Both the position numbers and the translations under genes were made by a program. DNA of 64,000 bases from contig CM020620.1 of NCBI GenBank assembly GCA_009829735.1, forward strand, positions 25,824,951 through 25,888,950. The letters are read 5' to 3'. Source of the stretch: Pyropia yezoensis. Taxonomy: Eukaryota > Rhodophyta > Bangiophyceae > Bangiales > Bangiaceae. Every line of letters begins with the position of its first letter. Positions within the stretch are counted from its first letter, which is position 1. Below, one piece after another: positions 1 through 64,000 of the stretch. Under the pieces are notes generated by a model. The model saw only the letters and a program-made list of their open reading frames with translations, was not told where the DNA came from and searched no databases.

Positions 1-206
1 TCGACTCGAATGGACGCAGCGCTCTTGCGTACGCGGCGGCTAGTGGGCACATGGCGGTGGTGGAGTGCCTGGTGCGACACGCGGGCGCGGCTGCCGCGCT
101 TTTGAGTGACGTCGAGGGGCAGACGCCGATAGATGAGGCTGTCAGGGCGGGGCACGTGGAGGTGGCCCGCTTCCTGGAAGATGAAGTGCGGTCAGCGGCG
201 CTTTGA
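1..206 (+). CDS. Ankyrin-repeat protein, C-terminal end only
   Basis: The frame beginning at base 3 is open from the window edge to a TGA at 204-206 and gives 67 residues. It reads as about two ankyrin repeats: SALAYAAASGHMAVVECLVR followed by GQTPIDEAVRAGHVEVARFL, with the usual A-x-x-x-GH-x-x-V-x-x-L helix pattern. The protein ends shortly after the second repeat. Ankyrin repeats are protein-binding scaffolds, so no specific function can be assigned. The start and most of the protein lie upstream of the window. LSM8 follows on the same strand after about 370 bases. Confidence 0.8.
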   Translation, partial: DSNGRSALAYAAASGHMAVVECLVRHAGAAAALLSDVEGQTPIDEAVRAGHVEVARFLEDEVRSAAL

Positions 207-574
207 GCGCGAGTCATAGTTTCTGGTGGGAATGTCGGTGAGCATCTGCGATAGCTGTGCCCGTAGCCGAAGAGGTACTGTGCAACGCAGACTGCAGTGA
301 GCGAGGCGAAGATGCTCTCAGCTCCCCGCCCCCCCCAAAATGACCCAATGTATTTTACGTCTCGCACACGTTGTAATTGTTCCATTCGCCCGCTCTCTGT
401 TGGCCGTGCAAGCACCGCGGCTAACCTTCGCCTATGGGGTGTACTGGACGTACACACGACACGCAGCTTTCCGCTGCATCGCGCCGAAACCCCGTTCTTC
501 TGGTGCAACTCCAACATCACGTCGCGGGCGTCCTTTCCCTCTTGCTCACTCCCCTCGCCTGTCGTGGCTTTGTC
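207..574. other. Intergenic region upstream of LSM8
   Basis: Between the ankyrin gene stop and the LSM8 start I see no conserved coding sequence. It presumably holds the 3' end of the first gene and the LSM8 promoter. No TATA box or GTACTGTAC element was seen. Confidence 0.4.
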
Positions 575-1247
575 ATGCGGCGGGGACGGGGCGGTGGCCG
601 TGGGACCGGCCGTGGAGGTGGCGGTGGCTCCGGCAGTGGCTCTGGCGGCACTGCGGTGCCGCTGCTCGCTGCCATGGCCAGCCAGCGAGTCGTTGTCTTA
701 ACAGCCGACGGGCGGTGTGTCAAGGTGCGGCTGTTGCTCTTTTCTATGTTTTCTCGTCGTCCATTGTACCTTCTTTTTTTTGTTCCGTTGTTTTCTGGGT
801 TAGGTGTGGCCCGTCCATGACCATCTTGCTCACCATGCTACAATCAACCCCCCCTAGCGTCGCTCTGTGCGTTTTTCGGCTCTTTTTGGCTAGGCTGCGT
901 CCCTGCAAGCACAGTAATTTCGAGCTGTTGCCCTCGGCATGCTGACGTATCTGTCCGCTCTCGTGTATCACTTTTGTGCTTTTGGAACGCGCGCTTTCTT
1001 TCTGCTGTATGTGTCGTCACAGGGAATGCTTCGTGGCTTTGACCAAGTCCAAAATCTCGTCCTCGAGCATACAGTGGAGGTGGTGTACCCACCTGCGTCC
1101 GCCAAGGGCGGCAGCGTCGAGGAGATGACCCACGGGCTCATGGTACTGCGCGGCGACAATGTGGCTGTCGTCGGACTGGCCGGGGAGACGGAGGAGGGGA
1201 CGGGCGTCGGAAGAGGGGGTGTTGCCATGCCTCCTATCACGCATTGA
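575..1247 (+). CDS. LSM8: U6 snRNA-associated Sm-like protein LSM8 (two exons)
   Basis: LSM8 is the subunit that defines the nuclear LSM2-8 ring, which binds the 3' oligo-U of U6 snRNA. Exon 1 (575-724) ends with the first Sm strands, SQRVVVLTADGRCVK. Exon 2 (1023-1247) continues GMLRGFDQVQNLVLEHTVE, then LMVLRGDNVAVVG and a tail ending in PPITH. LSM8 proteins typically share the FDQ...NL.L signature, RGDNV.V.G and a C-terminal P-x-x-x-x-H. The intron (725-1022) starts GTGCGG after AAG and ends TCACAG; both junctions are phase 0. The product is 124 residues, longer than the roughly 96 of animal LSM8 because of an Arg/Gly-rich N-terminus. An alternative ATG at 674 (good context) would give 91 residues but would cut into the N-terminal helix, so 575 is preferred with some doubt. 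Confidence 0.85.
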
Positions 1248-1443
1248 GTGCACCTGGGCTCCATGGAGTACACCTCTTTTTGCGACTTCCCGAAGAGAGC
1301 GGGGTACTCTGTCGACCACCACGGCGGCATCTGGTTATGTACATCGATTGAATTGAGACACAGGAAAAGCACTCCCTTGGGGACATAAGAATCAAAAACA
1401 GGTGGAGCGCCAACATGCTGGACACGGTTGCTGTTCACCAGCT

Positions 1444-3893
<2,450 letters not shown>

Positions 3894-4055
3894 ATGGGCG
3901 GCAACCCCCTGGACAAGGCGGCGCACGCGCTGCACGCGGTCGCCCACCCGGGGCGGGCGGCCAAGCGCAAGATGACGCAGGCGTCGCCTGCGCCGGTGCG
4001 CAAGGCGGTCAACCTCAAGCGGGCGGTGCAGCACCTAAAGCAGGCGCTCAAGTGA
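3894..4055 (+). CDS. Small basic protein, or first exon of a larger gene
   Basis: The ATG has a strong context (CCCCACCATGGGCGG) and follows a pyrimidine-rich leader. The 53-residue frame starts MGGNPLDKAAHALHAV and ends in an amphipathic Lys/Arg/Leu-rich helix, AVNLKRAVQHLKQALK. I do not recognise a family. The stop codon overlaps a textbook 5' splice site (CAA followed by GTGAGT at 4052-4057), so this may be only exon 1. No convincing downstream exon was found before the kinase gene on the other strand. It could also be a complete micro-protein. Confidence 0.4.
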   Translation: MGGNPLDKAAHALHAVAHPGRAAKRKMTQASPAPVRKAVNLKRAVQHLKQALK

Positions 4056-5267
4056 GTGGCGGAAGGAGGGAGGAGGGGGCGGGGGGGGGGGGCGGGGGGG
4101 CGCGGACCTCGTTTGTGGGGATGGGGGATGGGGGTTGTTGGCGACGGCGGTTCGCTGCGGGGCTGTCCCCCTGCTTGTGCGAGCTCCCCTCCTTCCTCAC
4201 GCCCACCGCCTTCTCGCCGTGCCCCTCCCGGGTGCCACCGGCTGTACTGTGGTGGCCACCCGCGGGGGGAGTGTCGGACGCAATGGAGGGGCGGAGGGCG
4301 GTGGAGGTTGTATGGAACGAGCGGTTGGGGGGGGGGTGGATGGCGGTCTGAGCCGACGGCCGTTCGCCTGGTGTTGGCTGTCGGGGCCACTCACTCCCTG
4401 CCGGTGTTTTCATGGCGGTGTGGGCGCCCTGTGGGGGCTCCCTCTGCGTTGTGTGGCTGTGGGGGCTCCCTCTGCGTTGTGATGTGTGTGTGGTTGTTTG
4501 CGAAGTGTGGGACGGGTCGGCTTGGGGGTTGGGGGGGGGTGGGGAGGGGGTTGCTCGGCTTTCTTTGCCGCCCCGATATGCTTTCTTTCTTCTTCATGCT
4601 TTCTCTGTCTCTCTCTTGGTGTCGCAATGGATATCACGCACGTTGCCCGCCCCACGGGCCCCTGTCTGCCCACAAACGATAGAGCACCAGCGGGGGCATC
4701 GGGTCCCTTGGCAAGGGCGCTGTGTCCTTGTTGGGGTTGTGTCCGCCTCTACACGGTCCTATCGCAGGGCTGCCGTCACGCGCTCGCGGGATGGTGGGTG
4801 CCCCCGCCCAGCGGCTGGCCGCCTCCTGCTAAGTGACGGGAGGAAGATGGTGAGGCAGCCCGTGGGGCCGGCACGGTCAATACCGTGAGGGCACAATCGG
4901 GCGGGCAGGACAGCCCACAGGAGGGTGCTGTCGGATGGGGGAAGGGGGGGGGGCGGGGGGGATTGGGCGACCGCTCTCTCTTTCTGGCGGAGCGTCGCAT
5001 GAGAGCCGTGTCCCCCTCCCACCCCCCGCCATCCAGCTTCGGGACCGCGCTCCCAGCCGGGCTGCCCATAGAAGCCGACGAACAACAACAAAAAAGGGTT
5101 GCCTCCCGGTGCCCCCAACTCCCCCCCTGTATAGCGGACGGCAGCGCTGGCCATCCGCCGCCCACCGTCCCCCCCTACCCCACCCCCCACAGCACCCACA
5201 CAGGCGCAGGGTGCAGCCGCCGTCCACTCCTCCAGGCACCTCCCGTCAAGGCTCACCCAACCCCCGC
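4056..5267. other. Region between the 3894 ORF and the kinase 3' end
   Basis: About 1.2 kb of G-rich DNA with several G runs of nine or more and no recognisable coding sequence. If the 3894 frame is a first exon, its continuation should lie here. The 3' end of the minus-strand kinase gene also falls here. Confidence 0.35.
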
Positions 5268-8209
5268 TCACTCCCCCTCCCCCCCCGACGGCGCCACCGG
5301 CTGGGCCTTTGCCAAAAACGGGTGCCGCCGGAGGTGCGCCGGGCTCGGCCGCCGCGTCGGCTCCCACACCCAGCACGCGGCGAGGAAGCTGCGGCACTGG
5401 GGGCTGAGGCCCGGCGGCAGCGGCGGGTGCCGCGCCCGCGCCATGGCCACCAGCGCGCCCATGGCGGTGTGGTCATGCCACGGCCGGCGGCCGGTCGCCA
5501 GCTCCAGCACCGTACACCCCAGGCTCCACACGTCCACCGACGCGGTGTAGGGGCGGCGCTCCACCATCTCGGGCGCGATGTAGTGGGCAGTGCCCACCAC
5601 CGTGGCGCCCGTGGCGGTCGGGTCGGCCGTCGACGCGGAGACGTTAAAGTCAGTAATCTTGAGCGTCCCCCCGGCCCGGGTGACGAGCACGTTGGCCGGC
5701 TTGAGGTCCCGGTGGGTGACCCCGCGGCTGTGGAGGTAGTCGAGGCCGTCGACGAGCTGCCGCGCCACCTCTGCGACGAGTGGCTCGGGGAAGGCCCCCA
5801 CCTGCGCCACGTGGTCGGCGAGGGACCAGCCGTCCACGTACTCGACGACCAGGTTGAGCTCCCCCCCCGCGCCCGTAAAGCACCCCTCGTACGCCACCAC
5901 GTTGCGGTGGCGGAGGCCCACCCAGATGCGCCGCTCCTTGTCCGCAATCGCGTGAAGGGCGGCGGCGCCCAGCGCGCCGGCGGGGCCGTCCGTGTGAAAC
6001 CGCTTGATCGCCACCAGCGCGCCCGTCCTGACATTGCGGGCGAGCACGACCGTGCCGTAGCCGCCGCGGCCGAGCACCTGGCCCAGCTCAAACAGCTGCC
6101 GGTCCAGCACGTTGGAGCCCGGGGGGGGGGGCGGCGTGCCGATGCCGCCACCGCCGCCGCCGCCGGGGGCATGTCGCCGGCTGGTGCTCCGCCGCTTGCC
6201 GCTGCCGCTGCCAAAGGGGCCGCCCCCCCCCCCCCCCTCTCCCCCTCCCCCGCCGCCGCCGCCGCCGGCCGCGACGGCCGAAATAGACGCGCCGGGCGAC
6301 GACGCGGCCGACGACGCGGCCGACGACGGGGCGCTCATAAAGCTGCCCAGCCCGCTCGCCGCCGCGCCCAGCAGCGCCGCCACCGCCGTCCCGCCCGCCG
6401 CCGCCGCCGACGCCGACGCCGTCCACGCGCCGCCACCACTGCCACCACCAACACCACCGCCGCCGTCTGCACCGCCGCCGCCGCCGCCGCTGCCACCCCC
6501 ACCCCCCCCCGGCGCCGCCCCGTGCGCCCGCCCGCCCGTGTCAATCACCTCAGCAACCGGCAGCCCGCCGCCGCCGCCGCCCTTGCCGCCCGCCCACGCG
6601 GGGAGGCGGGCGCCCATACCCCCGCTCCCCCCCCCCCCGCCCCCCCCGCCCCCCCGCCCCCCCCCGCGCCGGCGCCGGCGCCGCCAAAGCCACACCCGCC
6701 CGGCCGTCGCGCAATCGACACGACCCGCCCCGACGGGCGGAAGAGGTCGTCCGCGAGCGCGGCGAGCGCCGGCGCGCTCGCGGGGGGGGCAGCCCGGTCG
6801 GCGGGCCTGGAGGTTGTCATCGCCCCCGCCCGCCCCGCCACGGCCGCGGGGGGAGGGGGAGGGAGGAGGGGGAGGGGGGGGGAGAGGGAGGTGCCCGTCG
6901 CGGCGGCGGCAGCGGCGGCCGCCGACACGGCGGCCGCCGATGCGGCAGCGGCGGCGGCGGCGGCGGCGGCGCCAACGCCCCCCGCAGCAGCGGCGGTGGC
7001 GGCGGCGGCGGCAGGGGACCACAGCGCCCCCCCCAGGCGGCCAAGGGCGCTGCCAAGCGCCACGAGCGTCAGCGGCGCGTCGTCCCCCCCCCCGGCCTTC
7101 CCCCCTGCGGCCGCGGCGAGGGCCCCCCCCCCCCCCCCCCCCCCCCCAGCGGGGCGCTCTCCAGCCGCAGCCGGCTGGCCAGGTCGTACAGCTCCCCCGT
7201 CGGCCGCCCGTCGGCAACCGCCGCCGCCACCCGGGCGGCAACGAGGCGCAGCGCCGCCGCCCGCGGGCGGGCGCCCCCCCCCGCCACTGCCAGCAGCAGG
7301 TCATAGGCGGCGGCGGGGATGGTGGCGGGCGCGGCGGGCGTGTCAAACGCAACGACGGCGGTGGCGGCGGCGGCGGTGGCAACGACCGCCGCCGCCGCGT
7401 CGGGGCGGCCGCTCGTAATGGCTGCCAGGGCAGAAAGGAGGGGGGCGGCCGCCACCGACGGCCGGAGGGTACCCGTGGGGGTGGTGGCCGTCGCCGCTCG
7501 CTCCTCCGCCGCTGCTCGGGCGGCAGCGGCGGCGGCAGCGGCGGCGGCGGCAGCAGCAGCGGGGGCACAACGGCGGCGGCCGCCGCCACCGCCGCCACCA
7601 CCAGCGGGGGAGGCACCCGCCGCGCCCCCCCCCCCCCCGCCCCCACCCCGCCCTCCCCCGGGGGGCAGGCGCAACGAACAGAGGCGGGCGGCGAGGACCG
7701 GCACCCCCCCCCGGGCGACGCCCTCGGCGGCGGCCACCGCACTGGCGGTGGCGACGGCGACCACCACCCCCGCCGCCGCCGCCACCACCCCCGCGTCGGG
7801 GTGGGCGGCCACCGCCGCCAGCGCCGCGGCGAGGCCCCCCGCGGCGGTCACGGCGGGCGTCCACCGGGGGGTGCCGCCCAGGGAGGCGAGCGCCCCCAGG
7901 CAGTGGTACGCCACGTCCGCGTCGGCCACGGCGGCAGCGGCCGCGGCGGCGGTAGTCAGGGGGGGGGGGGGCGGCGTGGCGGGGAGGGGGTGGCCGGCCG
8001 CCGCCGCCGCCTCCGCCGCCGACGCCGCCCCCGCGGCGGGCACCGTCGCCGCCGACCGCGCCACCACCGCCGCGACGGCCACGGCGGCGGCGCCCCGGCG
8101 TACCGCGTAGGCGGCCGGGGCGCCGCCCCAGGCGACAAAGTTGGCCACCGCCGCCGCCGCGTCGGCGGCCACGCCGGGCGGGGCGGGGGTAAGCCCCCTC
8201 CCCCCTCCC

Positions 8210-8250
<41 letters not shown>

Positions 8251-8738
8251 CCCCCCGGCCGCCAATGGCACCTGGCCGGGCGGGGCGGCCACCCAGGCGA
8301 GCAGCGGCGGGAGGACCCCCCCCCGGGCGAGCGCCGCCGCCGCCCCCGCCGACGCGGCGGCAACGTTGCGCGCCGCCCGGGCGGCGGCCGCCGCCGCGGC
8401 GGCGCGCTCCCGGGCGGTCGCCGCCGCCCACGCGGCAGAGGGGGGGGGGGGGCGCGGCGACGGGGGCGGGGGGGGGGTGGTCATGAGGGCGCCGGCGCCC
8501 GCCGCGCCGGGGGGCGGCGGCGGCGGCGCGCCCTCGGCGGCGGCGGCCAAGCGCGGAGGGGTGGCGGCCGGGCCGCCATCGGCACACCTGCCCCTGCCAA
8601 CGCCGCCACTGCCGCCGCTGCCGCCGCCGCCGCCGCCGCCGCCACTGGGCACGGTCGCCCCCGCCCCCCGCAGGAGCGTATCCCGCAGCAGTGTGACGAG
8701 CGGCTTGACCGCCAGCGCGTCAATGAGCGGCCGGCCAG

Positions 8739-8784
<46 letters not shown>

Positions 8785-9933
8785 CGCCCCCGCCCCGCCG
8801 CCGTCGGCGGCGGCGGCGGCAACGGCGGCAGCGGCAGCGGCGGCAGCCGCGGTGGCAGGGGCGGGGGTTGTCGGGGGCGAGGCGCCGCCGCCGCCACCGC
8901 CACCCGCCCCCCCGGCGGCGGCGGCGGCCACCGCCTCGGCGGCGAGGATGGCGAGGACGTCGGCCGCGGCGGCCGCCGCGCGGGGGGACGCGGCCGCCGC
9001 CCGTGGGGCGGCGGCGGCAAGCGCGGCGGCGCCCGCGGCGGCCAGCCGCCGCCGCCCATCGGGGGAGGCCGCGTGCGCCACCGCGGCGAGGCGGGTGAGG
9101 GAGCGGGTGAGCGCCTCGTCGGTCGTGGCAGCGTCGACGGGGGGGGGTGGGGGGTGGAGGGACGGGCGGGGGGCATCGGCGGCGGGGGGGGGGGGGGGGT
9201 TGTGGGAGGGGCGGGCGGGGGAGACGGGCGACATGCTCCAGAGGGGGGGCGTAGGGGGCCCTTCCCCGCCGTCCCTGTCGCCGCAGCCGCCGCCGACGCC
9301 GCCGCCGCCGCAGCTGCCGCCGCCGCCTCCACTGCCTGGCGTGTCCACCTTGCCGGCGGCGTGCCGGCGGGGGCGAGTGGGGGTGACCATCGGGGCGGGC
9401 ACCCCCGCCCCCCCCCGGTTCTCCTTGTCTGGCCCCTCTCCCCCCGCCATGGCCGCCGGCGTGGGCGGCGGTGGCGGCGGCGGCGGCAGGCGCTCCCCCG
9501 CTGCCCGGGGGCGCTTGGCCGCCAACGGCGGCGGCTGCGGCGGCAGTGGTGGTGGTGGTGGTGGGAGCGGTGGAGGTGGCGATGGGGGTCGAGGCAGCGT
9601 GCTGCCGGCGTCGCCGTCGGGCTCCCCCCAGTCGTCGGCCGGGGTGGCGTCGGCGGTCGCCGGGGAGGGGTGGGGGGGGGGGGTGACGGCAGACGCGGCG
9701 GCGCCACCAGCGACGGTCGGTCGGGGGCGGCGGCGGCCCCAACCCCAGCCGCCCATGGGCGGCGGGTGGCAGCAGCCGCGGAAAAGGGGGGGTGCGGGGG
9801 CGGGAGGGCAAAGGGGGCAGGAAGGCGGGACGCGTCGGAAAGGCGCCGGCCGGGGCGGTGGCGGTGGTAGCGATGGTGGTCGGGGGTGGCGGAGGGGGGG
9901 GGGGTGCGTCGTGCAGTCGTGGGAGCTGGACAA
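5268..9933 (-). CDS. Armadillo-like repeat protein kinase (one gene, three frames)
   Basis: Three minus-strand frames form one gene. Segment A (9933 to about 7150) has a Pro/Gly-rich start and then a long Ala-rich region with Armadillo/HEAT-like helices, such as RGGVLPPLLAWVA and ELYDLASRLRLESAPL. Segment B (about 7063-6650) contains ALGSALGRLGGALWSP and DDLFRPSGRVVSIARR. Segment C (about 6650-5268) holds a complete kinase domain: LGRGGYGTVVLA (Gly loop), VAIKRF, HRDLKPANVL, ITDFN in place of DFG, VGTAHYIAPEM and DVWSLGCTVLELATG. It most resembles MAP3K/STE-group kinases. The frame changes fall at long G/C runs near 7123-7147 and 6627-6668, which suggests homopolymer assembly errors; small introns are an alternative. 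The start is uncertain: the frame opens at 9933, but the ATG at 9450 (MAGGEGPDKENRGG) has a better context. DFN replacing DFG is also seen in some active kinases, and the catalytic HRD is intact. Confidence 0.7.
8745..8781. repeat. Uninterrupted C tract of 37 bases
   Basis: A pure C run on the plus strand, read as poly-Gly in the Armadillo-kinase gene on the minus strand. Its length makes base-count errors likely. The G-rich strand could form quadruplex DNA. Confidence 0.8.
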
Positions 9934-10459
9934 GGGCGGCAGTACTCACGGGAGTGCGTCACGGGCCTGGGGCTTCGTAGCCAAGCTGTGCAAAGAGATC
10001 GCCAAGCGGCCGCCGTGTGCAGGCCGCAGGCAGACGTGGCAAGCTGTGTCCACCCACCACCCTCCCTTTCGTGCCGCCCGGGCGACCGGCCCGTTCAAAA
10101 CCGCGACGGTTTCAAAAGAGAACCAAGGAGAACGAAGCGACCACCGCCGTCTGCGGCTGCACCGCCTGCACCCCACGCCGTGGTGGCGCGAAATACTTTT
10201 CTCTACAAATCCTCCCTTTCCTGGATGTGAAACTCCAACAATAGGGCGCATTGAGGTCGTCCTCGTTGTCACTTCAATTGCCCAGAGGATCAAGGGCGCC
10301 GGCGGCGACTTCCCCGTCGAAGCGGCGGTCTCCGTCCCTGAAATGGCGCAAAGCCCGTTCATCCCTCCCGAGCTGCGCCGCTACCCTTTTGATTACCCGC
10401 CGCCTCTCTCACCCCTCACCCCCCCCCCCCCCTCCCACCCTTGAGCAGAGCCTACTGCC
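9934..10459. promoter_or_regulatory. Divergent upstream region of the kinase gene and EMG1
   Basis: This 526-base interval separates two divergent genes and shows no supported coding sequence. It should contain both promoters. A C-rich stretch directly precedes the EMG1 ATG. No TATA box or GTACTGTAC copy was seen. Confidence 0.4.
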
Positions 10460-10541
10460 ATGGGGGCTAGTCGCAAGCGCGCTCGCCCGCGGGCGGGCGC
10501 TCGCACTGGCGCGCCCACCAAGGCCGCCCGCGCCGGCGCAC

Positions 10542-10574
<33 letters not shown>

Positions 10575-11719
10575 AGACGGCGGCCGCCACCTACACGTCG
10601 GCGCTGCTCTCCTCCCACCCGGCTGTTGCTGCCAAGGTGGGCCTGCCCGCCCCCGGCGTGGGCGCAGCCGTGCCCGCCGCCGCACGCGCACCAGCCGGCG
10701 GGGGCGGCGGCCGCGGCGGGGGCGGCTCAGGGCGGGGGGGCGGCAGCGGCCGCGACGGGGGTGGTACCAACGACGGCAGTGGCAGTGACGACAGCGGCGG
10801 CAGCGACGACAGCGACGACGGGGGTGCCGCGTCTCCCGCCAGCGGTGCCACGGCGCCGGCCGCCCCCCCTGCGGCCGCCAGCACGGCGGCGGCGGCGCTG
10901 GCCGCCGCCGACGCGGCGGCGGCGGGAGCGACGCCCGGCGCCGCTGCCGGCGGAGCGGCGGCGCCGCTGGCGAAAAATGCCAAGGTCATTGTGGTGCTGG
11001 AGAATGCCAACCTCGAGACCGTCAAGCCGTCGGCCAACGCAACGTCCTACCAGCTGCTCAACAGCGACGACCACGCGGGCCTCCTCCGCAAGACCCGCCG
11101 TGACGCCAACACGTCGGCGCGGCCTGACATTACGCACCAGTGCCTGCTGGCGCTGATGGACTCACCACTCAACAAGGCGGGCCACCTGGCCGTCTACATC
11201 CGCACCGTCCGGGGGGTTCTCATCCGGGTGCACCCGGATACGCGCATCCCCCGGACTTCCAAGCGGTTTGCGGGGCTGATGGTGGAGCTGCTGCACAAGC
11301 TCAAGGTGCGCGCCACGGGGGGGTCCACCCCGCTGCTGCAGGTGGTCGCTAACCCCATCACCAGCCACCTGCCAGTGGGGTGCCGGCGGGTGCTATGTAG
11401 CTACCACACGGAGAACGTGGTGGACATGCGCGCGCACGCGCTGTCCACCCTCCGCCTTCCACCGCCACCGGCGCCGCGGACGAAGGTGGGTGCCGAGGGG
11501 GGGGAGGAGGGCGCTGAAGAGTCTGAGGACGAAGCGGCCCGTCGGGACCGGGAGGCCCGCGAAGTGTCGGTCTGCTATGTCATTGGGGCCATGGCGCACG
11601 GCAAGGTCGACGCGGACTGGGTGGAGGAGACCATTTGCGTGAGTGAGTACACCCTCAGTGCCGCGACGGTGTGTTCTCGGCTGGTCTACGCGTACGAGTG
11701 TGCGCTGGGGGTGCTGTGA
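10460..11719 (+). CDS. EMG1: 18S rRNA pseudouridine N1-methyltransferase EMG1/NEP1
   Basis: EMG1/NEP1 is a nucleolar SPOUT-fold methyltransferase that methylates a hypermodified pseudouridine in 18S rRNA and is needed for small-subunit assembly. The intronless 419-residue product has about 170 residues of Ala/Gly-rich and acidic low-complexity N-terminus. The conserved domain then begins KVIVVLENANLETVK and continues YQLLNSDDH, RPDITHQCLLALMDSPLNKA, RVHPDTRIPRTSKRFAGLMV and PLLQVVANPITSHLPVG, ending with IGAMAHGKVDADWVEETICV. These match the family throughout. An acidic insert (EGGEEGAEESEDEAARRDRE) interrupts the domain. The extension makes it far longer than the roughly 245 residues of human EMG1. 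The start is the first in-frame ATG. Confidence 0.92.
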
Positions 11720-11993
11720 GTTGCGGGGAGGGAGACGTGTGCTTGAAGTAATTGCAAGGTGGCCGTCGGTTGATACGTCTGACTGGATGAAAATGCAGAC
11801 GGGGTCGATACCAATGTGGGAACGGGATGTCGGGCCGCGGCGCAGCAGCACCCTGCAGCGAGCGCCGGCAGCGCTGGGCATACCGCCACGCACAGCAACA
11901 GGGACGCCCCTATAGGATACATATGTCCCTATGTATTTATGAGCAGCGCACTCAGCGGGCGTCTCCTCATCGGGGCCTGCGGAGTCCCCGCCG

Positions 11994-14003
11994 TTAGCCC
12001 CCGCCCCGTCGGCGACGCCCCCGCTCCCCTTCTGTAACCACCCGGAGCGTCGCGAGCGTCGCGTCCGCGGCGCCCGTGACGGTCACCCCCCCCCCCGCCT
12101 CGCCAGCGGCCGCGAGCGCGGCGGCGACCGCCGGCGTCACTACCTCACCCGGCACCACCAGCGGGATACCCGGCGGATAGACCGACACCGTCTCGGCAGC
12201 GACGCGGCCGGCGGCAGCCGCCAGCGGCACCGCCGCCTTGGCCGCAAAGAACGCGTCGCGGGGGGTCATGGCGGGGGGGCCCCGCGGGAGCGCCCCCGCC
12301 GCCGCCCCTGCGGATGGTGGGGGCGGCGGCATCGGAAGGCCGCCAGTCCCGGCCGGGGCGGCCGCGGACACGGCCGCCAACCCCTCGGCGGCCAACGTGG
12401 CCATGGCGGTGACCAGCGCGTCCACGTCGGCCGCCCCGTTGGCCGGCGTCAACACAAACGTGACGGCCGCGGCGGTGGGGAGTTCCGCATAGACGCCCCA
12501 CCGCTCAATGAGCGCGTCGTCCACGTCCCAGCCCCCCCCAGGAAACACCGACGCGTCGAGGAGGAGGGTCAGTCGGGATGGGTCAAGCGACCACCCCTCC
12601 GTGCCGTCCGTGCCGCGCGGGAGGTCCATGACGGACACGCCCGGCAGCGCTGAAAGCCGTCGCCGTGCGTCCGCGGCGGTGCGGAGAAGGGCGCCCCACG
12701 CGGCTGCGGCGGCGGGCGAAGCCGCCCACGCGACGGCCGCGTCAATGGAGCCGAGGAGCAGCCAGCTGGGGCTGGTCGTCGTCCCCACCGCCAGCGAGTC
12801 TGCCACGGCGTCGGCGTCGAGGCGGCCGCCCGCCGCCGCCCGCCGCACGTGCAGCAGGGCGGTCTGCGTCAGAGAACCCCCCGTCTTGTGTGTTGACTGG
12901 ATGACCGCGTCGGCGCCGTGGGCGGTGGCACTCGCTGGCAGCCCCGGCGCGAGCCCGAAGTGCGCCCCGTGCGCCTCGTCGACGATCAGGGCCACGCCGC
13001 CGCCGCCGCCGCCGCCGCCACTGCCATCGGCCCCACCACCACCCACCGCCGGTGTGTGCGCCGCCACCACCCGCGCAATGCCGGCAACGTCAGCAACGAC
13101 GCCGTGATAGGTTGGCGCAACCACCAGCACCGCCCCCACGTCCTCCCCCGCGGCGGCGGCGGCGGCAAGCCCCGCCGCCACCGCCGCGGTGGTCACCCCC
13201 GCGGCAAGCCCGTCGGCGACGACTGGCTCCACCCACCGGGGAACCCCCCCGCACGCCACCAGCGCCGCCACCGCGCTGCTGTGGGCGTTGCGTGGCAGCA
13301 GCAGCGTCTGTCCAGGCGCCACCGCCGCGAGCACCGCCGCCACGAGGCCCCCTGAGGAGCCATTGACCAGCAGGTGCGACGCGTAGACGGCGGCGCCCCC
13401 CGCGGTGAGCGCGTCTGCCGCCGCGGCCGCGGCGGTTGCCAGCACCCCCGATGGGGCCGACAGGCAGTCGAGAGCGGGGAGCTCGGGGAGGTCCAACGAG
13501 AGGGTGGCCGGCGGGACCGCGGCGGTCAGCCCGGCGGGCGCCCCGCGGCCGAGCTTGTGGCCGGGGCAGAAAAACGGGGCGCGCACGCGTGTCGCCTCGG
13601 CCGCGAGCGCCGCGTACAAGGGGGGCAGGTGGGGGGGTGGGGGCGCGGGGAGCACCCCCCCGCCACCCGCCGCCGTGTCAGCGGCGTCGTCGGTGCCGGG
13701 CACGCCGGCTGCAACGGCGGGACCCGCCGGGCTGGTCGACGGCGCCAGGGGCGCTACGGCGGCAGCGGCGGTGCGGGAAACGGTGCTACCTGCAACGCCA
13801 TAGCCATCACCGCCGCCGCCACCGACGCTGCCGCCGCCGCCGCCACCACCGCCGTCAGCATTCCAATGGGGTGGCGCCGCGGACGCCGCCGGCAGCCGCC
13901 GCGACGGCATGGCGCACACGTGCGGCAGTGAGCAGTGGCCCACCGCCGCGCGCGGACGCCGTACCGTCAGACAGGGCACGGGGAGGAAGGCCGGGGATGC
14001 CAT
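11994..14003 (-). CDS. PLP-dependent Orn/Lys/Arg decarboxylase family protein, probably plastid
   Basis: A fold-type I PLP enzyme of the Orn/Lys/Arg decarboxylase family (bacterial/cyanobacterial type). Such enzymes make polyamine precursors such as cadaverine, putrescine or agmatine; the substrate cannot be told from sequence. Evidence: PFFCPGHKLG near the start of the domain, LLVNGSSGGLVAAVLA, LLPRNAHSSAVAALV, VVAPTYHGVVADV, VDEAHGAHFG, and STHKTGGSLTQTALLHV, whose Lys (about residue 373) should bind PLP. The C-terminal subdomain is also present (SVYPPGIPLVVPGEVVT). The 669-residue product begins MASPAFLPVPCLTVRRPRAA, which looks like a transit peptide. The frame stays open further upstream, but the ATG at 14003 fits best. 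It diverges from the G-patch gene. Confidence 0.85.
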   Translation of the reverse strand: MASPAFLPVPCLTVRRPRAAVGHCSLPHVCAMPSRRLPAASAAPPHWNADGGGGGGGGSVGGGGGDGYGVAGSTVSRTAAAAVAPLAPSTSPAGPAVAAGVPGTDDAADTAAGGGGVLPAPPPPHLPPLYAALAAEATRVRAPFFCPGHKLGRGAPAGLTAAVPPATLSLDLPELPALDCLSAPSGVLATAAAAAADALTAGGAAVYASHLLVNGSSGGLVAAVLAAVAPGQTLLLPRNAHSSAVAALVACGGVPRWVEPVVADGLAAGVTTAAVAAGLAAAAAAGEDVGAVLVVAPTYHGVVADVAGIARVVAAHTPAVGGGGADGSGGGGGGGGVALIVDEAHGAHFGLAPGLPASATAHGADAVIQSTHKTGGSLTQTALLHVRRAAAGGRLDADAVADSLAVGTTTSPSWLLLGSIDAAVAWAASPAAAAAWGALLRTAADARRRLSALPGVSVMDLPRGTDGTEGWSLDPSRLTLLLDASVFPGGGWDVDDALIERWGVYAELPTAAAVTFVLTPANGAADVDALVTAMATLAAEGLAAVSAAAPAGTGGLPMPPPPPSAGAAAGALPRGPPAMTPRDAFFAAKAAVPLAAAAGRVAAETVSVYPPGIPLVVPGEVVTPAVAAALAAAGEAGGGVTVTGAADATLATLRVVTEGERGRRRRGGG

Positions 14004-14583
14004 TGGGGGAACCGGTAGTGCCAGGGGGAGGACGGGATGATGGTGCAGCCGCTGTGCTGACGGCCAGCAGCGGGAACAGGGCGGCACAGACGGCAGTAGT
14101 CGAGTAGTGATGGCGGGGATGCGCTCATGAGAGGAATGTGGAAAACGGAGGTCAGAGCCGCCAAGTCGTGGTTGATGAGGTGAGTCTCGTGAGCCACAGA
14201 CATTCCGATGGTGGTCCAATCTCAGCGACCAGATCAGCATCAAATACTGTAGTTTTCGGCGAGTACAGCTTGCGCTGTCGCCGTCGGCGCCGCCGTCCTT
14301 GGCCACAGACAAGGACTGTCGCGACGAAGGCCCCCCTTCCTCTCTGTTTACGTACCCCTCCGTCCTGCACCTGTTGCCCCCCCCCCCACCCCGACGCTCG
14401 TGTCCTCCCTCGCCCCGTCCTTCTCTTTTGTTCTCCGGCGCTCTGAGCTTCCCCCTTTTCCCCTCTGCGCGTCCCCAGACGCACATGCCCCAGCGTTCAT
14501 CACTGGTCACCGCTCGCCTCTCCTCCTCAGCCCCCTCCCCCCGCCTTCTTCCCCCCCTCCCCCTCCCCCTCCCCCTCAACACC
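14004..14583. promoter_or_regulatory. Divergent upstream region of the decarboxylase and G-patch genes
   Basis: About 580 bases with no conserved coding sequence and a moderate drop in GC around 14,140-14,280. The plus-strand ATG at 14584 is preceded by a long C/T-rich leader, as for other genes here. Confidence 0.4.
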
Positions 14584-15567
14584 ATGCCGCCCAACAACAC
14601 CCAAAACAAAGCATGGGCCACCGACACCACCACCGTCGCCTACCGGTTACTCTCTTCCATGGGCTGGGCGCCCGGTACGGGCCTCGGCGCCCGCGGTCAG
14701 GGTGACGTTGCCCCCGTGGCGGTGGCGCCCCGCCCGACGGCGGTGGGTGTGGGTGGCGACGCCGCGGGCGCAGCTGCCGCCGCGGCCTGGTCTGCCCCTG
14801 CCGCCGTGGCGGGCGCCTTTAACGGCGTCTTGGCGGGCCTGGCGCCGGTGGGGGTGGTCCCGCCGCCCCCGGCGGGCGGCAGCGGCAGTGACGACGGCGG
14901 CGGCAGCGACGCGGCGGCAGCGACGGCAGCGGCGGAGACGGCAAAGGCGGCGGCGGGACGGAGAGAAAAGCGGCCGCCGACGGCGAGGGGCGTCAAGGCG
15001 GGGGGGGGCTACGCCCGCCGCCGGGCGGCGGGGAAGAACGTGGCATCCTACTCGGCGGCGGCGCTGCGAGAAATTCTGGGCGGACCAGCCGCTGTGGCTG
15101 CTCCCATGCCACCGCCCGTTGTCGTCGCTGCCGCTCCCGCCGACGCGCCCCCCCCGGCGGCACCGTCGGCGGCCGGTAGCGACGAGGACGACGACGACGG
15201 GTGGGGCGGGGGTGGGGGTGTCGGGCTGGGCGGCGCGGGGCTGGGTGGCGCCGGGCTGGGCAGCGCTGGGCTGGGCGGGGGGGAGCAGGCGACCGCCACC
15301 CCCCCATCTGCGGCGGCCGCCGCCGCCCCCCCTCCTGCTCCTTCTCCGCCCCCCCCCTCGGACCGTCAGGCGGCCAAGGCGGCGGCGCGAGCGGCCAAGG
15401 CTGCCGCCCGCGAGGCGGCTGCCGCGGCGCGCACCTCTGGGCGGCCTGCCAAGGGCGCCCGCCGCGCTGAGCGGGCGGCGGCTCGCGAGGCGTCTCGCGC
15501 CGAGCGGGACGCCCGGCGGTCGAGGGCAGGCGGCAAGGTGCGACGCTCTGAGGGCATCCACAAGTGA
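14584..15567 (+). CDS. PINX1/PXR1-type G-patch protein
   Basis: The 327-residue product starts with a G-patch, AYRLLSSMGWAPGTGLGARGQG, located at the extreme N-terminus as in PINX1/PXR1 (Gno1). A second conserved block, GGYARRRAAGKNVASYS followed by AALREILGG, matches the motif after the G-patch in that family. PXR1 stimulates the DEAH helicase Prp43 in pre-rRNA and snoRNA maturation, and PINX1 also binds telomerase; a nucleolar role is likely. The rest is low-complexity Ala/Gly/Pro with an acidic patch and a very basic Ala/Arg/Lys tail ending GKVRRSEGIHK. It is intronless. The first in-frame ATG with good context was taken as the start. Confidence 0.8.
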   Translation: MPPNNTQNKAWATDTTTVAYRLLSSMGWAPGTGLGARGQGDVAPVAVAPRPTAVGVGGDAAGAAAAAAWSAPAAVAGAFNGVLAGLAPVGVVPPPPAGGSGSDDGGGSDAAAATAAAETAKAAAGRREKRPPTARGVKAGGGYARRRAAGKNVASYSAAALREILGGPAAVAAPMPPPVVVAAAPADAPPPAAPSAAGSDEDDDDGWGGGGGVGLGGAGLGGAGLGSAGLGGGEQATATPPSAAAAAAPPPAPSPPPPSDRQAAKAAARAAKAAAREAAAAARTSGRPAKGARRAERAAAREASRAERDARRSRAGGKVRRSEGIHK

Positions 15568-16451
15568 ATGGCTGATGGAATGTTGGGGGGGGGGGGGGGG
15601 TGAGGATGGCGTGACGGTGTGGACCAATTTTGTCAAGGCGTTGGGGATGAGGGGAGGAGAGGTCGGGAAGGTCAAGGGCGAGGAGGGAAGAAGTGGGGGA
15701 TGCGTTGGGCGGCGGGTGGGGTGGCACGGAGCAAGCGGGGGTGGAAGAGAGTGTGGGGGCTTTTTTGGGAAGGGGGCACGGCTTGAAGATATGGGGAGGC
15801 TCACGCACCCGGTCATGCCGGCTGTATGTACATGTACTGTACTGTACACGCATTTTGGTCCCACTTGGGCACAACTCGCCCCACCACGGCCGCACGGGGT
15901 TGCGTCTCCATAGCGCCCGACCTTTCCGACAAGGGCAGCTTCCACACAAGACCTGCCGTCGGCGCTGCGTGGGGGCAGGCACCGAGGCCGGCCACAGTGG
16001 AAGCCCTGCCCGCCTCCCGCGCTCACCCCCCTCTGCACCGCGCAGCAACGGCGGCCGCGGCGGTCGGTCGCCGACCCCGCCAGCACCGCTGTTACACGGG
16101 GGCGCGCGACGGCGCCAACAGGTGGCGGAGTGGTGCCGCCCTCCCGCGCCGCCCCCCTGCGGCGGTCCGCCGCCGCTACCGCCGCTGCGCCGCTGTGGGG
16201 GTAGTCGAGCCTGGCGCCGCTGCGGGTCCCGCTGCTGCCCACCGCAGGGGCGGAGAGTGGCAGACGCGAGGGGAACGCGGGAGAGAACCGCCCCACCCAC
16301 CGACGATCAGTGCAGCCCACAGGGCGGCCGTGCCTGTCCGCCAACCGCCTCCCCCCCACCGCCCAACCCCCCCGCGCGGGATCAAACCCACGCGGCGGCA
16401 GCCGCAGCCAGTCGGCAGCGCGGCACCGCGCGGGCGGGCGGCGCACGGCTC
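15568..16451. other. Convergent intergenic region with overlapping GTACTGTAC copies
   Basis: The G-patch gene and REV7 converge here, so the interval should hold both 3' ends. It contains a 12-base G run after 15587 and two overlapping GTACTGTAC copies at 15834-15847. No coding sequence is supported. Confidence 0.4.
15834..15847. promoter_or_regulatory. GTACTGTAC element, two overlapping copies
   Basis: GTACTGTAC occurs at 15834-15842 and again at 15839-15847, sharing four bases, and is preceded by ATGTACAT-like sequence. It lies between two convergent genes, so it need not be a promoter element. Confidence 0.4.
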
Positions 16452-17818
16452 CTACTCTGCCTGCCGCGGCAGCCGGCGCTCCGCGTAGGACGTGAGCTCC
16501 ACCACCTCGGCCGTCGGGTCTGCATCCTTGAGCGGCTCCACCGCGTACTCGCCTGGTGCAAACTCCTGCCGGAGGGGGGAGGGGGGGCGGGGAGGGCGGT
16601 GGAGGGCACGGGGCGCGGGGGGGGGGGGGGAAACAAGGGAAAACACAGAGGACAGGGCAAGCTGGCGAGGGTGTGCGTCAGCAAGGATGCCCGCCGTGTC
16701 CCCACCTGCCATGAGCAAGCTGGCCCGCAGTGGTCTACTGGGAGAGGGACGGGAAAGCGAAAGCAACTCAGAGGCACGCCGCCCGTCTGCTGCCCGTCGC
16801 CGCCGCCGCTGCTGCCGCCGCCGCCGCCGCACTACCTGCCGTCGCCACTGTCATCGCCGCACCTGACCGAGATGACAGAAGAACAATAAATAACGCAACA
16901 GCCCCTGCCCCTCCCCACATCCACCCCCCTCTTGCCCAACACGCCGCGTACCCGCCGCTCACACCCATCCGCGGGCACCCACACGTCGTCGGTCGAGACG
17001 CCCCTGGTGTATACAATCACCTCAAAGCGGCACGGCGACGTCAGCGCCGCGTCCTCGTCGGGCTGCCCATCGAGACGCGGCCAGGCGGGGCGACCGGCGG
17101 GGCCTTCGCACTCGCCGTCGCCGCCGCCGCCGGCGGCCGCGCCAGCTGCGGCCGCGCCAGCTGCGGCGGCCGCGCCGGGCACGAGGCTCCCCCACTGGGA
17201 GCCGGTCAGCCGCACAAGGTGCGCTCGCAGCTGGACGGCCAGGCGGGCCATGGCTGGGTGGGCAGACCCGTCAGAGTGGCCCCCCCGGCGGCTGCCGCTG
17301 CTGGCCTCCCCGACGCCGCCCGACGTCGCCTTTACAAGCGGCTCAAACACGTAGCGGGCCAGAACGGTGGTGGTGGGTGGACGACCCCCCGCCAGCGTGC
17401 CCCCCCCCGCCCCCGTCCCCCCACCCCCATCGGCGCCCACCCCCCCCGCGGCATCACCCGCCTCCCCCCCCTCCCCGGCCTCCCCGCCGCCGGGCGTGTC
17501 GGTCACAATCGCCACGACGTAGCGTTCGAGGAGGTCATCTGCGAGCAGCGGACGGCACGCGCCCGCAACGGCGGTCAGGTAGTCGGCGAGCGCCGGGTGG
17601 CGCGCCGTGTAGGCGGGGACACCCTCCGCGAGGACACGGGTGAAAAGGCAGCGCGGGTAGACAGCTCGGGTGCAGAGGAGGGTGGCGGTGGCGGTGGCGA
17701 GAAAGTCCGCCACCGCGTCCACCGCCTGGGCGGTTGGGGTGGAGGGATTGGCGGTGGCGGGGAGGGGGGGAGGGTGGCCGGGGGGAGGGTACGCGAGGCT
17801 GCGCCGGGGGGGGAGCAT
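16452..17818 (-). CDS. REV7: REV7/MAD2L2 HORMA-domain protein (two exons)
   Basis: REV7 is the HORMA-domain subunit of DNA polymerase zeta (with REV3) in translesion synthesis; in animals it also acts in shieldin and spindle control. Exon 1 (17818 to about 16952) carries AVADFLATATATLL, TRAVYPRCLFTR, YTARHPALADYLTAVAGACR and PLLADDLLERYVVAIVTD, matching the first half of the HORMA fold, then RYVFEPLVKAT, MARLAVQLRAHLVRLTG and CRFEVIVYTRGVSTDDVW. Exon 2 (16565-16452) supplies the C-terminal safety-belt strand, EFAPGEYAVEPLKDADPTAE followed by VVELTSYAERRLPRQAE. The acceptor CCGGCAG is clear. The donor is less certain; GTACGC at 16951 keeps frame and spacing and gives 326 residues. Two Gly/Ala-rich inserts lengthen it relative to the roughly 211-residue animal protein. 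Confidence 0.82.
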
Positions 17819-18418
17819 TCCTACCGCCCGTTTTCGTCTCAGGATGAACGAGGCAAGAAGGCAGCGAAAGAGAGGGACGAGTTTGGCCTGGGAGAGGCAG
17901 AACAGAGGGCGAATGCGGCGGCGACAGCGACGTTGGTTCACTGGAGTCGCTAGGGTGCCAGGCCAAGGTCAAGGTCTGATGCTGAGCCGCGGGCTGCACA
18001 AACGTTTCGGCTCGCCACAGGTATGCAGCAGGGCTGTTCAAGGGTGTATCTGGCCAAGGGTACAGTACGGCCCCGGAGAAAGGCGACCTCGAAGAAGGAC
18101 CTCGGGAACTCTGCGAGTCATGTAGCCCCTCTGTGTTCCTTATGATTCTTGTTTGGGGTACGCCACTGGACAAGAGATCGGGCGAGTATTTGACATGGGA
18201 TTATGTTATTTACCGGTTTCTTCTCTGTGTGGACAAAACTAGCCTCCACGGCTCGGTGGCCATCAGCCAATGGGCGAGGAGAGATCTCGTCTCGCTACCG
18301 GAAGCCTCCAACCAGGTTAAGAGCCACCGACTGCGGCGGCGGTAGGACCGCGCACCGGCACAGGCCCCAGCACCATCCATCTCCACCAGGTGCCCGCGTG
18401 CCACCCCCACTTTCCACC
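17819..18418. promoter_or_regulatory. Upstream region of REV7 and 5' flank of the transposase
   Basis: 600 bases without supported coding sequence, of lower GC than its surroundings after about 18,120. A GTACAGTAC element sits at 18060-18068, about 240 bases upstream of the REV7 start. No terminal inverted repeat pairing with the far side of the transposase could be found by eye. Confidence 0.4.
18060..18068. promoter_or_regulatory. GTACAGTAC element, copy 4
   Basis: Nine-base element upstream of REV7, at the edge of the REV7/transposase interval. Function unknown. Confidence 0.4.
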
Positions 18419-19945
18419 ATGAGCGCTGCTGGACGGGCTACCCCCGCCATAGCGCGGGTCGCGCCCGGAGGAGCTACCCGATCGATTGTGCGGCGCCCGG
18501 CGCTCGCTCTGCAGCAGCGCCTTCTGATCATCACCCAAGTGGCGGACGGCATCCCCCTGGATATCCTCGCGACGCGGTACGGGGTCTCGCGGCGTGCCAT
18601 CAGCCGCATCCACTCCTGCCGGGAGCAGACGTGGCGCGCCGCCGACGCTGGCGTGCCTTACAGCAGCCTGTGTGCCCACCCCGCCCACTTCCCCCTCGTT
18701 GACGAGGCGCTTCTCGCTTGGTTTTTGAGACTGCGGAGCGCGGGGTTGCCTGTCTCTCGCCTGGCCCTGCAAGTCAAGGCCGTGGCCCTGGCGGGGGTGC
18801 ACTACCCAGGGGCGCCCTTCCGGGCCTCTGACGGGTACATCCAGCGCTGGCGGACGCGCAGCGGGGTGCGCAGCATCCGCCTGCACGGAGCTGGTGGAGC
18901 TGTCAACGTCGAGACGGCGGAGATGCAGATGAAAGAGCTCCGGGACAAGCTCATTGGCGTGGACCCGGATTTGCTGCTCAACATGGACGAGGCCGCCATG
19001 TACTACCAGCTTGCCCCCACCAACTCGTACGTGTTGGCACGCCATGCACGGGAGACGAGGGGCACGGCGCTGCAGCACGCCAAGGCACGCCTGACGGTTA
19101 TCTTTTGCGTGAGCGCCACCGGCACGTTCAAGTTCCTGGCCGTCATTGGCAAAGCGGCCAAGCCAGTTTGCTTCCGCAACTGCCCCGGGAACCTGCCAGT
19201 CAAGTACTACAGCCAGCGCAATGGGTGGATGGACCAGGTGGTTTACCGGGAATGGCGCAAGGACTTATGTGCACTTTTTCGAAATTTCTCGTCGAGGGAC
19301 GCTGTGCTCCTGGTGGACAACGCCAGCGGTCACGACCTGTCTGACGCCCTGCCTGGGCTCGCAGTCGAGCCCCTCCCCCCCAACACGACGTCGAAGCACC
19401 AACCCTGCGACCAGGGCATCATCAACGCGTCCAAGTCCGTGTACAAGCGCGGGCTGATGGGGAAGATGTTGAAGGCCTTCGAGGAGCGGCTGGACGAGAC
19501 GCCCGACCAGTCGGCTGCGCGAGGAGCCCGGGAGGCGGCGGCAAAGCCTGGGTCGTTGGGGCTGGCGGACGGGCGAAGCGCCAACGTGCTCGACGCCATG
19601 GAGCTGATCAAGGAGTCGTTTGATCAGGTCACGCCTGACAGCATTGGGCGGTGCTGGCTGCGGGCCAAGTGCCTGCCCGAGGACGTGGAGACGTCCCTCA
19701 CCGCGCGCCTCGAGACCGGCGACGGCGTTGTGGAGCAGCCGGCCGACGAGCACGCCCGAGCCATTGTGGACATGCTGCGAACTACGCGTAGCCTGGGCGT
19801 GGGTCATAGTGTGGAGGGTGTGGTGAATGGCGGGCCTCCCTTTATGGATCTGCTTGTGTCGGGGAGCAGCCCGGACGCGCTTCCTGCCGTCCAGCAGTGG
19901 CTGATGGAGGAAGAGGGCCTGCCTGCTGCTTCAGAGATTGAGTAG
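18419..19945 (+). CDS. Pogo/Tigger-type (CENP-B-like) DDE transposase
   Basis: An intact 508-residue frame starting at CCACCATGAGC. The N-terminal helix-turn-helix (LLIITQVADGIPLDILATRY, GVSRRAISRIHS) is followed by a CENP-B-type second DNA-binding domain (FPLVDEALLAWFLRLRSAGL, YIQRWRTRSGV). The DDE_1-type catalytic core has LLLNMDEAAMYYQL (Asp about 190), AVLLVDNASGHD (Asp about 300) and PNTTSKHQPCDQGIINASK (Asp about 331), a DD30D spacing typical of pogo/Tigger/Jerky. Such enzymes move elements by cut and paste, usually at TA targets. The C-terminus is acidic. I could not locate terminal inverted repeats, so it may be an immobile copy, a domesticated gene, or an element whose ends need a search. 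The intact reading frame argues for recent activity or selection. Confidence 0.85.
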   Translation: MSAAGRATPAIARVAPGGATRSIVRRPALALQQRLLIITQVADGIPLDILATRYGVSRRAISRIHSCREQTWRAADAGVPYSSLCAHPAHFPLVDEALLAWFLRLRSAGLPVSRLALQVKAVALAGVHYPGAPFRASDGYIQRWRTRSGVRSIRLHGAGGAVNVETAEMQMKELRDKLIGVDPDLLLNMDEAAMYYQLAPTNSYVLARHARETRGTALQHAKARLTVIFCVSATGTFKFLAVIGKAAKPVCFRNCPGNLPVKYYSQRNGWMDQVVYREWRKDLCALFRNFSSRDAVLLVDNASGHDLSDALPGLAVEPLPPNTTSKHQPCDQGIINASKSVYKRGLMGKMLKAFEERLDETPDQSAARGAREAAAKPGSLGLADGRSANVLDAMELIKESFDQVTPDSIGRCWLRAKCLPEDVETSLTARLETGDGVVEQPADEHARAIVDMLRTTRSLGVGHSVEGVVNGGPPFMDLLVSGSSPDALPAVQQWLMEEEGLPAASEIE

Positions 19946-21080
19946 TGAACAGCCTATCTGGGACTCGGTGGTCCCCGCACATGCCAGTCGGAGAGAAAAA
20001 CAGTGGGAAAACTCGCATTGGCAAGGCCGCACAAAGCGCGACACGCTCGGAAACACCTGCAGCAAATATTGCAGTGCTGTCCAAGGGCTTGTCCCTGCCT
20101 AACGAGCAACAGGAGCAATCAAAATCGCAGAGATGCAGAAACGGTCTTACTAAAGATGCAGTGGATACAAACACAAGCGGCATGACCGATAGCATACAAG
20201 ATGCCGCACATTCCAATGTGCAGTGGATCATTCCTGTGGTGCGACGCAAAAAACGCCATCGGAAAGCACACAGCATCCAAACAGACACGATGGTAAAGAG
20301 AGATCGCCACAATCAACATCACGAAAGCCCATCATGGTCAAGCATGAGTGAAAGAGCATCATCGACAGTCCGTGTGCCGACAGTTGCCGGTGGGGACAGC
20401 CACAGGCGTCACGGACACACAGACCCTCACCCACTCGCCAAAATCGCCCCCTCCCTCCCCCCCTCCTTCTCCACGCTCAGCCGAGTCCGCAGTCCCCACT
20501 CCTCCGTAAACACACGCAGTACGTAACAGTCGATAATTTCACAGGCCCACCACCACATGCCATACCTCACCTCCGCTCAGACCCTCCGCCACCAAATTCT
20601 CCCTGTGCCCCCCCCGACCCCCGTGGCCCTCCCGCACACTCGAAGGACGACGGACGGCGCACGTGCGTGGCTTGGTCTATGGCGTGCACCTTGTACACTG
20701 GGACGGGCCCTGTACAGAAAGAAGAACGGAACGCGCATACACACCAGTCCAGACAGCATCACCAGGAGGATGTGGCAGAGAAATAGGGTGGAGCGGCCAA
20801 CGCACAGATCTTGATGCCACAAGAGCAAACAGTTGGTCAGGACATGCACACACAATGGGTAAAACAGCGCACCACGTGCATGTCCAGACAAAACAGCTAA
20901 ACATCGCACACACAGCGGACAAAAAACCGTAGCGGCTCGGTCCGGGGGGGTTGACAGCATGCGCCCAAAAAAAAGAAACGAGGGAAACAGCACGGACGCC
21001 GGCGCACAGCAGCACGAGAAAGTCACGTGGTCGCAACACGTACATACAGCCGAGGAGCGTCGGCGCAAGGCAACAAGCGG
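19946..21080. other. Gene-poor region downstream of the transposase
   Basis: About 1.1 kb of lower-GC DNA with no recognised protein, possibly including the 3' arm of the pogo-type element. Both strands carry open frames, but their translations look compositional rather than conserved. Confidence 0.35.
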
Positions 21081-21081
21081 C

Positions 21082-21255
21082 GGCCGGGGTGATGCGGCCG
21101 GGTGGGAACGCGGGTCGTGCGGCAGGCCGGGGACCCGCGTAGTGCGGCGGGGCGGGGGCCGGGATCGTGTGGCGGGGGGTGGGGACCAGGATCGTGGGAC
21201 GGGGTGGGGACCGCGATTGCGCGGCAGGGTGGGGGTCGCAGCACCAGGGGGTGTA
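21082..21255. repeat. Degenerate G-rich minisatellite, unit about 26 bp
   Basis: About six imperfect copies of a unit like GGTGGGGACCGGGATCGTGC plus GGCGG follow one another. The most regular copies lie from about 21,130 to 21,240. The repeat does not keep a conserved reading frame. Confidence 0.6.
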
Positions 21256-21359
21256 GGGGTGGTGCCGGGTGTGCGCGCGTCGCGCGCGCAGCGCTCGAAC
21301 GACACGTGATTGATGCCAGCGGCGACTCTGCGGTCGACCCAGAAATACATAGAATTTTT

Positions 21360-22140
21360 TGACGCCACCGCGAGGTGAGACGACAGATTCCCGATGTCTC
21401 GTGCGAAAGGGCTTTGATTTGAGTTATGAACCGTGTCCTAGGAAGGGGACTACCTTCTTGTCCTACCCCAGGATATGTGCGGGGCCGTACCGTACTACGC
21501 ATGTATCAAATCAAGGGTATACACGATACACATGGCGGAATTCCGTTCAGAGGGCATATACTCTCTTTGGTGGGAAGTGGGTATCCAAGAATATCTGTGA
21601 TACACTTTCCTAGATTCCCAAGGGTATTAAGAAAGTACACAATAAATACCAATGTGCCCACTGACCACATTAACTTGCGTAGTTACCCCAACATTGTACT
21701 ATTATGACCCAGAGGAGTACAAAGAACGCCGTTGTCTCTCATGATGCAAGGCTTCTGATTGGCTGTAGGCATCAGATTGCGCACTGCTCATCGGAAACGG
21801 CTGGCTCGATGCGTTCCACTGTGGTTTTTTCACGATACTCCCGTCTTCTTTGATGAAGTCAGTCGTCCTTAAGGGTATCAATACGCGCGGATGGTCCGTG
21901 CTTAGTCATACGTACGCCTAATCTGGAGCAAGGGTATATACCCTTGGGCAATACGCTGGTGTTTCCCTCCCCGCTTCGTACACTTGGCTCAGCCACGGTC
22001 CACTGTCAGCTTCTTACACTCCGTGACGTGAGACCCTCCGATACGATACACATGGCGAAACCTGATACCTTTGAACAGCCCTGGTATGTAGCGGTCGCTC
22101 GCTCTCAGTCGCATCAAGTCCCGAAATGGAACTAGACTGA
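21360..22140. other. AT-rich island with dispersed AAGGGTAT motifs
   Basis: GC content drops clearly against the flanks. The octamer AAGGGTAT appears at 21513-21520, 21620-21627, 21871-21878 and 21930-21937, with its complement at 21938-21945. The sequence GATACACATGGCG also occurs twice, near 21,526 and 22,046. No coding sequence is supported. It may be a non-autonomous element or a regulatory/chromatin feature. Confidence 0.45.
21929..21946. repeat. 18-base perfect palindrome
   Basis: CAAGGGTATATACCCTTG reads identically on both strands. It joins two AAGGGTAT octamers head to head around a TATA core inside the AT-rich island. Confidence 0.7.
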
Positions 22141-22248
22141 ATCGAATATGTTAGTTCACGTCGGGCTGGGCACCCAGGAGGTGTCTGACCAGGTCGACAG
22201 AAGAAGGCCCCTCAGACACGGCCACCGCCGGCCCGTGGTTTGGGGCAC

Positions 22249-22386
22249 CGCCGTGGCCACCGCCGCCGCCGCCGCCGTGGCCACCGCCGCCGCCGCCGCC
22301 GTGGCCGCCGCCGCCGCCGCCGCCGTGGCCACCGCCGCCGCCGCCGCCGTGGCCACCGCCGCCGCCGCCGCCGTGGCCACCGCCGC
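22249..22386. repeat. 21-bp tandem repeat of GTGGCCACC(GCC)n
   Basis: About six copies of a 21-base unit, GTGGCCACCGCCGCCGCCGCC with small changes, followed by a C tract. The unit is a multiple of three, so all frames stay open, but nothing else supports coding. Confidence 0.75.
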
Positions 22387-22681
22387 GCCCCCCCCCCCCC
22401 CCCTACGGCGCCACTGTCGCCGCTGCCGCCGCCGTCGCCGCCGTCGCCGCCGTCAGCCCCGTCACCAGCCTGGCGCGGAGGAACGCTGGCCAGCGAAGCG
22501 GAACGGCCGCGTTGCGCTGGTGGCCACCGGGGTGGCGGCGGCGGCGTCGGCAGCGGCCAGCCCAACGCCCCCACCACACCCCACCCCCGCGCACCCACCC
22601 GCGCCGCCGTGGCCGCGGCGGTGGTGTGCGATGGGCGGCGCGCCGCAGCCGCCCAGTCCCCATCCCCCCGCCCCCCCCCCC

Positions 22682-22768
22682 CGCGTGGCGCGTCAAGCCG
22701 GCCGCGTGCCCGCGTGGCGCGTCAAGCCGGCCGCGTGCCCGCGTGGCGCGCCAAGCCGACCGCGTGCC
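22682..22768. repeat. 29-bp direct repeat, three copies
   Basis: Three adjacent 29-base copies at 22682-22710, 22711-22739 and 22740-22768. The first two are identical and the third has two substitutions. The unit length is not a multiple of three, which argues against coding. Confidence 0.8.
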
Positions 22769-23143
22769 TCCTTGCGCGCGGTACGTTGACAGCGGCGATG
22801 GGGTCCACCACCCGTGCTCCATCGACGGGTCTAGGGGCTTTCTTTTCGCCCCGCCTGGCGTTCAGACCACCCACGCCCATGGGTCCTGTCCATCACATGG
22901 ACAAGGCCACTCTCCTTGTCCTCTTTTCTGCGTTGCGTAGGACCCCTTGGTGGGAGGGCGGGCACGTGTCCCCCCCCTTGCGACGCACCCACCCCCTTTG
23001 CCGCCGCCTGCTCGCGGCGGAAAAGCAATGATGCGCTTCCCCGCCGCGACGCCAGTGGGCAGGGTGGTCGCCAGAGTGGGCATTGGTGGGGGGGGGGGGA
23101 CGGCAGACGCCCCGGCGTCGGCGCGCCCAAAACAGCGTCTCCG

Positions 23144-23182
<39 letters not shown>
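23144..23182. repeat. Uninterrupted C tract of 39 bases
   Basis: The longest homopolymer seen in the window, in non-coding DNA. Its exact length is unreliable in an assembly. The complementary G strand is a strong quadruplex candidate. Confidence 0.8.
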
Positions 23183-23184
<2 letters not shown>

Positions 23185-23649
23185 ACACCCCTTCCCGCAG
23201 CCCCCCCTCCCTCAACCGCCCCGCCGCCCTTGCGTCGACAGAGCCCCTCCCGCACCAGACGTGGCAGGCAGCGTGGGGGGGGAAAACAGGCTCTGCCCGC
23301 GGCCGCCGCGGCGGCCGACGCGGTTTCCTCTCCTAGACCGTTACGGCCTGGCGGGGGCACGGTTCTTCCTCCAACGCCCCCCGCGGCGGCCGCGGCGGTG
23401 GCGCCCGACGGCAGCGCACGTTTGCAAGCGCCGCTTGCGGGGGGGGGGGGGGGGGGGATGGGCAGCCGACAACAGCCATGGACTGTGACCGCACCCACGG
23501 ACGCTGTACCTACCTACTTTCCGCTCCTGTCCAGCACCAACCCCCGCGCGCGCTGAGCGCGCGCCAGTGTCGTCGTGGCCGTAGCAGCGGGGCGAGGCGA
23601 CGCCAGCGGCTGGGAGCCGACGCAGACGATGGCGGGGTGTGGCGGCAGC

Positions 23650-23762
23650 CGCCGTTGCCGTGGCGGTGGCAGTGGCAGTGGCGGTGGCAGTGGCGGTGGC
23701 AGTGGCAGTGGCGGGCGCGGGCGCGGTGGCGGTGGCGGTGGCGGTGGCGGTGGCAGGAGCCG
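23650..23762. repeat. GGTGGC/AGTGGC hexamer microsatellite
   Basis: A tract of alternating GGTGGC and AGTGGC hexamers with one GGGCGCGG interruption. It is non-coding as far as can be seen. Confidence 0.7.
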
Positions 23763-25356
23763 CCGTGGCAGCAGCGGCCCCCCGCCCGACGTCACGGCCA
23801 CGGGGACTCGCCACAGGCAGCTGCGGGTGGCAGCCGCGTGACCAGGACCGGCGGGTGGGCGATCAACGCGCCGTGCGCCCGCCACGCACACGCCGTGCCG
23901 TGCCGCGGGTGCGGGCCGCCGGCCGGCGGGGGGGGGGGGGCCGCCGCGCCCTCCCGCTGTCGGCAAGCCACAACGACGACGGGCGGCGGCGCCTCCCCCC
24001 AGCTCATGAGCTGGGGGGGGGGGGTGGCGGGGGGGGGGGGGTGGAGAGCTCGCTTGTGGCGTACGTGGCGTCTTGCTCCCCCCCCCCCACCCCCCCCCCC
24101 CCCCCCGCCCGGCCGCCCCCACCCTGCCGCCCCACCCCGCGACTGACAAGCACGCTGCGACGGAGGTGGCTGGCCGGCCGGCCGGCCGGCCGTCCCCCTC
24201 TCCCCCCCCGCTGCCTCTGCCCTTGCCCTGGCCGCCCCTGTCCGCCCCCCGCCCTCTCCCCTCCCGCCGTCGCCCCCCCCTGCCAACCCCACCCACCCCC
24301 CCCCCCCACGCGCGCGCGCGCGCGTGTGGCGGGAGTAGTCTGGGGGGAGCAAGTGGGGGGGAGGGGGGGGGGGGGGGCAGGAGGGCACAGCCGCTTCCCA
24401 CCTTGCCTGCGCGGGGGAGGGGGGGGGGGGTTGGGGGAGAGCCGCGCTGCGCGTCGCCGCGTTGGCGCGGCGGGGGCCGGGAGGTGCCCCCCTCCGCGTC
24501 ATTGGTCCAGGGGCTGGGGCTAGGCGGCAGTTGCCGCTGTCGGCTCCCTGCCCCCCCCCGTCCCCCCCGCCCCCCCCCCTCCCGCCCTCCTCCCCCTCTT
24601 CCAGGGAGTGCGCTGCGCTTCCCCCCCCCCCGAGCCCTCCCCCCCCCTTTCCAAGTCCGCCCCCTGTCTCCCTTGCCCCTGCCCCCGGCGGTCTGCCTGT
24701 AAGTGCCGTAGTGTCTGTTGCACGCCCATTCCCCCCCCCCCCCCACGCCCCCCCTCCCCCTCCCCCTCCCCCGGCACCACTGTCCGTCGTCGTCGACGGC
24801 GTTGGCGGCGCGCGCACGACGACACGCTGGTGGGGTGGGTGGGGGTGGTGAGACGCCGCTGCCGGCGGCGGAGGAGGGGTCCACACCCACACCCACGTCG
24901 CCGCTGCCGGCGGGGGGGGGGACAGCCGCGCTCCATCCCACCCCCCGTCGTTGCCGTCCCGCCGCTGGCGGGGGGGCGTGGGGCGGCGGTAGTGGGCGGC
25001 AAAGGGAAGGGAGGCGGGGGTTGCCCGGGGGCCATTTTGGGAGCTCGCGCCACAGCGCCCGGGCGGGCGCGGCCGGTCGTGGGCCTAGCAACGGCGGGCG
25101 GCCCGACTTTTTCCCCTGGGTGCTCCCGGTCGTGGCCGTCGGGACGGCGGCGTCTGCGGGCCGCCGCGGCCGTCACGGCGGTACGGTCGCCGCGCTGACG
25201 CCGCGGGCGACGGAAGCCGCCGCCCCGCCGTCGCGGGGCTGTTGCACGTCCGTACCCACTGTGGCGGCTGCCTTCCACCGCTGCGTCTTGCGGCCTCCCC
25301 CCCCCCCCCCCCCCCCCCCCCCCCGCCGCCGAGCAGCGCCTGCGGTTTCGGCCACC

Positions 25357-25689
25357 ATGGGCGCCATCATCTCGTCGTGCACCAAGGACGCCCCCCCCGC
25401 GCCGCTGCCGCCGGTCCCCCCCCCCCGGCCGCGGGCGAGCATCGACGGCGCCCGCCGGGCGCCGGCGCGGCTCGTTGACGAGATCCTCGACGCGGAGCGG
25501 GTGGACGCCGCCGCCCTGGTGTGGGACGGCGGCCCGGCCGGCACGGCCCGCGGCGCCGCCGTCTACCTGGACGTGGCGGTGGCGGGGGGGGAGCCCCGCC
25601 GGGTGACCATTGCCCTGCGCCATGACGTGGCGCCGGTGGCGGCGTACAACTTTCGGGCGCTGTGCGTGGGGGTGCTCCCGGCGGGGATG

Positions 25690-25729
<40 letters not shown>

Positions 25730-27233
25730 GCGCGGGGGGGGGGGGGCGCCCGTCGGGGACGGCGCGGGGGAGTGGCGCGCCGGCTGGCGCCGGGTACGCG
25801 GGGAGTGTGCTCCACCGGGTGATTCCGGGTACGTTGTGGGGAGGAGGGGGGGGGGGGGTGGGGGGACGGGGCGGGGGAAGAGGCGGCAGGGTCAAGCGAG
25901 CAGAAGGGAGTTGGACATGCGGGGTTTGTGGAAACGAAGTGGGAAGGGCGGGGTTGGAAGCGGGGGGGGGCAGGGGGTGGGCGGGTACGGCCCAACTGAC
26001 TCTTGGCGGTTGTTGTGTGTGGTGGCGACCACGGCCGGTGCTGTGCGCCAAGCCGCGTACGCGGCGTGCGCGGGGCGGGTGGCGGCGGCGCCTGACGGAT
26101 TGGCGGTCGCGTTGCGGGGGGGCACAGGCTTCATGTGCGTTGGCGGCCCGTCGAGGCCGGGCGACTTTCAGCAGCGAAGCGTTGGCGGTTGTTGAGGGAT
26201 GCGGAGGGGAGAGGTGGGGACTGCGGCTCGTGGACCGGCACCGCGGGGTGCGAGACCGCCGTGGCGGGGGTGGGGGGGGGGGAGTGGTTCGTCGCCGTGG
26301 GCACACGCCTGCGCCCTGCTGCGAGACGGCCTCTCTGTCGTCGCTGCGCAGGGCTCACGGCGGCAGACTGCGCAGACGCCATGAGGGGGACCCACCTGCC
26401 GCCCTCGTGTCTGACCGTTGCGCACGCATGTCCTGCTTGTTGGTAATGGCCGCCTCTTCCCATTGAATTGAATTGCGTTCCCTCTCCCCCTCGCCTTGTT
26501 CCCTCCCATTCTCTCCCCCACCCCGCCGGTGGTGCCCCCCCCCCCCCCCCTAGCACAGGGTTCAAGGAGGGGACTTTGAGAATGGCGACGGCACCGGCGG
26601 CCGCAGCGTCTACCGGCGGCGGCGGTTTGCAGACGAGGGGTTTGTGCTCAAGAACGACGCGGCGGGGGTGGTGGCGTGTGCCAACAGTGGACCCGACAGC
26701 AATACCAGCCAGTTCTACATCCTCCTTGGCCCCGCCGACTGGCTTGACGGTGCGCTGGGGGGGAAGCGGGGGGTGGAAGAGGGGAAAGGAAGGGACGGTC
26801 ACGTTGGTGGGGCGGCTGTCGGGTTGAACCGTGACGGGGACCCCGACCGGGGGAGAGGCGGCGGCACAGGAGACGGATGGGTCGTTTCTGGGGTGGTGCC
26901 TGGGTCCGGACATGGCTGTGGTGACCCATCCAGCGAGCTACATATGTAGGCAGGCGGTTCAATGCGGTTCTAACACCCCTCGACGGTTGCGTCCAGTGGC
27001 GCTTCTCCTTTGCCTTGTTGTCGTTGTCTGTGCTTGCACCCTACGCCCCTCCTCCCCCCCCTGTCGTGGCGGCTCCTCGCTCTTTTGCTGCTCTGTCCAC
27101 AGGCCTGCACGTGGTGTTTGGCCACGTGACGGACGGCATGGACGTTATCAAAGACCTGGAGCAGTACGGTACCGCCGACGAGGGCACCGTCACCCAGCGC
27201 ATTGAGATCACCGCCGCGGGGTGTGCCGACTGA
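25357..27233 (+). CDS. Cyclophilin-type peptidyl-prolyl isomerase (three exons)
   Basis: Exon 1 (25357 to about 25835) starts MGAIISSCTKDAPP and contains RVTIALRHDVAPVAAYNFRA and GSVLHRVIPG. Exon 2 (26559-26749) gives VQGGDFENGDGTGGRSVY, FVLKNDAAGVVACANSG and NTSQFYILLGPADWLDG. Exon 3 (27103-27233) gives LHVVFGHVTDGMDVIKDLEQ and the end. The catalytic Arg (HRVIPG), Gln (QGGDF), Phe (SQFYI), Trp (WLDG) and His (LHVVFG) are all present, so it should be an active isomerase. Intron 2 (26750-27102) is clear: GTGCGC to CCACAG. The intron 1 donor is ambiguous; GT at 25836 keeps frame and family spacing (about 266 residues), while the stronger GTACGT at 25829 breaks frame. The N-terminus fits myristoylation (Gly2, Ser6) with Cys8 for palmitoylation. 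A poly-Gly insert of about 35 residues precedes GSVLHRV. Confidence 0.85.
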
Positions 27234-28022
27234 CTGTGGGTTCCATGGCGCGGTGGGGCGCGGGGGGAACAATGGGCGTGGGGAAGGAGAGGGTGTCGGG
27301 GAAGAGAGTGGAAGGGGGACGCGGGGACGGAGAGACTGGAGGGGTGGAAGGGGGGAGGGGAGGGCAGGAGGAAGTACGAGAGGAGACAAGTGGGCGAGGG
27401 AGAGGCGCGGATCGGGGGGATGCCGGCGGCTGCCCCAGCGGCTGCTCATTGATGGCGGGCGGAGGCCTGGGGGCCGGTCGTGGCGGCCTGCACACACCTG
27501 CGGGGCGCGGGGGAGGCGCGCCGCGCTCCCCCTCGGGCTGGTGTGCCTCAACGCCCGGGGGGGCAGGCGGGCAGCTGCCATGCGCCACCCCCCCCCCCGG
27601 CGGCTGACATCGACCCCCGAGGCGGGGAGGCGGCGGCGGTCTGCCCCGCCGCCGCGGCCGACGCGGAGCGACCGCCACCCTGTGCCGCCCCCGCTGGCGG
27701 TGGCCCCCACCCGCCCAGGCCTTGACCGGGCGGTGGGTGCCCCATCTGGTGGCTGGCGTGACTGCGCGGCGGGGGGGTTAACGCGCTCGCCGCGGGCACG
27801 TACCCCCCCACGGCGCTGTGTACTGTACATATCATCATCATCCCATGGTCGTTGGGCCGCAGGTGGGGTCTGGGACGACCAGCGCACGACGGTTTCCCCG
27901 CCATGGCCACGCTCCCCCCCCCCCCCCCCTCCCCCCGCTTCCACTCCCACCCCGCTCTTCCCCTCCCGCCCTCACCCTGCTTCGCCATCTCCCGCCCCCA
28001 CCCTCCTTCGCCGTCCCCTCCC
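27234..28022. other. Convergent intergenic region between cyclophilin and the FAD enzyme
   Basis: About 790 bases holding two gene ends. It carries a GTACTGTAC copy at 27820-27828 followed by ATATCATCATCATC, and C runs after 27,916. No coding sequence is supported. Confidence 0.4.
27820..27828. promoter_or_regulatory. GTACTGTAC element, copy 5
   Basis: Nine-base element between two convergent genes, about 590 bases past the cyclophilin stop and 195 bases past the FAD-enzyme stop. This placement suits a 3'-end or boundary role as much as a promoter role. Confidence 0.4.
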
Positions 28023-30140
28023 TCACCCGCGCGGCGCGCCATCCAGGGCGGCGACCACCGCCTCCCCCGCCCTTCGCCCGCCGGCCACCGCCCCCTCTAC
28101 CGTCGGGCTCACCCACCAGTCGCCCGCCACGTAGACCCCCCCCACGGCAACGCCGTCCCCCCCCCCCCGCCCACCCACCACCTGCGCCACCTGCGCGCCC
28201 CTGACGGTCGCGGGCACCCCCGCCGCTGCCACGCGCGTCCAGCCCGCGACGGCGGCGTCACCAAACCAGTCGGCCAGCTGAGCCCGCACCGCCGCGTCGA
28301 GCGCCCCATCCCCGCCGCCAATCGCGGCCGCGTCGTTGCCGACAATGGTGGCCGACACCAGCCCCCGCCCGGCGGGGGCGTACGTGTCGGCCACCGCCGC
28401 GGGGAAGCACACATTGTTGACGGGGCCATCCCCGGTGCCGTTGATGACCAGCGCCCGCGGGTGGGGCGTCGGCGGTGTTGCACTGTCGGTGGCGTAGTAG
28501 AGGCACGTCGACGAGCGCAGCGCGGCGGGCGGCGGCAGTGCCCCGTCAACCGCCGCCGTGGCTGACGGCGACGACGCGGATGCGGCCAGCAGCCGCCGTG
28601 CGGCCGTCACGTCGGCGGCCACCACCACGGCGCGGGCGGTGAGGACGTCCCCGCCCTCGAGAGTCACGCTCGTCGGCGTCACTGCCGTGACGGGCGACCG
28701 CAGCGCAATCCGCACCCGGTCCGACGGCAGCGCCGCGGCAACCGTCGCGGGCACGGCGCCAATGCCGGCGGCGGGGAGGGAGGCGCGGCCGACCGAAAAC
28801 GCCCGGAAGACGTACCGAAAGAGTGCCGACGACTGCTTGTCGAGGTCTGACAAGAAGATGCCGCGGTAAAAGGGGCGGAAGAAGGCGCGCACAAACGCGG
28901 GAGAGAAGCCACACGTGTCGGTGAGGTAGGCGGCCGTCGATGGCGCGCCGTCGGCTGCTGCTGCAATGCCCTCTGGGGACGCCAGGAGGGTGGACAGCCG
29001 GAGGGCCCCCACTCGCGCCTTGTCGCCCAGGCTCCCAACGGGGGCGGTCAGGACGGCCGGCAGGGAGGAGGGCGCCCGCAGTGGGTCGGCAAGGAGGTGG
29101 AATGCCGACGGGGAGGTGGCCGACGGGGACGACGCGGGCATTCGCACAACCGCGCCGGGCAGGAAGGGACGCAGGTCTAGCGCGTCATAGTCGACGCTAC
29201 CAGGAGAGGATACGATGGGAGCAAAACGGCACGGGATTGCAACAACACACAGGCGGGCCGCAGAGGCGTGGAGAAAGAGGGGGTGTAAACACACAGGCAG
29301 GAAGAAAGGCAGGGACAGGGAAAACACGCGGTACGTAGAGCGATGCCACACACAGAGGTTCGTCCGGGAAACCACCCAACCACACGCCCAGACCATAGAG
29401 CCAACAGAGCGAGGACAGCGCAAGCACACTGGTCAGGCCCCCGGGGTCTCTCACACGCGACCTCGCCCCTGCTCCCCTCCCCTCTCGCCCCCCCCCCATC
29501 CCCCCCTTGCTGTCGCTGCCGCATCAACGTACAGCTGTCGTTGCGACTCGTACGCCTCGATAAACACGTGAAAGCCCCGGTCCAACAGGAACCCGTCAAC
29601 AGCGTCGGTGCGCATGCGGCCGCCGACGCCGTCAGAGGCCTCGACGACGACCACCGACAGGCCCGCGGCGGCGGCCGTCGTTGCGGCGGCGAGGCCGGCA
29701 ATGCCAGCGCCCACCACCACCACGTCCATGGCGGTGCCGCCCAGCCCCGACGCGTCGGGCGCGGCGGTCGCCATGGACAGCGGCGGCAGCGGCGGCAACG
29801 GCGGTGACGGGCGAGGCGGTGGTGGCGCCGCGGCGGGGGGGCGCGACGACGCCCCGCCGTCGTCACGGCGGCACGGCGGTGCGGCGGGGGCGGGGGCGCC
29901 ACCGCGGCGCCCGCGGGGCGGCGCCCCCACCACCACCACCCCCGCGCCGTGCCACGCCGACGCGGCCGCCGCCGCCACCGCCGGCGGGCGGCAGGCCTGC
30001 GCCGACGCCGTGCCGCGGCGGCGGGCCGCGGCGGCCGCGCTGACCACGGGGGGGGTGGCAAAGGCGGTGGTGGTCACGGCCGCGGCGGGGGCGGTGACGG
30101 CGCCGCGCGGCCGCGGCGGGGGGGGGCGCCGCGCTTCCAT
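28023..30140 (-). CDS. FAD-dependent amine-oxidase-type oxidoreductase, probably plastid (two exons)
   Basis: A flavoprotein of the amine oxidase/phytoene desaturase superfamily, in the cyanobacterial/plastid subgroup of unknown substrate. Exon 1 (30140-29533) has an Ala/Arg-rich transit-like N-terminus, then MDVVVVGAGIAGLAAATTAA (the FAD Rossmann motif) and ASDGVGGRMRTDAVDGFLLD, RGFHVFIEAYESQRQL. Exon 2 (29196-28023) resumes VDYDALDLRPFLPGAVVR and continues LADPLRAPSSLPAVL, CGFSPAFVRAFFRPFYRGIF and the C-terminal FAD contact VYVAGDWWVSPTVEGAVAGG. The intron (29197-29532) has donor GTACGT and acceptor TGGTAG. The joined frame is 593 residues. Related plant and cyanobacterial proteins are often named flavin amine oxidoreductases; a carotenoid-related role is only a guess. 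Confidence 0.85.
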
Positions 30141-30557
30141 TGGCGGAGGAGGGGGAGTAGGAGAAGCCGTAGGACGGGGGGAAGCGGATGTTGGGGGGTG
30201 GGAAAGAGCGGGGGTGGGGAGAAGTGGGGGGGTGGGTGGGTGGGCAGGGGGGGGGGCGGTGGGGGGGAGAAGGGGAAAAAGGGGGCTCCTTCGTCACTGG
30301 CAGGGGCGCCCAGCGTGGATGGCGAAGGCGGGCGTGAGGGCGACCACGGCGTGGTGGACACTCGTGTGGCCAGGACCCGCGGGGCAATGGGCGTGGCGCG
30401 GGCGTGACGGGGCCGCCAAGGCGCACCAGCGGGGGGCCCCCCGGGGGGGCAGAGGTGGGGGGATCTCCGAGGCGCCCGGGCTGTGGCGCTGCTCTGGGCA
30501 ACGCGGGAGAGGGACGTCCGGACCCCCACGCCGGATGCGCATGGGCGCTGGTTGCGT

Positions 30558-30566
30558 GTACTGTAC
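30558..30566. promoter_or_regulatory. GTACTGTAC element, copy 6
   Basis: Nine-base element about 420 bases upstream of the FAD-enzyme start codon, in the context GCGTGTACTGTACTTG. Function unknown. Confidence 0.4.
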
Positions 30567-30857
30567 TTGTATATCCGCACAGCGCCAAAATTAGTTACCA
30601 GCGCGACAAAAAAATACCTTCCGAAGTAATCGAATATACCAGGCTGGGCGTGTATCCTTTGGATGGCAACAGGGAACGCAGGATTGTCCTGGAGAAGACT
30701 TGCAGAACGCGTCCGGCAGCATTTTGACTGCACCCCGCAGAGTCTGTTTCACGATAGACAACGCACCTTTTTTTATTTACCTATCGTAGTCACCGGCCAC
30801 CACACTCCCCTGGCACCCAAAACGGTGCCCGCTACGCCACCCCTCCCGTCTCCACAG

Positions 30858-30940
30858 CCGGGCTCTCCCTCCCCAAGCTCGTTACGCAACCCACCGCACC
30901 CACACCACGTGACCCCATAGAAATACAACCCACACCCTCT
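30858..30940. other. No supported feature
   Basis: C-rich non-coding sequence; listed only to state that the ACCC/CCAC-rich stretch here shows no telomere-like regularity and no gene. Confidence 0.2.
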
Positions 30941-32279
30941 GGCGTACGTACCCGGCCAGCACCAACGAACGCCACCCCGAGGTCCCTCGCCATCGCCCGA
31001 CTCGCACTCACTGATGCAACCACCCGCCGTCGCCCTCACTCGCCACTCGACCAATCGACCCGTATCACGTACCGCGCACCACACAGCAGCCGCACGTCGC
31101 AGCCGCCCGACACCTACCTGCCCCACTAACACACTGCGCCCCCTCCAGCTCCTCGGTGGCGCACAAGTGGAGGTAGGAAGCGCACAGATAGAGGTGCGAC
31201 CGGGTGGCCACTCGCTGTTATCCACAAAGGGACTCCACGCCACCGCAGCAAGTAGCGGCTGCCGCGGGGGAGAAGACGCCCGCGTTGACCAGTCATCCCC
31301 GCGCGATCCCAAGGGCACCCAAGACACACCATCGGCAGCTTGCGCCGCCCCACCGTGCAAAGGCGGACGACTCCCACACAGAGGGGCGGCGGGGACGCAG
31401 CCCGGAGGTAGAAGGGTCCAGGACGGTACGGAGAGGTGGCGGAATGGCCACCCGCTGCCGCCCTCGACGGCGTGACGATGCGCCGGGACCAGTGATGATG
31501 GCGGCAGCGAAGGAGAGGTCCACGCTGATAAGCCGTCGCCACCCATGGGTCCCCGTCGTCAGAAAATGCTGCCACTCGAACGGGAGCCCACTCGTTGACG
31601 CCGCGTTCAGCCGCCGTTCTCTCGGCGTTGAGTAACTGCTAGAGTGTTCGTTGAGCCCTGTTCACCTTATCAAGGCCCATCGGTACCGGCTCTCGTTGAG
31701 CGATGACAGGGGCCATGGGGGACCTGTCAACCATCACGGGCGCGCGGTTGAAATCTTTACCACGATCTAAGCAGTCCCTGGAGCACGTCCCACAGAGGTT
31801 GCACAGGCGACTTACGAGTACTGGAAAACATCCGTAAAGTACAACAGCAAGTATGTCCGTGTATTTAGTGACGTACAGCTGCCCTGACCAGTTCACGCGA
31901 TTATGAACTGTGTTCGTGTTGCGCTACATATTTCTATTTTCATATTCATACATGTATTACACAAATCAACATGCATATAGTACTAAACAATGTTTTTCAA
32001 TTCACAAAACGGAAGCGTCGTCCACCCGCCGACACCGCCACCGGTTTGCCGGCGCCGTCGCTAGCGGTAGCGGCTCTGCTACAGCACCTTGCCGTCGCCG
32101 CTACTCGCTACATCATGGCGGTTGGCGACAAGGCTGCCTCCCTTCGCCGCCCGTGGTGCTGAGCCAAGCGCACGTCGGCGTCGCCTCTGCCCCACCAGGA
32201 GGCGACGCGGCGGGAGGGCGGGGCCTTCATGCATAGCGCCTTGTCTCCGCAGCATCCCACGACCGTCGCCGCCGTCGTC

Positions 32280-32640
32280 GCGTCGTGCCGTTCCGATGCG
32301 TGGCGCTTCGCTGTCGAGGCTGCCCCTGGCAGTCGCAGCCATGGTGTTGGTCGACGCGGCAGCGGAAGGGGATGGCCTCAATGCGTGGCGCCTCGGCATT
32401 TCGGCTGCACCTGGCCATCGCCGCGGCTGTGTCGGTCGACGCTGCAGCAGACAACGGCGGCTTCAATGCGGCGAGCCGCGTCGCAGCAGCGGCCGGTCAT
32501 CGTGGATGCCGCAGTTGCCTCGTCCGCTGCGGAGGTGGCAGGGAGGCGGCTGCAATGCGCGTCGCCGCTTCAGACGGCGCAGATGCGGCAGGGGCCTGGG
32601 TCGAATGCGTGGCATGGCGTTGCAGCCGGCGCCTTTTGCC
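32280..32640. repeat. Degenerate tandem repeat, unit about 90 bp
   Basis: Blocks containing GTCGACGC(G/T)GCAGC, then a stretch ending CTTCAATGCG or CTCAATGCG, then GCCATCGCC or GGTCATCG recur about three to four times with heavy divergence. All frames are fairly open, which follows from the composition. The region up to 33,275 is similar but without clear units. Confidence 0.4.
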
Positions 32641-33275
32641 GTCGTCGCCATCCCTTTCGGCACGCCATAGCTGGGCAACCGCATCAGCGCTATGAAGTCC
32701 ATCGTGGCCCACCCACCGCCGGCGCCCGTACCACACGGAACGCTCGCCACCGAGTGTGGTGGTTTTGCCGCCCGCGTTGCCGAAGTGGTTGCAGGGCTGG
32801 CAATCCGAGCCATCTGTGCCTCGTACGTGGTGGAGCGTCGGCCGCCGACGGACAGCGCCGGCCGCACTGCCACCGTCGGCGTCCACGCGGGGGCCACGGC
32901 GTCGACTCACCGTAGGGCAGCAACATCTGCCCACCGTGCTGCCTGCTCGTGTTGAGCGTCAAGTGCAAGGCGTCACCGCCGAGGTATCCGCCCTCCACGG
33001 CGGTGCGCGCCACCGCGCGCCCCGCGTCGCGCCCATGCGTCGGCCACCCCACTCAGCTTCGCCGCCCGGGCCGCGAGCGTCGCGTCAGTGGTCGGAAAAC
33101 GTCTGCGTGGCGTGGTGGGGGTGGGAGAAGAACAGCGTATCCAGCGACGGGGCGCGTCTATCACCGGTGGCGCGTGGCGTGACAGCCCCTGCCAAATGGT
33201 GTCCGCGACGTGATGGGCGACGCGGCCCACACGACCCGGCTGGCCATGGATGCCACCGCGGCGGCCGCCACCGCC

Positions 33276-36200
33276 TCACAAAGCGTCGTGACCGCCTCCC
33301 GCATGCGGGTGCGGTAAGAAGCGGGCGAGGCAGCGGCAACGGTGGGGACGGCACGAAGCGTGTGAGGCAGCGGCAAAGGTGGCTCTCGCAGCGACGCTGC
33401 CCGCACGCGTCAAGCGGCTGGGGCTGTTGCATCGGCCGCTGCGGCAGCGGGAGGGGAGCGGCACCCATACGAGGCGCTGAGTCGCAGGGGCAGACGCTGG
33501 TTGTGGCAACTCGCGCGTTCTTCGGCGCCTCAGCCTCGGCCGTGTCCCGCTTCCTGGCCCATTGGCGTTGCGGCTGCTCCTGGTCGCCTGCGCGACAGTG
33601 GCACTTGGGCCGCTCCCACGCCGCTGCGGTCGCCATCGCTCGCATTGCCAGATTGTATGTGGAACATTGTCAAGCACGCCGTGAGCGCTTCGATGCGCGG
33701 GGCGCCGTCTCCGCCGCACTCTTGCAGCTGGCAAGCGTCCGCGAGCAGCAACACTCGGAGGCCGGCTGTGCGGCGCTCTTGCTGGATGCCTTCTCCTAGC
33801 AGGCCTCGAGGGAGTCGGCTCGTCGGACTCAATATCGCTGCTGGACACGTCACTGTCCATTGAGTCCGTCGCCAGTAAGCTGCGTTCACTGCCGCTGGAT
33901 GAACCGCCCGACGAACTCTTTGATGCGGCGCCGTCCGAGCGGCGGACATTTGAGCGACCCGTGGAGCTCCCGTCAAGGGAGTCGGCGGGTCGACGGTCCT
34001 CGTCGAGGAACGTCGAGTCGGAACCACTTGGCGGTATCTCCGGGACACTTCCCACGCCTCCAGCAGATGGCGCGGTAGTCGCACTTGGCCGCATGTAGCG
34101 GCCTCCTCCCTGGCCACCGGGTGACGGCACCTCCGTTGCCCGTCTGTCTGCTCCAGCGGCTGGCGCGGCAGAAGCCGCACTTGGTCGCATGTAGCGGCTA
34201 CCTCCCTGGTCACTGGGGGACGGCACCGCTGTTGACTGTCTGTCTGCTCCTGTCCCCGATTGAAAGGTAGGCGCCTCTTTCAACCGCATCTTTCGGTTGA
34301 TGACCCTGAGCGCGCGCTTGCTAAAGCCTTCGACAAACCGTGGCTGGCCAGCGTCGATGAGCAAAAGATTATTCTCCACCGCTGCATGGGAGTGGAGGAA
34401 CGTATGAGAACAGTAGAGCTGTGAAGCCCATTGCTTCCGGTGCCCTTCGTCAATATGATGGCTTCGGGTGATCACGGCCGGCAATCCTCCATCTTGACGC
34501 AGTTTGGTGCGGACCTGTCGACCAGGCCGGCGATTGCGCAGCAGTGAAGGTTCACAAGAGGGGCCAGCCGGGGCAGACATACGAGTCAATGTATGAAAAG
34601 CGCGCGTGAAGGGCAACCGCGCTCATCCGGCACGCGTACTGTGAGACAGGGCCCTCTCGAAACAGAAATCAGTAGGAAGTAGCCGGGCACCGCTTACCTT
34701 CAGAACCAACAGAGAGTATAGCAATGCCGTCACCTTGTAGAACTTCTCTCGGTTGCTTCCGGACGGAGGCACAAGGAAGTCGTCGAGACGGCCCCACTTG
34801 TCATACACGGCTTCCAAGGCGGCAAGCATTGACAGTCTGCCATTCACGGTATTGACAAAGCTGTCCTCCCACAGGCACTGCAGACAGGCGACAGGGAAGA
34901 GACGCACGGACATGTTGCCTTTGTTGTCGTAGACAATGGAACCCACCTCGCCCTCCTTGTGGAGCTCGTTGTACTGTGTGTAGAACGCCGCTGCCGCAAG
35001 CTCCTTCAACTCCGACATCCAATGTGGGATTGCGGCGCGTAGCTTCTTTCCCGGCCGCACGAGACTGGTGCCCGACTTGTGCGACTAGGAGTGGAAGCGG
35101 ACATTGGTATCGAGGAGAACCTTGGCCTCGTCGTGCGTCTTGCTCTGATGGCTCATCACAACCTCGATCATCAAGGAGCGTACGTCGCCTGCCCCGCGGT
35201 AGACACTTTTCGTGTCTGTACCGTACAAGGTATCCCGACGGTATCTGGACATAAACGCCTCCTGTGTTACATCAGTCATGAACACAATCCACAGCAAGAA
35301 GGCCAAGAGGAGCACCAGCTAGACGTCAGCCGTGTTCCAGGGTACTCGCTCAGGCACGGTAAGCTTCCACGGAACACAATGTCGACAAGGACACGGAGCA
35401 GTACACAGAATTGACACGAACCTTCAGCGACTTGAACCAGCGCATCGTTAGACGTGCCTGTGCCCTGACACTCCGGGGGCGTTCCACCGGATGGGGCGGC
35501 GCAACCGCGGCAGCGTCCACTGGTGGCTCGACATGTGACGGCCTCTCCGCCATGTGTCTGACGACATCAAGCACGTGAACGCCATTCTCCAGGCAGACAT
35601 TGACCGGGCCAGTGAGAGTGGCCAACATAGAGCGCACAGTGATCAGCTCCCCCTTGCACGCGATCCACTCCTTGGTAAGAGCCTTGAAGTCAGTCGAGAG
35701 GGCGTCCAGTTTCTCCTCTGCCGTCTTCACCTTCTTAGGATGTTTTCCCTTCCTGCCAACAGGATGCGGGGGCACTTGGCTCTCTGGCTTATCGGCCACG
35801 CCAACGGATGCATGATTGGCAGGCTTCTCAAGTGCCGCCACCTGCGAGAAGCCCGTAAGAGGCGCTGGCTGTCTGACAACAAAAGAGGGAGGCACCTGGC
35901 TGCCTTCCTGTTCCGGCTCATTCGGCGCGCTACAGCGTGTACGTAGAGCAGACTGCTTAAGAACCGTTGATCGCGAGGCGCCCCTACGAGGCACCGGATG
36001 AAGACGGCGGGGCGGCAGCTGTGCGCCATACAGAGATAGAGGGTGAGCTTCGCGCAACTCAGGGGCCGTCCAGGGCGGAAAACCAGCAGACGGCACTGGA
36101 GCAGCGCTTGCAGAACGAGGCGGACCAGCAGAGGCTTCTACGCGACCCTGAATCGGCACGTCATCGTCGAACAGTCCGTGCTTGTCCACATCTTGTCCAC

Positions 36201-36759
36201 CTCCGCTCGCGTCCATCTCAGCGCCCACGGCGACGTGTGGGGGTGGCGAAAGCAACAGTCCTTCTGCTGCATAGGGGGACATAGAACGAGCAGGCCAGGC
36301 GGGGTCACACCACGAACCGCTCTCAAGATGGCCATTGCCAGGAAGGTGCAGAGCGTCACGGGTGGCATCTGCAGGAGGCGTATTGGCTCCGCCCATCACA
36401 GGGGGAGCAGCAGCGGCTGTCGAACGATCGGCCGGCGGGGGAGCCGGCCGCCTTACGCGCGTGTTGCCTGGACGCCGTCGAGCGCGACTGCGTGCAGCCG
36501 CGGTGTCCCCCGGCGGCACTCCAGGCTGGTCATGCGGAGCGTCCGAAGGCTCATTTAGGAGCGTTTCGCATGGTTTCTCGGGCGGCGCAGTCCACTTTTG
36601 TGGACCAGGTGACCCATGCGCTACTCCACCAGTCCCTCGCACAGGCAGTCCAGCATCAAGCCGCCGATTTCCTTCGCCTCTCGCTGTCGGCGACAGACTG
36701 CGATTGGCGGGTGCGCCAGGTTGACCCATGCCCGACCGAAGGACTGTTCCACAGGACAA
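33276..36759 (-). CDS. Unknown four-exon protein, probably mobile-element or lineage-specific
   Basis: Four minus-strand exons join in phase 0: 36759-35422, 35261-35121, 35084-34698 and 34514-33276. Donors are AAG/GTTCGT, AAG/GTTCTC and AAG/GTAAGC; acceptors are AACACAG, TCCTAG and TCGACAG. The joined frame is 1,034 residues. Visible features are a Pro/Ala-rich N-terminus, a coiled coil (KTAEEKLDALSTDFKALTKE onward), a globular middle (FYTQYNELHKEGEVGSIVYD, ALEAVYDKWGRLDDFLVPPS, HIDEGHRKQWASQLYCSHTF), two 32-residue repeats, a Ser-rich acidic stretch and a basic tail. I recognise no family. Intron 2 would be only 36 bases; if it is not spliced, its in-frame TAG breaks the gene. The true end may be earlier than 33276, because the tail becomes compositional. 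Moderate GC and the nearby Plavaka-like transposase suggest it belongs to mobile DNA. Confidence 0.45.
34081..34257 (-). repeat. 96-bp tandem repeat inside the unknown gene
   Basis: Two adjacent copies, starting at 34081 and 34177 on the plus strand, encode 32-residue units that share the core RYMRPSA and a VPSP-x-x-QGG motif. The unit is a multiple of three and the frame is preserved in both copies, which supports real coding here. Confidence 0.65.
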
Positions 36760-38275
36760 GAGCAGCGGGGGAAGAACGCCAAAACGCCACCCCCTCGTCC
36801 TTCGTCACCTTTGCCGCCACCGCACCATCCACCGTCTCCACCGCCGCCGTTGTTCTCCCCCCAAAACGTCTGCTCCTCCTCTGCTGCCACCTCTGCCCCC
36901 GCGCGCTGCAGCTGCGGCCCGGAGGTCCTAAAGCATGGGCGGCCCTCTACCGCGTGTCGCTAGCGCCGGCCGCGGCTGCCCCGCTACCGTCGCTGCAGGC
37001 TACCTCTTCGACCGCCTGCCCGTTCAGTCAAACAAAACGCCCGCTACAGGTAGTTGCTGCCTCTTTTGGCCGCCGTCGGCTGCTACCTCCGGCCGGCCTT
37101 TACCGCCGGTGGCCGCCGTCGGCCGCTACAGCCGGCCACTACCGCTAATCGCTGCCGCTGGCCGCCAAGCGCGGCCCCACAGATCACTGCCGTCGCAACC
37201 TGTTGCTGCCGCCGGTCGCTTCTGCCGCTCGCTGCCGCGTGGATCTGTTGCGGCCCACTGCCGCCGCCCGCCGCAGACGATCGCCGCCCTGCCGTGGTGC
37301 GGCCGCCGCCGCCGATTGCTGCCCACCAGTGGGGCCACCGCCACTGCTTGTCACTGCCACTCAGCTGCCTCACAGCAGCCGGTGCTGCCAGGCGTGGCCC
37401 CACCGCTGCTGCCGCCTCCGACGCCGGTGTCTGCACAGCGTCTGCCGCCACTGGTACCGCTGGTAGGTGGCAAAGAGCTGTCGCCACTGCCGCGACCGTC
37501 TTCAATGTCGCCGCCGCCGCCGCTGCCGCACGTTTCAGCCACGAACGTGGTCTACGCCACAGTCCGGACGAGGTCGCTTTGCAAAGGCGTACCCAGAGTA
37601 CCCACTTACGCTGGTGACGCTCCGTGCCCGTCGGCTGGCACAAGACGCTTCGCTTTGCGCCATCACCAGAAGAGGCGACCGGGTCGTAGGGCTCGCGGGT
37701 TCTACCGCAGTCGGGAGGCCCTCTCCAAGAATCCACAGCACCTCTGCGTTTGCCGACACTCTGCGGAGTTCCAGCTCGAGCTGTCGATGTCAGCAGCTGA
37801 CAGAACAAGTATGGGAGTACATACGGAGAGCGTCGGGATGAGTGCCGCCGCGGACTGCTGAATGTACGCAATTGAACAGGGGCTCCTGTTGCAGCCATGT
37901 TACAGGACGTCGAAGTCGTCCCCAGAAGGCTTCTGCCTCCTTATCAGAGTATTTTACATCACAACAAGGCATGAAACGTATGCTTGGAAGTCATATGAAG
38001 ATCGACTCCCCAAGCAAGATTCATCCCTCTGGGACTTTTTCTTTGACCGTGGTGCACTAGTGACTCTCGAAATCACCCACTTTGGTCGTGAAGCTCTTGC
38101 TGACAGTGCTCAGGGGAAAGCGACTGAGGCTTGGATTGATCCGCAACATCAGTCGAGACGAAGGTGCGCGATTCCCACCTCGGCGTTCCGTCCGTGTGTG
38201 TGTGTGTGTCCGTGGGTGCGGGGGCGGGAGCTCCACCCTCTCGCTGTCCGCTGCTGCTGATGGTGCTTACCTGCG
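36760..38275. other. Region upstream of the unknown gene, GC-rich and degenerate
   Basis: No recognised gene. From about 36,950 to 37,460 short GCCGCT/CCGGCC-rich blocks repeat loosely. From about 37,860 to 38,160 a plus-strand open stretch of lower GC (translation includes SSLWDFFFDRGALVTLEITH) reads like real protein sequence but has no start, family or clear splice partner. It may be an exon or a relic. Confidence 0.3.
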
Positions 38276-38551
38276 CCGCCGCCAGCGGGTCGCGGCGGCT
38301 CACGCTCTTCGTTTGCCGCCGGGGGTGCGCTGCCGCCCGCGGCTCCCGGCGGCGGCTCTTTTTTTACCACCGCCGCCGGCCGTGCGCTTCCGCCGCCGAC
38401 AGGTGGCGACGGCTCGGCCTCCACCACCGCCGCTGGAGGTGCGCTGCCGCCGCCGGTAGTCGGCGGTGGCTCGGGCTTCACTACCGCCTCCGGAGGGGCG
38501 CTACCCCCACCAGCCACCTGCGGAGGCTCCGGCTTCACCGCCGCCACCGGC
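38276..38551. repeat. About five copies of a 57-bp repeat
   Basis: On the minus strand the units translate to variants of AAVVKPEPPPTTGGGSAPP. Five copies differ mainly at third positions and in two to four residues. The length is a multiple of three and the frame is kept, so the repeat may once have been coding, although no complete gene could be built around it. Confidence 0.6.
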
Positions 38552-41500
38552 CGCGGTCTGCCACTCCAGGCCGGCGGCGGTGCAGCCTCTGGTGCGGGCG
38601 GGCGGGCGCTGCTTGTGACCCCCTCCCGCGCGCGGCCGGCCAACTCAGCACAGCTTTTTGGCTGCGCCTCCGCGCTAGGCGTCGGCGCCCAGGCCGCGCG
38701 GACGCCTGCTGCGGCGGCGGCTGCAGCGGCGGCCGCCGCCCGTGGACCGCCGCCCGCGATTGCCGCCCGAAGGCGGCGGCTGGCGGGGGCGGCGGCGGCC
38801 GCCCCCGCCAGGCAATGCGTCTGCGAAGGCGGCGGCGGCAGCGCCGACGAAGCTGCCGGCGCTGACGCGGCTGCTGCCGGTGGCGTTGCTGTCTGACGCC
38901 CAGGCGCTGCTGGCGGACTTGCGCTCCCGGACGGCTGGCGCGGTGCCCGTCGCCGCCGTGGGCGCGGCCGCCGGCGAAGGGAGCGCGTCGCCCGTGAGCT
39001 ACACCGCCGCGGTGCTGCGGGGGCTCGGACCGCCGCCGGGCCTCGCCCGTCCCTTCCAGGTGCCGCCGCCGCCGCAGCCAAAGATGCCTCCGACAGGGGA
39101 CCGTCTGTCACGCCCCCGCGGTATCTGCGGGGGTGCCCGCTGGCGGTCGAGCCGCTGCGGGGCGTGAGTGGCGGCGCGAATGGCCACTGGGCGTTCTGCG
39201 CGCCCCGCCGCGCCGGCCTGCCGCGGAACTCCCCCGCGGGGGGCCTCCATGGCGGCGCCGCCGCTACATTTACAGCCTCCAACCGCCGCCGCACCCCGCC
39301 GACTGGCGCTGCTGGTGCTGGGCGGGCCCGCCGCGTGTGTCGCCTACACCTTCATGCCATCCCGGTGGTACATGCCCGCCAAAGCTGCCGCTTGGGGGCG
39401 AGGGGGAGCGCCGCAGCTGCCGCTGCCGCCGCCGCCGCCGCCGGTGGGGGGGGGGGCCATTACCCGCGCGGTGCTGGTCACCCACTTTTGTACCTAATTG
39501 GGGGCTCGTGGCGGCGTGGCGGCTGCGGCGGCGATGGCCAAGGGGGGGGGAGGGGGGGTCGACGCTGCCGCCTTTTTGTAGGTCTTTGCGCGCGCGTTTC
39601 GTGGCCCCGATCCTGCGGCGGCCGCCGCCGCTTTGGCCGGCGACGGCGGCGGCGCTGCGGCGGGCGGCGGTTGCAACAGTAGCCAAGGGGGCAGTGGGGG
39701 TGACGGAGGCCGTGGAGGTGGGCCGCAGCCCTCCGTTCCGCACATCCTCATCCTTGCGGGCCGCCCGGACACCACCGTCACAACAACCACCACCCCCTAC
39801 TACGCTGCCGCAGCTCCCGCTGCCACCCCAACCGCAATCATCGCGGCCGGTGCCGCCCCCGCTGCCAAACCCGCCTCCACCGCCACGGCAGCCGCCGCCG
39901 CACTGCCGCCGCCACAGCTGCTGCTGCAGCGGCTGCCGCACCTGGCTGCCGCACCCAGTGCTGCCGCCGCGTCAGCCGTCATGCAGCTCCTCCGCGGCGC
40001 GTGGGCGGCGAGCCTTGGCGTTCACGGTGCCCCGCCTTTCTCGCTTGGCCTAGGCGCCTGTCATTTGGCGCGTTCGCGCCGGCGCTGTCAACGTCCTGCC
40101 TGTGAGCTTGGCAGTTGGGACTTGCCCGCATCTGTCTGCGGCGTCTGTGTGCAAAGCTGCGAGGAACGCGGCTGCTGCCCCTGGTCGCGCCGTATGGAGC
40201 TTCAAAGAGCCATGCGCATCCTGTGATGGCAGTCATGCTGCGTTCCGATGCTGGCAGAGGTAACGGGGGCACTAGCCGCGGGGTTCTGCGCTTTGTATGT
40301 GTACTTTGCTAGACGAGGCTTCTTGATTTCTCTTTTACATACCCTGAGCAGCTGGCAGGAGAGACCGCCAGGTCCCAACACCAAACGGCAGGCAGTCAAC
40401 AGAAGCCAGGCTCCGCAGCGCCGCGCAGGTGACGAAAAGGGGAGGACAAGCGGCGCGTGGCTCGTGCGAGGAGCGGCAGGTTCAGTCGACGGTGGGGGGG
40501 AGAAAAGTGCGGACGTGGGCCCACGATGCGGCCGCCGCGGCGGCCGCCCCGTCACCATCGCCGCCGTCGTCGCCAGTGGCGGCTGCCAGGTGCGCCGTGC
40601 CGCCGCCGCGGCCACCGCTGCAGACAGGGTCAGATGGGGCACGCCCCCCGGGCCCCCCCCCATCAACGCGGCGTAGCCCAGCGTACGCTCTCACCGCAAA
40701 GTGTCTCGCCGCCGAGCGCACGCGGTGGCGGTGGCGGCAGCAGCGGCCTCAGCAGCGGTGGGGGCACCTCTGTCAACGTCACCGTCCCCGTCACTGTCAC
40801 CCTACGCCGCCGTCGCCGGCCGCCACGAAGACCGTCACCGCCGACGCGGTGGCCAAGTCAAGGCTCGCCCACACCCAGTCGCGGTCGGCGACGGCCGCAT
40901 CTCCCGCTGCCGACAGCTCTGCGGGGATAGGCGCGGCGGCGGACGACGCCGTCGACGCCGTCTCGACGGGCGGCACCGCCGCCAGCGCAGCGGCGTACGG
41001 CTCGAGGCACAGCCACGCCTCGGCCACCGCATCGGCGGTACCGGCGGAGCGGCGGCGGCGGTGGCGGCGGCGGTGACGGCGGTGGCGGCGGTGGCGGCGG
41101 TGGAGGCGGTGGCGTGGCTGCAGCCCCCCTTGGGGCAAAGGCGGTGCCCAGCGGCGCCCCCGCGATCACAACCGTCCCCACCGCGGCGCGGTCGGCAATC
41201 GCGGCGAGCATCGACGGCGACCACTCCCGCCCGGACGCCTCTGCCGCTGCGCGCTTCTCTCCCGCCGCCACCGTCGTCGCCGCCGTCGCCGTCGCCGCGT
41301 CGGCGTCCCCGCCGCCGCCGCCGTCGTCGTCCGTGTCGTCATCGTCAGTGTCACTGTCGCTGGGATGCCGGCAAGCAAGAGAAGGTTGCTGCACAGCGGT
41401 CGTTTGGGCAGCAGCCTGGATGACCCCAGACGTGCCAAGCAGACGCGAAGGCGTGACTCCGGGACAGGACACCTTTGGAAGGCGCAAAACTACACAGTTT

Positions 41501-42647
41501 GAAAACATACAATGTGGGACGGGGGGGGCTGTCTCCTTCCAGTTGTTCATGGGCTATTTGAAACCGGTTGCCATGACGTGCCTGGCGTGACCTGAGCCAG
41601 AGCCACGTGTGAGAATCGACCGACATTGCCGGAACGTGACATCTTCATGACCTGCTGACTCCTGGGAGAGCCAATGGAAAGCCGCAAACCACGCTAATAG
41701 AGGTCAATGTACTATTTCGAAGACCTTGTTCGCGGAGAACTGCAAGATACTCAAACTCTAGACCGTCTTCGATTTCCATGCCCGTTTACGAGATAAATTT
41801 TCAGCGCAATGGGAATGTATTCCGATGTGCGTCCAGAGTGACTTAGAAAAGGCTTCATATAGGCTCAGGAAGTGCCGCAAGATTTTGATCGTGATCCTCA
41901 CGCTGGAATTCGAGCGTCAGTCGATGCCTCTGCTCGACGCGTTCATTCGGCCACCCATTGGACGTGTCGACCAGCACCTCTGACGCTGGTGAATTGCTGG
42001 CGGTGGCTGTTCTCAGTGACCAGCAACGAAAGCGGCGGTGGCAGCGGATCGGCACGGGGACCTGTTTACGGCGCCATCAGCCAGACTCGGATACACTGGG
42101 TGCCGACGCTGGCGTATGTTCTGGAGCAGCGGATGCTCCGATCGTGGCGCCCTACCATCGGCAATGCTGGCCACATCCACGACTGCGGCGAAGGCTTCGA
42201 TCGCGGAAGCCTCGGGTGGGCGCGGCTGGCCCCGTTGCTAACTGGCTGGGCGGCAGCGATTGTGGCGACATACCGGGGGCACGGCAGGCCGCATCGACGG
42301 CTGCGGAAGCGGCTGCAATCGCGGCGATCTGCTGACGGCACGGCTGGCGGCGTCGAATGCTGCGGCGGCAGCGGCTGCCCAACACGGTCAGGGCGGCGGC
42401 AGACCGACACAGCCACGTCCTCACCCCCCACAGCGGCGACGGCGCACCCCGCCAAGACTATCGTACGCCTCAGTCGGGTTCACCGCGTGCCTGGTCACTA
42501 CGGTCGGAAGAACGACCACGTCACCTCCCCGTATCTTCTTGCAGTATCGAGCTACTCGAGGGGAGCTTCGGCGGCCGCGGTGCTGGCGGCGGCGGCTAAG
42601 GTAGAAGCGGCTACCGTAGCGGTAGCGACCCCGTGGTGGTAGCGGGG
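38552..42647. other. Long degenerate GC-rich region without an assignable gene
   Basis: About 4.1 kb. Several frames look protein-like in patches: plus strand near 39,280-39,490 (LVLGGPAACVAYTF), plus near 39,740-40,060, and minus near 41,500-40,800 (acidic DTDDDDTDDD, then EWSPSMLAAIADRAAV, then WLCLEPYAAALAAVPP in another frame). None gives a complete gene or a family, and strands conflict. An AT-richer stretch lies at 41,600-41,880. This may be decayed mobile-element DNA. Confidence 0.3.
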
Positions 42648-42905
42648 GCGGATCTGGCGGTGGCTGAACGGAGGGGCCGGCAGCCGCGGGGCGGAGGTCA
42701 CGGTGGTGGGCCACGGCGGCAGTAGTACCGGCGGCGGATCTGACGGCGGCCTAGAGGAGTGGCCGGAAGCCGCGGGGCTGAGCACACGGTGGTGGGCGAC
42801 GGCGGCAGGGCTGGCGGCAGCGGACCTGGCGGTGGCTGAGAGGAGGGGCCGGCTGCCGCGGGGCGGAGGTCCCGGTGGTGGGCGACGGCGGCAGTGGTGG
42901 CGGCG
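42648..42905. repeat. Tandem repeat, unit about 85 bp, three copies
   Basis: Three imperfect copies each contain GGCGG(A/C), then GGGGCCGGC or a variant, GCCGCGGGGC, and GGTGGTGGGC(C/G)ACGGCGGCAG. The remaining 500 bases up to 43,403 are similar in composition and have no recognised gene. Confidence 0.55.
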
Positions 42906-43403
42906 GTGGACAGGGCGTGCGGCCGGCTGCGATAGTGACGCGGCGTCGAGGGTGCCGCGGCAGCCCGACGCGGCTTCGGCGGCTGCAAAACGACACAGCC
43001 GAGCTCCTCCCGCCGCAGTGCGCCGCAGCCTGGGCCACGGCTGGTGGGGTTGCCGGGCTGGAGGCCCAACCTATGTACCGTTAGCGTTCCTGTGTGCACT
43101 GCCGGGCTCCTTGGTGGGCGCCTTGGCTACGGGGTGGTGGCGGGAGCGGCCGCAGTGGGGGCGGCAGCGGTCGTGGCGACGGCAGTGGTCGCAACGGCAG
43201 TGGTAGGGGCGAGAGCCGTCGAGGCGCCAGCGGCTCTGGATGAGGCGGCGGCCGTGGTGGCGGCGACGTGTTGGCGGCGGCCGTCGTGGAAGAAGCGAGG
43301 ACGGCGAGGCACGGGTGCAACTCAAGGGCTGCGCTGCGACGCCTGGCATCTGGGAACCTGGCTCGTGTACGTGTTCTCGTGCCGCTGGCCATGCTGATGT
43401 GAG

Positions 43404-46400
43404 ATGAGAGGTTCTGGACGGACGGCTGGGAGAGATGGGCGCTACCTATGCTCTTCATGCCCTCGGACGTTTCTCACAACGGGCAATCTTTCCTGGCATC
43501 GTCGCCACCACCATCCCCTCGGCAATGTGCGTTGCACAATCCCGTCGCGTCACACTCGTCCTCACGATACCGGCGGTGCTGCACCATCCCGTGTTCCTCT
43601 TGCGGTGCCGTCGACACCAGAGCGTGTACGGGCCCTCGTCCATGCTGCTGCTGTTGTGGAGGACCCCGAGGGCCACGCGGCGGGCTGGCATGCGTGGGAT
43701 GATGAGTCCACGCTCGTTGTCCCCGTCAATATGTGGCGACCAGACTTGCGGCGTTCTGGTTGGTCGCACGCTGCAGATATTGAGGCGGTAGGCGCAGTCT
43801 CACCGGCGCTCTCTGACTCCCGGCATCTCTTGCGGCAGACAGCGGTCATGGGGGCCTGGATGCGGCGATCAGTCTTCGCTACGCCCATCTCAAGGCGGAT
43901 CAATGAGTACTACAGAGCAATCGGCGACATCGGCCGCACGACGCCCCTGGTGCCGCCCGGCAGCGCAATACGGCCATCTGAATTCGTGACGCAGGGCTTG
44001 AGAAAGATGCGACGAATCGCTCTCGGAAGTGGTGGCAGCGGGCTGGCCGAGAGTGCAAGGAAGGAGCTATGGGACGCTACCGTATCCCTTGAGCGTGAGG
44101 GCCTCGTGGGCACTGGAAAGGTCGGGCCAATGGAGTCCGCCTTTCCCACGCCGGACGCCTTCGTGAAGTCGCTCCAGGACGAGTCGCACAGAGTCTTGTC
44201 TGTCCTGGGATGGCGCATCACCACGATGCACATCCGCAGCAAGATGCGACACTTCTACTCTCGTAACTTGCTCTCAGTTATGCAAGCGGCTCTGGAGGGA
44301 GCGTCTGAGGTGCAGCTGGGTAGCGCTCGACGACGGCGGGCGAGCGGCACTCGGATCCGTACAGGGTCGCTGGACAGCGACCTGTACATCAAAGCAGAGA
44401 GCGAAGTGCTACGGATTCACGGTCACAAGGGACGGGTTATGACCGTCGCTGTCCAGTTGTTCTCGGACGTGGCGCTTGTGTCATGGTCGAAGTGTAAGTG
44501 CCGTTGCGCTCCTGAGAGATATGCTGATCATAGGACGATTGAACGGTGCACACGACATGGGTCCGCATGGGATAGCATACTCACCTCTTTTATCCCGGTA
44601 TCGCTGTGTGAGCTTGTCGCTTTCCTGTGCACTCTGTGCAGATCATCACGTATATCCAGTGCGCGTCCGATTCCCCAACATTTTGAGTGGGAAGAGTGGG
44701 TGGCTGACCGTCGGGTACATCCCGTGCTTACCGCATAGGAATGCCTCGACCAAGGCTGACAGGGTGAAGATGCGGACGGTGCGCGACCGGCTGCTCCAGC
44801 GCTGCCTCGCCGTTTTGCTTAATGACCTCGTCTCCGCGAGTGAGACGGGAGCTCACTGCGACTTGGCCGAGCACGGGAGGGTGCTCACAGTGCCCCGCAT
44901 TGTCCTCTACGCGTCCGACCAGCCGGAGGAGCGGCATGTGCTCGGGCTCCAAGGCAACCGCTGTGCGTACCCGTGCTCAGCGTGCATGACAACGCCGGAC
45001 AAGATGGGCTCTCGGCGGTCGCAGTGCGCCCCTCGGTGCCCCCTCACAAACCTCGAGCTACAGATGGAAGGAACGCTACTGGTAGACAGCGGTGGGGGAC
45101 GACAGAGGCTGGCACACATCACGCAGCAGACAAGCGCCCTCCCATTCCTTCCTGTGTTAGGGGCCATGCATGGTCTGGGCACAGGCCAGATGGCGCTCTA
45201 CCAAGTGTTTGGCTTCGACCTTCTGCACGTAAGTATTCTTTTTTCTCCTTGCGGAGGCAGGCCTCTGTGGCCAGGTGCGTGTCTTCACCACGCGCATCTT
45301 TGTCACCACTTTGCAGCGACTGTCAGCGGGAGCGCTCGAGAGGGGCATCCAAAGACCGGGGAACATGGAGGCAGCCGAGCCGCCACTGATGCTAACAGGC
45401 GGCGTGTTGAGTCACGTGGGCCGTTTCTTCTTGTCTTTATTTCGTTTGGACCTTCCCAGGTGATGAAGCTTGGTGTTTTGCGTCTCCTAGGTTGGAAGAT
45501 ACCGGCACTGCTGATGCTCTTGTGTGGGAAAGGCAAAGCTTTCCGGGGCTCCGTGACGGACACGATCAAGGTCATGAATGACCGGTTAAACTACCTCGGT
45601 CGTCTATGCTTGGCATCTAAAGCACCACCAGGGTACGTTGCGGCAACATCTCCCTCCTACAGCTCACAGAGAATCGAAGGAGTGTTGGACCTGCGTTGAC
45701 ATAACGCATGACGGACGGTGGTGACCGAGTCAGTGCCGCTGTGGTACTCTCACCGCCCGCTCGGCGATCTCACTTGCACAGTCACACGTTCACAGGTGAC
45801 AGTCCTGCCGACTGGATTCTGCTCCGGCATGCTCACTGTTCAAGAGGCGAGTGTTCTGACGACGAAGCACGTGACACCGCCTCGTCCCGTTACCTTACTT
45901 CCCCTGTGCGTATTCTGGCTGTGTTGTTTTCTGTTTTTTTGGGCGTGCAGGTGCCTTGTGCCAAAAGGCACCTCGCAGATTACCATGAAGGGCAGACAGT
46001 GGCGCCACGCAGTGGTGTACTGGCCATTCCTCGTGGCAGGGCTGGTGGATGCGTCTGCGGGAGCTGCGACGCTTCCCACCGCGGAGCAATGGGTCAGACA
46101 TGAGCGGAAGAACAACAAGCGCAACAGGGACAAGGAGGGCAGTGACGGAGGCGGCTCTGATTATGGTGCGGCTCCAGGCGGCGGATGCGCTTCAGACGGG
46201 GATGAGATGGCATCAGCTGACGCTGCCGAGGACACCTCCATTCAAGAGGAGGACCTCGACGCCTTGTTCGACAACGAGGAGGATGGCGACGATGACGAGG
46301 TCGTGCCGATAGACCAACGCACGTACAAGGACCTGTTCGATGATATGCCAGTAAGGGACGCCGTGCAAGAGGTTGTTTGCCGTGCGGCGCTACTCATGGG

Positions 46401-47799
46401 TAAACTCTGCGGTGACAACCAGGCGGATGACGCCGACATGAGTGAGGTCGAAGCGCGCGAGCTTGCGCGCGAGGCCTACGAGTTTGTCACGAAGTTCATG
46501 GTCGCTCTGTTTGGACCGATGCACACTTCCAAGGCGCACCGGCTGGCGTACCATCTCTTTGACGAGCTTATCTTGCGAGGGAACCTTGTGGACGCTGACA
46601 CGTCTGTGAACGAGTTGCTGCATAAGCTGGTCAAGATCATGTACCGTCGTACAAACAAGCAGGATCAGGCGTTCACCTTGCAGCTCATGCGTGCGGAGCA
46701 GACGCTGGCATTTGCCGTTGATGAGGATGCCGACCGGGAGGTACTGCGGAAGGCGGGACTGCTGGGAGCAGATGGCGTCTTGCTCGATCCCTCGCGGAAC
46801 GGCCAAGCGGAGTTGGAGCGTGCTGCCATGGATGGCCATGTGAAATCCGCGGCACGGCGTCTCCGAAAAGCGTGTGGGGCGAGCGATGCTGAGAAAGCCG
46901 ACGACGAAGGCGCCTTAAACGCGCATGGGCAGCAGGCCGGCGGCAGACGTCCAGCCAGGCGGGGCGCGGCTCGCCGAGCTCGCACTGCCGCGACAGCGGC
47001 CCGACTGTATCGTGCCACGATACCGTCACCTGCGCTGATGCGTGCCAGCCCTGAAGACGGCAATGTGCCTGACCTACCTGCCAGGGATCGAGCTCACTCT
47101 GCTCGGTTGTCGGACAGAGGCATTCGCGGAGACGCAGCGAGACGTGGCGCCGAGATGGCCAGCTCCGCACTAGCTGGGACCCGAGTGCGTGGTGTGAACG
47201 TCACCGTGGCGGACGTCATTGCCGAGGGGGGCCCTCACCTCGACTCTTTGAGATCACTCCTGCAGCTGCGCCGCTCGACGAAGCTGATGGTGACAAACCA
47301 GTTCCCATTCATGGCAAAGTTCGAGTGGGGCTCTAAAGGCAGGAAGCAGCACGTGCTCGCCGCAACCATGTACTACAACGGCGCGTGGTACGACCATGTC
47401 TTGTACAGCGTCTCCGGCTCCAAAAAGGTGCACCATGTGCACGCTGTTCTACTGGTGAAGGCCATTGATGGATCTCAGTGCGACCTCGTCATTGTTCAGA
47501 AGCTGGTGCCAGCTGAAGAGCGCGAGGGATATGTCCTTTCTGGGTTGGAGTCCCAGCGCCTGCGATGGTCCATGGACCGGCGCGCTTCGCACCCTCGTTT
47601 GGAGGCCGTGCACATAGATGACCTGCTCCGGCTCGTTCATGTCGTGCCTGACTTCGAGGACTTGTGTGACCGCCATGGTATGCTCATGGCTCCCACGGAC
47701 ACGCCGAAGACACGGAGGGAACGCGTTTTGGAGAGGTTCTTTGTGAACCGCTTTTATCCCTGGACCAGCAATGGTTTGGGTGTAGAGAATAAAGCATGA
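43404..47799 (+). CDS. Plavaka/CACTA-like DDE transposase with C2H2 finger (four exons)
   Basis: Four exons join in frame: 43404-44493, 44642-45228, 45460-45632 and 45951-47799, about 1,232 residues. Donors are GTAAGT, GTAAGT and GTACGT; acceptors are GTGCAG, TCCCAG and GTGCAG. The N-terminus is a perfect C2H2 finger (Cys16, Cys19, His32, His35/36: YLCSSCPRTFLTTGNLSWHR). The core resembles Plavaka-type transposases of the CMC group: VQLFSDVALVSWSK with Asp355 then HHVYPVRVRF, VGYIPCLPHR, RIVLYASDQPEERHVLGLQG with Asp456 then CAYPCSACM, FDLLHVMKLGVLRLLGWK, and FGPMHTSKAHRLAYHLFDEL followed by SVNELLHKLVKIMYRRTNKQ with Glu838. It should cut and paste a DNA element. Terminal repeats were not found by eye. 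The third intron could hide a further exon. The open, well-spliced frame suggests a recent or active copy. Confidence 0.75.
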
Positions 47800-48589
47800 T
47801 CGTCCCTTGTACTACTAGCTAGCTCAGCACACAGGAGCAACGACAACTGCCTTCTGGCTGTCGTAAATGTTGCCCGTCGTCGGTGCGCGGTTGATGTACA
47901 ACGCGCGCAGCGTCGCGGATGCCGCCCGGCTGAGGATCACCCCAGCCGTCGCCGCCGCTGCCGCTGCCGCCCGGGGCTTGACGCGAAGCGGTTCCTAGAC
48001 GCCGCTCCTTTGAGCGGAGCCGCCGCACCTGCTACAGCCTCCTCCGCCATTACGGGCTGCCGGGCGCCCCTACAGGCTGGTGCCCGCCACAGCCGCACGC
48101 CGATGGCGGTGCGGTTGTCGGGTGCGACCCGTGGTCGCCGGTTTTGCTGCCGAGACGGCAGTTGCCGTCGCCGTCACCCCCGCCGCCGTCATTTCTTTCC
48201 TCATCGACTCCGCAGCAGCAACCAGGGGCAGGTGAGGACCGCCCACGGCTGCCGCCGCCGTGGCTGCCGCCGTAAAATCCAGTTCCCCTCCACCGCCACA
48301 GAAGGCCGCGCCAGCACGCCCCCCCCCTGTCCCACGTCCACCACCACTGTCCAGTCAACCCTTCATCCCCGCCCCCACCACATCCTCGCCGTTACTGGCG
48401 GCGGTGCAGCGTGTGGCCCCCTCTTCTCCGTCACCGGACGCTGTCGGACGCGCCAGCGGAGGCACCGCGCCCACACGGGCAGGCACCCGCGTGGCCGGCG
48501 AAGCGATGGCCGGGCACAGCCCATCTGCTGTCGTCTCGGGTCTGCCGCAGTTCAGGTTGGCAGAGCAGCCGGCGGGTAAAGCCGAGAAG
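47800..48589. other. Region downstream of the transposase
   Basis: About 790 bases with no supported gene; the expected right terminus of the Plavaka-like element should be in or just beyond this interval. AATAAAGCATG directly follows the stop region and might serve for polyadenylation. Confidence 0.3.
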
Positions 48590-49330
48590 CAGCAGCGGTG
48601 AAGAGGGAGGCACCCCCCTCACAAGCATTGAGCCCCACTCCATGGCGGGCGGCCGCCAGCCGTGGCAGCGCCGTCCAAGTTCCAGAGCAGGCTTGGCAGG
48701 CTTGGAGAGCCTGCACGGCGGGACGGACGGCGGCCAGGTCCTGCCCGCCCGCCATAATCACCGACATGTTCACATGCGTCCCACTTTGGAGCGCGGCAGC
48801 GGGATGGGGGGCATCGACGGTGGGCACCACGTGTGTGTCGCGATGTTGAAGAGCTCTGGTACGGCCTCGCCCCGACCCGAAAATGTACAAAGAACATTTG
48901 CGTTGACCATCAGCCTCGAGCATGCCCCCACGCCAGCCACGACTGCTACCGCCTAAAGTTCGGCGGCTGTCGGGCAACATGGCGCCATCACTGCCGCTGC
49001 TGCAAGAGTTGTACAGCCGGACGCCGGCGTCGGCCGCATGGGCCGCGCGCCATGGACGCGCCCGTGTCCGAGGCAGTGTCGAGGCGTGCTGCGGCCACGA
49101 CCAGGGTCGTGGTCGTGCGCTCCACCCGCACGACCAACGGCAAGGTTGGCGGGTCGCACGCCCAGGGGGTAGCCGGTTGACCAGCTGCTCTTCGCGGCCA
49201 AGTTTTCTCCTGAGGCTTTCAACGCCGCACACCGTGTCGAGTCCGGGCAGGGTCACAGCGTAGACCAGCTGCGCTGCTGCCACACCCCGCCCCCGCCCTG
49301 CACCAAGAGTCCGCCCGACCCCTGTCCGCT
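48590..49330 (-). pseudogene. Decayed Kelch-repeat gene
   Basis: On the minus strand, blocks spaced about 48-55 codons apart look like Kelch blades but lie in different frames. In order they are LVYAVTLPGLDTVCGVESL (about 49,270), VRLYNSCSSGSDGAMLPD (about 49,000), NVLCTFSGRGEAVPELFNIA and THTWCPPSMPP (about 48,900-48,810), and MAGGQDLAAVRPAVQAL with TWTALPRLAAARHGVGLNAC (about 48,750-48,640). The patterns G-G-x(n)-V-E/Q-x-L/Y and TW-x-x-LP-x-LP-x-x-R are the Kelch signature. Frameshifts and stops between blocks indicate a pseudogene. Whether it was ever part of the nearby mobile DNA is unknown. Confidence 0.5.
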
Positions 49331-50893
49331 CGTGGCCTCCGCTGGCCGAGGCGTGCCGCGTCACACGCTGCAAAAGGCTAACGAGTGACATGTCACCCGT
49401 AAGCCCTTGCGCACGGCGGGGCTGCGCGGATCTCCCAGATCGTCCTGTCCGCTCGCCAAACTTCAACGCTCCGTTACACTCCGACTTTCAGCACAAGTAG
49501 ACCTCGTTAGCTGTACTAGAGAGGCCATTAAGGCCCGAATATGCTCGAGTAGGCGGCTATTCCCTCTAAGCGACCGATTTTTATCGCATTGGCTCGTCTT
49601 CTATCACATCGTTCTTGCTTCATGATCTGCTTTAAGCCGAAATGGTGCCCACCAGCCCTTCTTTGATGTTTGACTCGGGTTCTTAAGGAAGCGATCCACC
49701 GCGTATGTCAAATCTCCATGTTGATGACTTCGTATGTGCCACTTGGTTGTCCACACAGGCGATCGACGATCATTCAACTCCATCCTTCATGGTACTTCTA
49801 GCAGTAGTCCAAAGAGCGCGCGGACTCCGCTTGCAATTGCAGGGCAGCTGGGCGTCCCCGTCGCCACCCCGGTTGGTGAAATAATCAACCAAGCCTGTCT
49901 GGCCATCGCGGCGTGACCCGAGCACAGGGCCGACCAGGCTCTGTGCGCATGCCTGTGGCCCAAGAGGGTAGAACGGGAGCGGTCTCGATGACCCTCGTAC
50001 AGTCAGCGCTAGGCGAACGCTCGCTCATCGGTGGGCCCGCCGTTCACGGGTTCGCTAGCGCTCCAGCCGCTCGGCCTCCGTTCAGTGACTGCTCGGGTGG
50101 CAACGTTTTCTGACGGTGACCGACAGGGCGACTGCTGCCGCAGCCCCGCTGCCCCAGAGGTAAACGCGGTCCACGCCAACTGAGGGGCAGCGTGAAGGGC
50201 ACCAGGCACCACCCACGATAGGGCGCCGCGGCGCCCCACGCGAGGCACCTCAACGAGCGGTGACAGCGCGTGCGCCGCAAGCGTCGCAGGGGAGGCCACA
50301 GCCGCGGTGCCGCCAAGAGCACTCTCCCGTCTCGACGCGCCCTACCGCACAATAATGGTCGCGAATGGGATTGTCAGCAGACGCAGCAGACGAGCCCTAC
50401 CTAAAATGTAGGTCGGCAGCTGTGGTCGTGAAGTTGCAGGCGGTCTCAAGCATCTGAATGGTGGGCTACTTGCGATGATACCGTGCTTGCAGAGTATTTC
50501 TGGCAGGCGCAGGGGCGACCTCGTGCCTAGAAATGTAGCCAAGACCGTCGTGGCGATCAACTATTTGGACGCTGTGCGGTCGCCTGTCGGGCGGCCGACG
50601 GGTGCTGCAAGCCGCAGCCTGCTGCCACCCGGCCCGTGCGCCCCCCTTTGACAACAGCAGGCACACGCGCACCGCCGCGTCGACCATGCCACCGTTCGGT
50701 TCCGCAGGGGGCGTGACCTTGTAATACATACTGTACAGTACATGCCCCTTCCCCGCCCCCTCCCCCCCGCCCCCTCGCCCCCCACCATTTCCGAATCCCT
50801 CCTTATCCCCTCCCCCTCCCCCTTCCTGCGTCCCTTCCCTTCCCCCCACCCCCCCCTTTCGCCCACGTCGCTCCTCGTAAGAACGTTGGTGCG
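49331..50893. other. Intergenic region upstream of the BSD gene
   Basis: About 1.56 kb with no recognised gene. GC is lower at 49,490-49,900. The final 200 bases contain the palindromic ACTGTACAGT with the GTACAGTAC element at 50733-50741 and a long C/T-rich leader to the ATG at 50894. Confidence 0.4.
50733..50741. promoter_or_regulatory. GTACAGTAC element, copy 7
   Basis: Nine-base element about 155 bases upstream of the BSD-gene ATG, embedded in ATACTGTACAGTACAT. This is the copy placed most like a core promoter or transcription-start element. Confidence 0.45.
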
Positions 50894-50941
50894 ATGGCCA
50901 CGCCGGCCGGGGACCCACCAACGGGCGGCGAGGCGGCCGCC

Positions 50942-50972
<31 letters not shown>

Positions 50973-52795
50973 TCAATGGCGGCGGCGGCGATGCGTCGGC
51001 GGCACCCGCCCTACCGACGGCATTGGCAGCGGCCGCCGCCGCCCCCTCCCCCCCCTCCTCCCTCCTCTCTACGTGGGGCTCCATGTGGTCCTCCATTGCC
51101 GAGACGGTCACGGCCGCCCCACCCCCCGCACCCCCCCCCTCTTCCGCGGCGGCCGATGCGGCGGGCGGCGGCGCTCCCCCTGCCGGGGCGGGCGCCGCCG
51201 CCGCCGCCGCCACCGCCGCTACCACAACCGGCGCCCCCGCCGCCGACGGCGGCCTCGCGGCGGCGGCCAACCCGCTGGCGTCCCTGTGGTCGGGCGTCGC
51301 GTCATCGCTGTCGGCGGGCGCGGCGGGGGCGGGCGAGCACGCGGCGGCGGTGCGGGAGCGCTCCGTGGCGCTCCTGTCAGAGGTGGGGCTGGGGGGTGGT
51401 GCTGGCGGTGGGGGGGGGGGGGACGGTGGCGGCCATGACGGCGGTGACGGCGGGGGAAGAGACGGCGGCGGCGGTGGTGGTGGTGATGGTGTTGGTGGCG
51501 ATGGCGGCGGCGGCGGCGGGACTGGTGGGGTAGGAAGGCTTGGGAGCTTGGGCGGCATGGCCAAGGGGGTCGAGGGCGTCGTGGGGGGCCTTGAAGCGTC
51601 GGCCGCGCGCGTCACCGCCGCGTCGTCGCAGCTGCTCGCGTCGGCGTCGTCGAGCCTGTCGGCCACCACCACCGACGCGCTGCAGACGGTGTTTGCCGAT
51701 GGCAGCAAGCCGCAGGGGGCGGAGGCGGGCGGGCGCGCTGGCGGCGCCGGTCGCGGCGCCCGCGGCGGGTCGACCGCCGCAGCCGGCCTGGGCGGCCGGT
51801 CGCTCGACGTGGGCGCGCCCGCGGCGGGGGCAGCTGACGGCGCCACCGCCCCCGCCGCGCCCCTCTCCCCCCTCTCCCCTCTGGCCATGTTCACCGCCGC
51901 CGCGTCGGTGGTGCGGTCCATCTCTGAGGAAGGGGCCGCCCCTGCCGTGCCCGCCACCCCCCCCTGGGCACCCGAGGCGCTGCCGCCATCCGAGACGGCG
52001 GCGGCGCCCGACCTGGAGGCGCGCCTCCGCAAGCTCGTGTCGGACGCGCTCGCCTCGCGCGACGCCCGCACCGCCCTCTTCCTGCCCCCCACCGACCGGT
52101 CCACGCCGGGGGATTCGCCCGCGGCGGCGGCGGTCGCGGCGCTGCCAGCGGGGTGGTCCCCCGGTGCAGCCGACGTGGTTGGCGCCGCGTCGGGCGCGCT
52201 CCGCGCCGACGGCAACCTTCAGGCGCTGCGGTCGGGACTGGTGCCGCGGCGCCTGTCAGACGACGCGTTTTGGCGCATCTACTTTGGGCACGTTGCCCGG
52301 CTGCGGGCGGAGCTGCGAGGGGAGGGGGGCGGGGGGGCGGGGGGGGCGGGGGGGAACGGCGCCGGCGGTGGGGGCCGCAAGGGAGGTAGGGGGGTGGTGG
52401 GGGGGGGGGGGGGGCGTCCCCGTGTCGATGCTCACGTGGGACAGACGCTGTTTGGCGAGGAGGAGGAAGACGAGGAGGAGGAGGATGCGGGGAGGGGGGC
52501 GCAGGGTAACGTGGCGGGACTGGCGCCGGAGCTGATGGCATCCGCCGCGGCACCCCCGGCGCCGGCAGCTGGTGGCGCCCCCGCCGTCGTGGCAAAGGGG
52601 GGGGCCGACGCGGCGATGGCGGACCGGCCGGCGGCGCCGTTGGCCAAGCCGGCGGCTACCCCATCGGCGGCGACGGCGGGCCCGGCGGCGGCGGCGACGG
52701 CGGCGACGGCGGCGGCGGTGGCGACGCGGCCGGCCAGGAAGGCGGGCAAGGAGGCTTGGGAGGAGGAGCTGGACGACATATTTGGGGAGGAGTGA
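50894..52795 (+). CDS. BSD-domain protein
   Basis: The intronless 633-residue product has a BSD domain at about residues 395-475. It contains LEARLRKLVSDALASRDART and the signature LVPRRLSDDAFWRIYFGHVA with the conserved Phe-Trp pair. BSD domains occur in TFIIH p62, SYAP1/synapse-associated proteins and plant BSD proteins. The N-terminal half has amphipathic segments (LASLWSGVASSLSAGA, MAKGVEGVVGGLEASAARVT), the C-terminal part an acidic run (EEEEDEEEEDAGRG), and the protein ends KEAWEEELDDIFGEE. That layout, membrane-helix-like N-terminus and acidic W-E-E tail, is closest to the SYAP1/DOS2 type. Gly/Ala expansions inflate the length. The first ATG was taken as the start. Confidence 0.8.
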
Positions 52796-54277
52796 GCGGG
52801 TGGTCAGCGGGCGGGTGATTCAGTGGGGGGTGGGAGAGCGGGGTGGGAAGGGGGGCAGGGGGGGGTGGGGCAGGGGGGATGGGGACTTACATAGCCGTAG
52901 AAGTTGATAGGGTCGTCTGCTGCCGCCGGTGCCGGTTACCCCGCTCCGGGGGGTGCGGCATGCTTCCCCTTCCCCTGGCTTCTGCAGCGTGATGCCCTCG
53001 GGAGCCCCCCCCTCCCCCCGCCTTGCCCTTCCCCCCTCTTCTCATCTGTGGCGCAGCTGCAGGATGCAATGAATGGGAAACGATCTCGCGGCGTCCGTCG
53101 ACACGCGGCGGTCGTTCCTGCGGAGCGTCGCCACCGGCGCGACGTCTCGACCACCACCCGCACCATGCGGCTCCACACCCGCCGGCCACCACAAGGGCGG
53201 GGCCGTGGTGAGCTACGGTGCACTCACCGGTGGCTGGCGTAGCTGTCCCCGGCGCGCCGCCTGCTTTGTGGCTGACCGGCGGCGTGGGAGGGAGCGAGCT
53301 CACGTCCGACTGGGGCGGGAGGCGCGCTCGCTCCCCCCCGCTCCCCCCGGCTGTTTTGACTGTCGGCGGGGGGCTCGTCCCTCACCATCCCTTTCTCTCC
53401 CTTCGTCCCGCCCGCAGGTGCCCGTCGCGTGGCCGTGAGCCCACCCCCGCCACCACTCCCCGCGTTACGAGAAGAGGTGTTGCTGCCGGCGGGCGTAGCC
53501 GCCCCCAATTGCATTTTCACGATAGTCGCCCCTCATGACGGTGTAGGATGCGTCTGCCAGCGAGACTGGGGGGGGGTCCACGCCCACTCCCCCCCCCGTA
53601 GGCACCCATAAACTCCAGACAGCTTCAGACGGGCGCCCAATGGACTGATGTGTGTCAAAGGCAGTTGTTTCATGCAGAACGAGCAGGCCAGGGAAGTCCT
53701 ACCGGTCCTGAGATGTTGGTCTATTCGGATATGTTGTGATCCGCCTCTCGGCTCGTGTGCGCGCCAGCAGGTCGTGGCCGCGGCCACGCCGATTGTCGCC
53801 TGTTGCCCCCCCACCCTCGGCGCCGTGTCCGACGCGGACGCGTTGCCCCCAAGGCGTCGCCCGCCCCCTCCGAGCCCCGCCCCCCCCTCCCGTCTGGATC
53901 CAGGAGACATCTCTATGGTCCGCGCTTGCAGCCGACCGCGGCTCCGGCTCGTAGTGAGTTCCGGCGGCCTTGCGGACGCGGGTCGCGACGGGCCAGGTGC
54001 CCCCCCGACGTGCCCGAGGCCGCGTCCCAGCGGGGGCGGCGGCGGCACCCCCTCCGACTCGACGCGGCGGCCCGTACAAGAGGCGGCAGAGGTGGGCAGC
54101 CGCACCCCTGGTCGCCGACATACCCTCCTCATCGCCGGCAGCGGCCGGCAAGCGCAAGCTACCCCCTAAACCAGGCCGCCGCTGCCTGTGGGGGGGCTCT
54201 CTGTACGCGGCCCCACCGCCGTCCCCCGGCCCCTCGGTCGTTCCATCGCGCCCCCTTCCCCCCCACATCCCCTCGCT
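52796..54277. other. Intergenic region between the BSD and chitinase genes
   Basis: About 1.5 kb with no recognised protein-coding sequence, RNA gene or GTACTGTAC element. The last part is a C-rich leader preceding the chitinase ATG. Confidence 0.4.
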
Positions 54278-56005
54278 ATGGCCCTCTTTCCTCGTCTCAC
54301 CGCGATGACGGCGGCGGCGGCCGCTGCCACCCTGCTTGTCGCGGCCTCCGCCGCTGCTGCCGACGGGGCCAACTACTGTGGCACCACCTTTGACGCCGCC
54401 GCCGCGTCGTGCGCCCGCCCCTGCCCTGCGGGCGTCAACAGCGAGTGTGGGGTCGGCGAGACCTGCTACGCCGCCGTGCCGTGCGCGGCCAAGTGGTGTG
54501 GTTCCACGTGGGCAGCCGCGTCCGCGTGCCGCCGGCCCTGCCCGGGCAACACGGACACCGAGTGTGGGCCGGGGGAGGGCTGCTACTCGGACGTGACCTG
54601 CGACGGGGCGTCGTCGCCGCCACGGGCAGCGCCGGGGACCAAGTGGTGTGGGACCTCCTGGGAAGCCGCGTCGTCGTCATGCCGCCTCGCCTGCCCGGGC
54701 AACACCGACACTGAGTGTGGGCCAGGGGAGGGCTGCTATTCGGATGTGGTCTGTGGTGGGGCCGTGACGCCTCCCGCAGCGCCCGGCGCTGGGGCGTCGG
54801 GCACCAACTGGTGTGGTAGCTCGTGGACCGCAGCGTCAGCGTCGTGCAGCCGTGCCTGCCCGGGCAACACGGACACAGAGTGTGGGCCAGGGGAGGGCTG
54901 CTATTCGGATGTGGCCTGTGGTGGAGCACCCGCTGCGCCTGCGCCAGGGGCGCCAGGTGCCGCTGAGGCGGTGCGCCTGGGTTACTTTGCGTCGTGGTCG
55001 ACGGGTGACCCGTGCTGGGGCTTCTCTGACACCTCCCTCCGTGCGGTTGCCAGCCGCTACACCCACCTGGCCTGGTCTTTTGCCGCCGTGGGCCCCGACG
55101 GCCGCCTGGTGCCCGCCACGGCGGGCGACCCCGCGCGGTGGCGCGCGTTCAACGTTGCCGTCAAGGCCGCCGCGCCGTCGCTGCACACGGCGCTGGCGGT
55201 GGGGGGCTGGTCCTTCAACGACGGCGCCACGGCGACGCGGTGGAGCGACATGGCCACCTCCCCGGCGGCACGCGCGGCGTTTGCCTCGTCGTCCGTGTCG
55301 GCGCTGCGGGCTGCGGGCTTTGATGGCTTGGACATCGACTGGGAGTTTCCGGCGGCGGCGGACCGGGGGGGCCGGCCGGCGGACAAAGCCAACCTGGTCG
55401 CGTTGGTGGCGGGCCTGCGGGCGGCTTTTGACGCCGCCTCTGGGAGGGGGGGTGCGCGCCTCGGCCTGACCATCGCCATCCCCGCGTCGGCGTTTTATGA
55501 CGGGGGCTTTGACCTCCCCGCGCTGGCCCGCCACGTGGACTGGTTCAACCTCATGTCCTATGACCTGGCCACTGGCGGCGACGTGACGGGCGCCCACACG
55601 GGCATGACGCGCATCCGGGCGTCGGTGGCGCGGGTGCGCGCCGCCGGCGTGCCGGCGGCGCAGATTGTTCTCGGCACCGCCGCGTACGGGCGGACGTGGA
55701 CGCTGGCGGACGGGCGCGCTTGCGCCGCCGCCGGCGGCCGCGCGTGTGCGGTGACGGGGGCGGGGCGGCCGGGCGGCTGCTCTGCCGAGGCGGGCTACTT
55801 GTCGGACCGGGAGATTGCGGCGGCGGCGGCGGCGGCGGGCGCGGCGGCGTCGTCGGGTGTGGTGGATGGGTCGGCGTGGACCATTCTTCCGGGCGACCAG
55901 TACGTGTCGCATGACACGGCCGCGACGCTGGGGGTCAAGCGCGCGTTTGCGCGGGAGGCCCGGCTGCGGGGGACGATGGTGTGGTCTGTGGACCAGGTGC
56001 TCTAG
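54278..56005 (+). CDS. Secreted GH18 chitinase with four Cys-rich modules
   Basis: GH18 chitinases cleave beta-1,4-N-acetylglucosamine polymers. The 575-residue product starts with a signal peptide (MALFPRL... then an Ala/Leu core ending ASAAAADGANYCG). Four tandem 40-50-residue modules follow, each with W/Y-CG, C, CP, ECG, C and C, for example CPGNTDTECGPGEGCYSDV; modules 2-4 are nearly identical. They may be chitin-binding. The catalytic barrel begins VRLGYFASWSTGDPCWGFSD and has HTALAVGGWSFNDG, the active-site motif FDGLDIDWEFP (Glu356 is the expected acid/base), WFNLMSYDLATGGDVTGAHT, LGTAAYGRTW and the terminal GTMVWSVDQ. The enzyme looks intact. The substrate could be chitin of competitors, pathogens or the alga's own wall. 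The ATG at 54278 was chosen because the signal peptide begins there. Confidence 0.9.
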   Translation: MALFPRLTAMTAAAAAATLLVAASAAAADGANYCGTTFDAAAASCARPCPAGVNSECGVGETCYAAVPCAAKWCGSTWAAASACRRPCPGNTDTECGPGEGCYSDVTCDGASSPPRAAPGTKWCGTSWEAASSSCRLACPGNTDTECGPGEGCYSDVVCGGAVTPPAAPGAGASGTNWCGSSWTAASASCSRACPGNTDTECGPGEGCYSDVACGGAPAAPAPGAPGAAEAVRLGYFASWSTGDPCWGFSDTSLRAVASRYTHLAWSFAAVGPDGRLVPATAGDPARWRAFNVAVKAAAPSLHTALAVGGWSFNDGATATRWSDMATSPAARAAFASSSVSALRAAGFDGLDIDWEFPAAADRGGRPADKANLVALVAGLRAAFDAASGRGGARLGLTIAIPASAFYDGGFDLPALARHVDWFNLMSYDLATGGDVTGAHTGMTRIRASVARVRAAGVPAAQIVLGTAAYGRTWTLADGRACAAAGGRACAVTGAGRPGGCSAEAGYLSDREIAAAAAAAGAAASSGVVDGSAWTILPGDQYVSHDTAATLGVKRAFAREARLRGTMVWSVDQVL

Positions 56006-56493
56006 ACGTGTGGGCAGGAAGAGGGGGGGCGCGTGGCCAATGGGGACCTTGGGGGGCGGATTGTAGGGGCAGCGGAAGCTGTCCCGCCTCGGACAACAGC
56101 GACACACTGGTGGGCCGTCCGTCTCCCCCTACAGTGATCAAAGCTTTAGTGCGCTATCGAAGCGATGACGTACGCCCGCTCCCGCACCTCCCCCTGCCAC
56201 TCCCCGTTCGCGGTTGGCAGCAGTCGGCGGCGGGGCACTCGCCCTTTGACGTCTCGCCACTCCGGCCACCGGTCCGTGCCCGCTGGGTTGCTGCGAACAC
56301 TTCACTGTGGGATCACCCCCCCCCCCCCCCGCCCGGAGGGGGGCACTGAACTGGTGGGGTGGGACGGCGACGCAGAGGCGCCCCGCCATCGGCATGGCCG
56401 CACCGCTTGGTGGCGCCCTCCTGCATCTCCGCCCGCGCCCAAGGAGGGTTGCAGCGCGCGATAGCGACGCCCCTCCCTTTCGCGCCCCCTCTC
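56006..56493. other. Convergent intergenic region between chitinase and phosphatase
   Basis: 488 bases containing both 3' ends and a C tract near 56,318-56,331. Nothing coding is supported. Confidence 0.4.
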
Positions 56494-58504
56494 TCATTCC
56501 TCGTCGCGCACCTCGCCGAAACGGGGTCTGACCGGCCGGTCAGGCGGGCTCACCCACCTCGACCCCTTCCGGTCATCCGCGGCGGGCAACGCGAGCACCC
56601 GCGCCCCTGTGGTTGGGACACCCCGCCTCAACCGCTGCCGGTCATCCGTGGCGGGCACCACCAGCACCCGCACGCCGTCTCGCGTCGCCAACCGTCGGCC
56701 GTCGAAACGGAACTCGGCCACCTGTGGGGTGGGGGCAAAGTAGTCTCGGGTGTCCCCGCCGTGCACGCCGCGGCTCATGGCCGTGTCAAGGCACCAGACG
56801 CGGCTGTTGTAGCGTGGCGTAATGCCCAACTCTTGCGGGGTGTGGCCAACGACCAAAACCGACGCGGCAAGGTCGTCGAGGACGACACCTGGGTCTTGGG
56901 CGCCCTTGCTGCGACCCTTAGAGATGGACGCCCGCGGCGGAACAGACCAGACGCTCTCGCCCAGTGCGCGATCCAGCTGCCGATACAGCGGGGGCGCCAG
57001 CTTCCGCCCCCGCAGCGCGTCGTAGAGAGCACGGTTCAGTGCCGTCGCCCCCGCGATGGCGGTCGCACGGGCGTCCCGCGGGGGCACGTCAGGCCACGGT
57101 CGCTGCCCGCAAGGCTCCACGTCGTCGTCACGGCCGACGCCACCATCCTGGTCACCCGCGGCAGCGGGGGCGGCGACGGCGGCGGCAGCGGCCGCCAGCA
57201 GGTCCACACTGACGTGGGCGTGAACAAAGGCCACGTCGCCAATCACGACCGTGGTCTTGAGCCGTCGACACAGCTGCGCCCGCAGCGGGCTGCCGACAGA
57301 AAAGGCAGCCCGGCGGTACGCCTCCTCGCTCCCCAGCTGCCGTGCGTAGTAGTAGTTTGAGTTGTAGTTCCGCTCCCGCTGCCGCCGCAGCCGCCGCCTC
57401 GACAGCAACCACCGCGCGTCCGCGTCGACGGCCGACCACAGGCCAGTCTCGTCCCACGCGGGCCACCCGGGCGGGGCGTCCGCCAAGGGCTGCTTGAAGT
57501 TGAGGGCACGCCCGGCAAAGTCAGAGGCACAACGCGTCACGCAATGGAGCTCATGGCTTCCCTGCACTCCCGGTCGAGACAACCATCGTCGGACGGGAGC
57601 GAAGGCGAGAAGAGCATGAAACATCGGGAAAAAAAGAAAAAAAGAAAAGTCCGACAAGACAAAATAAGGGTTCAATCGAGAAAAACGAAGTGGAGTCAGT
57701 CGCTGCTGCACACGACCCCGCCGTGCGACGACATGCCTCTATCTATCTATCGCCTCCCACCGCCTTCCCCACCCCTCCCCCCCCATAGCCACGTTCAAGC
57801 TGTGGCAACAAAGAACAGGAAAAACAATCGCTGAAAAAACACACCGCAAGCAGAAAGACGGCACCCCCCTGGGCGGGAGCCTCATCTTGAAGTCGAAAGA
57901 GAAGGGAAAGGGCCTCCCGCTCCTCCCCCCAACCATCCAGCACGTCACCCGTCTGGACAAGCACCGCGTCGCCGCCACCCCAATGGCCGTCGGGCGTCAG
58001 CAGGCCGGCTGCGTCCAGCGCTTGGCGCAGCGCCTCAAAGTCCCCGTGCACGTCGCCAATCGCAATCAGCCGGCCGCCGTCAGGCGCGGGGTACCGCACC
58101 CGTCCGGTGCGGACCGGGTGGGCGGTCGGTCCCAGCGGCCGCCGCGGCCGTTCTTGGGACGGCGCCGCCGGCGCCGCCGGCGCCGGCGAGGCCCCTGCCT
58201 CTGCTGCCGACCCACCCGCCTGGGATTGGCGGCTCAGCGGGGGCGTGCGGGCCAGCACCGGCGGCAGCGATGGCCCGACGCCCGATGCCAGGCCAAACCG
58301 GTGCTTGCTGCTGTACGATACCAGCTGGCAGCCGGAGAAGTCTGCCCAGCGGCCGCGGGAGAACAGGGCGTCGGGAGAACCCCGTGGGCGGAAGCCGTCA
58401 TGGCCAAGCTGTATGGCAGAGGGGGCAACAAAAGCCGCCAATGTCACGGGAGAAACCATGACACAAACGATCGCAGGAGGAAGGGCAAGGCAATGGGCAC
58501 GCAT
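56494..58504 (-). CDS. Shewanella-like metallophosphatase with altered motifs (two exons)
   Basis: Exon 1 (58504-57845) and exon 2 (57561-56494) join in phase 0 across a 283-base intron (donor GTGTGT, acceptor GTGCAG), giving 575 residues. It matches Shewanella-like (SLP) calcineurin-type phosphatases: RLIAIGDVHGDFEALRQAL (Asp151, His153), VLVQTGDVLDGWGEEREALS, GGAVFLLA then GSHELHC, VVIGDVAFVHAHVS, ASVLVVGHTPQELGIT and RVWCLDTAMSRGVHGGD. The N-terminus resembles a signal or transit peptide. Two catalytic motifs differ from the family: GDxxDRG is GDVLDGWG, losing the Arg, and GNHE is GSHE at the exon junction, losing the metal-binding Asn. So it may be a weak or inactive enzyme. A different splice choice could restore part of the second motif, but no better junction was seen. 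Confidence 0.8.
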
Positions 58505-59963
58505 CCAGGTGGAGGCGAGTGGTCGTCTGGCCGGTGCGCAGAGCCAACAGCTGGGGGTTTAAAAGTCGTCCGGACCGGCCGTCGCGGTCTCTGTGGGCGC
58601 GTTCTCCGCTGACCGCGCCTCACGAGGTCGTGAGGGCATCCTTACAGAAAACGAACCGGTTGTTAGATCTGCTGTGCGTCCGGGAAGGAGCCTTCGCGGC
58701 GGATCTCGTCCTGGGACGCGGGCTGCGCTTCGCCAACCACTCGTCCGCCGAGGTCCGCGCGAGGACGCACGCTTGCGCCAAAATGGGGGTGAGTCAGATC
58801 ACGCGCTGTGCACGGCCGTCGACCACAAGGTCATCAAGTCACATCCATAGATGTGGAAGAGTCCATTGACATTAGCGAGCTTCGGCATGTCAGATCCCGG
58901 TAATATCCCGGTAAACTTTCTTGCACGTGTGCCACGGAGGCTCTTCTTACAGAAGATTTGATAAGCAATAAGTGCCTGACGATCCGGCCGCTCTATCGGA
59001 AATAATTACTTGCGTGGCACATGATGCCTCATTGCGACACGTGGCCATCTTTGTAGAAGTACAGTGTGTAAATGGTCGGTTTTGTTTCCACACAGAAACG
59101 GCGAAGAAAAGGCTGGCACGAAGTGACGGACCAGGAAGCACCGGCGGGCACCGCGGGAACTCGGAGAGCTGCATGCGCTCTACGCCCCCGCGCCGACCCC
59201 ACTCACCAGGGCGCCAGGCTCGATCGTGCTCTCGTGCACCATGCCATTATCCACGAACCCTTACCCTTTCGTTTCGTCTCTGGCCAAGGGTCAAGGCGTC
59301 TGCCGGCATGGGTAGCACCAACTGACCTCGGAGAATGAAGAAGCGACACAGACGTTGGCGTCGACGGCGGACGTTCTTGGCGCTGTGGTCCTTGATGGTG
59401 ACCATAGCATCGGTCGCTGAGCGACATACTGTGCTGGGGAGAGGGGTGGTGAAAGATTGTTGGGAGTTGCGGGAGTAAGGGGATGGTTCTCCGAGAGGGG
59501 CACGGGCGCAGCGGCGCTTACTCAAAACTGACTGAGTGGGCGAGCGGAACAGCGGCTGGTCCGCGGTCTGCAGCAATACACCCCATGGGAACAGAACCGC
59601 GATTAAACCGCGATTTCGGGCCTCGGGTACCCAGAAGCCGCTCTCTAGTTGCTGCGGGTGCCAGATCAAAGGATCTTGACCGCCTAACAGTGCTGTGTGG
59701 ACCCTTCAAGTGTTCTTCATGGGCGTCTCGAAAATTCTAGAAGGAGCTGGGTGCTGCTTCCAGAAGGCGACACAGGCGACTGGAACCATCCAATCAGCTA
59801 CCATGATGCAGCAGTATCGAACCATCCCGGCGCTGACTCTCACAGAGAAGAGCATAAGAGCCCGACAGGAGATAGCCCGGTGGCATTCTCTTGTCGCCAA
59901 CCCGCGCCACCCCATCTCTCATAGCCAACAGCCTCCCAACTCATCTCCACATGCTCCGTCCCC
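58505..59963. other. Lower-GC intergenic region
   Basis: About 1.46 kb with clearly lower GC than the host genes and no recognised product. It would include the phosphatase promoter. No GTACTGTAC copy was found. Confidence 0.35.
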
Positions 59964-60638
59964 ATGTCCTCGTACTCCCTCCTCACCACACCCCTCTCCG
60001 TGTCCTCTCCCAATGCCTTCTCAGGTCGACGAATCACGTACGACCTCCGAGCATGCGACTGGTCGCAGTGCAGTGGGGGAGTAGCCGGCGGATTTTCACG
60101 AGTGAGTCGAGCCACGTGGTTCGAGCACCGGCGGCTGAGAAGTGGGTGGGCGCCTCGCCGCAAGAGGACCGCGGCATCACGCGACCCCCCCGAGGTCGCA
60201 TGTATCCCCCCGGGCGGTGCCACATGCGCTCCAGTGAGCGAGGATAGTGCTCCGGCTGACGCCCCAGGGGCTACAGGGCACGGTGGAGCGGAGGGCTGTG
60301 GCGACGGCTGTCCTAGTGGCGGGGACGCTGAGGAGCCCTCGGCTGCCCTTCCTACTCAATCGTCGCAGACGAACGGCGTGTGCATCACCCCCCAGATATT
60401 TGAAGATAATATGGACGGTTTCGTCGCGTACAAAATCGTCGTTGAGCACTGCCTGTCGCGGGGTGCGACTGAGGTTTATCTGCTGCAGTGCCGTCACTCG
60501 GGCCCCTGCCGCAGGCCCCATCGCCTCAAGTCAATGATAGAGACAAGTGTCAACTTAGAAATACGCCCCCTTTCCCTACCCAAGGACAAGCCTGTTAACT
60601 GGCCTGCCTGGGAGGGGGCGGCCCGGCCGCCGCTGTAA
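59964..60638 (+). CDS. Hypothetical ORF next to the DIRS element
   Basis: A 224-residue frame of moderate GC that I do not recognise. The second half reads like real protein: GVCITPQIFEDNMDGFVAYK, IVVEHCLSRGATEVYLLQCR, then LKSMIETSVNLEIRPLSLPK. The frame stops at 60636-60638, exactly where GC-rich element-like sequence begins, so a longer host gene may have been cut by the DIRS insertion. The upstream start is uncertain and could be an exon boundary. Confidence 0.3.
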   Translation: MSSYSLLTTPLSVSSPNAFSGRRITYDLRACDWSQCSGGVAGGFSRVSRATWFEHRRLRSGWAPRRKRTAASRDPPEVACIPPGGATCAPVSEDSAPADAPGATGHGGAEGCGDGCPSGGDAEEPSAALPTQSSQTNGVCITPQIFEDNMDGFVAYKIVVEHCLSRGATEVYLLQCRHSGPCRRPHRLKSMIETSVNLEIRPLSLPKDKPVNWPAWEGAARPPL

Positions 60639-61013
60639 ATGGCTAGGGCGCACCAGCCGGCACCAGCGGGAGCCCCCGCCGCTTGGCGGGCCGCGGCGGC
60701 CGGCCGTTTAAGCTGGACCCGCGTACCACCTGGCGGCGGAGTGGCGGGAGTGGGGGCGACGGCGCCGCGTAGCTGGCACGGGCGCGCGGCCACCCCGCCC
60801 CCACACACGCACCACCCGGCGGCCCCGCAGCGGGCGGCCGGTTGGGGGGGCACCGGGCGCGGCTTTAAGGCGGTCGGGCCGACCCCTTCACTGCCGCCCG
60901 CGGGGCGGCAACGTCCTCCTTCTTGCCGCGTTGTCACCACGGGCAAGGGGGACTTCCAGGCTGCCTAGCGGCGCCTTGGTTTGACGCGGCCTGCGCGCCG
61001 GCACGGCGTGGGC

Positions 61014-62309
61014 ATGGGGGAGGGCTCTCCCAGTGAGACGGCAGCGGGGGGGGGGGAGGCGACGGCGGTGACTCGGGCCGAGCTAGTGGCGTTTCAGGGG
61101 CAGATCGAGGAGCGCCTCGCGGAGCTCCTCTCCCTGGCACGCACCCGGACGGGTAATGGCGACGACACCACCCCCCCGGCGCAGCGGTCGGCTGCGCCGG
61201 CTGCCGCCCAAGCTTCGGGACGCGAGTCCGCCGGCAACGGGGGCTCCCGCGAGGACCCGAACGACAGGCACAACGCCGACGGTGGCGTGGGCTGCGGCGG
61301 CGGCAGCGTCCAAGGTGGACGCAGCGGTGGGCGTGATCGCCGCGGGGGCGGTTGGGAGGAGAAAGGCGTCGAGACGCCCGAGCGCTCCGATGACGACGGA
61401 GGCGGTAGCAGCGGCAGCGATGGGACATTGCCGGGATGGGGCGGCGGAGGCGAAGCGGAGATGTCCACCGGGGAGCGCCGCGCTCGGCGCGGCGCCATCG
61501 TCTATCATCCCGACGGGTTCGATGACCCCAACCTCCCCGCGGCCCACGACATCATCCACGCGTACGACATCCCCGCGGCGGTCCGCCGCCGAGACGGCAT
61601 CCCCGTGCCGTTCGAGCCGGCCGACACGCGCTTCCTCTCCAGGTTCAAGGATGGATCCGCCGAGTTCCACGAGGCGGCCTTTGCTTACCAGGTCGCCGCC
61701 TGGACCCAGGAGCTGTCCAACGCCGCCCTCGCGCTCTACTACGAGCGAGACTCGTTCTCCGCCGCGGGGCTGGCAGACCGCCTCGCCGGTGCAGCCGTCG
61801 CAAGCCCGCAGCTGTTCCACCTCGCCACGGCCCAGTACGACTACTTGGAGTACAAGCAGCGCGACCCTGTCGGCGCGGCGCTGTACCGCGCTACCGAGGC
61901 CGTGCCTCGCAACACCCTCCGCGGTCCCAAAGGCCGACGCTGGCTGGCTACGGTGGCCAGCGACGAGGTCAAGATCAACATTAAGACCGCCGCGGAGGAG
62001 CGCGCCAACAAGCACCGCCGAGGCAAGGCCAAGCCCGGCGGGGGCGGAGGCGGGGGAGGTGGCGGGGGCGGCGGCGGCGGCAGTGGCGGCGGCGGCCGCG
62101 GCGGCGGCGGCGGCAACACGCCCAAGCGCCTCGCCAAGGCCGAGCGGAAGGCGGCGGCGGGGGCGGCGGCGGCGGGGCGAATGCCTAGCCGAGTGCATTT
62201 TGGGTCGGCCGAACGCAGTCTTTCTTCGCGGCCATGCGGCCGCTGCTGCGCGCTCAAGAGGGCCGCCAGCCGCGGGGGCGGGACCTGCGATTGGGTCATC
62301 AGGCGCTAG
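61014..62309 (+). CDS. DIRS gag-like protein
   Basis: Starts MGEGSPSETAAGG. After a coiled-coil-like segment (VAFQGQIEERLAELLSLART) and a disordered Gly/Ser/Asp-rich stretch, a globular block follows: NLPAAHDIIHAYDIPAAVRR, PADTRFLSRFKDGSAEFHEA, AFAYQVAAWTQELSNAALAL and DYLEYKQRDPVGAALYRATE. This resembles the capsid-like region of DIRS gag proteins. A long poly-Gly linker and a basic region (NTPKRLAKAERKAAAG) come next. The last 40 or so codons, from about 62,190, lie in a different frame from the downstream RNase H reading and are probably an artefact of the RT deletion. No CCHC knuckle was seen. Confidence 0.65.
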   Translation: MGEGSPSETAAGGGEATAVTRAELVAFQGQIEERLAELLSLARTRTGNGDDTTPPAQRSAAPAAAQASGRESAGNGGSREDPNDRHNADGGVGCGGGSVQGGRSGGRDRRGGGWEEKGVETPERSDDDGGGSSGSDGTLPGWGGGGEAEMSTGERRARRGAIVYHPDGFDDPNLPAAHDIIHAYDIPAAVRRRDGIPVPFEPADTRFLSRFKDGSAEFHEAAFAYQVAAWTQELSNAALALYYERDSFSAAGLADRLAGAAVASPQLFHLATAQYDYLEYKQRDPVGAALYRATEAVPRNTLRGPKGRRWLATVASDEVKINIKTAAEERANKHRRGKAKPGGGGGGGGGGGGGGGSGGGGRGGGGGNTPKRLAKAERKAAAGAAAAGRMPSRVHFGSAERSLSSRPCGRCCALKRAASRGGGTCDWVIRR

Positions 62310-63199
62310 CCGACCTGCGCTGGTGGGCCCGCCTCACGCGGGAGGCACTGCTGGGCCGGGCTTTGTGGCCGGCTCCCGACGATGCCGTTATGCACACGGA
62401 CGCCAGCCTGACGGGGTGGGGCGCCACCTGGAACAAGACGGTGCCGGCGCGTGGGTTGCACGCCCCCGCGCGCCGCCATCTCCACATCAACGTGCTGGAG
62501 TTGGCGACCGTGCGCCTCGGCCTGCTGTCCTTCGTCGGACATTTGCGGGAAGGGGCCACGATGGTGCGGATCATGATGGACTCCCTGGTGAGCGTCCACG
62601 AGATCAACAATGGGACGTCCAAGTCGGAGGCGATGATGGCGGAACTTCGGTTGTTGAAGCGGTTTTGTGCGCAGCACGGGGTGCAGGTGCGGGCGAGTCA
62701 CCTTCCGTCGGCGGTGAATTACGAGGCCGATCGACTGTCCCGGTCGACAGACAGCACCGACTGGTCGCTGTCCGACGTGGCGTTTCGGCGGCTCGAGGCC
62801 AAGTACGGGCCACACACACTGGACCTGTTTGCGACCAGCGCCACCCGCAAGTGCGGTCGCTACTTTTCGGCCACGGCCGACCCCGGCACGGCGGGGGTCA
62901 ACGCGTTTGCTCACCCCTGGGGAAACGAGAACTGCTGGTGCAACCCGCCCTTCCAGCTGCTGGGGTCGGTCGTGGCGGAGATCATCCGCCGGCGGGCGGC
63001 GGTGACCTTGATCGCGCCGGTCTGGCGCGCTCAGGGGTGGTGGCACCGAGCAGTGGAGGCGTGCGACGCCTACGAGGTGTTGCCGCGGGCGGAGGGGGTG
63101 TTTACCCACGCCGCGCGGGACAGCCCGGCGCCGGCACCCAAGTGGGAGGTAGCGGCCTTCCGCTTCTGCGGCGGCTCCGCCACCCCGTGCCCCGCCTAG
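62189..63199 (+). CDS. DIRS RT remnant, RNase H and methyltransferase-like domains
   Basis: The frame is open from just after the TAG at 62186-62188. It begins with what looks like the end of a reverse transcriptase (FWVGRTQSFFAAMRPLLRAQ), then LGHQALADLRWWARL. RNase H follows with VMHTDASLTGWGATWN, HLHINVLELATVRLGLLSFV, VRIMMDSLVSVHEINNG and SHLPSAVNYEADRLSRS, so the D-E-D-D residues appear intact. A Dam-like methyltransferase domain follows: HTLDLFATSATRKCGRYFSA, NCWCNPPFQLLG (the NPPF motif) and TLIAPVWRAQGWWHRA. The usual ATG at 62234 is inside the remnant. In a complete element this would be the C-terminal part of a pol polyprotein. Confidence 0.8.
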   Translation, partial: PSAFWVGRTQSFFAAMRPLLRAQEGRQPRGRDLRLGHQALADLRWWARLTREALLGRALWPAPDDAVMHTDASLTGWGATWNKTVPARGLHAPARRHLHINVLELATVRLGLLSFVGHLREGATMVRIMMDSLVSVHEINNGTSKSEAMMAELRLLKRFCAQHGVQVRASHLPSAVNYEADRLSRSTDSTDWSLSDVAFRRLEAKYGPHTLDLFATSATRKCGRYFSATADPGTAGVNAFAHPWGNENCWCNPPFQLLGSVVAEIIRRRAAVTLIAPVWRAQGWWHRAVEACDAYEVLPRAEGVFTHAARDSPAPAPKWEVAAFRFCGGSATPCPA

Positions 63200-64000
63200 T
63201 GCGGTGGCAACGGCTGTGCGACCGCGTCACCGGCGCTCGGTTGGGCACCGGTGCGGGCGCGCTCGAGGGAGCCGGGCTGCAGGCGGCGGCGCACCAGACA
63301 AGCACCGCGGCCAAGTACATCAACGGGAGGGAACAGTTTGTCACCTTTCGTGCGGCGGCACAGCTGCGGCCGCTTCCGGCCGCCGCCGAGACGGTGGTCA
63401 GGTACCTCGGCCACGTCAAGACGTTGGGTATTGTGGCGGCCCGGTCGCTGGGCAACCGCCTGGCGCCCATTGCCGCGGTACACGCGCTGGCCGGCTACCC
63501 CAGCCCCACCAAGGACGGCCTGGTCAAGCGGGCTAAGCGGGGCTACCGCTACGTCTACACGGCGACGACGGGCGCGCGGCCCGAGCGCCGCGGGCCCCTG
63601 CCCGCCTCCGCCCTAGAAGCGTTTCTGGACCTGTGGCCGTCGGCGGGCCCAGACCTCCGCGACAAGATCGCTGGCACGGCGCTGGCCTTTTTGTTGTTTA
63701 ACCGCCCCGGCGCCGCCTCGCACATGCGCGCGCTGGACATCTTCCCGGCGCGCGCGGGGCTCGAGATCCAAGTCCCCGACTACAAGGGGGCGGTGCTCAA
63801 GGACGCCGACCGACTGGCGTACACCGTCCCGGTGGCGGCGGGCGGCTGGGCGGGCGACCGCGCGCTGCGGATCATCCGCAGCCATTGGCGGGCGCACACG
63901 GCTGCCGGGCGGCCACGCGACGGGCGGCTGTTCGCCCCGGCCGGCACCGTCAAGCCGCTGCCCGCGCGCATCGTCACTCGCTGGATGCGGGAGCTACTCG
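63193..64000 (+). CDS. DIRS tyrosine recombinase, 3' end beyond window
   Basis: The frame is open to the window edge and overlaps the end of the preceding one, so its real start may lie a little upstream. The N-terminal core-binding domain includes TSTAAKYINGREQFVTFRAA, ETVVRYLGHVKTLGI and RSLGNRLAPIAAVHALAGYP. The catalytic domain begins around GTALAFLLFNRPGAASHMRA, where the first catalytic Arg is expected. The remaining His, Arg and Tyr would fall past 64,000. Such recombinases integrate the circular DNA copy without target-site duplication. Confidence 0.7.

Follow-up and report, generated by a model that had tools for sequence, protein, structure and literature searches.

The window, that is, the whole stretch of 64,000 nucleotides analyzed here, comes from Pyropia (Neopyropia) yezoensis, a cultivated seaweed with an assembly of 107.5 Mb in 11 contigs. 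Its forward strand contains a transposase gene in which four exons join into 3,699 nt coding for 1,232 residues and open up to a single terminal stop, as in the first-pass annotation of this DNA (four exons joining stop-free into about 1,232 residues). The features of the gene are the following.

43404–44493, + strand: transposase exon 1, with a weak C2H2 finger and D355 (joined frame; paralog alignment)
44494–44641, + strand: intron 1, GTAAGT..CAG (GT..AG in identical alignment columns of the C2 and C3 copies)
44642–45228, + strand: transposase exon 2, with D456 and C475xxC478 (joined frame; paralogs; 30-copy alignment)
45229–45459, + strand: intron 2, GTAAGT..CAG (GT..AG kept in C3; in C2, acceptor kept and donor region absent)
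45460–45632, + strand: transposase exon 3 (joined frame; paralog alignment)
45633–45950, + strand: intron 3, GTACGT..CAG (GT..AG kept in C2 and C3)
45951–47799, + strand: transposase exon 4, with H813xxxxH818, E838, and the stop (joined frame; paralogs; 30-copy alignment)

The splice sites were compared by alignment to two decayed paralogous copies, one on contig C2 (C2:13408592–13412555) and one on contig C3 (C3:11653067–11657211). At the exon borders, GT or AG is present at six of six positions in C3 and at five of six in C2; the sixth border of C2 (donor 2) falls in a stretch absent from that copy. Most of exon 2 is absent in both relatives: of its 587 bases, 80 align in C2 and 158 in C3. 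Splice sites at matching places in two decayed relatives confirm, at the level of sequence comparison, that the predicted four-exon gene model is more than chance. Exon 4 has 113 matches within its own genome.

The DNA had been described as red-alga-like. The assembly contains 12 matches to phycobilisome-linker genes, on three large contigs, and, among 14 control genomes, the cyanobacterium alone matched. These genes point to a red alga as the host. In profile searches, the same assembly gives at least 114 matches to PF18759 (Plavaka transposase) and at least 48 to PF02992 (Transposase_21).

Family and conserved residues of the transposase

With the joined protein, the Pfam family for the Plavaka transposase (PF18759) is found at E 2.4e-9, with 37.3 bits vs. 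a gathering cut-off of 26.3; the match covers residues 344–503 and profile positions 108–267 of 325. Six Pfam families are listed for the transposase at E ≤ 5, and among them are neither Transposase_21 nor a KDZ-type family (for which Pfam has a model of its own). The remaining entries (zf-C2H2_6, a WDR3 propeller, Exo_endo_phos_3, and two more zinc fingers) are all below their cut-offs. A sequence search of the PDB with the first 850 residues gives six matches at E 0.05–0.56, five of them to zinc-finger chains and one to mS26. The C2H2 finger proposed from the letters is weakly supported: CSSC..H occurs at the expected place, and the zf-C2H2_6 match (E 0.015) stays below the cut-off.

A Plavaka/CACTA-like DDE enzyme had been proposed from the motifs, and the profile match, the conserved residues, and the terminal repeats and 2-bp target duplications described below all agree with it. 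Residues were counted in an alignment of 30 genomic copies (41 loci collapsed by hand, with near-identical copies at different places counted separately), each scored residue being covered by 20–29 of the 30. The putative catalytic residues are found where they had been placed, with D355 an aspartate in 19 of the 20 copies covering the position, D456 in 25/25, and E838 a glutamate in 28/29. The CAYPCSACM motif after the second Asp and the NELLHK motif around the Glu are likewise at the positions first given. Among the candidate zinc ligands, C475 and C478 are each kept in 24 of 25 covering copies, H559 in 24 of 27, and H813 and H818 each in 27 of 29. By comparison, the 790 columns of the copy alignment have an average identity of 0.39, and 73 of them reach at least 0.9. 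As described in PMC12730594, these enzymes have catalytic D, D, and E, with CxxC and H(3–4)H between the second D and the E; the window transposase has the same arrangement (C475xxC478 and H813xxxxH818).

Termini, target sites, and shorter copies

The transposase gene lies within a larger unit with shared ends, which is probably a single element.

31555–31556, no strand: target site duplication GT, left (..CCCCGT / CGTCAGAAAA)
31557–50115, + strand: whole Plavaka-type element, 18,559 bp, as delimited by the shared 5′ and 3′ termini
31557–31581, + strand: 5′ terminal inverted repeat CGTCAGAAAATGCTGCCACTCGAAC, 21/25 identical to the 3′ repeat
31557–31918, + strand: 5′ subterminal region common to other copies (DNA identity to L061, the C3:21423414 copy, and L070)
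33680–36333, − strand: protein-coding gene that looks decayed, with one paralog at another place in the genome (collinear with C3:17307904–17310460)
49116–50115, + strand: 3′ subterminal region common to other copies (identity to L070, L061, and the C3:21423414 copy)
50091–50115, − strand: 3′ terminal inverted repeat (reverse-complement match at 31557)
50116–50117, no strand: target site duplication GT, right (..TTTTCTGACG / GTGACC)

The 3′ end was first noticed, in comparison with the C2 and C3 copies, as a conserved stretch at 49.7–50.1 kb, and it occurs in 12 genomic copies including the window. In 11 of the 12, the conservation ends with ..ACG (..CGTTTTCTGACG at 50115 in the window), L055 deviating in the last bases, and the flanks past this point are unrelated among the 12 copies. 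The 5′ terminus is found in eight genomic copies including the window, all eight starting with CGTCAG. Since the reverse complement of the 3′ end recurs at 31557 in the right orientation, we take the element to extend from 31557 to 50115, with imperfect terminal inverted repeats beginning CGTCAGAAAA at both positions and GT flanking each. The repeats match well over about 25 bp alone, with little similarity beyond. A scan of the window with the 25-base end (≤8 mismatches) returns 31557 (4 mismatches), 50091 (0), and a chance-level site at 26073 (8); in 60 order-2 Markov simulations of 20.0–43.4 kb, the best match was 18/25 (mean 16.3) vs. 21/25 observed. The 12-base form of the end (≤2 mismatches) occurs at eight sites in the window, six of them elsewhere, including 55491 with one mismatch.

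A self-alignment of 36–50 kb had been proposed as a way to find terminal repeats with flanking duplications; both exist, with a 5′ end (31557) upstream of that range. A comparison of 36.0–43.4 kb with 47.8–51.0 kb gave GC-rich simple-sequence matches in its best 25 rows, the real 5′ end being outside. CACTA-like ends, CACCGTCAG..CTGACGGTG, were a first guess from two copies and were dropped because the 12 copies show unrelated flanks right after CTGACG or its variants; the 13-base form of that guess has 19 matches in the window at ≤3 mismatches vs. 9.6 expected.

The outer dinucleotide is GT or AC at seven of eight 5′ ends and at nine of 12 3′ ends. In each of the four copies with a 5′ and a 3′ end no more than 20 kb apart, the same dinucleotide is present on both sides: GT/GT in the window, AC/AC for L062–L053 (C3:21423414–21441284, 17,871 bp), and GT/GT for each of L061–L054 and L064–L051 (C1:13580589–13582138; C3:9427758–9431938). 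Under independence, four matching pairs would have a probability of about 0.014; with GT and AC so common at the ends, the pairs are supportive with a modest weight. For the remaining four of the eight 5′ ends, no 3′ terminus is listed at a distance of up to 20 kb, and the 3–4 kb examined upstream of the C2 and C3 relatives revealed no 5′ terminus.

The similarity between copies extends inward from the termini. On the 5′ side, L061 and the C3:21423414 copy are 78% identical to the window across about 365 bp, and L070 is 70% identical across 489 bp. On the 3′ side, L070 is 68% identical across the whole kilobase, and L061 and the C3:21423414 copy align in two blocks (about 198 bp at 69–70% and 332–384 bp at 76–78%). 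The block at 49.6–50.1 kb was considered as a second gene; a 3′ subterminal region fits better, because the shorter copies carry it. The copies of 1.55 kb and 4.2 kb share with the window element, at the DNA level, the end regions alone and look like non-autonomous derivatives. The link between transposase and ends recurs as well. Downstream of the window transposase, and of each of its three closest relatives, a 3′ terminus is found in matching orientation; the distance is about 2.3 kb for the window, 2.5 kb for the relative at C2:13.41 Mb, 2.7 kb for that at C2:28.14 Mb, and 6.2 kb for that at C3:11.65 Mb.

The termini at 31557 and 50115 could also belong to two separate insertions, the transposase then being part of a shorter element with a 5′ end lost or unrecognized. 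Upstream of the transposase, in the 3–4 kb examined, there are only short GC-rich repeat matches to C2 and C3, as such a history would allow, and the shared GT could be a chance outcome of the target preference. However, no other site in the window has fewer than 8/25 mismatches to the end, GT is present on both flanks, and C3:21423414–21441284 also has far-apart ends, with AC on both sides and an unrelated interior. We consider two insertions unlikely, and a single 18.6-kb element the better reading.

Age of the copy and the gene that it carries

No near-identical copy of the element is present in the genome, the two nearest DNA matches being at 74%. Pairwise dN/dS, from a hand-written Nei–Gojobori count, is 0.22–0.26 vs. 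C2 and 0.14–0.23 vs. C3 (the values vary with the retention or removal of poorly aligned blocks); synonymous differences are close to saturation (pS 0.54–0.58). The alignment contains four in-frame stops in C2 and seven in C3. Private changes were counted over 811 codons, kept from the 1,021 present in all three copies. The window copy has 103 synonymous and 32 nonsynonymous private changes with no stop, against an N/S of 2.9 expected from all possible single changes; the decayed C3 copy has 73 and 26 with two stops, and C2 has 56 and 39 with none. The ratio being similar in the decayed C3 copy, it indicates descent through working transposases generally. Thus, the private-change ratio alone does not set the window copy apart; its lack of stops and deletions does.

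The same observations bear on whether the host has domesticated a Plavaka transposase and maintains it as an immobile gene of its own. A single intact copy under purifying selection, with closest relatives that are interrupted by in-frame stops and missing the greater part of exon 2, is what domestication would leave. But the ends, the 2-bp duplication, and the triad all persist, and descent of transposases from copy to copy yields the same signal, as the similar ratio in the decayed C3 copy illustrates. Domestication therefore appears improbable, slightly more so than two insertions, and we retain a transposon that has kept its own transposase.

Two pairs of transposase copies from other Plavaka-related families in this genome suggest recent movement or duplication: L010/L011 (found again as L038/L039) and L029/L030, the members of each pair lying on different chromosomes with 99.9% identity over 3.8 kb. 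As to the termini of these near-identical families, the identity of the closest pairs continues through the whole stretch compared, and the breaks in other pairs gave no clear ends.

The gene on the reverse strand at 33680–36333 has a reading frame that may extend to about 36.8 kb. It is collinear at the DNA level with its paralog over the whole interval, with gaps, and a further block of 58 bp is shared at 38093–38150. Two stretches of it have one other match each in the genome, at C3:17308755–17309189 (69% protein identity) and C3:17309522–17310640 (48%). In the window, the two stretches are in the same frame and separated by a stop, where the reading frame of the paralog stays open for 458 codons, so that the window gene looks decayed; the stop may alternatively lie in an intron. 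The copy had been called intact, which holds for the transposase frame and for both ends. The inner gene has no Pfam family above cut-off. It was probably captured from the host. The possibility that the paralog itself resides in a sister element found no favor: a scan of C3:17303001–17318000 (15 kb) gave one site within 7/25 mismatches and no 11-base site with ≤1 mismatch. The inner stretches 36850–38250 and 41300–42560 have short matches elsewhere only, and no TET/JBP gene appears in the Pfam listings for the transposase and three inner ORFs.

Relation to known Plavaka elements

With a probability of roughly 0.87, we regard the locus as an old DNA transposon of the cut-and-paste type, complete and belonging to the Plavaka lineage (CMCT clade), in a red-algal host. 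This reading draws on the open frame of the joined exons, the Pfam match, the conservation of D355, D456, and E838, the termini common to several copies, the 2-bp duplications, and the shorter copies that retain these termini. By analogy with known systems, the spliced gene would yield a DDE transposase that binds the CGTCAGAAAA ends and the subterminal regions; the element would be excised by the D355/D456/E838 active site, braced by the CxxC/HxxxxH zinc site, and inserted at a 2-bp staggered GT/AC target, repair then producing the duplication. The window transposase may in this way be enzymatically active, bind zinc, and mobilize the shorter copies.

Plavaka elements are known chiefly from fungi. 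The lineage has its own name and place within the CMCT clade (PMC12730594). PlavakaB of the Agaricomycotina is described with termini CATCA..TGATG and target duplications of 2 or 3 bp, and PlavakaA with termini TGT..ACA and 2-bp duplications (PMC12730594). The red-algal element resembles PlavakaB, by description, in the Plavaka domain, the C-R-TCA..TGA-Y-G termini, the 2-bp duplications, and CxxC and H(3–4)H between the second D and the last E; it differs in the host, the GT/AC preference, and the termini, which are CGTCA..TGACG here (CGTCA in 8/8 5′ ends, TGACG at the window 3′ end), one base off CATCA..TGATG (PMC12730594). With PlavakaA, it shares the transposase domain and 2-bp duplications, whereas the CGTCAG..CTGACG ends do not correspond to TGT..ACA (PMC12730594). 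Duplications of 2 bp in all four paired copies fall within the 2–3 bp of Plavaka, a correspondence limited in weight by the GT/AC preference. Both the red-algal host and the CGTCA..TGACG ends differ from PlavakaA and PlavakaB as described. A canonical EnSpm/CACTA element belongs to the same clade, with the same CxxC/HxxxxH layout and at least 48 Transposase_21 matches in this genome, but it is a very improbable alternative, given that the Pfam families listed for this protein include Plavaka but no Transposase_21 and that the CGTCA..TGACG termini with 2-bp duplications are not the CAC..GTG with 3 bp of that family.

Outside fungi, Plavaka has been described in the green alga Auxenochlorella (EnSpm-Plavaka; PMC12636532) and in the giant repeats of Amoebidium (PMC11244446). 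The former, likened here by description, is also a Plavaka in an alga, of the green lineage (PMC12636532). In the latter, a Plavaka transposase likewise accompanies very long repeats that include further genes; as described, these hold gene clusters, with many tyrosine recombinases (PMC11244446), whereas in the window element one gene was found, apparently decayed and without a known family. Plant Pack-CACTA or transduplicating elements, as generally described, also have terminal repeats around a copy of a sequence found elsewhere in the genome; unlike them, the element here also has its own transposase. No report of a red-algal Plavaka was found in the literature searched (without Repbase and most subscription papers), and nothing was found there for yezoensis with CACTA; PMC12071319 treats TE insertions in zinc-finger genes and, in its accessible text, does not name a red-algal Plavaka. 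The first-pass annotation had suggested an undescribed lineage of the CMC superfamily. Since Plavaka is already named and reported in a green alga and in Amoebidium, the element is better regarded as a well-preserved new member than as a new superfamily.

Tentatively, and with the odds rather against it, red algae might host a Plavaka lineage of their own, with CGTCA..TGACG ends, a GT/AC target, and large elements (18.6 kb here, 17.9 kb at C3:21.42 Mb, and perhaps 70.5 kb at C2:13.34–13.42 Mb) that collect host genes and other transposons. The locus offers a delimited Plavaka element in a lineage distant from fungi: its transposase is spliced, its two termini and target duplications are identified, and there are shorter derivatives that retain the termini. 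With such a red-algal element in hand, the age and spread of Plavaka, through old eukaryotic inheritance or horizontal transfer, become testable.

Sequences accompanying the window transposase

Within the ends of the Plavaka-type transposon, and a short distance upstream of its transposase, respectively, lie the following two features:

window 33680-36333, minus strand: gene enclosed within the transposon ends
window 42636-42917: degenerate, GC-rich tandem repeat with a period of ~86 bp

The gene, which appears to be decayed, matches no known Pfam family and has one further match elsewhere in the genome. Upstream of the decayed C2 relative of the transposase, there are also short GC-rich matches to the window.

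Family copies on C2 and C3

In the alga's own assembly (G000), a 5′ terminus of the window-element family is present at C2:13344514 and a 3′ terminus, in identical orientation, at C2:13415054. Both are flanked on the outside by GT, and the 70.5 kb between them enclose the C2 transposase; the two termini could possibly delimit a single giant element of the family.

On C3, a 17.9-kb copy of the family (C3:21423414-21441284; L068/L069) is flanked by AC on both sides. Its interior bears no relation to the window element and contains long ORFs. Among these, one weakly matches a helicase family (Herpes_Helicase, E 1.4e-4, under the cut-off of that profile), and another, of 1,309 codons, may encode a KDZ-type transposase.

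Other Plavaka-related families

An additional repeat occurs in two loci (L012 1-273 and L017 3290-3562; 98.9% identical), adjoining in each one Plavaka-related copy. In other Plavaka-related families, two pairs of transposase copies (L010/L011, also listed as L038/L039, and L029/L030) are 99.9% identical. Such identity between sequences on different chromosomes suggests that transposition or duplication was recent.
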